A program made the translations under genes and the position numbers. Positions 1-45,263 of a DNA stretch of 45,263 nucleotides are shown one piece after another. Location of the stretch: the NCBI GenBank assembly GCA_902524955.1, contig CABZEY010000009.1, positions 1 to 45,263 of the forward strand, read 5' to 3'. Below the pieces are notes generated by a model that saw only the letters and a list, made by a program, of their open reading frames with translations, was not told the origin of the DNA and did no database searches. Position 1 is the stretch's first letter; every line of letters begins with the position of its first letter. Source of the DNA: an uncultured Pelagibacteraceae bacterium (GTDB taxonomy: Bacteria; Pseudomonadota; Alphaproteobacteria; Pelagibacterales; Pelagibacteraceae).

Positions 1-1
1 G

Positions 2-109
2 TATAACGATAACGAGATTAAAAAACTTAGCAATAATTTAAATAGTAAAGTAATTTTGGGTCAGTTAGAAAATTTAATAAACTTATCTAAATATTTTAAT
101 TTATTATAA
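2..109 (+). CDS. C-terminal end of an unidentified protein (partial)
   Basis: An open frame enters from the left edge and runs 35 codons to a TAA at 107-109. The visible tail is rich in Asn, Leu and Lys and ends in KYFNLL. No family can be recognised from so short a piece. It converges on fumC with only two bases between the stop codons, which is typical of the compact spacing throughout the window. Evidence that it is a gene is limited to the open frame, the compatible strand layout and the codon choice. Confidence 0.4.
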   Translation, partial: YNDNEIKKLSNNLNSKVILGQLENLINLSKYFNLL

Positions 110-111
110 AA

Positions 112-1500
112 TTATTTAGGCTTTACCATTTTTTTTGGATTTACAAACCTGTTATACTGTTCCTCATTAATTAAACCAGTTTTAAGAGTTTCTTTTTTAA
201 GCGTCGTCCCATTTTTATGAGCTGCTTTAGCAATTTTACTTGCATTATCGTATCCAATAACCGGTGAAAGCGCAGTAACAAGCATAAGAGAATTATTTAA
301 AAGTTCATTTATCTTTTTCTTATTAGCTTTAATTCCTTTTACACAAAAATCCACAAAGCAATTTACTGAGTCTGAAATTAAATCGATTGATTGAATAATA
401 TTATGAGCAATTAGAGGTTTGAAAACATTTAATTCAAAATGTCCATGAGTTCCTGCTATTGTAATACCAGTATGGTTTCCAATAACTTTGGTACAAACCA
501 TTGTTATAGCTTCGCATTGAGTTGGATTAACTTTACCAGGCATAATTGATGAACCAGGTTCATTTTCTGGTAGTTCTAATTCTGCATAACCTGCTCTTGG
601 ACCTGAGCCAAGAAATCTTATATCGTTAGCAATTTTTGTAAGTGCTACTGCCGTAGTACTTAGACTTGCAGAGAAATTTACAATCGGATCGTGACTTGCT
701 AGCGCTTCAAACTTATTTTTAGCTGTTTGAAATGGTAGTCTTGTAATTCTTTTAATTTCTAAAGCTATTTTTTTATCCCAACCTTTTCTTGAATTTATGC
801 CAGTTCCTACTGCAGTTCCTCCCTGTGCTAAATAGTAAACTTCATTTAAAGCTTTTTTAATTCTATCTATAGAGTTTTTTACTTGTGCCTCGTATCCCGA
901 GAACTCTTGACCTAAAGTTAGAGGAGTAGCATCTTGAAGGTGGGTTCTTCCAATTTTAACGATATTTTTAAATTGCCTTACTTTTTTATTTAAACTTTTT
1001 TCTAACTTTACAAGCGCAGGTAACAATCTTTTATTTGCATGAATTGCAACAGCAATATGCATAGCTGTTGGAAATGTATCATTTGTTGATTGAGCCATAT
1101 TAACATGATCATTAGGATGAACTGGTTTTTTAGAGCCCAGTTTGCCGCCGAGTATTTCAATAGCTCTATTGGATATCACTTCATTTACATTCATGTTAGT
1201 TTGTGTACCAGAACCTGTTTGCCAAACTTTAAGTGGAAAATGATCATCTAATTTTCCAGAAATCACTTCATCAGAAGCTTTTTGTATAGCGTTTGAAATC
1301 TTAGGATCCAAGTCTTTAAACTTTTGATTAACAATGGCTGCAGATTTTTTAACTATTCCAATTGCATGTATTAATTCCAATGGGACATTTACTTTACCGA
1401 TTTTAAAATTTTTTATAGATCTTTGAGTTTGAGCACCCCAATATTTATCATCTGGAACCTTGATTTTTCCAAAACTATCAAATTCATTTCTTGATGCCAT
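112..1500 (-). CDS. fumC: Fumarate hydratase class II
   Basis: Reversible hydration of fumarate to L-malate in the cytoplasm (TCA cycle), by the iron-independent class II homotetramer. The 462-residue length matches FumC. The fumarase/aspartase superfamily signature [11 protein letters not shown] is present near residues 317-327 and contains the mobile-loop serine. [13 protein letters not shown] and [10 protein letters not shown], which form substrate-binding regions in the family, are also present. The ATG at 1500 gives the usual N-terminus, with little extra sequence before the first conserved strand. It is divergent from the SDR at 1548 across a 47-bp gap that must hold both promoters. It is probably monocistronic. 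Confidence 0.96.
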
Positions 1501-1547
1501 AATATTTTGATTATATTTAATATATATACACTAAATATTAAAATACA

Positions 1548-2303
1548 ATGAGCGTTATAATTATCGGTGGAACATTCGGCATAGGCCTTGAGTTAGCAAA
1601 AAAATATTTAGGAAAAACTAATAATCTAATTATTCTAGGTAGAAGCGAAGATAAATTTGTACAAATAAAAAATGATCTTGCTAACGATAGTACCAATATT
1701 ATTTGTAAAAGGGTTGATGTGACCAATGCTGATGAAACACAAAATACACTTAGGGAAATAATTACCAATTATAGTGATTTAGATCTTGTAGTATATTCAA
1801 GTGGTTTTTATAAACCAAATAATACATTTGATGTAGATTTAGACCTATATAGAAAAACTATCGAGGTTAACTTTATGGGATTAATCAATGTAATGTCTAT
1901 AATTTTACCTTATTTAAAAAAACAACAAAGCGGACATGTTGCAATGATCAGTTCTCTTGCAGGCTTTTTTGGATTACCAAACTCTTCTGGTTACGGGCCA
2001 AGTAAAGCTGCAATGATGAATTATTCAGAGTCAATCTATAATGATTGTAAAAAAAATAATATTGACGTGAGTATAATCAATCCTGGTTTTGTAAAAACAA
2101 GGCTTACTGATCAAAATAAATTTGATATGCCATTCCTTATGACAGCAGAAAAAGCTGCTAACATTATCTACAAAGGTTTAGAGAAGAAGAAATATGATAT
2201 TACCTTCCCTTTTATGATGAGTCTGATTTTTAAAACTTTAAAAATATTACCAAAACCCATATTTTTATTCTTAATTAAATATATGGTTAAAACTAATAAT
2301 TAA
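1548..2303 (+). CDS. Short-chain dehydrogenase/reductase (canonical SDR)
   Basis: Probable NAD(P)-dependent oxidoreductase, substrate unknown. The Rossmann motif near the N-terminus is GGTFGIG. The catalytic serine lies in MISSLAG and the YxxxK pair in YGPSK, so this SDR is catalytically intact, unlike the two SDRs later in the window. The C-terminus is hydrophobic (MMSLIFKTLKILPKP onward), reminiscent of membrane-associated SDRs of the DltE/YdfG-like group. It is divergent from fumC. Its 3' end overlaps a possible small gene on the other strand. Confidence 0.85.
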   Translation: MSVIIIGGTFGIGLELAKKYLGKTNNLIILGRSEDKFVQIKNDLANDSTNIICKRVDVTNADETQNTLREIITNYSDLDLVVYSSGFYKPNNTFDVDLDLYRKTIEVNFMGLINVMSIILPYLKKQQSGHVAMISSLAGFFGLPNSSGYGPSKAAMMNYSESIYNDCKKNNIDVSIINPGFVKTRLTDQNKFDMPFLMTAEKAANIIYKGLEKKKYDITFPFMMSLIFKTLKILPKPIFLFLIKYMVKTNN

Positions 2304-2446
2304 AAAATTACAAAGTAAATTAAAACTAATACAACTAAATTCGCTGCTAACAAAAATTGTGTACCTTTATTAAAAAAAGAGTTTGTTTTTTGTTCGATCT
2401 CTATGGGATCAACCTGAGCAAGTTTTATTAAGTTATTTTTTTTCAT
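2270..2446 (-). CDS. Possible small membrane protein (58 aa)
   Basis: An ATG at 2446 opens a 58-codon frame ending in TAA at 2270-2272. The predicted product has a polar N-terminal half (MKKNNLIKLAQVDPIEIEQ) and then one long hydrophobic stretch (LLAANLVVLVLIYFVIFLII) that would form a single membrane helix with the N-terminus in the cytoplasm. It overlaps the SDR 3' end convergently by about 34 bp. No Shine-Dalgarno sequence is obvious. The soluble-tail-plus-anchor layout argues for a real gene, but length alone would not. I do not recognise the family. Confidence 0.4.
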
Positions 2447-2508
2447 ACTATATAGGTAATAGTAAATTATGACTGACTTTGTGAGAAATTTTGTCTTTTT
2501 TAAGACTA

Positions 2509-2751
2509 TTAACTTTCTAGTAATCTTAAGGCTTGGTTTAATAAATCTTCTGACTCTTTATGTTCTCCAGAATTATGCGCTTTTTCACCCTGATCACGCA
2601 ATTGTTTAATTTCACTAAATTGTTCTTTGGAAATTTGTTTCGACTCAGAAAGAATTTGATCAATTTTTTGAATTAATATTGGGCATGATCCTGCGTAACT
2701 TTTAACAGATACGAAACATAAAAAAATTAATGTTATTAATAATCTAAACAT
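2509..2751 (-). CDS. Small secreted hypothetical protein
   Basis: An 80-residue protein with a clear signal peptide (hydrophobic core LLITLIFLCFVSV, then a probable AYA/G cleavage near residue 20). The mature part is a short, charged, probably helical domain rich in Lys, Glu and Gln, with one cysteine just after the cleavage point. The pattern QLRDQGEKAHNSGEHKESED resembles a single helical hairpin like a TPR-type repeat, so a small periplasmic adaptor is plausible. The Cys sits too far past a lipobox-like site to call it a lipoprotein. No function can be assigned. Confidence 0.6.
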   Translation of the reverse strand: MFRLLITLIFLCFVSVKSYAGSCPILIQKIDQILSESKQISKEQFSEIKQLRDQGEKAHNSGEHKESEDLLNQALRLLES

Positions 2752-2797
2752 GCAATAGACTTAATACTTAATTTTGTCTAAATTAAGAATAATTTAC

Positions 2798-3859
2798 TTA
2801 AGCAAGATCTCCATATTCTTTTATATGTTTTGGAATTCTTTGGTTGTCTCCATACATAAAATGGTTTTTCATATTCTCTTTATACTTAGAACCGCTTACT
2901 CTTAAACCAACAGCGTGTGCAACCTCTCGTATTAATGCTGGACTCGCACCACAACACACTCCTAGGTAATTGATACCTTTATCGTAAACTTCTTTTGAAA
3001 ATTTCGCGATTTCATATCTATTGCAATACAAAGGATCTAGGGCGGTTGGAAATGTTCTTCCATGTGGCGATTCGCACCCACACTCGTTAGATCTATCCGG
3101 AAGGTTAAAGAAAGTTTGATGTTTTATATTTGTTCTGTACGGTACGGGCAAAGCGGCTACATGACATTTTACGGCTTTCCTAATTTCAAGCACAAATTGC
3201 TTCATTGTATTCGGGCCCCTGAAACAATTCATACCAACTACATCAGCCCCACGTTGTTCCAATTCTTTACAGGTATCTACAATTGACCAGTTATCTCTCA
3301 TTTTATTTTCGCCCATTGGAGCAATAGTTATTACGGCAGGTAAATTTGTTTTTTTGATAATTTCTAAAGCTTTAAATGCTTCTTCTGCATAATAAAAGGT
3401 TTCACCAATCATAATATCTGCTTTTTCATCAACTGCCCACTGAGCCATTTCTGAAAACATTTTTTCTACTTCTAACTGAACCTTTTTATCATTTTCATTC
3501 CATATGTTTGAATTTGATATATTTCCTGCCATTAAATTGGGCTTAGGTTGATCTAAACTAATATTTGTTACCTTCCTTGCAATTTGCAAAGCCGCTCTGT
3601 TTAGTTTTTCTAATAAATGCTCTTTACCCGCAACTCTAACTTTTTCCCTATGAACATTGTAGGTAAAAGCTTGAACAATATCTGAACCTGCATGCTGAAA
3701 ATCTCTATGTAAAGCCTCAAGAACATCAGGCCTATCTAATGCTACTGTCGGAACGAATTCACCAGCTGATAAATAGCCCCTCCTTTCAATTTCAAATAAA
3801 AATCCTTCGGCACAAATTACTGGTCCTTGATTAAGTTTATCTATTAATTTGTTACTCAT
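2798..3859 (-). CDS. bhmT: Betaine-homocysteine S-methyltransferase family protein
   Basis: Transfers a methyl group from a donor (glycine betaine in characterised BHMTs) to homocysteine, making methionine. The zinc-binding cysteines of the homocysteine S-methyltransferase fold are visible as GMNC near the middle and GVCCGASP near the C-terminus. The frame is open back to 3931, but I chose the ATG at 3859, which gives 353 aa. It lies 8 nt after a strong AAAGGAG (3868-3874), and the 24 residues upstream look unlike the family and coincide with an RNA hairpin. The gene sits behind tandem SAM-II and SAM-V-type riboswitches, which fits a methionine-synthesis gene shut off by SAM. Use of betaine specifically is inferred from that leader and from the SAR11-like background. 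Confidence 0.9.
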   Translation of the reverse strand: MSNKLIDKLNQGPVICAEGFLFEIERRGYLSAGEFVPTVALDRPDVLEALHRDFQHAGSDIVQAFTYNVHREKVRVAGKEHLLEKLNRAALQIARKVTNISLDQPKPNLMAGNISNSNIWNENDKKVQLEVEKMFSEMAQWAVDEKADIMIGETFYYAEEAFKALEIIKKTNLPAVITIAPMGENKMRDNWSIVDTCKELEQRGADVVGMNCFRGPNTMKQFVLEIRKAVKCHVAALPVPYRTNIKHQTFFNLPDRSNECGCESPHGRTFPTALDPLYCNRYEIAKFSKEVYDKGINYLGVCCGASPALIREVAHAVGLRVSGSKYKENMKNHFMYGDNQRIPKHIKEYGDLA

Positions 3860-3880
3860 ATTTTTTTCTCCTTTAATTTT

Positions 3881-3935
3881 GGAGAAAGTTGAACAAATAC
3901 AAACATAGGAGAATAAAGATTTGTTCAACATCTCC
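3881..3935 (-). promoter_or_regulatory. Hairpin between the SAM-V aptamer and the bhmT start
   Basis: On the minus strand, GTTGAACAAAT (3919-3929) is perfectly complementary to ATTTGTTCAAC (3888-3898). The stem can be extended by pairing the SAM-V-borne GGAGA (3931-3935) with TCTCC (3881-3885). The loop contains TTCTCCT, complementary to the second ribosome-binding site AGGAGAA just downstream. A leader ATG at 3929-3931 abuts the first AAGGAG with no spacer and is in frame with bhmT. The structure could therefore mask one or both ribosome-binding sites. The pairing is seen directly; the regulatory role is inferred. Confidence 0.5.
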
Positions 3936-3987
3936 TTTTTAGTACTTTGGCATATGCCGGGTGTACAATACGGTTCAAATACCCAGG
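3932..3987 (-). promoter_or_regulatory. SAM-V-type riboswitch aptamer
   Basis: The minus strand contains TTTGAACCGTATTGTA followed by GTACTAAAAAGGAG. This is the conserved pseudoknot core of SAM-V, which resembles SAM-II. GGGT (near 3981-3984) can pair with ACCC (near 3960-3963) to form P1, and GTAC/GTAC form the second pairing. A perfect GGCATATGCC palindrome makes a small accessory hairpin. The aptamer ends exactly on AAGGAG, so SAM binding would hide the ribosome-binding site, the translational mechanism known for SAM-V upstream of bhmT in SAR11. It follows a SAM-II element and terminator on the same transcript. Confidence 0.85.
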
Positions 3988-4006
3988 TTTTTTTGTGAAA
4001 ATGGTC

Positions 4007-4037
4007 AAAAAAAAACCACCGGCTAAAGCGGTGGTTA
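4007..4037 (-). terminator. Intrinsic terminator of the SAM-II switch
   Basis: On the minus strand AACCACCG - CTTTAGC - CGGTGGTT forms an 8-bp stem followed by a run of T, a textbook rho-independent terminator. The terminator loop and stem segment CGCTTTAGC is perfectly complementary to GCTAAAGCG at the 3' end of the SAM-II aptamer just upstream (around 4044-4052). The antiterminator pairing and the SAM-bound pseudoknot are therefore mutually exclusive, which explains how SAM would switch termination on. Confidence 0.85.
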
Positions 4038-4042
4038 TAAGT

Positions 4043-4097
4043 TCGCTTTAGCTGGATTTTTATAGCGCCCGCAATTTGATAAAATCAGCGCTGAAAT
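4043..4097 (-). promoter_or_regulatory. SAM-II riboswitch aptamer
   Basis: The minus strand reads AGCGCTGATTTTA, then AAATTGCGG, GCGCT and CCAGCTAAAGCG. This matches the SAM-II pseudoknot: P1 is AGCGCT (4087-4092) with GGCGCT (4064-4069), the conserved CTGATTT follows P1, and AGCTAAA forms the 3' pseudoknot strand. It is followed within about 10 nt by an intrinsic terminator whose 5' arm region competes for GCTAAAGCG. Known SAM-II elements sense S-adenosylmethionine and repress methionine-biosynthesis genes in alphaproteobacteria. Confidence 0.85.
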
Positions 4098-4099
4098 GA

Positions 4100-4128
4100 G
4101 TGATATACTGAAAAATATTTTTTGTAAA
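4100..4128 (-). promoter_or_regulatory. Putative promoter of the bhmT leader
   Basis: On the minus strand TTTACA (4123-4128) is followed after 15-17 bp by TATATC/TATCAC (4100-4107), a weak sigma-70-like pair. It is placed so that transcription would start just before the SAM-II aptamer. Position is the main argument; in such AT-rich DNA the motif alone is not strong. Confidence 0.35.
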
Positions 4129-4141
4129 GACTAAATTTAAA

Positions 4142-4297
4142 TTATTTTAGATTTTTTTTTGGTAAATCTCTTATTGTCGCAATCATAACAAACCAATAAA
4201 ATCTACACTTATTAAAGAACCCTTTTCTAGCTTTAAGAAGATAAAACTTAGATAATCCGCATTCAGTTTTTATGTAGTCTTTTATGTCTTTATTCAT
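4142..4297 (-). CDS. 51-aa ORF translationally coupled to the VTT gene
   Basis: The ATG at 4295-4297 overlaps the TGA of the upstream VTT-domain gene as ATGA, and the frame runs 51 codons to TAA at 4142-4144. The product is basic, with aromatic patches (SKFYLLKARKGFF, CRFYWFVMIATIRDLPKK), two cysteines and no signal peptide. The ATGA junction and operon position support expression as the third gene after the radical SAM and VTT genes. I do not recognise a family. It could be a small membrane-surface or partner protein of the VTT or radical SAM enzyme. Confidence 0.5.
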   Translation of the reverse strand: MNKDIKDYIKTECGLSKFYLLKARKGFFNKCRFYWFVMIATIRDLPKKNLK

Positions 4298-4971
4298 TTT
4301 TTAAATCTTTCTATAATTTTTTTTATAATAAAAGGTACTAAACCAATCAACATAAATGAAATTATAATATTAAAACTAAGTATATCATTGATACTATTAA
4401 TTTTAGCTAATTGGACACCTGCGTTTACAAAAACTACAGTTCCAATTAACATTCCTATTTGAGAAATTATATAGAATGTTGTTGCTTTCATTCTTGTAAG
4501 ACCAAAAATCAGATTTACAATAAAAAATGGAAAAATTGGACTTAACCGTAAAAAAAATAAGTAAAAAACACCGTCTTTACTGATACCAGAGTTCACTTTC
4601 TCCACGTATTTTTGGTATTTATTTTCTATATAGTTTCTCAGAACAAAACGAGACATTAAAAAACACAAAGTAGAACCAATTGAACTTGCAAAAGAGGTAA
4701 GCAACACCCCTGGTATTAATCCAAACATAACACCTGCTAAAATTGTTTTTATTGCTGCAAATGGTAAGGCGAATGCAGTTACAATTATATAAATAATAAA
4801 AAAAACTGCGTAGTAAAAATAATAATTTTCATTTATTAAATTTTGCAAACTAACTTGGCTATTTTTAATATTTTCAAAAGATAGGAATTGACCTAAATCT
4901 AATATTAATACTGATAAAAACGAAATTAAAAAAACTAAAATTATTAGAGTTTTTAAAAATTTTTTATTCAT
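4294..4971 (-). CDS. TVP38/TMEM64 (VTT/DedA-type) membrane protein
   Basis: A 225-residue polytopic inner-membrane protein. Helices are visible at residues ~7-27, ~50-75, ~80-105, ~145-165 and ~195-215. The VTT/SNARE-associated signature appears as AGVMFGLIPGVLLTSFASSIGSTLCFLMSRFVLR, split by a Gly-rich re-entrant segment, and again as FFLRLSPIFPFFIVNLIFGLTRM. Relatives of the DedA superfamily move polyprenyl-phosphate or phospholipids or act as ion-coupled transporters, but this subgroup has no fixed substrate. The start overlaps the radical SAM stop by one base (TAATG), so the two are translationally coupled. A function with the radical SAM product is inferred from position. Confidence 0.85.
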   Translation of the reverse strand: MNKKFLKTLIILVFLISFLSVLILDLGQFLSFENIKNSQVSLQNLINENYYFYYAVFFIIYIIVTAFALPFAAIKTILAGVMFGLIPGVLLTSFASSIGSTLCFLMSRFVLRNYIENKYQKYVEKVNSGISKDGVFYLFFLRLSPIFPFFIVNLIFGLTRMKATTFYIISQIGMLIGTVVFVNAGVQLAKINSINDILSFNIIISFMLIGLVPFIIKKIIERFKK

Positions 4972-5879
4972 TAGCCACAGCTAGACCCACCTAAAACGCA
5001 AAATTTTGAACAATGTGGATGGTTTAAATAAATTTTTTTTAAAGATTCTTTTAATGTATTTCCTAAATCAAATTCCGAATTATAGGGTAGTAGAGTACAT
5101 GCAATTACGGATGGATAATCATTTTCTTTTTTTTTAACAATCATTCTGGAACTTGAACACATAACTTCACTTTGATTTTTATTCAAAATTTTCCAGCACT
5201 CTGTTGTTATCTCTGGTGTGTCAGATTTTTCGTCCATCTCAGCAAAGGTGACTAATTGTATCTTTGAATCTGCATTAATTTTTAATTCGTTATCTCTTAT
5301 AAATGTTTTAAAATTCTCCCTTGTTGTTGTTTCATCTTCATTCCACATTAATCTTGTGGCTAAACAATAATTAAAATTATTTTTTGATAACCATTTTAAC
5401 CCTTCAATCATAGGAGCCCAACTATCCGGCCCTCTTATTAACTCATGCTTTTCTTTTAAATAATGATCAATTGAAACCCTTATTGTTAAATTTAAGTGAT
5501 TTAATCTAAATAGATCATTTTTGCTATTTAGCATTGGTTTCATGGCATTTGTTAACACAAGAGTTTTAAAACCATTATCTAATGAATACTTAATCATCTT
5601 AAAAATATCTTTATTCATAAATGGTTCTCCGCCAGTAAAACCTATTTTTTCTGTACCCATCTCATTTTGAATGCTTTCGTTTACGAAACTTTTAAATTCA
5701 TTAAAAGATAAATAAGCTAAACGATCGTTTTTTGGGCTTGATTCTATATAGCAACCTTTGCAGGCTAAATTGCACAATGTTCCAGTGTTAAACCAAAGAG
5801 TTTTAATTTTCTCAGTCTCTATAAATGCCCTTTTTTTATTATCGGCAGTTAAAAATTTATTTTGGAATTTGCTATACAT
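4971..5879 (-). CDS. Radical SAM protein with SPASM-like C-terminus
   Basis: The CxxxCxxC cluster motif is in LCNLACKGCYIESSP near residue 40. It is followed by GFTGGEPFMN (GGEP, SAM amino-group binding) and later LVLTNAMKP, giving a complete radical SAM core. The last ~70 residues carry several extra cysteines (VMCSSS, VIACTLLPY, HPHCSKFCVLGGSSCG), as in SPASM/twitch domains holding auxiliary Fe-S clusters. Such enzymes often modify peptides or small molecules. The substrate is unknown. It is first in an operon with a VTT membrane protein and a 51-aa ORF. No precursor peptide is obvious, though the 51-aa ORF is the only small candidate. Confidence 0.85.
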   Translation of the reverse strand: MYSKFQNKFLTADNKKRAFIETEKIKTLWFNTGTLCNLACKGCYIESSPKNDRLAYLSFNEFKSFVNESIQNEMGTEKIGFTGGEPFMNKDIFKMIKYSLDNGFKTLVLTNAMKPMLNSKNDLFRLNHLNLTIRVSIDHYLKEKHELIRGPDSWAPMIEGLKWLSKNNFNYCLATRLMWNEDETTTRENFKTFIRDNELKINADSKIQLVTFAEMDEKSDTPEITTECWKILNKNQSEVMCSSSRMIVKKKENDYPSVIACTLLPYNSEFDLGNTLKESLKKIYLNHPHCSKFCVLGGSSCG

Positions 5880-5911
5880 ATTTTATAATTTGAATAACAT
5901 CATATAATAAT

Positions 5912-6514
5912 ATGTTTTTTATAAAAGTTTTTCTAAAATACTTAATGAGATTAATTGTCTTTTTTTTAATTTTTTTTAGTTTAAATAAATTAACAATGGC
6001 AGAAGAAAAAAAAGCGTATTTTGCAGGTGGATGCTTTTGGTGTGTTGAGGAAGCTTTTGAAAAAACACCAGGTGTTTTAAAAGCTATATCAGGATATACA
6101 GGCGGTGATTTAAAAAACCCAACTTACGAACAAGTTACCTATAATGAAACTGGCCATTATGAAGCCGTAGAAGTGGTTTATGATCCAAAACTAATTTCTT
6201 ACAAGCAATTACTGGATGTATTTTGGAAAAATATCGACCCGTATGATGCGCAAGGTCAATTTTGTGACAAAGGCTCAAGTTATCTCACAGCTGTTTTTTA
6301 TCAAAATGATGAAGAGAAATCAGCATTTGAAGATTCTAAAAAAAAATTAGGTAAATCAGATATTTCAGATTTTGTAACACACTTAAAAAAATTAGACGTT
6401 TTTTATCCAGCTGAAGATTATCATCAGGATTACTATAAAAATAATCCTGTTAGATATAAACTTTATAAAACTGGCTGCGGCAGAGTTCAGCGTTTAAAAA
6501 AAATTTGGGATTAA
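5912..6514 (+). CDS. msrA: Peptide-methionine (S)-S-oxide reductase, apparently exported
   Basis: Reduces methionine S-sulfoxide in proteins. The catalytic GCFWC motif follows YFAGG. SGYTGG, GHYEAVEVVYDP and AEDYHQDYY, all family hallmarks, are present. The frame from 5912 adds a hydrophobic leader (RLIVFFLIFFSLNKLTMA), suggesting export or membrane anchoring. Alternative starts at 5945 (shorter leader) and 5996 (cytoplasmic form starting MAEEKK) exist, and no Shine-Dalgarno sequence decides between them. Resolving cysteines near the C-terminus (GQFCDKGS, TGCGR) are present. It converges with the AbrB gene, overlapping 4 bp. Confidence 0.92.
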   Translation: MFFIKVFLKYLMRLIVFFLIFFSLNKLTMAEEKKAYFAGGCFWCVEEAFEKTPGVLKAISGYTGGDLKNPTYEQVTYNETGHYEAVEVVYDPKLISYKQLLDVFWKNIDPYDAQGQFCDKGSSYLTAVFYQNDEEKSAFEDSKKKLGKSDISDFVTHLKKLDVFYPAEDYHQDYYKNNPVRYKLYKTGCGRVQRLKKIWD

Positions 6515-7566
6515 TTTTTAGAAAAATATTTTAATATTAAAGGAATAGAGAATATAATTAAAAAAATTCTCAAGAAATGGTGATAGGTCACAAAAAGAGG
6601 ATCTATATTATATGCAATACTAATCACTACCATTTCGTGAAGTCCTCCAGGAGCAAAACTTAAGAAAGCTGCCATAAAGTCAAAACCAAAAAAGATTTGA
6701 AGTAAATATGCAAATATGGCTGCAACACCTAAAAGTAAAATAGATATTATAAAACCATGAAATGAATAATATCCAATCTCTTTAATCGGCAAACCACTTA
6801 AACGGCATCCAATTGCAGAACCTAAGAATACAAAAGCGATATTAATAAAAATATCTGGAAATCGCGCTGTTGTAATTTCTAATGTATAAAAGAAACCACA
6901 GAATATCATTGCTGCAAGGATGGGTGCTGATGGTATTTTTAATTTTTCAAATCCTATTGTGCCTATTTGAGATATAATTAAAAGAAAAATTAATTCTAAA
7001 AAGTATCTTAAAGAATAAACCGGATTGTTACCATGAGATGCAATTTCTTGATAGCCTACTTGTGTCACAAATACAAAGGGTAAAATTAATACAATAAATA
7101 GAACCCTAGTTGCTTGAGGTATCACTACTTGTCCACTTTCTTTCTTGCTATTCGTCAATTGATTTATTGCACCGGCTATCACTACAAATGCTCCTGGCAT
7201 TCCAGCAAGGATAGAAACTAGTTTTTTAAATTTACAAATTTTATGAAAGTAAACTGCAGTTATAATTGCACCAATGATAGTGCAAATTATCATTGCTATT
7301 GAGGAATATACCCATAAATGAATTTTATATAATAAACTTATATTGAATGAACCAGCTAGTATAACCCCGATTATTAAAAGAACCGGTAAAAAAATTTTTT
7401 TATCAAATGTAATTCTATAACTTGTGAATGAAATAAATAAATTTAAAAGTAATGCACCTAGTAACCACGGCAATGGTAAATTAATTAAAGTTGCTAGATA
7501 ACCACCGACCGCACCAATCAGAATACTTTTATAACTTTTTTGAATGGCTTTAATATATCCAAACAT
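6511..7566 (-). CDS. AbrB family membrane transporter/regulator
   Basis: A 351-residue protein with about ten membrane helices in two similar halves (for example GAVGGYLATLINLPLPWLLGALL at the N-terminus and IPSAPILAAMIFCGF in the second half). This matches the AbrB duplication family (COG3180, often mislabelled ammonia monooxygenase). Conserved GMPGAFVVIAG and FAPGGLHEMVVI mark equivalent positions in the two halves. It is third gene in the iclR operon, one base after the lyase gene, so a role in uptake or efflux of the lyase's substrate or product is plausible. The family's substrates are not established. Confidence 0.82.
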   Translation of the reverse strand: MFGYIKAIQKSYKSILIGAVGGYLATLINLPLPWLLGALLLNLFISFTSYRITFDKKIFLPVLLIIGVILAGSFNISLLYKIHLWVYSSIAMIICTIIGAIITAVYFHKICKFKKLVSILAGMPGAFVVIAGAINQLTNSKKESGQVVIPQATRVLFIVLILPFVFVTQVGYQEIASHGNNPVYSLRYFLELIFLLIISQIGTIGFEKLKIPSAPILAAMIFCGFFYTLEITTARFPDIFINIAFVFLGSAIGCRLSGLPIKEIGYYSFHGFIISILLLGVAAIFAYLLQIFFGFDFMAAFLSFAPGGLHEMVVISIAYNIDPLFVTYHHFLRIFLIIFSIPLILKYFSKN

Positions 7567-7567
7567 T

Positions 7568-8413
7568 TTATTTTTTTCGCTCTATTCTAAGGTATTTTTC
7601 ATAATTTAATAAAGAAAGAGTATCTTTAGCTTTATTTTTAAATTTTGGTATTCTATTTTTTTTAATCAAATCCAAAGTTTGTTTAGTTGCATCAATATAA
7701 CCATCTAAAATTTGTTGCGAAAATAATGCTAATTTAAATTTATTTTTAATAACATCTTTTAAATGAAACTTAACATTTTGTGTTATGTTCAACATGAGCG
7801 GGATTCCTTTAACATGATCTTTTATTATTTTGAGTTGTTTTTGAGTATTAAGACCAGTCATAAAAACTGCGTCAGCACCCATTTTTTTATATTCTAAACA
7901 TCTTTTTAAAGTTTCATTCATGGATCCTAAAGTAAGCGCGTCTGTTCTTGCAATCACTAAAATATTTTTGTTTTCTTTTGCAGCTTGTATTGCTGTATAT
8001 AATCTTTCCTTTGCTTCTTTTAAATTCAACAATAAGACTTGATCTGTAAGTGCGCATTTTTTTGGAAAAATTTGATCTTCTAAAACTAATGCAGATGCTC
8101 CTGCATTTTCTAAATCTTTGACAGTTCTGTAAACATTTGCTGGTCCTCCAAATCCAGTATCTGCATCAACAATAACTGGAAGTTTAGTTTGATTACAAAT
8201 AGAGTATGTAGCGTCAACTAATTCTTTTTGAGTGATTAAACTTGCATCAGGATAACCCAAGATTGCCGAAGACAATGCAAAACCACCAATGAACGAAATT
8301 TTAAAACCTTTACTTTCAATTAATTTGGCTGAGAGAGGGTCATGACATGTTGGAAGATAATAGCATTTATTATCATTTAAAAACTTTTTTAATTGATGAG
8401 TTTTTTTATTCAT
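7568..8413 (-). CDS. Isocitrate lyase/PEP mutase superfamily lyase
   Basis: A 281-residue TIM-barrel enzyme. DADTGFGGP holds the Mg-binding aspartates, EDQIFPKKC carries the flexible catalytic loop, and VIARTDAL follows. Relatives cleave 2-methylisocitrate, 2,3-dimethylmalate or oxaloacetate, or rearrange phosphonates. The loop here reads KKCALTD rather than the KKCGH/KRCGH of (methyl)isocitrate lyases: the Cys is kept, while Gly and His are changed. PrpB activity should therefore not be assumed. The start overlaps iclR by 8 bp. Neighbouring MmgE/PrpD genes make a C-C lyase acting on a hydroxy-di/tricarboxylate attractive, by inference. Confidence 0.82.
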   Translation of the reverse strand: MNKKTHQLKKFLNDNKCYYLPTCHDPLSAKLIESKGFKISFIGGFALSSAILGYPDASLITQKELVDATYSICNQTKLPVIVDADTGFGGPANVYRTVKDLENAGASALVLEDQIFPKKCALTDQVLLLNLKEAKERLYTAIQAAKENKNILVIARTDALTLGSMNETLKRCLEYKKMGADAVFMTGLNTQKQLKIIKDHVKGIPLMLNITQNVKFHLKDVIKNKFKLALFSQQILDGYIDATKQTLDLIKKNRIPKFKNKAKDTLSLLNYEKYLRIERKK

Positions 8414-9083
8414 TTGATAATAATGACCTTAGTTGATTACTGAAGCTTGACAATGTTTTATAATACTTAGGCACAGTTTTGTTTGTAAAAAACTGTTTCC
8501 AACCCGATACACTTACTGTTGCTTTAAATAAATTTTTATTATCAAAAGCTGGAATAGCTACACTTGCAATGTTATCAAGTCTTTCTCCAGCAGTATAAAT
8601 ATAACCTTTTTTTTCAATTTCTTTTTTTAATTCTAAATTTTTATCCGTATACGCTAACAAAACTTTTCCTGTAGCAGAGTTTAATTCAAATGTAGTCCCT
8701 TCAACAACATAATGATTTAGTTCTGACTTTGAATTTACTCTGTACAAACAAACCTTTTTTTTACCTGCTCGAACCCAATATCCCGCCGATTGACCAGTAA
8801 CTTCACAAATTTGATTTAAAATATCTCGAATTTCTGTACCAATTTTAAAATTTGAATTATAAATTGATCCTAACTTCCAGCTACCTGGACCAAGACGATA
8901 ACTTCCATTAATTTCATTTTTTATTAAAAAATTATGTTTAATAAGCGAGTTACAAATTCTTAATATTGTTGATTTATTTAATCGTGTGATTGCCGTTAAT
9001 TCTTTTAATGAAATACTTTTATTTCCATCCCCAAAAGAATTTAAAATTTGAAACGCTTTATCTAAGACTTTGATCGAACTCAT
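8406..9083 (-). CDS. IclR family transcriptional regulator
   Basis: The N-terminal winged helix-turn-helix spans residues ~5-60 (KAFQILNSF, then LKELTAITRLNKSTILRICNSL). The C-terminal IclR effector domain follows (TGQSAGYWVRAG, GTTFELNSATGKVLLAY, SVAIPAFD). IclR proteins bind short palindromes and respond to small organic acids. A 19-bp palindrome lies two bases upstream of its start codon, implying autoregulation. Similar sites occur at two other MmgE/PrpD-linked divergent promoters in the window. It is first in an operon with the lyase and AbrB genes and divergent from an MmgE/PrpD gene. Confidence 0.92.
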   Translation of the reverse strand: MSSIKVLDKAFQILNSFGDGNKSISLKELTAITRLNKSTILRICNSLIKHNFLIKNEINGSYRLGPGSWKLGSIYNSNFKIGTEIRDILNQICEVTGQSAGYWVRAGKKKVCLYRVNSKSELNHYVVEGTTFELNSATGKVLLAYTDKNLELKKEIEKKGYIYTAGERLDNIASVAIPAFDNKNLFKATVSVSGWKQFFTNKTVPKYYKTLSSFSNQLRSLLSNE

Positions 9084-9085
9084 AA

Positions 9086-9112
9086 TGTTTTACAATGTGA
9101 AACAACATTTTA
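9086..9112. promoter_or_regulatory. Operator A: IclR-type palindrome at iclR/MmgE promoters
   Basis: TGTTTTACA-A-TGTGAAACA (9086-9104) is an inverted repeat with 8 of 9 arm positions matching. It is followed by ACATTTTA, which on the minus strand reads TAAAAT and would be a good -10 box for iclR at 9107-9112. The spacing from operator to start codon suggests direct repression of iclR. The plus-strand gene has TTGACA at 9127-9132 and AGGGGAAA before its ATG. The sequence recurs at 41068-41094 and, less exactly, at 18017-18035. Confidence 0.7.
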
Positions 9113-9184
9113 TATTATAAAATTTATTGACAATCCATATTTTTTTTTGCAAAACTATCTCTTAAATCTTACAGGGGAAATAAA

Positions 9185-10609
9185 ATGGGAAAAGCTTACA
9201 CACCTAATATTAAGTCAGATAAGGGAAAAAATTTAACTAAATACGTTGCAGAGTTTGTAAAAAAAAATAAATTTAACAAAATTCCAAAAAATGTTGTTGA
9301 GTTAGCAAAAAAACACATTTTAGATGGTTTCGGATTAGCGTTGTCCGGTTCTGTTGCAAGAACTGGAGATTATCTTTTTAAACATATTAAACAAAATTCT
9401 GCAAAGGGCAGAGCGACTGTAATAGGTTCAAAAATGAAAGTTACATCTAGATTTGCAGCCCTTGCAAACGGAGTTGGTATTCATTCAGATGATTACGATG
9501 ACACGCAGCTTGCGGTTCAAAAGGACAGAGTTTATGGATTACTAACTCACCCTACCGCACCTTGCTTGCCTAGTGCATTTGCAGAGGGCGAATTAAAAAA
9601 AATTAACGGTAAAGATTTTTTAAACGCATATTTAATCGGCGTAGATGTTGAATGTAAAGTTTCAGAAGCAATGTCTCCAAGACACTATCAGCATGGATTT
9701 CATTCTACAGCAACATGTGGAACTTTAGCTTCTGCTGCAGCAGCCGCTAAAATTAGAGGTTATAATGTAGATCAGATTCAAAGATCACTTGCAATTGCAG
9801 CATCTTTAAGTGCAGGACTTAGAGAAAATTTTGGAACCATGACAAAACCACTTCATGCAGGTAGAGCAGCAGAAAGTGGTGTCGTAGCTTGTGATCTTGT
9901 AGGTTATGGTTGGTCAGCTACCGATAAAATTTTAGAATCACCAAGAGGCTTTTTTCAAGCACATGGAGGTGGTTATAATTTAAATTCTATTAAAGGACAA
10001 TTGGGAAGACCATGGACTTTTTCAAAGCCTGGTATTTCTATCAAACCTCATCCATGTGGATCTTTAACTCATCCTGGTATGACCAAAATGCTTGAGTTGA
10101 TTTTAAAGCATAACATTAAGCCTCAAGATGTCATAAAAGTTGATGTTGGAACTAATCACAATATGCAAAATGCTCTAATTCATCATAGGCCAACAAATGA
10201 ATTTCAAGCAAAGTTCAGTATGGAATATTCAATGGCAATTTTATTAGTTCAAAGAAGAGCTTATATACCTGAATATCAAGACAAAAGAATTAATAAGCCT
10301 GATGTTCAAAAGATGTTAAGAAAAATTAATTTCTATAAAAATAAAGTTGCTGAGGCTGCTGGCTACGATAAAATGACAACTATCATCGATATCCATCTTA
10401 AAAATGGAAAGAAAATATCTGGACGAGGTGATTTTGGTAAAGGAAGTCCAATGATTCCTATGACATATGATGAAGTTGCAGATAAATTTTTAGGTTGTTG
10501 TGAATTTGCTAAATGGTCTAGTAAAAAATCTAAAGCCCTGATCGAAACAGTTAGGCACTTAGAAAAAGTTAAAGATATTAGAAAATTAAGCAGTTTACTA
10601 TCTAAGTAG
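9185..10609 (+). CDS. MmgE/PrpD family protein (copy 1)
   Basis: A 474-residue member of the family whose characterised members include 2-methylcitrate dehydratase (PrpD), cis-aconitate decarboxylase and iminodisuccinate epimerase. The family active-site region is seen as GVGIHSDDYDDTQ, and the second conserved block as KPLHAGRAAESG. A probable SD (AGGGGAAA) precedes the ATG at 9185. It is transcribed divergently from iclR across a shared palindromic operator and followed after 6 bp by a D-2-hydroxyacid dehydrogenase, so the two probably form one unit. The exact reaction cannot be told from sequence alone. Confidence 0.88.
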   Translation: MGKAYTPNIKSDKGKNLTKYVAEFVKKNKFNKIPKNVVELAKKHILDGFGLALSGSVARTGDYLFKHIKQNSAKGRATVIGSKMKVTSRFAALANGVGIHSDDYDDTQLAVQKDRVYGLLTHPTAPCLPSAFAEGELKKINGKDFLNAYLIGVDVECKVSEAMSPRHYQHGFHSTATCGTLASAAAAAKIRGYNVDQIQRSLAIAASLSAGLRENFGTMTKPLHAGRAAESGVVACDLVGYGWSATDKILESPRGFFQAHGGGYNLNSIKGQLGRPWTFSKPGISIKPHPCGSLTHPGMTKMLELILKHNIKPQDVIKVDVGTNHNMQNALIHHRPTNEFQAKFSMEYSMAILLVQRRAYIPEYQDKRINKPDVQKMLRKINFYKNKVAEAAGYDKMTTIIDIHLKNGKKISGRGDFGKGSPMIPMTYDEVADKFLGCCEFAKWSSKKSKALIETVRHLEKVKDIRKLSSLLSK

Positions 10610-10615
10610 TTTTCT

Positions 10616-11563
10616 ATGAAAGTAGCTATACTCGATGATTACCAAGGTGTAGCTGAACAGCTAGTTGATTGGTCAAAATTCAAAAATAGTTGTGAAATAA
10701 AAATTTTTAACCAACCTTTTGAAAACGAGGACCACGCTATAGAAAATCTTAAGAGTTTTGATGCTCTCCTAATAATGAGAGAAAGAACTCCAATGACAAA
10801 AAAGCTGATGGATGGTTGCCCAAATTTAAAGTTTATTGCTACAAGTGGAATGAGAAATTTAGGCATTGATTTGGAACATGCTAAATCAAAAGGAATTATA
10901 GTTTCTGGATCAGAGGGTAATAAAAATCCTACAGCAGAATTAACCTGGGCTTTAATTTTGGGTCTTGCAAGGAATATAAAACAAGAGTCTGAAAATATGT
11001 ATCAAGGCTATTGGCAGACAACTATTGGATTTGAACTTAAAGGAAAAACTCTAGGCATCATGGGTTTAGGAAAACTTGGTAGTATGGTTGCGAAAGTAGG
11101 AAAAGCTTTTGGAATGGAGGTTATAGCTTGGAGTGAAAATTTAAAAATGGCAGATGCAGAAAAACATGGTGTCATGGCAGTAACTAAAGAGGAGTTATTC
11201 GAAAAATCAGATTTTTTGACGATACATTATCTTTTAAGTGATCGTAGTAGAAATTTAGTAAAATATGATGATATTTCTAAAATGAAAAAAACCGCTTTTA
11301 TAATCAATACTTCAAGAGGACCAATTATAAATGAAGATGATCTTATAAAAGCATTACAAGATGAAATTATTGCAGGTGCTGGTCTGGATGTTTATGCAAT
11401 AGAACCATTACCAGAAAATCATAAATTACGATTTTTACCAAATGTTTTGTTAACCCCTCATATTGGATATGTAACATTGGACAATTATGCCAAGTGGTAC
11501 AACCAAATGGCAGAAGGTTTGCAAGCTTTTTTAGATGGTCAACCTTTAAGAGTTTTGAATTAA
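10616..11563 (+). CDS. D-isomer-specific 2-hydroxyacid dehydrogenase
   Basis: NAD(P)-dependent oxidoreductase of D-2-hydroxyacids (315 aa). The dinucleotide motif is GIMGLGKLGSMVAK. The catalytic Arg is in INTSRGPIINE, the Glu in YAIEPLPE and the His in LTPHIGY. Paired with the upstream MmgE/PrpD gene, it may oxidise or reduce a hydroxyacid of the same pathway (inference). Its last 188 bp are repeated, about 90% identical, as an isolated fragment at 15650-15834, beyond the MscS and polysaccharide lyase genes. This suggests the gene's 3' end was an integration or recombination point. Confidence 0.92.
   Translation: MKVAILDDYQGVAEQLVDWSKFKNSCEIKIFNQPFENEDHAIENLKSFDALLIMRERTPMTKKLMDGCPNLKFIATSGMRNLGIDLEHAKSKGIIVSGSEGNKNPTAELTWALILGLARNIKQESENMYQGYWQTTIGFELKGKTLGIMGLGKLGSMVAKVGKAFGMEVIAWSENLKMADAEKHGVMAVTKEELFEKSDFLTIHYLLSDRSRNLVKYDDISKMKKTAFIINTSRGPIINEDDLIKALQDEIIAGAGLDVYAIEPLPENHKLRFLPNVLLTPHIGYVTLDNYAKWYNQMAEGLQAFLDGQPLRVLN
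11376..11563 (+). repeat. 3' end of the dehydrogenase gene, repeated at 15650-15834
   Basis: This segment, starting GTGCTGGTCTGGATG, aligns without gaps until the final codons with 15650-15834 in direct orientation. I count about 18 differences in 185 positions, mostly synonymous. The two copies bracket about 4.1 kb. The geometry (complete gene at left, 3' fragment at right) is what results when an element carrying a homologous 3' end integrates at a gene. Confidence 0.85.
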
Positions 11564-11610
11564 AAAAAATTGTAATATATTTGTAAAATTATTTATGATA
11601 ATTTTAATCA

Positions 11611-14346
11611 ATGAGTTTTACAAGATTATCACGTTTTCTGTTAGCAATAATTTTGATATTTTTCTCTGTATTGGGAATTGTCAAACAATCTGATGATTTT
11701 GAAATTTTAAAGTCTTTACCTCAGTTATCATTTAAACCAGAATTTAAAATCGCAGTAGTTATTAATAAAAAGTCAGAGGAAGACGTTATGGCTCTTCAGG
11801 GTATAAAAGATCAACTATACGAAACTAACAAGAAAAATAAAAATTTTAAAATTGGCCTGGATATTTACCAATCCAAAGAAGATCAAGAAGATGCCGATGA
11901 TCTTTCTCTTGAAATTGGGAATTCTGGTAAATATGTTTCTGTAGTTGGTCACTCAGGATATCGTAATTCAAAAACATCTGCAGATAATTATTTAGTTACA
12001 AAAACACCTTTTATATCAATACAAGAAAAACATTTTAACCTTACACAATTTAATCCTTGGGCTCATAGACTAATTTATAACGAAGAATTATTATCAGATT
12101 TTATTACTGCTTTTTTAAAAAAACTTGGAGATATCGAAAATTTTTATGTTGTGACTGATGGATCTGGACTTAGTCCAGCCTTTGCAAATTTTATTAATCA
12201 AAAAATTCCTAATAGAGTACTGTTAGAAGGTGACGTTAAATCATCATTAAGCAAGATTATAAAAACAAATACTTCAGCAATTTTGTTATCTGGAAGCAAT
12301 AAATTTAATACAGAAATGGCAAATCAACTAATCAAGTATGACACTAAAATTCTAGCAATTGAGGATTTCATTCCCCAAGTACAAAAAATATTAAAAACTA
12401 GTGAACCTGTTGCTACATTTTATGTGTTTAGTCCATTTGCTTTTGATTTAGCTAATCAGAAAGCGAGATTACAATATCAGTCATTTTTAAAAAATAACAA
12501 AAAACCGCCAACGTGGGGTTATTTTTATGGTCGAGCAGCTATAGAAGTCATATCAAATGGTTTGAATAATAAGATTAATGAAATCCTATCTATAGATAAG
12601 AATAAGAGAGTTAGTTTTGCAAGGGAAAAAATTTTAGAAAAATGGTCAAATGCAATATCAATTTCATCCTCTATAAAGACATCAATTGGTCCTATATATT
12701 TTGATCCTGATGGAAATGCTTTTACATCAATTTTCACATTGACGAACGAAGCTGATTACTTGACCGTATCAAGTGAACAGGTTTTAATTAATTCAGATAC
12801 GGGTTTGTTATCACCTGTTGATGTTATTTTTGTCAATACTGATATTATCGAAGTACTAAAAGTCGATGATGATCTTGACCGGTCTAAAGTCAATATCTCT
12901 ATTGATTTTGCAACAAAGTCTAAAGCAGAAATTTTTGATGAAATAAAAGTTGGAAATGTTTTAATAGAAAACAAGAAAAAAAATTTCAAGTTCAGCCAGG
13001 CCAATGGCTGGAGCACTTTAGCTGGTGAAGTTGAGATTGATGCAAAAAGGATATCAGGTGCAACTGATGAAAAGTCTGGCATGGATAAATTGCAAATTGA
13101 TATCAGACATTCTTTTATGGATGTAGACGAGTTAGTTTTGGTCCCAAGCAAACTTCCAAATCCATCAAGAATGATTAGATCAGGCAAAGACGCAAAGTTG
13201 CTAGAAACTAGCCAAAAGTCTCACAATTTTTTAGTAATTACGGGTTTTTCATCCAAATCCCAGGGCTTTGATAAAAGACAATTTTCACAGTTAGGATTTG
13301 TTTTTAATATTTCTCCTGAATGGAGATCGGCTACCGAAAATTCATCAAAAATTCTAATCCTTTTTTCTTTTATGATCGGAATAATTCTTTCGGGTTCATC
13401 AATATTTTTTGGGGTATTAGTAAAAGGAAGAAATTATCTTGGTGAAAAATCCGCAACGATTGGAACTTTATTACTACTCACAAATTTATTATTAGCAAAA
13501 TTTATTTTTTTTGCAGGGTGGATACATTTTGATACAGATTTTTCTACGGTAGTTGTCGATAAAACCATTAATGCAGGTATAGTTTTTGCATTAGGTAATA
13601 TATTAATTGAAAATTTAAATAAATATTTCAGAAAAATTGAGATTGAAACTAAACTACCAGTTCCTGGAATTGTAAAAACTTCATCAAATATAGGTATTTC
13701 GTTATTAATAATTTCAGCAGTAGTTTTTGTGATTTTAGAAGTAAATCTTACACAGGTTTTGGCGACTTCTGGTATTATTGTTTTTATTTTAGGTTTTGCA
13801 TTGCAAACTTTAATTTTAGATTTTTTTGCTGGCTTGATGATAAATGTTGAGAAACCATTTAAAATTGGTGATTGGATTGAAATTAGAGCCTCACGAGCTG
13901 CAACCGCAGCTGTTATATATGGTAAAGTAACAAACACAAATTGGAGATCAGCGACAATTCTTACTCGAGATGGAAATGAAGTAACGATACCTAATAGCGT
14001 TGTTTCAACTCAGTCGATTACCAACTTTTCCTCTCCATCACCCATTACAAGAATTACTGTAAAATTTACTGTAGAAACTTTTGATAGCAAAGATTTAGAA
14101 AAACTAATTTCTGAATTAAAACAAAAACCTGATGATAATATTATTCTTAAAGAAAAAGGATCTAAAATAATTACCAATGAAGTTTTGAGCTCTGGTATAC
14201 AAGTAGAAGCGCAAATGTGGTTTAATATTAATAATCATTCAGATGATGCAGCTTATACAGCGGTAACAAATTTTGTGACAGAAAGCATGAAAGCTTGCAA
14301 TTTAAACTTTGCAGTGCCAATTTATAAATACCAAAATTTAAATTAA
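11611..14346 (+). CDS. MscS channel fused to a periplasmic-binding-protein-like domain
   Basis: A 911-residue inner-membrane protein. Residues ~8-25 form a signal anchor. Residues ~44-345 look like a type 1 periplasmic binding fold (FKIAVVINKKSEED, then VSVVGHSGYRNS, FYVVTDGSG, ILAIEDFIP, GYFYGRAAIEVIS), as in branched-chain amino acid receptors. Residues ~350-575 are beta-rich and unassigned. Helices follow at ~578-602 and ~613-635. The last ~260 residues are an MscS unit, with pore helix and hinge GIIVFILGFALQTLILDFFAG, then INVEKPFKIGDWIEI and VTIPNSVV. The likely role is a channel gated or tuned by a bound solute as well as tension (inference). It lies inside the segment bounded by the dehydrogenase repeat, with no co-transcribed partner. 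Confidence 0.85.
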   Translation: MSFTRLSRFLLAIILIFFSVLGIVKQSDDFEILKSLPQLSFKPEFKIAVVINKKSEEDVMALQGIKDQLYETNKKNKNFKIGLDIYQSKEDQEDADDLSLEIGNSGKYVSVVGHSGYRNSKTSADNYLVTKTPFISIQEKHFNLTQFNPWAHRLIYNEELLSDFITAFLKKLGDIENFYVVTDGSGLSPAFANFINQKIPNRVLLEGDVKSSLSKIIKTNTSAILLSGSNKFNTEMANQLIKYDTKILAIEDFIPQVQKILKTSEPVATFYVFSPFAFDLANQKARLQYQSFLKNNKKPPTWGYFYGRAAIEVISNGLNNKINEILSIDKNKRVSFAREKILEKWSNAISISSSIKTSIGPIYFDPDGNAFTSIFTLTNEADYLTVSSEQVLINSDTGLLSPVDVIFVNTDIIEVLKVDDDLDRSKVNISIDFATKSKAEIFDEIKVGNVLIENKKKNFKFSQANGWSTLAGEVEIDAKRISGATDEKSGMDKLQIDIRHSFMDVDELVLVPSKLPNPSRMIRSGKDAKLLETSQKSHNFLVITGFSSKSQGFDKRQFSQLGFVFNISPEWRSATENSSKILILFSFMIGIILSGSSIFFGVLVKGRNYLGEKSATIGTLLLLTNLLLAKFIFFAGWIHFDTDFSTVVVDKTINAGIVFALGNILIENLNKYFRKIEIETKLPVPGIVKTSSNIGISLLIISAVVFVILEVNLTQVLATSGIIVFILGFALQTLILDFFAGLMINVEKPFKIGDWIEIRASRAATAAVIYGKVTNTNWRSATILTRDGNEVTIPNSVVSTQSITNFSSPSPITRITVKFTVETFDSKDLEKLISELKQKPDDNIILKEKGSKIITNEVLSSGIQVEAQMWFNINNHSDDAAYTAVTNFVTESMKACNLNFAVPIYKYQNLN

Positions 14347-14615
14347 TTATGAGATTATTACTTTATATTCAACTAATGTCTTAAAAGATTAATATTTATT
14401 TGATAAAACAAAATGCTGACAAGATATTTGCTAATAGTGGATAAACACATGTCAGCCTAGCTTATATGAAATCAAGCTGCGGGCTTAAGAGGCCTTGGCT
14501 TTGTGTCAAGCTCATCTTGATCCCAGGGAACAAATTTAAAGTTTAATAAAAATTTCATATGACAGTGACGTAAATAAACATTATTAAGATTACATATAAA
14601 GTTTATGAATCTTTT
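14347..14615. other. Intergenic segment with an unexplained structured, GC-richer core
   Basis: No ORF is convincing here. Positions ~14413-14530 are visibly less AT-rich than their surroundings. They contain GCTGACA/TGTCAGC inverted repeats (14414-14420 and 14450-14456), ATCAAG (14471-14476) pairing with CTTGAT (14516-14521), and nested short pairings between. On the minus strand the GCTGACA hairpin is followed by ATTTTGTTTT, so a minus-strand RNA ending there is possible. I could not match it to tRNA, tmRNA, SRP RNA or a riboswitch I know. It may be a small RNA or decayed sequence in the inserted block. Confidence 0.4.
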
Positions 14616-15524
14616 ATGAAAATTTTTTTTATACTTTTATTTGGTTTCATGTGTAGCAATCATACCTTTGCTAAAACAAAATTTTCTGAAGTAGAAAAAG
14701 CTTTAAAAGAAGATGGATATGGAAAGGCAATTCCAAAAAGTTTTCATATTTTAAATTCACCTAAAGCAGTCAATCCTGTGTCTGTAAGTGATTTTTCAAT
14801 TGTTGGAAAAAAATCAATTAGATTTGAGTCTAATAATGGCGAATGTGGAAAGGAACCAAATTGGAATGATTGTACAAATGATAGAGAGCGTACAGAGTTA
14901 TATTATCACAAAAAACTTTGGAAAAAAGAACGTTGGTATCGATTTTATATATATTTTCCAAAAGACTATAATTCTGTAGCACCTGCAAAAATGTCATTAA
15001 TACAATGGAAAAGACATAATCCATCAAAAGTATTAGTGATGTTTCAGCATATGCACGCTGGATTAACTTTTAATAGAAATGGAGATTCTTTTAAAAACTC
15101 ATACATCGTACTAAAGCGTAATGAAGAATTAATAGGAAATTGGACAGAAATTATTTTTAATACGAATTGGCATCCAAAATCGGAAAAAGGTTTTATGAAA
15201 GTTTGGATTGATGGAAAATTAAAAATAGATTTTAAAGGTATCTCTAATACTAAAAGGGGGACAGAATTAAGTTTAAGATATGGTTTGTATTCTTCTTTTA
15301 TTTCTCGATATAAATCTGCATTTGAAACACAAACTATGCCTCAAAGGATTATTTTTTTTGACGGAGTTAAAGAGGAGAATAGTTGTGAAAAACTCGTAGG
15401 ATCAGATCAATGTCAAAAACTAGTATCCCAAACAGTAAATGAATATGAATTTTTTAGATATAGTGGAGCTAAAAAACTTGAAATAAATGCAATAAGGAGA
15501 TTTCCAAGTAGCATTTTAGAATAG
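14616..15524 (+). CDS. Secreted polysaccharide lyase (heparin-lyase-like fold)
   Basis: A 302-residue protein with a signal peptide (IFFILLFGFMCSNHTFA). The mature part has the jelly-roll lyase pattern of the PF14099-type family: NDRERTELYYH, then WYRFYIYFPKDYN, MSLIQWKRH, WTEIIFNTNWHP and GFMKVWIDGKL near the end. Beta-elimination of uronic-acid-containing glycans in the periplasm or outside is expected for the fold; the glycan is unknown. An exported glycan-degrading enzyme is unusual for a streamlined oligotroph. Together with its position between the dehydrogenase repeats, this points to acquired DNA. No transporter for oligosaccharides is adjacent. Confidence 0.75.
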   Translation: MKIFFILLFGFMCSNHTFAKTKFSEVEKALKEDGYGKAIPKSFHILNSPKAVNPVSVSDFSIVGKKSIRFESNNGECGKEPNWNDCTNDRERTELYYHKKLWKKERWYRFYIYFPKDYNSVAPAKMSLIQWKRHNPSKVLVMFQHMHAGLTFNRNGDSFKNSYIVLKRNEELIGNWTEIIFNTNWHPKSEKGFMKVWIDGKLKIDFKGISNTKRGTELSLRYGLYSSFISRYKSAFETQTMPQRIIFFDGVKEENSCEKLVGSDQCQKLVSQTVNEYEFFRYSGAKKLEINAIRRFPSSILE

Positions 15525-15649
15525 CTGGAATAATTACCAAATTATTTATTTCTACCCAGTTATTTAAGTATTCAACCAAAATCATCACACCCTCAATGCA
15601 TTGTCATACTTAAGGTTTATAAATAGACTTAATTTCTTATCACAAACAA

Positions 15650-15834
15650 GTGCTGGTCTTGATGTTTATGCAATAGAACCATTACCAGAAAATCATAAAT
15701 TAAGATTTTTACCAAACGTTTTGTTAACCCCTCATATAGGATATGTAACATTAGACAATTATGTAAAGTGGTACAATCAAATGGCAGAAGATTTACAAGC
15801 TTTTATAGATGGAAAGCCCATTAGAATTTTGTAA
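15650..15834 (+). pseudogene. 3' fragment of the D-2-hydroxyacid dehydrogenase gene
   Basis: It encodes the last ~61 residues of the dehydrogenase at 10616-11563, from GLDVYAIEPLPENHK, with the catalytic His block LTPHIGYVT, to a stop at 15832-15834. The frame extends upstream to about 15601 with no homology, and only a TTG could start it, so it lacks the nucleotide-binding core and most of the catalytic domain. Differences from the intact copy are mainly silent, so the fragment diverged under selection (in a donor genome) rather than decaying in place. The remaining DNA between 15525 and 15649 shows nothing else I recognise. Confidence 0.85.
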
Positions 15835-15848
15835 GTCAATTTAAAATT

Positions 15849-17210
15849 TTAATTAATCAAATTTTCAATGTTATTTGATAATTCTATGTTATCTATTTTT
15901 TCCCTAATATTATTGATTTGTGTCTCATCGTAAGAATAAGATGCTAAAGATTTAAATTTGGAAATTATTTGATCTTTTGTAAGAGGGTTTTCAGGTGATC
16001 CTTTTCGATATTTTTCAGTATGATTAAATTTTTTATTATCATTTGTTGTCAGTTCTATAGAGGCCATATGCCTAAATTCATGTCCCAAAGATTCAATTTT
16101 TGGATCAACTTCGGCAGTAATTTTTTTCATAAAATTTAAAATTTCAGGATTAGATATTTTATCTTTACTGAATTGATTGACAAAAAGTTCACCTTCAAGA
16201 GCAATTAATGCGAGACCATAATAAATGTTCATTTGTGCAGAGGTAATATTATGGTTTTTATAGTTCCACGCACAGTGAACGTATGTTGGGTGACTAATTT
16301 TAGCTTTGATATTTTTAATATTTTTTACAGAAATATTATTTTTTTCCATTATATTTTTAAGACAATCAAGAGCAGTATGAATACTTGTAACTGAGGCATA
16401 TGGTTTGATACCGGTATTCATACACTCCCATTCTTTGTGAAGATTTCTAATTGATCTATTAAAATCGTTTTTTCCAGAGAAACTTGATAAGAAACCTCCG
16501 TAATCTGCTTCAACAATGTTTTGTATTCCAGTAAAATTTTTTGCGGACAACTGAGCGGCTAATACACCTGCTTGGGCGGCCCTACCTGAGTGAAGCCTTT
16601 TTACCATAGCACCTTCTTGAGCAGCCATTAAGCCGGCACCTAAAGACCCAGCAATTCCAATTGCATGAACCATTTGATCAGTACTAAAATCCATAAGTTT
16701 TCCAGCGGTGATTGCTGCAGCTATAGTCCCATGAGTTCCTTGAGGATGAAAACCCCTAAGCAAAAGCTCTGTACCAGCAGCTGAACCTATGCGTGTTGCC
16801 ACTTCATAGCCTGCAACAACAGAGGTTAAGAATTTTTTACCATTTATATTTCCCATTTTTTCCGCAACATTAATTGAAACGGGAACTACAATTGAATTTG
16901 GATGTAATATTGATTCTCTATGAATATCATCAGACTCAAAACCATGACCCGCTGTTGAATTAATTAAAACTGCGTTTAATAAGGTTGTTTTTTTATTCGT
17001 GCCGATAATACTACATTGATTTATATTTTCCTTATTTGTGACAACTTCTTCTAAAGTTTTAGTCCATTCTAAAGTATTGCCATGAATACAACACCCAACA
17101 CCGTCTAAAAAAAGAAGTTTTAAATAATTTAAAATATTTTCTGGAATTTTATTAAATTCTAATTCTGCAGCAAATTTTGCAAGAGATTTTGTTGCTCCAT
17201 CTTCATTCAT
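15849..17210 (-). CDS. MmgE/PrpD family protein (copy 2)
   Basis: A 453-residue family member. The active-site block is TAGHGFESDDIHRES and the second conserved block is KRLHSGRAAQAGVLAAQL. The HxxxxDD spacing and LHSGRAA resemble copy 1, so both belong to the same broad dehydratase/decarboxylase/epimerase-type group. It is last in an operon msrB - thioesterase - this gene (gaps of 2 and 4 bp), whose promoter region carries a palindrome like that of the iclR gene. The substrate is unknown. The thioesterase neighbour hints at a CoA-linked or hydrophobic acid step. Confidence 0.88.
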   Translation of the reverse strand: MNEDGATKSLAKFAAELEFNKIPENILNYLKLLFLDGVGCCIHGNTLEWTKTLEEVVTNKENINQCSIIGTNKKTTLLNAVLINSTAGHGFESDDIHRESILHPNSIVVPVSINVAEKMGNINGKKFLTSVVAGYEVATRIGSAAGTELLLRGFHPQGTHGTIAAAITAGKLMDFSTDQMVHAIGIAGSLGAGLMAAQEGAMVKRLHSGRAAQAGVLAAQLSAKNFTGIQNIVEADYGGFLSSFSGKNDFNRSIRNLHKEWECMNTGIKPYASVTSIHTALDCLKNIMEKNNISVKNIKNIKAKISHPTYVHCAWNYKNHNITSAQMNIYYGLALIALEGELFVNQFSKDKISNPEILNFMKKITAEVDPKIESLGHEFRHMASIELTTNDNKKFNHTEKYRKGSPENPLTKDQIISKFKSLASYSYDETQINNIREKIDNIELSNNIENLIN

Positions 17211-17214
17211 ATGG

Positions 17215-17598
17215 CTATATTATTTTCCATATTCCCTCCGCGCTAGCTAGTAATTTATCCTCACATTTTAAATAACCATACATAAAGATTAATGAACGAG
17301 TTTTTTTTTTAATTTTAGCAAATCCAATAATTTTATCACCAGCTTTTGATCCTCCAATGAAATTTGTATTTAAACTTATGGTGACTGCTTTTCCTTCAAT
17401 AACCTGATGTGCAGCAGTTCCCATTCCAGAGTCTAGCATTGACATGATAAAGCCTCCATGAGTTACTCCACCTGCGTTTATATGATAATCTTGAATTTCA
17501 GTTTTAAATTCGTACTCATCATTAGATATTTTACGAAACTCTAAACCCCCATTGTGTTTCATAAAACCAACTTTACTTATATTCCTAAATTCATTCAT
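17215..17598 (-). CDS. PaaI-type hotdog-fold thioesterase
   Basis: A 127-residue single hotdog domain. The active-site helix region reads AGGVTHGGFIMSMLDSGMGTAAH, containing the HGG motif and downstream Asp typical of the 4HBT/PaaI family. VTISLNTNFIGGSKAGD forms the central strand. Such enzymes hydrolyse acyl-CoA or aryl-CoA thioesters in the cytoplasm. It lies 2 bp after msrB and 4 bp before MmgE/PrpD copy 2. The substrate is not predictable. Confidence 0.85.
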   Translation of the reverse strand: MNEFRNISKVGFMKHNGGLEFRKISNDEYEFKTEIQDYHINAGGVTHGGFIMSMLDSGMGTAAHQVIEGKAVTISLNTNFIGGSKAGDKIIGFAKIKKKTRSLIFMYGYLKCEDKLLASAEGIWKII

Positions 17599-17600
17599 AT

Positions 17601-17996
17601 CTATTTTTTAACTTTAAATTTTAATGCTTTTCCATTATTACAATATCTTTTACCCGTTGGTTGTGGGCCGTCATCAAATAAATGCCCGTGATGACTTCCA
17701 CATTTTCTACAATGATATTCTGTTCTAGCATATCCAATATGATAGTCTGTTTTTGTGTCAAAAGCTTCGGGTTTACTCTCAAAAAAAGATGGCCAACCAC
17801 TTCCGCTTTCATATTTTTTTTCAGAGTCAAAAAGTGGGCTATCACACGCCGCGCAATGATATGTTCCTTCTCGTTTTTCATCATTTAAAATACTACTACC
17901 AGGACTTTCAGTCCCTTCCTCTCTCATAATATTAAATTGCTCTGGATTTAATATTTTTCTCCAATCCTGAATTTTTTTATTTTGAAATTCTGACAT
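17601..17996 (-). CDS. msrB: Peptide-methionine (R)-S-oxide reductase
   Basis: Reduces methionine R-sulfoxide in proteins. Two zinc CxxC pairs are visible (HCAACDSP and HCRKCGSHHGH), with the conserved SGWPSFF and the catalytic Cys in GKRYCNNGKAL. The usual RYCxNSxxL is here NNGKAL, so the Ser after Asn is replaced by Gly. A TTG at 18005 extends the frame by three codons, but the ATG at 17996 (MSEFQNK) gives the normal N-terminus and was chosen. It is first gene of a unit with a thioesterase and MmgE/PrpD, divergent from the TcuA-like gene. msrA is far away at 5912. Confidence 0.93.
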   Translation of the reverse strand: MSEFQNKKIQDWRKILNPEQFNIMREEGTESPGSSILNDEKREGTYHCAACDSPLFDSEKKYESGSGWPSFFESKPEAFDTKTDYHIGYARTEYHCRKCGSHHGHLFDDGPQPTGKRYCNNGKALKFKVKK

Positions 17997-18016
17997 CAGT
18001 TTCAAAATAGTTTAAT

Positions 18017-18035
18017 GGTTTCATATTGTAAAATA
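18017..18035. promoter_or_regulatory. Operator C: degenerate copy of the IclR-type palindrome
   Basis: GGTTTCATATTGTAAAATA, read on the other strand as TATTTTACAATATGAAACC, agrees with 17 of 19 positions of the consensus TGTTTYAYA-A-TRTGAAACA drawn from sites A and B. The plus-strand GTTTCATATT is identical to the reverse of site B over ten bases. It lies between the divergent msrB unit and the TcuA-like gene. In AT-rich DNA this could arise by chance, so confidence is lower than for A and B. Confidence 0.5.
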
Positions 18036-18079
18036 AATTTTCTCTTTAATTTATCTGATTTTTCATTAAATATGACAAT

Positions 18080-19549
18080 ATGAATAATTATGATGTCGTA
18101 GTTATTGGTGCTGGCAATGCAGCTTTATCCGCAGCTTTATCTGCAAAAGATAATGGTGCAAAAAAAATATTAGTTTTAGAAAAAGCTTCTAAAAAGGAAA
18201 AGGGAGGCAACAGTAGATACACAAATGGTGCATATCGATTTGCATACAACGGATTTTCAGATTTAAAAAAAATAATTCCTAATCTTAAAAACTCTAATAG
18301 TGTTGATTATGGAAAATATACAGTTAATGATTTTTTAAAGGACATGCAGAAGGTTACAGACGGAAAAACAGATAAACAATTGTCTAAAATTTTGAGTTCA
18401 AAAAGTTTTGAAACAGTGCGCTGGTTGAGTAAAAAAGGTTTAAAATTTACACCCATTGAGGGACGGCAGTCTTTTAAGGTTGATGGTGTAATGAAATATT
18501 GGGGAGGATTAACTTTAGAAGTTAATGGACAAGGTGAGAAACTGATAGACTCGATGGTAAAAATTATAAAAAAAAATGCAATTAAAATACAGTATGACTC
18601 AGCAGCGACTGACTTAATTTACGAAGATAATATCGTTAAAGGTGTTGAGATTTTATACAAAAACAAACCATTAAAGATTTTTGCAAACTCAGTTGTTTTA
18701 GCTTGTGGTGGATTTGAATCTAGTCCAGAAATGAGAACAAGATATTTAGGACCCGGTTGGGAAATGGCTAAAGTAAGAGGAACAAAACATAATACAGGCG
18801 ACGGGTTAACTATGGCACTCAAGATAGGAGCATCGCCATATGGTAATTGGTCAGGATGTCATGCAGTCTTTCATGATATGAATGGACCTGAATTTAGTGA
18901 TTTAAAAATAAGTAACAAATATAGAAAAATTAGTTACCCATGGGGAATAGTTATCAATGCCGATGGCGAAAGATTTGTTGATGAGGGTGAAGATTTCAGA
19001 AACTATACTTATGCAAAGTTTGGTCGTGAAGTTATCAAACAACCCAATCAAATAGGTTGGCAGATATTTGATCATAAAGTTCGCCACATGCTCTATCCTG
19101 AATATGATGTGAAATCTGCAACAATGGTCAAAGCTAAAACTTTAGAGGAGTTAGTTAAAAAGCTATCTGGAGTCAATAGTTCTAAAGCATTAAAGACAAT
19201 TAATGAGTTTAATGATTCTGTAAGAGACGATATAAAATACGATCCTACAATTAAAGATGGAAAATGTACTGAAGGTTTAAAAGTAAATAAAACAAATTGG
19301 GCAAATAAAATTGATCAAGCGCCATTTTATGCTTATGGGGTAACATGTGGAATCACATTTACGTTCGGTGGATTAAGAGTCGATAAAAATTGTCAGGTTC
19401 TAAATAAAGTAATGAAGCCAATTAAAGGTCTGTATGCTGCAGGAGAAATGGTTGGTGGAATATTTTATTTTAATTATCCTGGGGGAAGTGGTCTTACATC
19501 TGGAGCAGTCTTTGGTAAAATCGCTGGTCATTCTGCTGCTTTAAATTAA
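18080..19549 (+). CDS. tcuA: FAD-dependent tricarballylate dehydrogenase-like flavoprotein
   Basis: A 489-residue fumarate-reductase/succinate-dehydrogenase-type flavoprotein. The N-terminal FAD motif is VIGAGNAALSAALSA, with GGNSRYTNGAYRF close behind as in TcuA. The substrate domain follows, and a C-terminal FAD motif reads GLYAAGEMVGGIFYFNYPGGSGLTSG (split by a glycine run). TcuA oxidises tricarballylate to cis-aconitate. A tcuB electron-transfer partner is not present in the window, and transport would be by the TTT systems rather than TcuC. The TcuA call rests on motif resemblance plus the tricarboxylate context; other FAD-linked acid reductases are possible. Its 3' end overlaps the Ldh-type gene by 4 bp. 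Confidence 0.72.
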   Translation: MNNYDVVVIGAGNAALSAALSAKDNGAKKILVLEKASKKEKGGNSRYTNGAYRFAYNGFSDLKKIIPNLKNSNSVDYGKYTVNDFLKDMQKVTDGKTDKQLSKILSSKSFETVRWLSKKGLKFTPIEGRQSFKVDGVMKYWGGLTLEVNGQGEKLIDSMVKIIKKNAIKIQYDSAATDLIYEDNIVKGVEILYKNKPLKIFANSVVLACGGFESSPEMRTRYLGPGWEMAKVRGTKHNTGDGLTMALKIGASPYGNWSGCHAVFHDMNGPEFSDLKISNKYRKISYPWGIVINADGERFVDEGEDFRNYTYAKFGREVIKQPNQIGWQIFDHKVRHMLYPEYDVKSATMVKAKTLEELVKKLSGVNSSKALKTINEFNDSVRDDIKYDPTIKDGKCTEGLKVNKTNWANKIDQAPFYAYGVTCGITFTFGGLRVDKNCQVLNKVMKPIKGLYAAGEMVGGIFYFNYPGGSGLTSGAVFGKIAGHSAALN

Positions 19550-20607
19550 AAGGGACTTTTTATATTTAATTTTGCGCTTAGTGCTTTAAGATCATTTGCT
19601 ACTTCATATGGAATCACTATTCCTCTTTTTAAGTTTTTTTGTTCCGCTCTAAATTCAGGTTCACCAGGGTGTAAAATTTCATTAAAATTTTTTGCTTTTT
19701 TTAATTTTTTAACTTTTCTAATTCCAAGTTCTATTTTTTTGAGAAAACTTTTTTTATTTTGAAACAAATCAGCTTTTAAACATATTATTAAATGTCCAAC
19801 ATTTGCAGGACCTGAAAAATCATTTCCAAATTGATTTTTAACATTTCCACTATGAAAACCTCCTGTGAATATTCCCGCAATAATATCCATCATCCATGAA
19901 ATACCTGCTCCTTTCATACCACCAAAAGGCAACATTATTCCTTCGAATGCTTTAGCACCGTCATTTGTAGGTTTTCCATATTTATCTAAAGCAAGACCGT
20001 ATGGTATTTTTTTTCCACTTTTAGCCGCAAATTTTAATTTTCCACGAGCAACAGCTGAACAGGCCATGTCTAATATAAATGGTTTATTTTTGTTTGCTGT
20101 TGGTGCCCCAAAAGCAAATGGAGCGGTGCCGAAATGTGCGGCCATGGCTCCATGAGGTGGTAAAGCAGGTGAAGATGAAGTGAATATCCAGGCAATACAA
20201 TTATTTTTCGTAGCAATTTCTAAGTAATTAGCCGCCATTCCAAAATGATTACTATTATAAATACCAGCTATTGCTACCCCGTTCTTTTTAGCTATTTGAA
20301 CACACTTTTTCATAGCAAGCGTTGATGTAACAAAGCCCAAAGAGTTGTCCCCATCGATGTGAAGTATATTTTTTGATATTTTTTTAAATTTTATTTTTGG
20401 CCTTGGATTAGCGACTTTTTTTTCAATACGTTTACAATATATTGGTACTCTAACAACACCATGAGACCATATCCCACGAATATCTGCCCTTACGAGCCCT
20501 TTAGAAATTATAGAAGCATATTTTTTTGGCACATTGTACTTTTCATAAATACGACAGATAAATTTTTCGAGTATATTATGTTTAATATTAATATTTTTTT
20601 TATTCAT
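19546..20607 (-). CDS. Malate/L-lactate/sulfolactate dehydrogenase family (Ldh2-type)
   Basis: A 353-residue member of the NAD(P)-dependent Ldh2/ComC/YlbC family, which does not use a Rossmann fold. Seen are RADIRGIWSHGVVRVP near the N-terminus (family D..SHG..R), SNHFGMAANYLEIA, FILDMACSAVARGK and GGMKGAGISWMMDI. Members oxidise 2-hydroxyacids such as malate, ureidoglycolate or (S)-sulfolactate. The sulfolactate link is notable given the TauD/TauE/YeiH genes further on, but substrate cannot be fixed from sequence. It is divergent from the isocitrate/isopropylmalate-type dehydrogenase with 65 bp between. Confidence 0.85.
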   Translation of the reverse strand: MNKKNINIKHNILEKFICRIYEKYNVPKKYASIISKGLVRADIRGIWSHGVVRVPIYCKRIEKKVANPRPKIKFKKISKNILHIDGDNSLGFVTSTLAMKKCVQIAKKNGVAIAGIYNSNHFGMAANYLEIATKNNCIAWIFTSSSPALPPHGAMAAHFGTAPFAFGAPTANKNKPFILDMACSAVARGKLKFAAKSGKKIPYGLALDKYGKPTNDGAKAFEGIMLPFGGMKGAGISWMMDIIAGIFTGGFHSGNVKNQFGNDFSGPANVGHLIICLKADLFQNKKSFLKKIELGIRKVKKLKKAKNFNEILHPGEPEFRAEQKNLKRGIVIPYEVANDLKALSAKLNIKSPF

Positions 20608-20672
20608 TTAAACTATGTTTTATCTGTATCATTTTTTAAGAATATTACATATTATATAAGGGAAATTTATTA

Positions 20673-21746
20673 ATGAAAAATCTTAAATTTTTAGTTCTAG
20701 AAGGTGATGGAATAGGTCCCGAAATAACAAAAGCATCGACAGACGTTTTGAAAGCAGCACTTGATAAGTTCAATATGAGTGTGGAACTTATTTATGAAGA
20801 AATTGGTTTTGTTTCTTTAAAAAAACATAAAACAACTTTTAGAAAAGAAATTTTAAAGATCGGAGAAAAATGTGATGGTATTATTCTTGGAACCTGTTCT
20901 CACAATGATTACCCTCCTACTAATGAAGGAGGATTAAATCCTTCAGGAGTTATTAGAAAATATTATGATTTGTATGCTAACGTAAGACCAGCAAAAAATA
21001 GACTTGGCAAATCAACCAAATTTCCGATGGGAATTGATTGTATTGTAATGAGAGAAAATACTGAGGGATTTTATTCGGATAGGAATATGTATCAAGGTGT
21101 TGGAGAATTAATGCCAACTAAAGATTGTGCAATATCAATTAGAAATATTACGAGAAAAGGATCAACACGAATTGCAGAAATTGGTTTTAAGTATGCGCAA
21201 GAACGAAGAAAAAAACTTGTAGCTATTCATAAGGCAAATGTTCTTAGGTTTAGTGATGGACTGTTTTTAGAGTGTGCAAGAGAAGTATCAAAAAAATATC
21301 CTGATGTTGAGTATAAAGAGCAAATCGTTGACTCTATGTCTGCCTTAATAATTAGGGATCCATCAATATTTGATGTAATCCTTGCAACGAATTTATTTGG
21401 AGATAATTTATCTGATGCAGCTTCAGAGATTGCTGGTGGGCTTGGTCTAGCAGAGTCAATTAATGCTGGAGATGATTATTGTATTGCACAAGCACAGCAT
21501 GGATCAGCACCAGATATTGCTGGAAAAAATATTGCTAATCCAGTTTCACTTATAGGATCAACGGCAATGCTATTGGATTGGTTAGGTAAAAAAAATAATG
21601 ATGAAAAATTAAAAAAAATATCAATAATGATTGAAAATGCGATAGATAAGACTGTAATTAACAAAGATACTAGAACTCCAGACATAGGGGGAAAGCTGTC
21701 TACCAAAGAATTTACAAAAAAATTAATTGAAAATCTTGTTAGTTAA
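20673..21746 (+). CDS. Isocitrate/isopropylmalate dehydrogenase family protein
   Basis: A 357-residue beta-decarboxylating dehydrogenase. LEGDGIGPEI opens the protein, VMRENTEGFYSD carries the substrate-recognition region, VAIHKANVLR the catalytic Lys, and DSMSALIIRDPSIFDVILATNLFGDNLSDAAS the metal-binding aspartates. It differs from housekeeping LeuB in the RENTEGFYS region, so a tartrate-, malate- or isocitrate-like substrate is likely. A GGGAAA Shine-Dalgarno precedes the ATG. It is first in the long plus-strand run leading to the TTT transporter and two aconitases, consistent with oxidising an isocitrate-like product. Confidence 0.85.
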   Translation: MKNLKFLVLEGDGIGPEITKASTDVLKAALDKFNMSVELIYEEIGFVSLKKHKTTFRKEILKIGEKCDGIILGTCSHNDYPPTNEGGLNPSGVIRKYYDLYANVRPAKNRLGKSTKFPMGIDCIVMRENTEGFYSDRNMYQGVGELMPTKDCAISIRNITRKGSTRIAEIGFKYAQERRKKLVAIHKANVLRFSDGLFLECAREVSKKYPDVEYKEQIVDSMSALIIRDPSIFDVILATNLFGDNLSDAASEIAGGLGLAESINAGDDYCIAQAQHGSAPDIAGKNIANPVSLIGSTAMLLDWLGKKNNDEKLKKISIMIENAIDKTVINKDTRTPDIGGKLSTKEFTKKLIENLVS

Positions 21747-21760
21747 AATATTATATAAAT

Positions 21761-22789
21761 ATGCAAATTCTTAAAAAACCAATAATAGAAAATTGCGTTT
21801 GGAAAGTTTCCGATTTCAAAGACGAAAATGAGTGGACTTATCATTTTTCTGAGGATGAGATAGTGGAATTGGAAAATTCAGCAAATCAGATAATTAATAA
21901 AAATTTAGCGCCAACTAACTTTTCAAAAAAAGATTTTGAATTAAATAAATTGGAAAAAGTTTTATCAGACCAATTGGATATTCTTCAAAAGGGAAGAGGT
22001 TTTATCAGGTTGAGAGGGATACAACCAAAAAAATATGATGAATTAACTCTGCAAACCATTTATTGGGGAATTTGCTCACATTTTGGATCAGGTATTCCTC
22101 AAAATTCTAAGGGTGAATTAATGAGCGGCGTTAAAGATTATGGAGATAAACTTAAAAGTGACAACCCTTACCGCGAGGGGATAAGATTACACAGAACGAC
22201 AGCTAAAATTGACGCTCATACAGATAGTTGTGATCATGTTGCATTATTATGTGTTCAGAGAGCCAAAGAAGGTGGAGAGAGTGGTGTAATTAGTGCACTT
22301 GCTCTTTATAACGAAATCTTAAAAAATAAACCCCAGTATTTAGAGACCCTTTGTAGAGGTTTCTTTATTGATTTAATTGGTAAAGGAAAAACAGAAAAAG
22401 AGCTAAGCTCTCATCCAATACCTGTGTTTAGTTATTATGGTGGTAAAATGTGTTCAAGATTTAATAAAGTCCAAATTGAACTAGGTGCAGAAAAACATTC
22501 TGGTGGTTTAGATAATTTAAGTCAAGAAGCAATTGATTATGTCCAACATCTAACAGAAAAGGATGAGTTTCATTTAAAGATGATGTTAGAAGAAGGAGAT
22601 ATTCAAATTTTAAATAATAGAGTTACCTATCACACTCGAACAAAGATTGTAGATCATGAGTGTCCCACGAAAAAAAGATTGCTTTACAGAGTTTGGTTAA
22701 ATGCTCCAGAGCCTAGACCAATGGACCCAAATTTTGCAAACCAATTAAATACGGGTCAACGTGGCGGTGTAACTAAAAGAATTAACTAA
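21761..22789 (+). CDS. TauD/TfdA-type Fe(II)/2-oxoglutarate dioxygenase (copy 1)
   Basis: A 342-residue protein with the HxD metal motif in IDAHTDSCDH and the distal His in NNRVTYHTRT, followed by the basic 2-oxoglutarate-binding region TKKRLLYRVWLN. RGFIRLRGI matches the N-terminal strand common to TfdA relatives. It hydroxylates or cleaves an unknown organic substrate using O2 and 2-oxoglutarate. It starts 14 bp after the dehydrogenase and ends 2 bp before the hydrolase, so it is part of the same operon. It differs clearly from the second dioxygenase at 35495. Confidence 0.82.
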   Translation: MQILKKPIIENCVWKVSDFKDENEWTYHFSEDEIVELENSANQIINKNLAPTNFSKKDFELNKLEKVLSDQLDILQKGRGFIRLRGIQPKKYDELTLQTIYWGICSHFGSGIPQNSKGELMSGVKDYGDKLKSDNPYREGIRLHRTTAKIDAHTDSCDHVALLCVQRAKEGGESGVISALALYNEILKNKPQYLETLCRGFFIDLIGKGKTEKELSSHPIPVFSYYGGKMCSRFNKVQIELGAEKHSGGLDNLSQEAIDYVQHLTEKDEFHLKMMLEEGDIQILNNRVTYHTRTKIVDHECPTKKRLLYRVWLNAPEPRPMDPNFANQLNTGQRGGVTKRIN

Positions 22790-22791
22790 TT

Positions 22792-23940
22792 TTGACAAAC
22801 TCACACCCAACGGATGTTAAAGATCTAGAGATTAAAAATCACAAGTGTTTTTTTGTTGGTGGCGTAAAAAAAAATATCGATAATAAAGAAATTGCAAAAG
22901 GAACTATGTATGTTGAACAGTTCACACCAAAAAACCATAAAAAAAATCTAAAAATTATTTTCATACATGGAGGTGGACAGACTGGAGTAGGTTTTTTAGG
23001 AACATCAGATGGCCGTAGAGGTTGGGTTCATGATTTTTTACTTGCAGGATTTGAAGTATTTGTTGTTGACCAGCCAGGAAGAGGAAGATCAGGATATTCG
23101 AGTAGGTTATACGGAGATTATATTGACAGAGAATTAGATATTGATGACTGTGAAAGAAGATTTACTTCTATGAAGGATTTAGGAAATTGGCCACAAGCTA
23201 AGTATCATTCTCAGTGGCCAGACAAAGGTAGAAGAGGAGATAAATATTTTGAACAGTTTTTAGCTTCACAAGTAAACACGATGTCAGATCGAATAGAGAT
23301 TGAAAAAATGTCACGTGTTGCACTTGCAGAACTTTTAGATTTAATTGGCCCGGCCTTTGTTCTTGGGCACAGCCAAGGTGGCCCATTTTGTTGGTTAGCC
23401 GGTGATGTAAGGCCAAAAAAAATATTAGGTTTACTTGCAATTGAGCCAAATGGACCACCATTTTATAATGTTGCTTATGGAGGACACAAACAATCGCATT
23501 TGAAAAATTCAAAAACAGATAAAAAACGTACAGGTGACAAAGAATGGTACATTACCGCTTCAGATCACGATAGACCAGGAGGTATTACATATTTACCATT
23601 AACATTTGAACCACCTTTAAGAGAAAATGAAAGTCTAACTGCTGAATTAGATACTAGCCCGACAAAAGAAGATCTCGTCCAATGTTATTTGCAAAAAGAG
23701 CCAGCAAGAAAACTAATTAATCTTCAAAATCTTCCAATACTAATTTTATCTGCAGAAGCGTCTTATCATGCACCTTATGATCATGGGACGAGCAATTTCT
23801 TAAAACAAGCTGGAGTTGAACATGATTTTATAAGACTTGAGGATAATAAAATACATGGAAATGGTCATATGATGATGCTTGAAAAAAACAATCATCAAAT
23901 TGCAGATTTTTTATTAGAATGGATGCAGTCCAAAATTTAA
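22792..23940 (+). CDS. Alpha/beta hydrolase
   Basis: A 382-residue alpha/beta-hydrolase. The oxyanion-hole region is IFIHGGGQTGVGF, the nucleophile elbow GHSQGG, and the catalytic His probably in IHGNGHMMMLEKNNHQ. A large insertion between strand and elbow (YGDYIDRELDIDD and on) resembles secondary-alcohol or ester hydrolases with a cap. The start is TTG at 22792, two bases after the dioxygenase stop; the first in-frame ATG would remove ~37 residues including conserved sequence start. It may hydrolyse an ester or lactone form of the imported acid (inference from context). Confidence 0.8.
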   Translation: MTNSHPTDVKDLEIKNHKCFFVGGVKKNIDNKEIAKGTMYVEQFTPKNHKKNLKIIFIHGGGQTGVGFLGTSDGRRGWVHDFLLAGFEVFVVDQPGRGRSGYSSRLYGDYIDRELDIDDCERRFTSMKDLGNWPQAKYHSQWPDKGRRGDKYFEQFLASQVNTMSDRIEIEKMSRVALAELLDLIGPAFVLGHSQGGPFCWLAGDVRPKKILGLLAIEPNGPPFYNVAYGGHKQSHLKNSKTDKKRTGDKEWYITASDHDRPGGITYLPLTFEPPLRENESLTAELDTSPTKEDLVQCYLQKEPARKLINLQNLPILILSAEASYHAPYDHGTSNFLKQAGVEHDFIRLEDNKIHGNGHMMMLEKNNHQIADFLLEWMQSKI

Positions 23941-23996
23941 GTAAATCAAGCATAATATCACAGCTTAACGGCAATAAACCTCTTTACATTAAGTCT

Positions 23997-24032
23997 AATA
24001 TTTGTCATCTTCAATCTGAACTAACAAATATT
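23997..24032 (+). promoter_or_regulatory. Hairpin in the tctC 5' leader
   Basis: AATATTTGT (23997-24005) and ACAAATATT (24024-24032) are perfectly complementary and enclose TTCA-ATC-TGAA, a second nested stem. The structure ends two bases before the AGGGGGA ribosome-binding site of tctC. It could control translation or mRNA stability of the highly demanded binding protein. Function is inferred from position only. Confidence 0.4.
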
Positions 24033-24047
24033 TAGGGGGATAAATAA

Positions 24048-25112
24048 ATGTTTAAAAAAATAATAGCAGTATTTGCTGCTCTATTTTTTTCAGCGTCTGC
24101 AGCATTTTCTGTAGATTATTCTGGAAAGACTGTAACTATTTGGGTTCCATTTAAAGCTGGTGGAGGAACTGATGCAGTAGCGAGAGCTCTGACAGGTCCT
24201 TTGTCTGCAAATTTACCTGGAAATCCTTCAGTTGTAGTTAAGAACGTTACAGAAGGTGGCGGAATTGGTTCCGTTAACACTTATGTAGCAAAACACGGAA
24301 AAGATAAAGATGGATTAGTAGTTTTAGCAACTTCTGGTTCAACTCAGCTTCCTTTTTTATTTAAAGATAAAAGAGTTAGATACGACTACAAAAAGTTTGT
24401 AGCTGTACATGGTGCAGGTACTGGTGGTGTAGTTTATGTAAGAAGTGATCTTGGTGTAAAAGATATCGTTAAAGATTTCAGTAAATTAAAAGGAAAAAAA
24501 TTACTTTACGGATCACAAGGTATCAGTTCGTTAGATGCTGTACCAGCTCTAGCTTTTGATATGTTAGGTTTGCCTGTAAAGATTGTATACGGAATGAAAG
24601 GTAGAAAAGGTGGTAGAGCTGCAATAATGAGAGGCGAAACTACTATAGATTACCAAACAACTTCTTCATACAAAAAGCACATTAAGCCTTTAGTTGATAA
24701 AGGTGAAATGGTTCCTTTAATGACTTGGGGAGTGCAAAAAGGAAATAAGATCGTAAGAGATCCTAATTTCCCTAACTTACCTTGCTTCACTGAAGTTTAT
24801 GAAAAAGTAACTGGAAAAAAACCAAGTGGTGCAGAATTCCAAGCTTGGTCAGCAATGTTTGCAGCAGGTTTTACTACACAAAAATTCCTTGTGTTACCTA
24901 AAGGTACAAAAGGAAGTGTCATTAAGACTTGGCAAAAAGCTGCTGAGGGAATTGTAGCTGATAAAGCTGCCATGAAAGTACTTAACAAAAAGTTAGGAAC
25001 TTACCCTCACTACATTGGTAACAAAGATTTAAAGGTTGCTCTTAAAAATGCTTCTACAATGAAAGGAAGCACTTATAAGTACCTTAAAAACTGGTTAGCT
25101 AGTAAAAAATAA
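24048..25112 (+). CDS. tctC: TTT solute-binding protein (TctC/Bug family), system 1
   Basis: A periplasmic receptor of 354 aa with a signal peptide (IIAVFAALFFSASAAFS). The family's ligand loops are seen as WVPFKAGGGTDAVARAL and NVTEGGGIGSVNTYVA. Bug/TctC proteins bind carboxylates such as citrate, tricarballylate or aconitate and pass them to the TctAB permease. A strong RBS (AGGGGGATAAATAA) and a leader hairpin precede it, and a 12-bp hairpin separates it from the permease gene, which would leave more binding protein than permease. At 354 residues it is slightly longer than typical. Confidence 0.88.
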   Translation: MFKKIIAVFAALFFSASAAFSVDYSGKTVTIWVPFKAGGGTDAVARALTGPLSANLPGNPSVVVKNVTEGGGIGSVNTYVAKHGKDKDGLVVLATSGSTQLPFLFKDKRVRYDYKKFVAVHGAGTGGVVYVRSDLGVKDIVKDFSKLKGKKLLYGSQGISSLDAVPALAFDMLGLPVKIVYGMKGRKGGRAAIMRGETTIDYQTTSSYKKHIKPLVDKGEMVPLMTWGVQKGNKIVRDPNFPNLPCFTEVYEKVTGKKPSGAEFQAWSAMFAAGFTTQKFLVLPKGTKGSVIKTWQKAAEGIVADKAAMKVLNKKLGTYPHYIGNKDLKVALKNASTMKGSTYKYLKNWLASKK

Positions 25113-25123
25113 ATAATTATTTT

Positions 25124-25155
25124 AAATTGGGGAGTAAACTCCCCAATTTATTATT
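25124..25155 (+). terminator. Attenuating hairpin between tctC and tctA
   Basis: AAATTGGGGAGT (25124-25135) and ACTCCCCAATTT (25138-25149) form a perfect stem with a tiny loop, followed by ATTATTTTT. It resembles an intrinsic terminator. Since the permease follows on the same strand only 20 bp later, partial read-through or 3'-end protection of tctC mRNA is the likely purpose. Confidence 0.75.
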
Positions 25156-25169
25156 TTTATAATCTAAAT

Positions 25170-27173
25170 ATGATAGATGCACTGCTCAGCGCATTCATTA
25201 CAATAGTATCTGGACCATCTATACTTTTTTTAATTGCAGGTGTTATTATAGGTTTGATCGTTGGAGTTATTCCTGGGTTTGGAGGCACCGTTGGTTTATC
25301 TCTTCTCTTACCATTTGTTTTTGGTATGGAGCCAATTTCTGGAATAGCGATGATGATGGGATTATTATCTGTAGTAGCCACATCTGATACATTTCCAGCA
25401 GTTTTAATTGGCGTTCCTGGATCGGTGTCTGCACAAGCGACAGTAATGGATGGTTTTCCATTAGCAAAAAAAGGTCAAGCTGCGCGAGCTTTATCAGCAG
25501 CATTTTTCTCTTCTTTATTTGGTGGTTTGTTTGGAGCAACTTTACTAACAATGATTATACAAATTGCAAAACCAATTATATTAGCTTTTGGAACAGGGGA
25601 AATGTTGATGTTGGCGGTATTTGGAATCACAATAGTTGGAACATTAACTGGTGCCAGTATATCTAAAGGATTAATCGCAGCTTGTCTGGGCTTAATTATT
25701 GGAGCAATTGGAATTTCTCCAGGTTCTTCTGAATACAGATTAGATTTTAGTAATTTTTTAGAAGTTCAAAGTCCAGTCGTAATGTATTTAGGAAATGGAA
25801 TTCATTTGATGGTCGTAGCAATATCGATTTTTGCATTACCAGAAATCGTTGAACTTTTAAGATCGAATAAGGCAATATCAGAAAAGGCAAAACTTGAGGC
25901 TTCAGGGTGGTTAAAAGGCTTTAAAGATTTTATATCAAATAAATGGTTAGTGTTGAGGTGTTCTTTTTTAGGAAGTTTCATAGGTTTAATTCCAGGTATA
26001 GGTGGATCATGCATTGACTGGATTAGTTATAGTCATGCTAAAACATCAGTAAAAAATAATGAAGATTTTGGCAAAGGTGATATTCGTGGTGTTATTGGAC
26101 CTGAGTCAAGCTCAAACTCAAAAGAGGGTGGAGCATTAATTCCAACCTTATTGTTTGCGATACCTGGTTCTGGAGGAACAGCAGTTTTAATGGGCGGATT
26201 GATATTGCTTGGTGTAGAACCTGGTATTCAATTAATAAATAACAGACTTGATTTGGTTTATACAATAATTTGGTCACTTGCTATTGCAAATATTTTTGGA
26301 GCTTTAATTTGTGTTTATTTAGCAAAACCAATTTCATCTTTAACTACTATTAACTTTACTATTCTTGCACCTTTTTTAATTTCACTGATACTTTTTGCTA
26401 TCTATAACTCTAGTAGATCTTGGGGTGACTTGGCATTTGCTATGCTCATTGGACTTATCGCAGTCTATATGAAAAGGTTTGAGTATTCACGTGTCGCACT
26501 AATGATTGGATTTGTATTGAGTGATGGAATTGAAACTAATTTATATCAAACTATACAATTTTATACTTTAGAAGAATTATTTTTGAGACCAGTATTTTTG
26601 GTGTTGATTGCAATTTGTGTTTTGTCAATTCTTTCAGGTTTAAAAATAATTGATAAAGCTAAAAAATTGAGCCAGACTGCAAAAGTCATTGAGTATACTC
26701 GAAAACCACAGCTCTATTTTGCAATCTTAATGTCATTCATTGGTGCTTATACAATCTGGGCAACAAAAGATTTGGCTTTTTTAGGAAAAATTTATCCTCA
26801 AGGCGTAGGTGCTGTAATGTTAATATGTTCTTTGAGTTTAGTTTTTCAAATAAATTTTGCAAAAAGTGGAAGTGTTGTCTTGCATGACTCTGAAGCAAGC
26901 ATGGCCAACAAGGAAGATATCCAACCTTTTTGGATGCCAATTTTTTGGTTTTTATTACCTTTGATAGTTGCAATTTTTATAGGTTTTTACGTTGCAATTG
27001 GATTATTTGTTTTTTGGTTTTTGAAAAAAATTGCAAATATTAAAACATCATTATGTTTTGTATCTGCGATATCCATATGGGTTATACTCGCTATCATTTC
27101 TCATTTCATGGTAATGGATTTTGCACCTGGACTAATCCAAACTTTCATAGAATTACCTTGGCCAATAAATTAA
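25170..27173 (+). CDS. TTT permease: TctA fused to TctB, system 1
   Basis: A 667-residue inner-membrane protein. Residues 1-~495 are TctA-like, with the two repeats marked by GVIPGFGGTVGLSLLLPF and FIGLIPGIGGSCIDW, and GPESSSNSKEGGALIPTLLFAIPG carrying the second conserved motif. Residues ~505-667 hold about four more helices (RKPQLYFAILMSFIGAYTIW and after) matching the small TctB subunit, which is separate in system 2. Fusion fixes 1:1 stoichiometry. It is driven by ion gradients in characterised TTT systems. No separate tctB is nearby, supporting the fusion reading. Confidence 0.88.
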   Translation: MIDALLSAFITIVSGPSILFLIAGVIIGLIVGVIPGFGGTVGLSLLLPFVFGMEPISGIAMMMGLLSVVATSDTFPAVLIGVPGSVSAQATVMDGFPLAKKGQAARALSAAFFSSLFGGLFGATLLTMIIQIAKPIILAFGTGEMLMLAVFGITIVGTLTGASISKGLIAACLGLIIGAIGISPGSSEYRLDFSNFLEVQSPVVMYLGNGIHLMVVAISIFALPEIVELLRSNKAISEKAKLEASGWLKGFKDFISNKWLVLRCSFLGSFIGLIPGIGGSCIDWISYSHAKTSVKNNEDFGKGDIRGVIGPESSSNSKEGGALIPTLLFAIPGSGGTAVLMGGLILLGVEPGIQLINNRLDLVYTIIWSLAIANIFGALICVYLAKPISSLTTINFTILAPFLISLILFAIYNSSRSWGDLAFAMLIGLIAVYMKRFEYSRVALMIGFVLSDGIETNLYQTIQFYTLEELFLRPVFLVLIAICVLSILSGLKIIDKAKKLSQTAKVIEYTRKPQLYFAILMSFIGAYTIWATKDLAFLGKIYPQGVGAVMLICSLSLVFQINFAKSGSVVLHDSEASMANKEDIQPFWMPIFWFLLPLIVAIFIGFYVAIGLFVFWFLKKIANIKTSLCFVSAISIWVILAIISHFMVMDFAPGLIQTFIELPWPIN

Positions 27174-27177
27174 CTTT

Positions 27178-28263
27178 ATGAGCGATCAAATTAAAATACC
27201 ATGTTTGTTTATGAGAGGTGGAACCTCCAGAGGACCTTACTTTTTAAAGTCAGATTTGCCCAGTGATACAAAACAAAGAGACAAAATATTGTTGGCAGCG
27301 ATGGGATCACCCGATGTAAGACAAATTGATGGATTAGGTGGTGCAGACCCAGTTAAAAGTAAAGTGGCCATTATTTCCAAATCCGAAGAAGATAACGTTG
27401 ATGTTGATTATCATTTTGCCCAAGTCAAAATTGATGAACCTATTGTTGATACAAAACCTTCATGTGGAAATATGTTAATTGGAGTAGGACCTGCATCGGT
27501 TGAGCGAGGTTTGGTTAAAGCAAATAATGATCAAACTAAGATAATCATTCGAGATGTGAATACTGGTATGAAAATTGAGGAAATTGTACAGACACCAGGA
27601 GGTGAAGTATCTTATGATGGTGATTTTAAAATTGATGGTGTACCAAATACAGGAACGCCAGTGGAGATAAGATTTCTGGATTCAATTGGAGCAAAGACAA
27701 AAAAACTTTTTCCAACTGGAAATAAAATTGACAATATTAATGGAAAAGAATGTTCATTAGTCGACGCGGCAATGCCAGTTGTTTTTTTTAAAGCAAATGA
27801 TTTTGGAGTATCGGGTAACGAGACACATCTTGAATTAAATCAAAACAAAAAACTTATTGATGAAATGGGTGAGATCAGAATTGAGCTTGGAAAAAGAATT
27901 GGATTTGGTGATGTAAGCAAATCTGTAATCCCTAAAGTCGCCTTAATCTCAAAACCTGACAAAGGCAGCATTAAGTCTAGATACTTTATGCCGTGGAGCT
28001 GTCATAATGGCTATGCTATTACAGGTTCAATCTGTTTATTGGCAGCCTCAAAATCAAAAGGTACAGTCTGTTCTGATTTTTATTCTGACTATTCGGATAA
28101 GGGAAATTTTGAAATTGAACATCCTACTGGTATATCAAAATTAAGTTTTGAAATAGAGTATGATAATAATGAGATAAAAAATCTTGTTGCTGGCACGACT
28201 AGACATGCAAGATTAATTATGTCAGGACATGTTCATATTCAAAAATCATTATTAAACAAATGA
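27178..28263 (+). CDS. PrpF-family isomerase (copy 1)
   Basis: A 361-residue protein of the PrpF/4-oxalomesaconate tautomerase family, which has a duplicated diaminopimelate-epimerase-like fold. FMRGGTSRGPYF at the N-terminus, SCGNMLIGVGPASVERG and LFPTGN are characteristic. PrpF isomerises 2-methyl-trans-aconitate to the cis form for aconitase, and relatives move double bonds in aconitate-like acids. Placement between a TTT permease and two aconitases fits conversion of imported trans-aconitate-type acids. The stop overlaps the next start as ATGA. Confidence 0.87.
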   Translation: MSDQIKIPCLFMRGGTSRGPYFLKSDLPSDTKQRDKILLAAMGSPDVRQIDGLGGADPVKSKVAIISKSEEDNVDVDYHFAQVKIDEPIVDTKPSCGNMLIGVGPASVERGLVKANNDQTKIIIRDVNTGMKIEEIVQTPGGEVSYDGDFKIDGVPNTGTPVEIRFLDSIGAKTKKLFPTGNKIDNINGKECSLVDAAMPVVFFKANDFGVSGNETHLELNQNKKLIDEMGEIRIELGKRIGFGDVSKSVIPKVALISKPDKGSIKSRYFMPWSCHNGYAITGSICLLAASKSKGTVCSDFYSDYSDKGNFEIEHPTGISKLSFEIEYDNNEIKNLVAGTTRHARLIMSGHVHIQKSLLNK

Positions 28264-29021
28264 ATTATAAATTAAAAAACAAAAATTGTATTGTTACTGG
28301 AGCGAGTCAAGGATTAGGTAAAGCCATGGCAGTTCTTTTAGCTCAAGAGGGATGTAACTTAATTTTGGTTTCAAGAAGACCTAAACCACTTAAAATAGTC
28401 GAAAAAAGAATAAACGCTAAGATTAAAAAAAAAATAGCTTTTGCCTTACCATATGATGTTACAAAAAAGGACGCGCCAAAAAAAATAATAGATTTTTGTA
28501 AAAAAAAATTTGGTACACCAGATATTTTAATAAATTCTGCTGGCGGCTCTAGACCTACAACCTGGGACGCAACTGAAGCTCAATGGGAAGAGGGCATGAT
28601 GTTAAATTTTACAGCTTTAAGAAAACTAACAACAGAAATTATACCTTTGATGCAAAAGAAAAAATGGGGAAGGGTAATAAATATAACAGGTTCTGTAGAA
28701 CCTAGAGAGGTTAATATCGCAAATGCCGCAAAATCTGCTGTTCACGCTTGGGCAAAAGGTTTATCTAGAGTAGTTGCTAAAGACGGTATTACAGTAAATT
28801 CTATTTCACCTGGAAGGTTAAAAACTGAACAGATATTAAAGAGACGTCATCCAAATGTTAATGAAAGAAAAAAATTTATAAAAGAGAATATACCAGTTGG
28901 TTATTTTGGAGAACCAGAAGATTTAGGTCATTTAGCTGTTTTTTTAGCATCACCAATTGCAAGATATATTACCGGAGAACTTATTCACGTTGATGGAGGT
29001 ATGAAACGATTTGCCCATTAA
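28260..29021 (+). CDS. SDR-family protein lacking the catalytic tyrosine
   Basis: A 253-residue SDR with an intact cofactor motif (VTGASQGLGKAMA) and NSAG, and a normal C-terminus (ITGELIHVDGG). The catalytic block reads INITGSVEP then NIANAAKSAVHAW. The lysine is present, but the residue four before it, normally Tyr, is Ala (ANAAK). Classical dehydrogenase chemistry is therefore doubtful; it may use another residue, dehydrate, or have lost activity. It is translationally coupled to prpF and precedes the aconitases. FabG-like automated naming should be treated with caution. Confidence 0.85.
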   Translation: MNYKLKNKNCIVTGASQGLGKAMAVLLAQEGCNLILVSRRPKPLKIVEKRINAKIKKKIAFALPYDVTKKDAPKKIIDFCKKKFGTPDILINSAGGSRPTTWDATEAQWEEGMMLNFTALRKLTTEIIPLMQKKKWGRVINITGSVEPREVNIANAAKSAVHAWAKGLSRVVAKDGITVNSISPGRLKTEQILKRRHPNVNERKKFIKENIPVGYFGEPEDLGHLAVFLASPIARYITGELIHVDGGMKRFAH

Positions 29022-29061
29022 TTAAACTTGATTTTAGTTATCAATAAATTAAACAGCAACT

Positions 29062-31728
29062 ATGAAAAGTTTAGATAGTTTCAAATCATTATCCGAATTA
29101 AAAGTAGGTTCAAAGATATATAAATATTACAATTTTAAAAAGGCTGCACAGAATGGCTTGGAAGGTATAGAGAAATTACCAAAATCTTTAAAGGTTGTCC
29201 TAGAGAACCTATTGAGGTTTGAAGATGATCTTTCAGTAAACAAAGATCAAATATTAGCAATCAAAGAATGGCTCAAAGAAAAAAAATCTCCTAAGGAAAT
29301 TGCATACAGACCTGCAAGGGTTTTATTACAAGACTTTACAGGTATTCCCGCAGTTGCTGATCTTGCAGCTATGAGAGAGATTGTTAAAGATAAAAATAAA
29401 GATCCTGACAAAGTAAATCCACTATCACCCGTAGATCTAGTCATCGATCACTCGGTACAAGTAGATATTAATGGTTCAAAAGATGCATTACAAAAAAATG
29501 TTGAAAAAGAATTTGAAAGAAACGGCGAAAGATATTCATTTTTAAAATGGGGCCAACAAGCATTCAATAATTTAAGAATAGTTCCACCAGGAACAGGAAT
29601 TTGTCATCAGGTAAATTTAGAGTATTTATCAAAAGTTGTTTGGACAGCTGATGTAAAAGGCGAAACTTATGCATATCCAGATACACTTGTTGGAACAGAT
29701 AGCCATACAACGATGGTTAATGGATTATCTGTTTTAGGATGGGGTGTTGGTGGTATTGAAGCTGAGGCAGGCATGTTAGGTCAACCTATTTCAATGTTAA
29801 TACCTGAAGTAATAGGTTTTGAAATGAAAGGAAAATTACCAGAAGGAACAACTGCTACTGATCTAGTTTTAACAGTTGTAAAAATGTTGAGAGATAAAGG
29901 TGTGGTTGGTAAATTTGTAGAATTTTATGGGGAGGGTTTAAAAAATCTTACTTTAGCAGATAGAGCTACAATTGGTAATATGGCTCCTGAATATGGAGCA
30001 ACATGTGGTTTCTTTCCAATAGATGAAGAGACTATAAAATATTTAGAATTATCAGGTCGAGATAATGACACTATTGAACTTGTGAAAGCATACTCAAAAG
30101 AACAGGGGCTGTGGGCTGATGATAATGCAATCTTTTCTGACACTTTATCTTTAGACATGTCTACTGTAGTTCCTACTATTTCAGGACCAAAGAGACCTCA
30201 AGATAAGGTCTTATTAACGGAAGCAGCATCGACCTTTAAAAAAGTTTTAAAAGATATTTCAAAAAGAGAAACACCTAAATCTGTTAAAGTAGAAAAAAAT
30301 GATTTTGAATTAGAAGATGGAAAAATTGTAATAGCAGCAATTACATCCTGTACAAATACATCAAATCCAAATGTTTTAATTGGAGCAGGTATTCTTGCAA
30401 AAAAAGCAGCAGAGCTTGGATTAACAACTAAACCTTGGGTAAGAACTTCATTAGCTCCAGGTTCACAAGTTGTTACAGATTATTTAAATAAAGCTGGATT
30501 AACACCATACCTAGACGAACTTGGTTTCAATACTGTTGGATATGGTTGCACAACATGCATTGGAAATTCTGGTCCACTTCCAGATGAAATAAATAATGCT
30601 ATTTTAGATAATGATTTATTAGCTGTTTCAGTTCTCTCTGGTAATAGAAATTTTGAAGGTCGTATTAGCCCAGTAGTAAAAGCAAACTTTTTAGCCTCAC
30701 CCCCATTAGTAGTTGCTTATGCAATTGCCGGTACAATGAATTTTGATCTTTATAAAGAACCACTTGGAAAAGGAAAAGATGGACAAGATGTGTTCTTGAA
30801 AGATATTTGGCCATCAAATAAAGAAATTGAAGACACGCTAATGTCTTGTTTAGATGCAGACATGTTTAAAAATAGATATTCAAAAGTATCTGAAGGTCCA
30901 AAAGAATGGCAGTCTATTACAACAGAGCCAACAAGTATTTATAATTGGGACAGCGGATCAACCTATGTTAAAAAACCACCTTTTTTTGATGGAATGACTG
31001 ACGAGCCCGAGGGTTTTAAAGAAATTAAAGACGCAAGGCCATTATTAATTTTAGGTGATATGATTACGACAGATCATATTTCTCCAGCAGGATCAATTCC
31101 TAAAAATAGTCCGACAGGTGATTATTTTATGGAACATCAAATTCTTCAAAAAGATTTTAATTCATATGGTGCAAGAAGAGGAAACCATGAAGTTATGATG
31201 AGAGGAAGTTTTGGTAATATCAGAATTAAAAACGAAATGGCGCCTGGTACAGAAGGTGGTTTTACTAAAATTTATCCTGAAGGGAAAGATGCAACAGTTT
31301 TTGAGGCTGTAATGGAGTATAAAAAAAGAGGAACACCTTTAGTTGTTATTGGTGGTAAAGAATATGGCTCAGGCTCTTCTAGAGATTGGGCAGCAAAAGG
31401 TACACAACTACTCGGTATAAAAGCAGTTATTGTAGAAAGCTTTGAGAGAATTCATAGGTCCAACTTAGTTGGAATGGGTGTTTTGCCTCTTCAATTTAAG
31501 GATGGCATGAACAGAAAAAACCTTAAGCTTGATGGATCAGAATTAATTACAGTCATTGATGTTGAAAAAGGTCTTAAACCTCTTCAAGATGTTAAGGTAG
31601 AAATAAAATATGCTGACGGTACTTCTAAAACAATAAATACTACCTGTAGAATTGATACAGATAATGAGGTTTTGTATTATATCAATGGTGGAATTCTACA
31701 GTATGTTTTAAGAAACATGCTACAATAG
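29062..31728 (+). CDS. acnA: Aconitate hydratase A
   Basis: Interconverts citrate and isocitrate via cis-aconitate. At 888 residues it has the AcnA/IRP length. DTLVGTDSHTTMVNGL and LGWGVGGIEAEAGMLG are canonical. The three 4Fe-4S cysteines are in ITSCTNTSNP and GCTTCIGNSG, and the swivelling domain has GSGSSRDWAAKG and FERIHRSNLVGMG. It is followed after 6 bp by a second, diverged aconitase. A 7-bp inverted repeat (CATGCTA-CAA-TAGCATG, 31716-31732) spans its stop codon. It could be the housekeeping enzyme or a cluster-specific one; I cannot tell without the rest of the genome. Confidence 0.94.
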   Translation: MKSLDSFKSLSELKVGSKIYKYYNFKKAAQNGLEGIEKLPKSLKVVLENLLRFEDDLSVNKDQILAIKEWLKEKKSPKEIAYRPARVLLQDFTGIPAVADLAAMREIVKDKNKDPDKVNPLSPVDLVIDHSVQVDINGSKDALQKNVEKEFERNGERYSFLKWGQQAFNNLRIVPPGTGICHQVNLEYLSKVVWTADVKGETYAYPDTLVGTDSHTTMVNGLSVLGWGVGGIEAEAGMLGQPISMLIPEVIGFEMKGKLPEGTTATDLVLTVVKMLRDKGVVGKFVEFYGEGLKNLTLADRATIGNMAPEYGATCGFFPIDEETIKYLELSGRDNDTIELVKAYSKEQGLWADDNAIFSDTLSLDMSTVVPTISGPKRPQDKVLLTEAASTFKKVLKDISKRETPKSVKVEKNDFELEDGKIVIAAITSCTNTSNPNVLIGAGILAKKAAELGLTTKPWVRTSLAPGSQVVTDYLNKAGLTPYLDELGFNTVGYGCTTCIGNSGPLPDEINNAILDNDLLAVSVLSGNRNFEGRISPVVKANFLASPPLVVAYAIAGTMNFDLYKEPLGKGKDGQDVFLKDIWPSNKEIEDTLMSCLDADMFKNRYSKVSEGPKEWQSITTEPTSIYNWDSGSTYVKKPPFFDGMTDEPEGFKEIKDARPLLILGDMITTDHISPAGSIPKNSPTGDYFMEHQILQKDFNSYGARRGNHEVMMRGSFGNIRIKNEMAPGTEGGFTKIYPEGKDATVFEAVMEYKKRGTPLVVIGGKEYGSGSSRDWAAKGTQLLGIKAVIVESFERIHRSNLVGMGVLPLQFKDGMNRKNLKLDGSELITVIDVEKGLKPLQDVKVEIKYADGTSKTINTTCRIDTDNEVLYYINGGILQYVLRNMLQ

Positions 31729-31734
31729 CATGGT

Positions 31735-34362
31735 ATGATACCGACAAACTTTAAAAAATTAAAAATTCTTAATCAAGAATACGATGTTGCTGACATTAGC
31801 AATATTACAAATATTGAAAACTTACCTTTTTCTCATAGGATATTAATTGAAAATATAATACGACAAAAATTACTAGGTAGAAATAATAATGCCGATGATC
31901 AAGTAAAATCAATTATTGAGGGGAAGATTGGAACGGCAATCAATTTTTCTCCTAATCGGATTCTTAGCCATGATATTTTAGGCAAGGTAATGTTAGTGGA
32001 CTTTTTGGCTTATCGAGAAGCCTTAGAAAATAAAGGTATTAGTCAAGATTTAGTTCAGCCAGACGTGCCAGTGGATGTTGTAATTGATCACTCTCTTCAA
32101 GTTGATTATTTTGGAAGTGACGAAGCAAAAATTAAAAATTTAAAAAGAGAATATGAACGAAATTCTGAAAGGTTTTCCTTTTTAAGATGGTGTTCAAAAA
32201 ATTTAAAAAAAGTTAATGTTATTCCTCCTGGTGTTGGAATTTGTCATCAAGTTAATATTGAATATTTATCCAAAGTAGTTTGGAGGGAACAAAAACAAGA
32301 CCTAAATTTAATTCACCCAGATACTTGCATTGGAACTGATAGCCATACTCCAATGGTAAACGCTATTGGTGTGCTCGGTTGGGGAGTTGGTGGCGTTGAA
32401 GCTGAAATTTCTATGTTAGGAAAAACTATTCCAATGACTGTTCCTGAGGTAGTAGGGGTAAATTTAAATAATAATTTAAATGAAGGAATTACATCTACAG
32501 ATCTAGTTTTGCATATAACAAAGCTTTTAAGGGCAAATAAAGTAGTAGGAAGTTTTATAGAATTTTTTGGTGATGGCGTAGAAAATTTAACCGTTGGGGA
32601 TAGAGCAACTATTTCTAATATGGCGCCTGAATATGGAGCAACAAATGTTTTATTTCCAGTAGACAACTCAACCATAGAATATTTAAAAATGACTGGTCGC
32701 ACAGATGAAGAAATTAGTATTGTACAAGATTATTCAAAAAAACAAAAGCTGTGGAGAAATCCTGGAGATACTCCTAAATATAATAGAGTTTTAAATTTAG
32801 ACTTAAGTTCTATTGTTCCGTGTGTTTCGGGTCCTAAAAATCCGGAAGATAAAATAAATTTAGATCAATTTTCAAATCTTGCTAACGAGCATTCTCAGTT
32901 ATTATATAAAAAAGATTTAAGGGAAAATGAGTTTGAAGTACCAAATCTTGGATTTAAAATTAAAGATGCCGATATATTTATTGCAGCGATAACCAGTTGT
33001 ACAAACACTGCAAATCCTAAAAATGTAATTGCAGCAGGTTTGGTTGCAAAAAAACTTATTGAGCTAGGCTTTAAGAGGAACAAAAAAGTAAAAACTTCTT
33101 TTGCACCGGGTAGCAAAGTGACAGCTGAAATTTTAAAAAAGACTGGATTGCAAGATTATTTAGATCAACTAGGTTTTAATATTGTGGGAATTGGTTGCAC
33201 AACCTGCAACGGAAGCTCAGGCCCGCTTGACGAAAATCTTGCTGAGACTATTGAAAAAGAAAAGGTATTTTCTACTGCTGTTTTGTCTGGAAATAGAAAT
33301 TTTCAGGGAAGAATACATCCAAATATAAGAGCATCTTATTTAGCTTCACCTGCTTTAGTAGTTTTATTCTCTATTATTGGATCGATTAAAAAAGATTTAT
33401 CTAAAGATAGTATAGGAAAAGACTTAAATGGTAATGACGTATTTTTTAAAAACGTATGGCCATCAAATAATGAGGTGAACACGATTATAAGTCAATTTTA
33501 TAAATCTGAGACTTTTAAGGAAAAATATAAAGAGGTTAATGATGGTGGAGATTTATGGGAGAATTTAAATGTTTCAGACTCTAAAAAATATGACTGGCCT
33601 GATAGCACTTATATAAAAAAACCTCCTTACATGAAAAATGCAGAAAACAATAATATAAAAGATATTTCTTTAGCAAGGCCCATAGGGTTATTCGGAGACT
33701 CTGTAACTACAGATCACATCTCGCCTTCAAGTGTGATTACGAAAGGTACAGCCGCTTGGGATTATTTAACAGAACTTGGACTTAACACAAAAGATTTTAA
33801 TAATTATCTAACTAGACGAGCAAATCATGAGATTGTTGCGAGATCAACATTTGCAAGTCTTAGATTAAGAAATTTAATGACACCAGATCAAGAAGGAAGC
33901 GTTACTGTAAAATATCCAGAAAATAAAGTCATGAGAATTTACGAAGCTGCTATGGCATACAAAAAGGAAAATAAAGAAATTATTGTACTAGCAGGTGAAA
34001 ATTATGGATGCGGATCATCAAGGGATGTTGCTGCTAAGGGGCCATTGTTAATTGGAGTAAAAGCAATTATTGCAAAAAGTTTTGAAAGAATTCATAGGTC
34101 CAATTTAGTCGGTATGGGTTTATTACCATTACAGTTCAAAAAAGACCAAGGAATTGATGAAATTGGAATTCAAAGTACTGATCAATTTAGTATAATAGGA
34201 TTAGAAAAAATAAATAATGATAATAAAAAAGTTGTAATGAAAATTCATAAAGAAACTGGTGATGTAATAGACGTAGAACTTGATGTTAGACTAGATGTGC
34301 CTGAAGAAGTTATTTTTTGGAAAAATGGTGGAATTTTACCTACAGCATTTAAGGAGGCTTAA
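31735..34362 (+). CDS. Second aconitase-family hydratase, diverged
   Basis: An 875-residue AcnA/AcnD superfamily enzyme. Cluster cysteines are retained in ITSCTNTANP and GCTTCNGSSG, and GCGSSRDVAAKG and FERIHRSNLVGMG are intact. The substrate region reads DTCIGTDSHTPMVNA, whose DTC and SHTP are AcnD-like while LGWGVGGVEAE is AcnA-like. AcnD is the Fe-S 2-methylcitrate dehydratase that needs PrpF, and a prpF gene follows after 2 bp here. A role in dehydrating or hydrating methylated or other substituted aconitates is therefore a reasonable inference, not a demonstrated one. Confidence 0.88.
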   Translation: MIPTNFKKLKILNQEYDVADISNITNIENLPFSHRILIENIIRQKLLGRNNNADDQVKSIIEGKIGTAINFSPNRILSHDILGKVMLVDFLAYREALENKGISQDLVQPDVPVDVVIDHSLQVDYFGSDEAKIKNLKREYERNSERFSFLRWCSKNLKKVNVIPPGVGICHQVNIEYLSKVVWREQKQDLNLIHPDTCIGTDSHTPMVNAIGVLGWGVGGVEAEISMLGKTIPMTVPEVVGVNLNNNLNEGITSTDLVLHITKLLRANKVVGSFIEFFGDGVENLTVGDRATISNMAPEYGATNVLFPVDNSTIEYLKMTGRTDEEISIVQDYSKKQKLWRNPGDTPKYNRVLNLDLSSIVPCVSGPKNPEDKINLDQFSNLANEHSQLLYKKDLRENEFEVPNLGFKIKDADIFIAAITSCTNTANPKNVIAAGLVAKKLIELGFKRNKKVKTSFAPGSKVTAEILKKTGLQDYLDQLGFNIVGIGCTTCNGSSGPLDENLAETIEKEKVFSTAVLSGNRNFQGRIHPNIRASYLASPALVVLFSIIGSIKKDLSKDSIGKDLNGNDVFFKNVWPSNNEVNTIISQFYKSETFKEKYKEVNDGGDLWENLNVSDSKKYDWPDSTYIKKPPYMKNAENNNIKDISLARPIGLFGDSVTTDHISPSSVITKGTAAWDYLTELGLNTKDFNNYLTRRANHEIVARSTFASLRLRNLMTPDQEGSVTVKYPENKVMRIYEAAMAYKKENKEIIVLAGENYGCGSSRDVAAKGPLLIGVKAIIAKSFERIHRSNLVGMGLLPLQFKKDQGIDEIGIQSTDQFSIIGLEKINNDNKKVVMKIHKETGDVIDVELDVRLDVPEEVIFWKNGGILPTAFKEA

Positions 34363-34364
34363 AT

Positions 34365-35498
34365 TTGAATCAGAAATGGATTAAGGCAACTTATTATAGA
34401 GGCGGAACTAGCAAGGGAGTTTTTTTTCAAAAAAAAGATCTTCCTACTCATGATGAAAAAGAGTTAAGTGAAATTTTTTTAAAAGTAATTGGCAGTCCAG
34501 ATCTCAATGGTCGGCAGCTTAATGGAATGGGAGGTGGTGTATCCTCAGTTTCTAAATGTGTAATCATTAGTCCTTCTGAAAGAGAAGACGCTGATGTTGA
34601 TTATAACTTTATCCAACTTGCAGTTGATAAACCAATTGCTGAATGGAATAATAATTGTGGTAATTTATCAGGCGCAGTTGGCCCGTATGCAATTCAAGAA
34701 GGTATTCTCAAGTCTAAAGAGGGTGAAAATAGGGTTAGAATTTATCAGGTAAATACTGATAAAATTATTCACTCAACGTTTAGTGTTAAGGATGGAAAAC
34801 CTGAAATAGATGGCGATTATTCAATTGCAGGAGTGACTGGAAATAATTCAAAAGTAAGATTAGATTATTTAGAACCTGGTGGCTCAGGAACTGGAAAATT
34901 ACTTCCAACTGGTAATACTATTGATGAGATTGAAATCGAGGATTTTGGTAAAATTAAAGTTTCTATCGTAGATGCCGCAACTCCTTTAATCTATATTTTA
35001 GCGGAGGATTTAGGTTTAAAGGGATCAGAAACACCTGATGAGCTTGATTCAAATATAAATAAAATGGATATCATCCAAAAAATTAGAAGAAAATGTTCAG
35101 TATTAACTGGCATATCTGATTCAGAGCAAAATGCGCCAATGAATACTCCAAGAATAGGAATTGTTACTTCACCAAAAGATTACAGAAGCTTGGATCAATC
35201 AAATATAAAACAGGATCAACAAGATCTTACTGTGAGAATGTTTTCTATGGGAAAAACACATAAAGCAATTATGGGAACGGCGGGTGTCAACGTAGGAGTT
35301 GCAGCAGCAATACAGGGTACTATACCAAATAATGTAAAAAGAAAAAATTCTAATCCACTTGAGCTAAGAGTAGGCAATCCTTCAGGAGTAATGGTTGCAG
35401 GTGCAATAGTTGAAAAGAAAGATAATCAGTTTTATGCAAAGTCTGCAATTATGTACAGGACATTTAGACCATTAATGAGAGGTGAAGTTTTAGTTTAG
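34365..35498 (+). CDS. prpF: PrpF-family isomerase (copy 2)
   Basis: A 377-residue PrpF relative with YYRGGTSKGVFF at the N-terminus, NNCGNLSGAVGPYAIQEG and LLPTGN, and the PrpF-like MGKTHKAIMGT. It starts with TTG at 34365, fixed by an AAGGAGG ribosome-binding site (34351-34357) inside the end of the aconitase gene. It resembles true PrpF (2-methyl-aconitate isomerase) more than copy 1, which has SCHNGYAITG at the equivalent C-terminal place. Pairing with the AcnD-like gene supports that. It overlaps the converging dioxygenase by 4 bp. Confidence 0.88.
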   Translation: MNQKWIKATYYRGGTSKGVFFQKKDLPTHDEKELSEIFLKVIGSPDLNGRQLNGMGGGVSSVSKCVIISPSEREDADVDYNFIQLAVDKPIAEWNNNCGNLSGAVGPYAIQEGILKSKEGENRVRIYQVNTDKIIHSTFSVKDGKPEIDGDYSIAGVTGNNSKVRLDYLEPGGSGTGKLLPTGNTIDEIEIEDFGKIKVSIVDAATPLIYILAEDLGLKGSETPDELDSNINKMDIIQKIRRKCSVLTGISDSEQNAPMNTPRIGIVTSPKDYRSLDQSNIKQDQQDLTVRMFSMGKTHKAIMGTAGVNVGVAAAIQGTIPNNVKRKNSNPLELRVGNPSGVMVAGAIVEKKDNQFYAKSAIMYRTFRPLMRGEVLV

Positions 35499-36346
35499 GC
35501 TGAAATTTTTATTTCACCAGTTACCTGGGTACGGTGCATAATTCTTCTCGTATTAGGATCAAAAGCATCTCTTTTATGAAGCACAAACAAATTTTTCCAC
35601 ATTAAGAGTTCATTTGCTTTCCATCTTTGTGTCCAAGTGTATTTTGCTTGTGTTGCATGCTTCCAAACTTGGTCAAGCAATTTTTCACTTTCGTCAATAT
35701 TTAATCCAACAATATAAGCATGAGGTCTTCGTCCAATAAATAATGTTTTTTTATTAGTATTTGGATCCGTAAAAACCATAGGATGCCTAGCACCTGGAGT
35801 TTTAGAAGGATCAGAAACTTCCTGATAACCTTTTCTGAGCTGACCCGCGCTATTATGTGCAGCGTCATGAATTAATATTTTATCTGAAATCTTATTTTTT
35901 AATTCATTAGGCATATCTTCATATGCCGCAATCATATTTGCGAAATGTGTATCACCCTGATCTTTAGGTACCTCTAGTGAATATAGAATTCCAGCTTTTG
36001 GAGGAACATCTTGATAGGTCATATCTGAGTGCCATGTAGCCTCACCATCACCTAAAATTCCAGTAGGTTTACCTTCTTTTTTAACGTTAGAAATAACATT
36101 TATTTCTGGATACTTTGGTGAAAAATTAATTCCAAAAGGGTTTGGGGCAGGTAAATCCAAATTGCCAAAATACTTACTAAATTCGATTAATCTAGGATCG
36201 TCTAAATTTTGATTTTTAAATACCAAAACTAAATTTTCATCCCAAGCTTTATTGATACCGTCAATTTCATCTTGTGACAGATTTTGACTAAGATCAATTC
36301 CTTTAATTTCTGCGCCTAAAGCTTTCCCGCTACGAATGACTTCCAT
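35495..36346 (-). CDS. TauD/TfdA-type Fe(II)/2-oxoglutarate dioxygenase (copy 2)
   Basis: A 283-residue protein close in length to taurine dioxygenase. GAEIKGIDLSQNLS starts the fold, WHSDMTYQD holds the HxD metal site and RRIMHRTQV the distal His and 2-oxoglutarate Arg. TauD-type enzymes oxidise a carbon next to a sulfonate, releasing sulfite, but others act on non-sulfur acids. It ends an operon whose preceding genes are TauE/SafE- and YeiH-type exporters, which favours a sulfonate substrate (inference). Confidence 0.85.
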   Translation of the reverse strand: MEVIRSGKALGAEIKGIDLSQNLSQDEIDGINKAWDENLVLVFKNQNLDDPRLIEFSKYFGNLDLPAPNPFGINFSPKYPEINVISNVKKEGKPTGILGDGEATWHSDMTYQDVPPKAGILYSLEVPKDQGDTHFANMIAAYEDMPNELKNKISDKILIHDAAHNSAGQLRKGYQEVSDPSKTPGARHPMVFTDPNTNKKTLFIGRRPHAYIVGLNIDESEKLLDQVWKHATQAKYTWTQRWKANELLMWKNLFVLHKRDAFDPNTRRIMHRTQVTGEIKISA

Positions 36347-36381
36347 ACTAAATTTTTAATCCTTTCTAATTACCAAGTCAA

Positions 36382-37137
36382 TTATAAATAACTTTGTAGA
36401 CCTAGATAAATTAAACGTAATGCACCAAAAAATAAAATTAAGCTTAAAACTTTTTTAAAGTACTTCTCTCCTTTTGAAATTAGGAATAACTTCCCAAGAT
36501 AAGTACCAACGAAACCAACTAGTATCATTAGTATTAAAAATAGTAGATATTGATCGAAAGCAAAACCAATTAAAAAAAATGCAAGACATTTTAAACCATG
36601 CTGAAAGGTCATCATCGCACCATGTGTAGCAACATGTTTTAAAGGTGGAAAATTTAAACTTCTAATAAAGGTCGCTACTATTGGACCTGATGCTCCAAAA
36701 AGTATGGACATTGTGGAAGAGACTATTCCACCAATAAACATGAATTTTTTGCCAAGTTGAGGAAATTTTCCAAATATAGAGTACAAAATAAATAATCCAA
36801 CGCCAATTTGACCTAAAGATGGAGAAATATTTTCAACTATAGTTGCTCCAAAATATGATCCTAGTAACGTTCCAAAAACAAAAGGGATAATAAGTTTAAT
36901 ATCTACTTCTTTGAAAGAGACAAATATCCTAGAGAAATTCGATCCTAATTGGATTGCTCCATGAACTGGTACTAGAGCAAGAGGAGGTAGAAAAAAAGAT
37001 AAACTCACAAGCATTAAAATACCACCCCCCAAACTTAGAGCTGTTGAAATAAACGCACACAATAAATTTATCAAAATTAAACTAATTCCCTGATAAAGAG
37101 ATAACTCTTCAGGTAATAATGGAAAGCTTTCAATCAC
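36382..37137 (-). CDS. TauE/SafE-family anion exporter
   Basis: A 251-residue membrane protein with about eight helices in two repeats; LGGGILMLVSLSFFLPPLALVPVHG and GGIVSSTMSILFGASGPIVATF show the paired Gly-rich family motifs. Members export sulfite or sulfoacetate in sulfonate degraders, though many have unknown roles. The PVHG and THGAMM motifs are typical. It sits 7 bp after the YeiH-type gene and 35 bp before the dioxygenase gene. Confidence 0.85.
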   Translation of the reverse strand: MIESFPLLPEELSLYQGISLILINLLCAFISTALSLGGGILMLVSLSFFLPPLALVPVHGAIQLGSNFSRIFVSFKEVDIKLIIPFVFGTLLGSYFGATIVENISPSLGQIGVGLFILYSIFGKFPQLGKKFMFIGGIVSSTMSILFGASGPIVATFIRSLNFPPLKHVATHGAMMTFQHGLKCLAFFLIGFAFDQYLLFLILMILVGFVGTYLGKLFLISKGEKYFKKVLSLILFFGALRLIYLGLQSYL

Positions 37138-37144
37138 TAAGTTC

Positions 37145-38170
37145 TTATATGTTAAAATTTAAAAATATAAAACTTGATACTCCAACTGACAATGCTGCAA
37201 TAAATCCGATTAATAAAGGTTTTAACCCTAATTGTTTCAAATTAGAAAATTTAATTTGTAAACCTAGGGCAACCACTGACAGTAAAATTAGGTATTTAGA
37301 TATTTCTTTTAATATCAAAATAAGATTTGACCAGCTTTCATTAAAAGTTGTTTCAACAAAATAAAAATCACCCAGAGTTCTAATTATAGACAGTGAGATA
37401 AATCCTAAAACAAATAAAGGAAAAAATTTCTTTATAGAGCTTTTTATGTTTTCACTTTTGCTATCATTAAAATAGTAAGCTAAAAGAGGTATCATAATTA
37501 TTAAAAATGAATTTCTTAAAAGCTTTATTGTCATTGATGAATTTAAAGTTTCATTTGCGGAAAATGTTTCTTTGTATATCAACCCAGCCGCACTTACTTG
37601 AGCCGTATCATGTATGGATGTTCCAAGAAAAATGCCAGCCTGGATATTATTATCGTTAAAAAGATAATTTGCTAAATAGGGATAGCACAACACAGCAAAC
37701 AATCCAAAAAGTGTCACTACTCCAACTGCATAACCAGTTTCATTTTTATCTGATTTTATTATAGTTGATGTAGCAATAACAGCTGTTACCCCACAAATAG
37801 CAGTACCCATAGAAATGAGTATTAATAATTTTTTTGAAAGATTAAAAACTTTTCCAATTAATATAAGAATAACGAAGACCAATATTATGTTGAACAAAAT
37901 TAATATTATTGAGTTTAAACTATATTGTAATATTTGATTGAAACTAAGACCTATTCCAATAAGAGCAATACCAATTCTTAAAATTTTATTTATTACGAAA
38001 TTTAAAACCAATTGATTATTTTTTGGCAGACTAAATAAATTTGTATAAATTATTGCTATTAAAATACAAAGAAAGGCTGGCGAGATAATAAAATTGTCGT
38101 TAGATATAAAGTTATTTAATATAATAGAAATACAAAATATTCCAAAAATTAAACTCAAAGAGTAAATCAT
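37145..38170 (-). CDS. YeiH/UPF0324-family putative sulfate exporter
   Basis: A 341-residue protein with about ten membrane helices. Features of the PSE/UPF0324 family are GIALIGIGLSFNQIL, the MGTAICGVTAVIATSTI segment and GIFLGTSIHDTAQVSAAG. Homologues are found near sulfonate-utilisation genes and are proposed to export sulfate or sulfite; direct evidence for the family is thin. It lies between MmgE/PrpD copy 3 (13-bp gap) and the TauE-type gene (7-bp gap), all in one minus-strand operon. Confidence 0.87.
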   Translation of the reverse strand: MIYSLSLIFGIFCISIILNNFISNDNFIISPAFLCILIAIIYTNLFSLPKNNQLVLNFVINKILRIGIALIGIGLSFNQILQYSLNSIILILFNIILVFVILILIGKVFNLSKKLLILISMGTAICGVTAVIATSTIIKSDKNETGYAVGVVTLFGLFAVLCYPYLANYLFNDNNIQAGIFLGTSIHDTAQVSAAGLIYKETFSANETLNSSMTIKLLRNSFLIIMIPLLAYYFNDSKSENIKSSIKKFFPLFVLGFISLSIIRTLGDFYFVETTFNESWSNLILILKEISKYLILLSVVALGLQIKFSNLKQLGLKPLLIGFIAALSVGVSSFIFLNFNI

Positions 38171-38183
38171 AAATTTTTATTTA

Positions 38184-39533
38184 TTATTTAATATCTAAGT
38201 TAGATAGTTGTACTAACTCTTTTATGGTAAAATCTTTGTTTAAAACACAATCAATAAGATCATCAGTTTTTGAACTTTTAAATACTGCAAATAATCTTTT
38301 AGCTTTAGCTGTGATATCATCAGCATTCATTGGATTATCTGGTGTTCCTCTTACTGAACTTGCATGGTAAAAAAGTTTTTTCCCATCGTTTAAAATTATA
38401 GTAATCTTTGATTGCCTCTCTGGTCTTGCAATTGCAAGTTCGTCACTGGAAATAGATTTTATTTTTTTTCTTAAAGCCACAACGTCCGGGTCATTAAACA
38501 ATGATTCATCATGAGCTTCTTCGTATCCCATAGTTTTTTTTATAACGTGAACTGCAATTAAATGTTGTGCACTGATTGACGGAATTTCTCTATCATTAAC
38601 TATATGATATCGATCAGCTGGAATTTCTACAGTAAGTTCTTTAATATCCTTATGACTAAATTCATTGTTTTTTAATAAATGTTCTATCGCATCCATCATA
38701 GATTGAATTGGCGATCCTACAGACCATTTTTTTAATGAGGAGTGATCAATTTCAAATTTCTTTCCTAAATCATTAATTATAAGTTCAGGCTTTGGATTGT
38801 GCGCAAAACCTTCATGGAAACCTCTTTCTCCTAAGAGAGGGTCAGTTACAGATGTGAAATTTTCCTTTGCTAGTAACGCTGAATATATTGCGTTTCTTGT
38901 TGTCATACCAGAAAATACAAATGCCTTTTCTATATGATCCGGATCTCTATTCCAGCATGCAAGACCTGATGCTTGTTGTATTGTATATGACAATAAATAA
39001 TTACATTGTTGATGTGAAAGCTTTAGCAAAGCTCCAGCAGATGCTGTGCAACCAAATATTGTTCCGAGACTATGAGTTGCGAAAGTTGTGGTTTTTGGTG
39101 TTTTATAACCTAAGCTAGTTGTTATTCTAACACCAACATCATAACCTAATGCAATCGCTTTTAAAATATCACTACAATTTAAATTTTGTTTTTCTGCAAT
39201 AGCCAACGTTCCAGGAACAATTGCACAGCCAGGATGAAATCTACCGTTTGTATGAGAGTCATCAGTTTCATTAGCATGTGCTGCCATACCATTTCCAAAA
39301 CCAGCATTAATAGCTGACACTTTAATATCATTTCCTAATAAAGTTGCTTCTTGAGGACCACCTTGGTTTTTTGAAAACTCAAACCCTTTTTTACCAGGCG
39401 GCAAAAGTCTTCCAGTCAAAATTGCTATTAAAGTATCAAGTAAATGAAATCTTGTATTATTTTGCGTCTCTTTAGGAAGATCATGATTTAAAGCTTCAGA
39501 AATATATTTTGTAAGTGTTTGTTGTATTTCCAT
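38184..39533 (-). CDS. MmgE/PrpD family protein (copy 3)
   Basis: A 449-residue family member. The active-site block is GMAAHANETDDSH. The second block, LHxGRAA in copies 1 and 2, is here FVFSGMTTRNAI, so the basic residues differ and the substrate may too. The N-terminal FHLLDTLIAILTGRLLPPG is typical. The start overlaps the PrpD stop by one base (TGATG). It is second gene in the operon PrpD - this - YeiH - TauE - TauD. Its pairing with a diverged PrpD could mean two successive dehydration or isomerisation steps, or a heteromeric enzyme. Confidence 0.87.
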   Translation of the reverse strand: MEIQQTLTKYISEALNHDLPKETQNNTRFHLLDTLIAILTGRLLPPGKKGFEFSKNQGGPQEATLLGNDIKVSAINAGFGNGMAAHANETDDSHTNGRFHPGCAIVPGTLAIAEKQNLNCSDILKAIALGYDVGVRITTSLGYKTPKTTTFATHSLGTIFGCTASAGALLKLSHQQCNYLLSYTIQQASGLACWNRDPDHIEKAFVFSGMTTRNAIYSALLAKENFTSVTDPLLGERGFHEGFAHNPKPELIINDLGKKFEIDHSSLKKWSVGSPIQSMMDAIEHLLKNNEFSHKDIKELTVEIPADRYHIVNDREIPSISAQHLIAVHVIKKTMGYEEAHDESLFNDPDVVALRKKIKSISSDELAIARPERQSKITIILNDGKKLFYHASSVRGTPDNPMNADDITAKAKRLFAVFKSSKTDDLIDCVLNKDFTIKELVQLSNLDIK

Positions 39534-41044
39534 CAGAATATTCCTTTTATACTATTTTTCTCAAAATTAATCTTATTTTTATCACAGGTAATATTTAGTT
39601 GTTTCACTTCGTTAGAATTAAGTTTTGCAAGATTTTCAATTAAATTCAAAAATCTAGCTTCCTCTTTACTATCAATTATGTCTTTGAATAATGGTTTCAT
39701 TTTCTTAATATATTCAGGTCTTTTAAATGGGGTTTTTCCACTTGGATGAGCATTGGCAAATTCTAATTGGTCTACTATTTTTTCTCCATTGTATAGTAAA
39801 ATTTCTACTTCAGCGCCTTGGGCTTTTTTTATTGGATCAGGTTCATCATAATATTTTTTATTCCATTTCTCACTTTCAAATGTTTCAATTTTATTCCAAA
39901 GCTCTATTGTTGTTTTTCTATTTTTTCTTTCGTCACTATAACTTTTCTCATGATGCCATTCGCCATCTTCAAGCGCAACTGCAAAAATATACATAGCTGA
40001 ATGATCTAATGTTTCTCTTGAAGCTAATGGACTATATTTTTCTTTATCATTGCTCCCACTTCCCATAACAACATGTGTGTACTCTTTACTATAAATGTTT
40101 ACTTTTTTAACTTGTTTGAGATCTTTAATTTTTTTTCTAACATTAAATGCTAGATCGATTATAGAATTCCCATGGTAACCAGCTGAGTGCTCTTTTGTAA
40201 ATGTTCCCAAGATTCCAGCTCGCGGTTCATCTTTTTCTGGCAATTCTATGTTCAAATCTTTGTTATCTTTTTTCACTAATATTGGAATAATACCATAATC
40301 ACCCTCCCACACTGGACTTGGTGAGGTGTCACCTCTTATAGCTCTATCAATTGCATCAATTGCATTTTTTCCAATTAAACCTGGTGCATAAGCTTTCCAG
40401 CTTGATAATTGTCCTTTACGTCCCTGCCGAGTAAAGATTGATGTATGTGCACTCCATTGTATAGCTTGATAAATTGTTTCCGTATCCAATTTTAATAACT
40501 TTCCTAATGCACTTGTAATCGCAGGCCCCAAATGTCCAACATGATCAATCCGATTTGGATTTAATGCGATTGACATTGATAATCTTAATTGTGTTTCGTA
40601 ACTTGTAGCTATTGCTTTGATCAAATCTTCACCGTCACAGTTTTTTTGTTGTGCAACTGCTAAAATAGTTGGAATACAATCACCTGGATGACAAGTTTCT
40701 TTTGCCATTATATTGTCATGGAAATCTAACTCTCTCACTGCGACAGCATTTGCCCATGCTGCCCATTGGCAATCAAATTTTTTATTAAGATCTAATCCAA
40801 ACAAAGTTGCACCATTATCATTTTGAAATTGCATTGCTTGTGATCTTGCAATCTTCACTGCCTCTCTATTAATCGCCGCTACAGCAACACCAGCATTATC
40901 AATAATTCTATTACCTACCATTTCACTTATTGCACTAGTTAAATTCCAGTCTTGTGATGCCATTGACGCAATGCGCCAAGCAAGCTGTTCTTCTTTATGT
41001 AACTTTTGACCTGGTTGTTGAATTTTTATAGGGTAACTTTTCAT
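39533..41044 (-). CDS. prpD: 2-methylcitrate dehydratase-like protein (PrpD, MmgE/PrpD copy 4)
   Basis: A 503-residue protein, the longest of the set and closest to PrpD proper. VGNRIIDNAGVAVAAI, then AVAVRELDFHDN in place of the AHxxDxDD block, HPGDCIPTILAVA and GKTPFKRPEYIKKMKP near the C-terminus all match the PrpD subgroup. PrpD dehydrates 2-methylcitrate in propionate degradation. No prpC is in the window, and the lyase at 7568 is only distantly PrpB-like, so a complete methylcitrate cycle is not shown. It is first gene of its operon, divergent from the second TTT operon across operator B. Confidence 0.85.
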   Translation of the reverse strand: MKSYPIKIQQPGQKLHKEEQLAWRIASMASQDWNLTSAISEMVGNRIIDNAGVAVAAINREAVKIARSQAMQFQNDNGATLFGLDLNKKFDCQWAAWANAVAVRELDFHDNIMAKETCHPGDCIPTILAVAQQKNCDGEDLIKAIATSYETQLRLSMSIALNPNRIDHVGHLGPAITSALGKLLKLDTETIYQAIQWSAHTSIFTRQGRKGQLSSWKAYAPGLIGKNAIDAIDRAIRGDTSPSPVWEGDYGIIPILVKKDNKDLNIELPEKDEPRAGILGTFTKEHSAGYHGNSIIDLAFNVRKKIKDLKQVKKVNIYSKEYTHVVMGSGSNDKEKYSPLASRETLDHSAMYIFAVALEDGEWHHEKSYSDERKNRKTTIELWNKIETFESEKWNKKYYDEPDPIKKAQGAEVEILLYNGEKIVDQLEFANAHPSGKTPFKRPEYIKKMKPLFKDIIDSKEEARFLNLIENLAKLNSNEVKQLNITCDKNKINFEKNSIKGIF

Positions 41045-41067
41045 TAATAGTCTTATAAAGTAGTTTG

Positions 41068-41094
41068 TGTTTCATAATATGAAACAACATTTTA
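41068..41094. promoter_or_regulatory. Operator B: perfect IclR-type palindrome at PrpD/TTT promoters
   Basis: TGTTTCATA-A-TATGAAACA (41068-41086) is a perfect inverted repeat with 9-bp arms about a single central base. It continues into ACATTTTACAT, giving a minus-strand TAAAAT (41089-41094) suitable as the prpD -10 box, exactly as at operator A. Over about 30 bp only four or five positions differ between A and B. It lies in the 122-bp divergent gap between prpD and the second tctC, so one regulator could coordinate uptake and breakdown. Confidence 0.75.
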
Positions 41095-41135
41095 CATATT
41101 GAACTTTAATCTAATATCGTGTTATTATTTGTCAA

Positions 41136-41151
41136 TTAATTGATCAATTAA
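41136..41151. repeat. 16-bp palindrome in the tctC (system 2) leader
   Basis: TTAATTGATCAATTAA is a perfect palindrome placed just before the AAAGGGGGA ribosome-binding site. A second overlapping palindrome, TCAATTAATTGA, shares its left part. It could be an operator for another regulator or a weak RNA hairpin. AT-rich DNA makes chance occurrence possible. Confidence 0.35.
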
Positions 41152-41166
41152 ACTAAAGGGGGATAA

Positions 41167-42165
41167 ATGTTCAATTTAAAATTCAAAAAGCTTTTTGGCT
41201 TTTTAGGTTTATTCGCTCTGATTTTCACAACATTATCTGGTCAATCTTTTGCAAAGAAGCACCCAACGTATGCTTCAAAGACTTGTAATGGACAAATCCA
41301 AGTTGTGATACACGCATCATACGGTGGTGGTACTGATACAACTGCAAGAATGATGTCAATCAGAACAAGAAGAACTTTAAATACAGATATCCAAATCGTA
41401 GGTAAAAGAGGTGGATCTGGTGCAAAAGCTCAGAACTACACTTTAACAAGACCTAAGGATGGATGTACAATAATGGCTTTAACAGAGTCTCACCTGTACA
41501 CAATGGCTAGAGGAAAATCTAATATGAAGATTTCTGACCTAGTTGGTGTTGCAAGAGCTATGGAAGAGCCAACATTTGTTGTTGTTAATGCTAAAAATAA
41601 AGAGCTTAGCACTGTTAAAAAAATGATTAAAAGAGCACAGAAGAAACCAATTAGCGTTGCAATCGCATCAATTGGTGGAACAGAGCACATTGGTATGTAC
41701 TCATACTCAAAAGCTGCAAACATTCCATTTAAAGCAGTTTCATTTGGATCAGGAGCACAAAGTTTACAAGCTTTAGCATCTGGTAAAGTTGAAGCTTCTT
41801 TACTTAACCCTTCTGAAGCAGCTGCATTAATCGCTGACAAGAAGATTAAAGCAATCGTTTTATTACATGATAAAGCTTTAGCTGATTACCCAAAAGTAAA
41901 AACTTCATATTCTATGGGCCACAAAGTAAAAGTTGTGACAACTAGAGGATATGCAGTGCTTAAAGGTACACCACAATCTGTGATCGATGAGATCTCAAAA
42001 GGTATGGTGAAAGCTATGAAGCATGAAACGTTTGGTAACTACCTTAAAGGTGCATCTCTAGACCCTGCTACTAGCCCAGCTGGTACTAAGGTTTGGGACA
42101 AGCAGTTAAAAGAAAATTACAAAAAAGCTGCTGCTGCATTAAAAGGTTTAGGTTTAACTAAATAG
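41167..42165 (+). CDS. tctC: TTT solute-binding protein (TctC/Bug family), system 2
   Basis: A 332-residue periplasmic receptor with a long signal peptide (LFGFLGLFALIFTTLSGQSFA). Ligand-loop motifs are VVIHASYGGGTDTTARMM and GKRGGSGAKAQNYTL. Compared with system 1 the first loop reads HASYGGGTD rather than PFKAGGGTD, so specificity probably differs. A strong AAAGGGGGA ribosome-binding site precedes the ATG, and the promoter region contains operator B. It is followed after 9 bp by tctB, whose first codons contain a terminator-like hairpin. Confidence 0.88.
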   Translation: MFNLKFKKLFGFLGLFALIFTTLSGQSFAKKHPTYASKTCNGQIQVVIHASYGGGTDTTARMMSIRTRRTLNTDIQIVGKRGGSGAKAQNYTLTRPKDGCTIMALTESHLYTMARGKSNMKISDLVGVARAMEEPTFVVVNAKNKELSTVKKMIKRAQKKPISVAIASIGGTEHIGMYSYSKAANIPFKAVSFGSGAQSLQALASGKVEASLLNPSEAAALIADKKIKAIVLLHDKALADYPKVKTSYSMGHKVKVVTTRGYAVLKGTPQSVIDEISKGMVKAMKHETFGNYLKGASLDPATSPAGTKVWDKQLKENYKKAAAALKGLGLTK

Positions 42166-42174
42166 TTAATATCT

Positions 42175-42699
42175 ATGTCTAATGAATCAAACTTTGCGCC
42201 TGAAAAGTCAGGCGCAAAGTTTTTCCACCGAAAAGATTTGTACTTAGCTCTAGTGCTTGTAGCGTTTGGAGCATTTGTTTATTATGAAGCTGGTAAGTTT
42301 CCTCCAGCTCCTGCAGTTTTAGGAGACACAATCAATGCAGATGTTTTCCCAAAAATTTTAGTAGTAATTTTACTTTTTTTAACAGCAATTATTCCATTTG
42401 AATTTAAAATGACTCCAGAAAAAGTCGCTAAGATTGATAAAGATCGAGATCAAAAGACTCTTCCGATTACTTGGATTACAATTTTTTTATTACTTACAAT
42501 TGTTTTTTTAACAGATTTTCTTGGAGCAGTATTAACCATGTTTGTAATATGTCTACTTTTACCTCTTGTGTGGGGTGAAAAAAATTATGTGGCTGTTGCA
42601 ATTTATGCACTTTTATTTCCAGCGTTTGTCTGGTTTTTATTTAATCAACTTCTAGGATTATATTTTGCTCCTGGATTATTAGAGGTATTTTTAAAATAG
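42175..42699 (+). CDS. tctB: TTT small membrane subunit TctB, system 2
   Basis: A 174-residue protein with about four helices (LYLALVLVAFGAFVYYEAG, ILVVILLFLTAIIPF, a long middle one, and the C-terminal AIYALLFPAFVWFLFNQLL). This is the TctB layout. The ATG at 42175 has no clear ribosome-binding site, and codons ~6-17 coincide with a 13-bp perfect hairpin plus T-run. An in-frame TTG at 42238 just before the first helix is an alternative start. It is followed after 2 bp by tctA. Confidence 0.85.
   Translation: MSNESNFAPEKSGAKFFHRKDLYLALVLVAFGAFVYYEAGKFPPAPAVLGDTINADVFPKILVVILLFLTAIIPFEFKMTPEKVAKIDKDRDQKTLPITWITIFLLLTIVFLTDFLGAVLTMFVICLLLPLVWGEKNYVAVAIYALLFPAFVWFLFNQLLGLYFAPGLLEVFLK
42189..42224 (+). 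terminator. Terminator-like hairpin inside the start of tctB
   Basis: AACTTTGCGCCTG (42190-42202) and CAGGCGCAAAGTT (42209-42221) are perfectly complementary around a 6-base loop, followed by a short T-run. It is positioned like the attenuating hairpin after tctC in system 1, but here it falls within the predicted coding start of tctB. It likely limits transcription into tctBA or protects the tctC mRNA end. Confidence 0.7.
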
Positions 42700-42701
42700 T
42701 T

Positions 42702-44180
42702 ATGGATGATGTAATTAGAGGATTTGGCTTAATATTAGAGTTTCAAAATATTTTACTTATATTTGGCGGTGTTTTAATTGGTGTTTTAGTTGGCGCTCTA
42801 CCAGGTTTAAGTTCGCCAATGGCAATTGCACTATTAATGCCATTTACAATAAGTCTTGATCCAGTAGCGTCAATTTCAATGATGGCTGCTTTATATTGTG
42901 CGGGTACATTTGGAGGTTCGATCACAGCGATATTAATTAATGCCCCAGGTGCACCACCTGCAGTGGCTACTGCATTAGATGGATATCAGATGGCAAAGAA
43001 AGGTGAGCCAGGAAGAGCATTGGGTTTAGCAGCAGTATCAAGCGTGATAGGTGGTATCATTGCAATTTTCATATTTTTAATGGCAACACCTTTGTTAGCA
43101 GAAATTGCGTTAAAATTTGGTCCAGTTGAATATTTTGGTTTATCTGTTTTTGCATTATCAATGTTAGCAGCAATGAGTGGAAAATCATCTATCAGAAACT
43201 TAATTGCTGGAACACTAGGAGTTTTAATTTCAACAGTTGGGGTACACCTTGCAACTGGAGTTGAAAGATTTGATTTTGGAGTTCAGGAATTAACCGAAGG
43301 AATAAAATTTGTGCCAGTTTTAATTGGTTTGTTTGCAATGTCAGAATTATTAAATCAATCAAGAACATTAAATGATGCGGTCGAAAGAATGAACGCAAAA
43401 GCTTTAAGACTTCCTACAATTCCAGAATTGGTAGCTTTAAAGGGTACCATTTTAAGATCTTCAGGTCTTGGAACTTTTATAGGAATTTTGCCAGCTGAAG
43501 GCTCTACCGTAGCTGCGATGATGGGTTATAATGAAGCAAAACGTTTCTCAAAAACTCCAGAATTATTTGGAACTGGGCACGCTGAGGGAATAGTTGGTCC
43601 AGAGGCTGCGAACAATGCAGCAGCAGGGGGAGCGATGGTTCCTACATTAGCGTTAGGTATTCCAGGTAGCGGAACAACTGCACTTATTTTAGCTGCTTTA
43701 GTGATGCATGGTTTTAGACCGGGTCCTTATTTGATTACCGAAACACCACACCTAGTTCATGCAATTTTTGGTGCGATGTTATTTGCTAATATTGGTTTCT
43801 TAGGAATTGGATTAGTAGGAGCAAGGTTCTTCTCTTATGTCACATTTATTCCTAAAAGATTTTTATGGCCATCAGTTTTTGTATTTTCATTAATTGGATC
43901 TTATGCTTATAGTTCAGCATTTTTCGATGTCTGGGTTATGTTGCTTTCAGGTATTATAGGTTACTTTGCTTTAAGAAATGGATTTTCACCTGCACCGTTT
44001 GTGATGGGATTAATTCTAGGTAAGATGGTTGAAGAAACCTTTACGCAATCGATGGTTATTTATGACAGTAATTTTATGTCATTCTTTGATAGCGGTGTTT
44101 TCATCTTATTTATGGTTTTAACTGTTATTAGTCTTTCAACACCTTTTTGGGGCGCCATAAGAGCAAAGTTAAAATCTTAA
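42702..44180 (+). CDS. tctA: TTT large permease subunit TctA, system 2
   Basis: A 492-residue membrane protein with about eleven helices. Family motifs are VGALPGLSSPMAIALLMPF in the first repeat and GILPAEGSTVAAMMGYNEAK in the second, with GPEAANNAAAGGAMVPTLALGIPG between them. The first PG motif lacks the usual GxGG (it reads GLSS), and the second reads AEGS instead of GIGG, so both substrate-loop motifs depart from system 1. This suggests a different ligand. Separate tctB and tctA here contrast with the fused form at 25170. Confidence 0.9.
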   Translation: MDDVIRGFGLILEFQNILLIFGGVLIGVLVGALPGLSSPMAIALLMPFTISLDPVASISMMAALYCAGTFGGSITAILINAPGAPPAVATALDGYQMAKKGEPGRALGLAAVSSVIGGIIAIFIFLMATPLLAEIALKFGPVEYFGLSVFALSMLAAMSGKSSIRNLIAGTLGVLISTVGVHLATGVERFDFGVQELTEGIKFVPVLIGLFAMSELLNQSRTLNDAVERMNAKALRLPTIPELVALKGTILRSSGLGTFIGILPAEGSTVAAMMGYNEAKRFSKTPELFGTGHAEGIVGPEAANNAAAGGAMVPTLALGIPGSGTTALILAALVMHGFRPGPYLITETPHLVHAIFGAMLFANIGFLGIGLVGARFFSYVTFIPKRFLWPSVFVFSLIGSYAYSSAFFDVWVMLLSGIIGYFALRNGFSPAPFVMGLILGKMVEETFTQSMVIYDSNFMSFFDSGVFILFMVLTVISLSTPFWGAIRAKLKS

Positions 44181-44184
44181 ACAA

Positions 44185-44949
44185 TTGGATAAAAATTTTT
44201 CAAAAGACAAAGTTGCTATCATTACTGGTGGAGCTAAAAAAATAGGTAGATCAACTGCTAAAAAATTAGCTGACCAAGGTTTTAATGTTTTAATTCATAC
44301 TGGTGGCAAAAGTATTGATGAAGCAAAAAAAACAGTTGAGCTAGTCAAAGGATATTCTGTAAAGTCTGATGTTGTTGATGGCGATCTAGAAGATTTGAAA
44401 ACAATTGATAAAATTAAACATGCTGCACAAAAACTTGGTACACCGTCAATATTAATTAATAATGCAGGACTTAGAATATTTGAGGATTTTGAAAAGATTA
44501 AATATGAAGATTGGAAAAGAGTAATGACAGTGAATGTTGATGCATCTTTTTTATGTACCCAAGCTTTGATAGGGTCTATGGTAAAACAAGGATGGGGTAG
44601 AGTGATAAATATAGGAGGACTGTCTGCACATATTGGAGCTAAAGAAAGAGCTCACGTAGTAACTTCAAAAGCTGCATTAGTTGGTTTAACAAAGGCGATT
44701 AGTATGGAATTTTTAGAAAAGGGTGTGACTTGTAATTGTGTGGTTCCTGGATTTATTGAAGATTTTGATAGCAAGGAAAAAGCTTTATCTGGACATTGGC
44801 TACGACACCCGCAAACACCAAGTTTAGCATTAAAACGTTTTGGGAATCCAGATGAAGTTGCTGAAGTAATTGCAAACCTTTGCAAAAAAGAGGCTGATTA
44901 TATTAATGGCCAGACATTACATGTAAATGGTGGTAGCTTTACCCCATGA
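44185..44949 (+). CDS. SDR-family protein lacking the catalytic tyrosine (second)
   Basis: A 254-residue SDR. The cofactor motif is ITGGAKKIGRS (Lys instead of the second Gly, as in pteridine-reductase-like SDRs), with NNAG and the C-terminal INGQTLHVNGG. The catalytic block reads INIGGLSAH then RAHVVTSKAALVGL. The position four before the Lys is Val rather than Tyr, and a His lies just before it. The start is TTG at 44185, 5 bp after tctA, with no upstream ATG. Its stop overlaps the next MmgE/PrpD gene as ATGA, tying it to that enzyme. Confidence 0.84.
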   Translation: MDKNFSKDKVAIITGGAKKIGRSTAKKLADQGFNVLIHTGGKSIDEAKKTVELVKGYSVKSDVVDGDLEDLKTIDKIKHAAQKLGTPSILINNAGLRIFEDFEKIKYEDWKRVMTVNVDASFLCTQALIGSMVKQGWGRVINIGGLSAHIGAKERAHVVTSKAALVGLTKAISMEFLEKGVTCNCVVPGFIEDFDSKEKALSGHWLRHPQTPSLALKRFGNPDEVAEVIANLCKKEADYINGQTLHVNGGSFTP

Positions 44950-45263
44950 TTATTGCAGAAGAGTTTTCTAAATGGGCCTTATCTTTAAAAACAAGTCAAA
45001 TTACAGATAAATCTAAAGAAGTTTTAAAGTTTTTAGTGAAAGATATTTGTGGAATAATTGTTTCAGCTAGAAATGAAAATTATGTTCAAAGTTTAGTTAA
45101 AACATACTCAGGTTCTGGTGATATAATTTCTTTAGGTCACGGTAAAAAATTCGATCAATTTTCATCTGCAATTATTGCAGGAACTGCAGCGCACGGCGAA
45201 GATTTTGATGATACCTTTGAGGGAAACCCAATGCATATTGGAGCAAGTATGATACCGGCATTA
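44946..45263 (+). CDS. MmgE/PrpD family protein (copy 5, N-terminal part)
   Basis: The frame starts at the ATG overlapping the SDR stop and stays open for 106 codons to the window end. FLVKDICGIIVSARNE is the family N-terminal helix. The active-site block is TAAHGEDFDDTFEGNPMHIGAS, closest to copies 1 and 2 and with the full AHGxDFDDT of the family. It is the last visible gene of the second TTT operon, so it presumably acts on the imported acid together with the preceding SDR. The rest of the gene lies outside the window. Confidence 0.85.
   Translation, partial: MIIAEEFSKWALSLKTSQITDKSKEVLKFLVKDICGIIVSARNENYVQSLVKTYSGSGDIISLGHGKKFDQFSSAIIAGTAAHGEDFDDTFEGNPMHIGASMIPAL

Follow-up and report, generated by a model that had tools for sequence, protein, structure and literature searches.

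The bhmT leader of an uncultured Pelagibacteraceae bacterium (contig CABZEY010000009.1; the whole stretch of 45,263 nucleotides analysed here is called the window) raises the question of how a SAM-V riboswitch can control a gene that starts well away from its aptamer. The SAM-V hit scores 68.8 bits, above the gathering threshold of 41, and the family-like start of bhmT at 3859 is 70 nt past the motif; for direct occlusion of the ribosome-binding site, in contrast, a start codon within about ten nucleotides of the motif is expected (PMC2704228). SAM-V of the SAM-II/SAM-V tandem is reported to control translation through access to the ribosome-binding site (PMC9481103). The P. ubique bhmT SAM-V serves as a reference case for both tandem and SAM-V riboswitches. 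The elements concerned are as follows.

2798..3859, minus strand: bhmT (betaine-homocysteine methyltransferase), 353 aa, start at 3859
3929..3993, minus strand: SAM-V aptamer (RF01826), full length, model positions 1-66
3972..3973, minus strand: CC of SAM-V, the P2a strand and proposed partner of SD1 GG when SAM is bound (PMC6061858)
3932..3935, minus strand: SD1, GGAG at the 3' end of SAM-V, putative decoy SD and anti-anti-SD strand; its CUCC pairing is invariant in all relay leaders (defined below)
3929..3931, minus strand: upstream ATG, in frame with bhmT via 24 codons, not conserved and probably not a start
3888..3929, minus strand: upper stem of P3, 11 bp (3929-3919 with 3898-3888; loop 3918-3899); relatives have equivalent stems of other sequence
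3881..3935, minus strand: lower stem of P3, predicted ON state, GGAGA 3935-3931 with UCUCC 3885-3881 (constrained fold, -19.4 kcal/mol)
3881..3887, minus strand: UUUCUCC, shared anti-SD strand, potential partner of SD1 or SD2
3865..3887, minus strand: P4 hairpin, predicted OFF state, UUUCUCC 3887-3881 with GGAGAAA 3871-3865 (constrained fold, -18.5 kcal/mol; also in the unconstrained fold)
3868..3871, minus strand: SD2, GGAG, predicted ribosome-binding site of bhmT, 8 nt before ATG 3859-3857

Judged from sequence and folding models, nucleotides 3935-3860 are very likely the expression platform of SAM-V, a translational one made of three strands, in which SD1 would serve as a decoy, namely an anti-anti-SD strand, and SAM would be the OFF signal. 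Without SAM, the GGAG of SD1 would be free to pair with UCUCC and to lengthen the 11-bp hairpin (P3); with P3 formed, the anti-SD would be occupied, SD2 (3871-3868) would stay open, and ATG 3859 would serve as the start for bhmT translation. Once SAM is bound, P2a would capture the GG of SD1, the lower stem of P3 would come apart, and the freed UUUCUCC would pair with SD2 (P4), turning translation of bhmT off. SD1 hence appears not to be the ribosome site of bhmT, the real site being SD2, about 60 bases further on; SAM binding would move the anti-SD, and ATG 3859 is presumably the start used.

A first-pass annotation of this DNA had described an 11-bp perfect hairpin between two SD sequences, the first of which adjoins an ATG without a spacer and in frame with bhmT through a 24-codon extension, the second being properly spaced before the family-like start, as well as a GGAGA:TCTCC pairing. 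All of these are borne out by the coordinates: the arms of the upper P3 stem, GUUGAACAAAU and AUUUGUUCAAC (minus strand), match perfectly over 11 bp, SD1 (3935-3932) abuts ATG 3931-3929, from which BhmT would have 377 instead of 353 aa, SD2 is 8 nt before ATG 3859, and the GGAGA:TCTCC pairing is conserved across relay leaders. The loop TTCTCCT had also been proposed to pair with SD2; UUCUCCU (3913-3907) is indeed complementary to SD1 and SD2 alike in the window, but this is not conserved, and native loop:SD1 and loop:SD2 pairs, which served as our negative control, matched no better than pairs swapped between leaders (p 0.56 and 0.16, respectively). A second partner of UUUCUCC 3887-3881, namely SD2, had been overlooked; the resulting 7-bp P4 hairpin, which closes SD2, is present in the minimum-energy fold of the window. 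While the fold of 3840-3929 has a z of -3.5, about 1.3 perfect 11-bp hairpins with a loop of 3-25 are expected per dinucleotide-shuffled window; the P3 hairpin by itself is thus not rare, and conservation of the layout becomes the decisive evidence. A poly-U tract after P3 was looked for in the window sequence and none was found, so that P3 is not a terminator. Further perfect hairpins of at least 11 bp are located at 25123-25150 and 42189-42222 of the window and are perhaps terminators.

BHMT relatives were collected from 397 genomes of the order by protein similarity search with no selection on the motif, and SD1, the anti-SD, and SD2 were found together in 16 of the 16 leaders with SAM-V spaced from the gene among type-1 bhmT loci for which upstream sequence was available; these 16 span the window's lineage and two other genera. 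The direct type, with the GGAG of SAM-V about 5-10 nt before the start, comprises eight bhmT leaders (L054, L061, L062, and L068-L072), and L048 and L057 have a SAM-II-like leader alone. Pattern searches anchored on SAM-V gave matches to the SD1/anti-SD/SD2 layout in 76 of 397 family genomes, 74 of 151 genomes of genus g5, and 17 of 399 in g2, and the reversed pattern gave no match in the wider scans. A single strand with complementarity to the aptamer side as well as to the SD occurs in the window and 57 further leaders (together, the 58 relay leaders), most of which came from the pattern requiring the layout. Stem sequences differ among the window, g5, and g2 with the layout kept, and SD2 is 5-9 nt from the start in relay leaders. 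On the BHMT tree, spaced and direct leaders are interleaved, relay leaders being found in the window's lineage, g5, and several g2 clades, and the relay label forces at least four changes. Furthermore, the relay platform is also found upstream of metY in g5, where a conserved 15-codon ORF (MNETIRETVRGKING and variants; L081-L112) that begins after SD2 runs 8 nt into the metY start and probably provides translational coupling to metY; metY of g2 is of the direct type. The platform and its conservation are well supported.

The BhmT protein of the window forms a long branch on the tree, and bhmT of this type was found in one of eight genomes of the genus that were compared, namely the window genome, and is absent from the other seven, which may reflect horizontal gain, or loss elsewhere. 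A separate BHMT scan of a collection of genome contigs returned only non-SAR11 relatives. In most bhmT leaders, L049, L050, L058, and L063 among them, the loop of P3 retains a C-rich motif such as CCCUC, for which a partner backed by covariation was not found.

MAFFT alignments (A1 and A2) misplaced SD1 in several rows because the stems differ in length, and we thus used an anchored comparison instead, in which duplex energies of native arms were set against those of arms swapped between leaders in 15 representatives less than 85% alike. The P3 arms gave -18.7 kcal/mol as native and -13.2 kcal/mol as swapped pairs, a difference reached in none of 20,000 permutations, which leave relatedness in although the representatives were thinned; beyond the GGAG:CUCC core, the values were -9.1 and -5.0 kcal/mol (again 0/20,000). 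The lower core of P3 never varies, and the covariation hence rests on the upper stem. In the 21 g2 leaders, standard pairs occupy each of the first nine positions of P3 in 20 or 21 cases. P4 covaries more weakly, with a permutation p of 0.005 obtained on a row set in which the SD2 index is one or two off in some rows. The pairings of the strand exchange are accordingly supported by covariation, strongly for P3 and less so for P4.

Folding models, into which the aptamer pseudoknot enters only as a constraint on SD1, couple the two SD sequences tightly. The median cost of opening SD2 over the 58 leaders was 0.8 kcal/mol with SD1 free, 9.4 kcal/mol with GGAG held, and 7.1 kcal/mol with GG alone held, and holding SD1 changed SD2 opening more than 10-fold in all 58. 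The coupling in the window amounted to 7.5 kcal/mol as compared with 1.2 ± 1.4 kcal/mol in spacer shuffles, none of 100 of which reached the native value; in all 15 representatives, it was reached by 0-2 of 100 shuffles. A complement common to SD1 and SD2 also arose in 25-41% of shuffles (15 of 16 leaders), and it is therefore the energies, and not complementarity, that carry the point. The constrained ON (-19.4 kcal/mol) and OFF (-18.5 kcal/mol) folds of the window share the anti-SD bases and are close in energy, so that little ligand energy would be needed for switching. For the bhmT leaders of g5, the model favours the OFF fold by about 1.7 kcal/mol even when SAM is absent, and the ON state there would need co-transcriptional folding.

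The first-pass annotation had made its reading depend on conservation of the hairpin and had called for a covariation check on SAR11 bhmT leaders; the stem is kept with different sequences, and its arms covary. Its suggestion that SAM-V works through a refolding of the region of the second SD is most likely correct, but the elements are better described as the expression platform of SAM-V itself than as the separate third regulatory layer originally envisaged.

A different role for SD1 would be to recruit the 30S subunit and hand it on to the start further down, a mechanism put forward for S. meliloti metA, where mutation of the SD within SAM-II abolishes translation starting 74 nt downstream (PMC9373788). 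P3 would indeed place SD1 near SD2, but loading at a distance explains neither a single strand complementary to both SDs nor a good SD2 with a spacing of 5-9 nt, and the metA result could itself come from a relay; we consider this explanation very unlikely for bhmT.

Still less probable is that SD1 is the true site with ATG 3931 as the start, SAM-V blocking it as in metY and the hairpin and SD2 being incidental or a minor second start. This type of control is real elsewhere (metY of g2 and the eight direct bhmT leaders), the published model is of the same kind, and ATG 3931 is in frame with bhmT in the window. The GGAG and this ATG are, however, without a spacer, and the conserved anti-SD and covarying stem would stay unexplained. 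Moreover, no bhmT relay leader other than that of the window has an upstream ATG in frame, that of HTCC1062 being out of frame; throughout the bhmT leaders, an upstream ATG is otherwise absent, out of frame, or followed by a stop. Translation from ATG 3931 finds no support in other bhmT leaders, and an in-frame N-terminal extension of BhmT was rejected on this ground.

The direction of the switch in the platform driven by SAM-V is inferred from the aptamer. The bhmT SAM-V of HTCC1062 binds SAM in vitro, and the crystal-structure study of SAM-V proposed that SAM forms P2a, a pairing of two aptamer nucleotides with the first bases of the SD (PMC6061858). If SAM-bound SAM-V thus pairs the GG of SD1 in P2a, SAM should turn translation off by relay, which would fit the increase in BhmT seen in HTCC1062 when sulfur is limiting (PMC5069961). 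Of 57 distinct relay leaders, 56 have CC as the P2a strand, matching the GG of SD1; 29 of 34 direct leaders have CU, mostly with one extra A before GGAG. This difference is confounded with gene and lineage. P3 and P4 acting independently of SAM, as an RNA thermometer or an mRNA-stability hairpin, is highly improbable; P4 closes an SD and P3 is stable, but throughout these leaders, all of which contain SAM-V, the anti-SD is just as much a partner for SD1 of the aptamer, and P2a turns to CC along with the layout. Control by a leader peptide, with a short ORF from SD1 being translated and its ribosome opening or closing SD2, is scarcely to be expected: an ATG is within 12 nt of SD1 in 44 of the 58 relay leaders, but the other 14 have none, the ORFs vary in frame, length, and stop (2 to 55 codons outside the window), and loop lengths change by non-multiples of three. 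An upstream leader ORF was hence rejected as a functional unit, not being conserved.

Translational riboswitches with an exchange among SD, anti-SD, and anti-anti-SD strands include the TPP riboswitch thiM and btuB. As in these, the ligand is predicted to decide occupancy of the anti-SD in the SAM-V relay, but the anti-anti-SD of the window would be the SD-like sequence at the 3' end of the aptamer itself. The direct SAM-V of metY (RF01826, PMC6061858) has the same aptamer, in which SAM holds the start of the SD via P2a, and is likewise a translational OFF switch; its GGAG is nonetheless the ribosome site, with the start a few nucleotides on, whereas the GGAG of the window would control a second SD via the anti-SD.

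The tandem of HTCC1062 bhmT (PMC11508383, PMC9481103) has the same gene and order of elements as the window. We identified this leader as L052 by SAM-V coordinates matching those in PMC2704228, and it has the relay platform; in the published model, however, SAM-V acts directly on the ribosome-binding site. Calorimetry of bhmT SAM-V was done on a 52-nt RNA (PMC6061858), and a 177-nt "full-length" riboswitch RNA has been probed (PMC11508383). The three primers of the latter study, when placed on L052, agree on position 1. The RNA then ends exactly with an AUG at 175-177, its last base being the G; this AUG begins a 23-codon ORF in a different frame from bhmT, the start of which is at position 233 in this numbering. 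The anti-SD and SD2 are therefore outside the construct. Direct occlusion is thus the published reading for bhmT SAM-V, and the relay platform predicted here would lie beyond the 177-nt RNA. If the relay is true, the SD-like sequence in the reference bhmT SAM-V is not the ribosome site of the gene, the "full-length" construct of the 2024 study is without the switching part, and the direct-occlusion model needs to be restricted to the direct type. Direct and relay platforms on one aptamer would then offer a natural comparison, with CC or CU in P2a as a testable sequence rule for relay or direct control.

It is doubtful, albeit conceivable, that the SAM-II/SAM-V superfamily has, in relay via a decoy SD, a second mode of general occurrence, gained or lost repeatedly, which would also explain the puzzle of S. 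meliloti metA. The metA leader resembles the window in having an SD inside the riboswitch and a start 74 nt downstream, but differs in that it is a SAM-II with an intervening terminator and a proposal of ribosome loading (PMC9373788).

Upstream of SAM-V, the window has two further elements.

4027..4101, minus strand: SAM-II (SAM-alpha) aptamer, the upstream member of the tandem (RF00521, 28.8 bits, E 1.4e-4)
4007..4034, minus strand: intrinsic terminator of SAM-II, recognised by complementarity and fold

The SAM-II score is below the gathering threshold of 36 bits, the E value being that for a short stretch; the order SAM-II, terminator, and SAM-V recurs in relatives. A perfect 9-nt complementarity links the terminator strand CGCUUUAGC (4030-4022) with the SAM-II strand GCUAAAGCG (4052-4044), and by sequence and fold the terminator is exclusive with this aptamer strand; the SAM-II terminator thus appears to use the same strand-exchange logic as SAM-V. 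With the linker included, SAM-II of the tandem fails to bind SAM (PMC11508383), a loss of binding that the complementarity between GCUAAAGCG and CGCUUUAGC may explain. A class-wide search of SAM-II leaders gave mostly terminators; in one SAM-II leader (L157), GAGG in the aptamer is followed downstream by GCCTCCAG and CTGGAGG, a possible relay of SAM-II.
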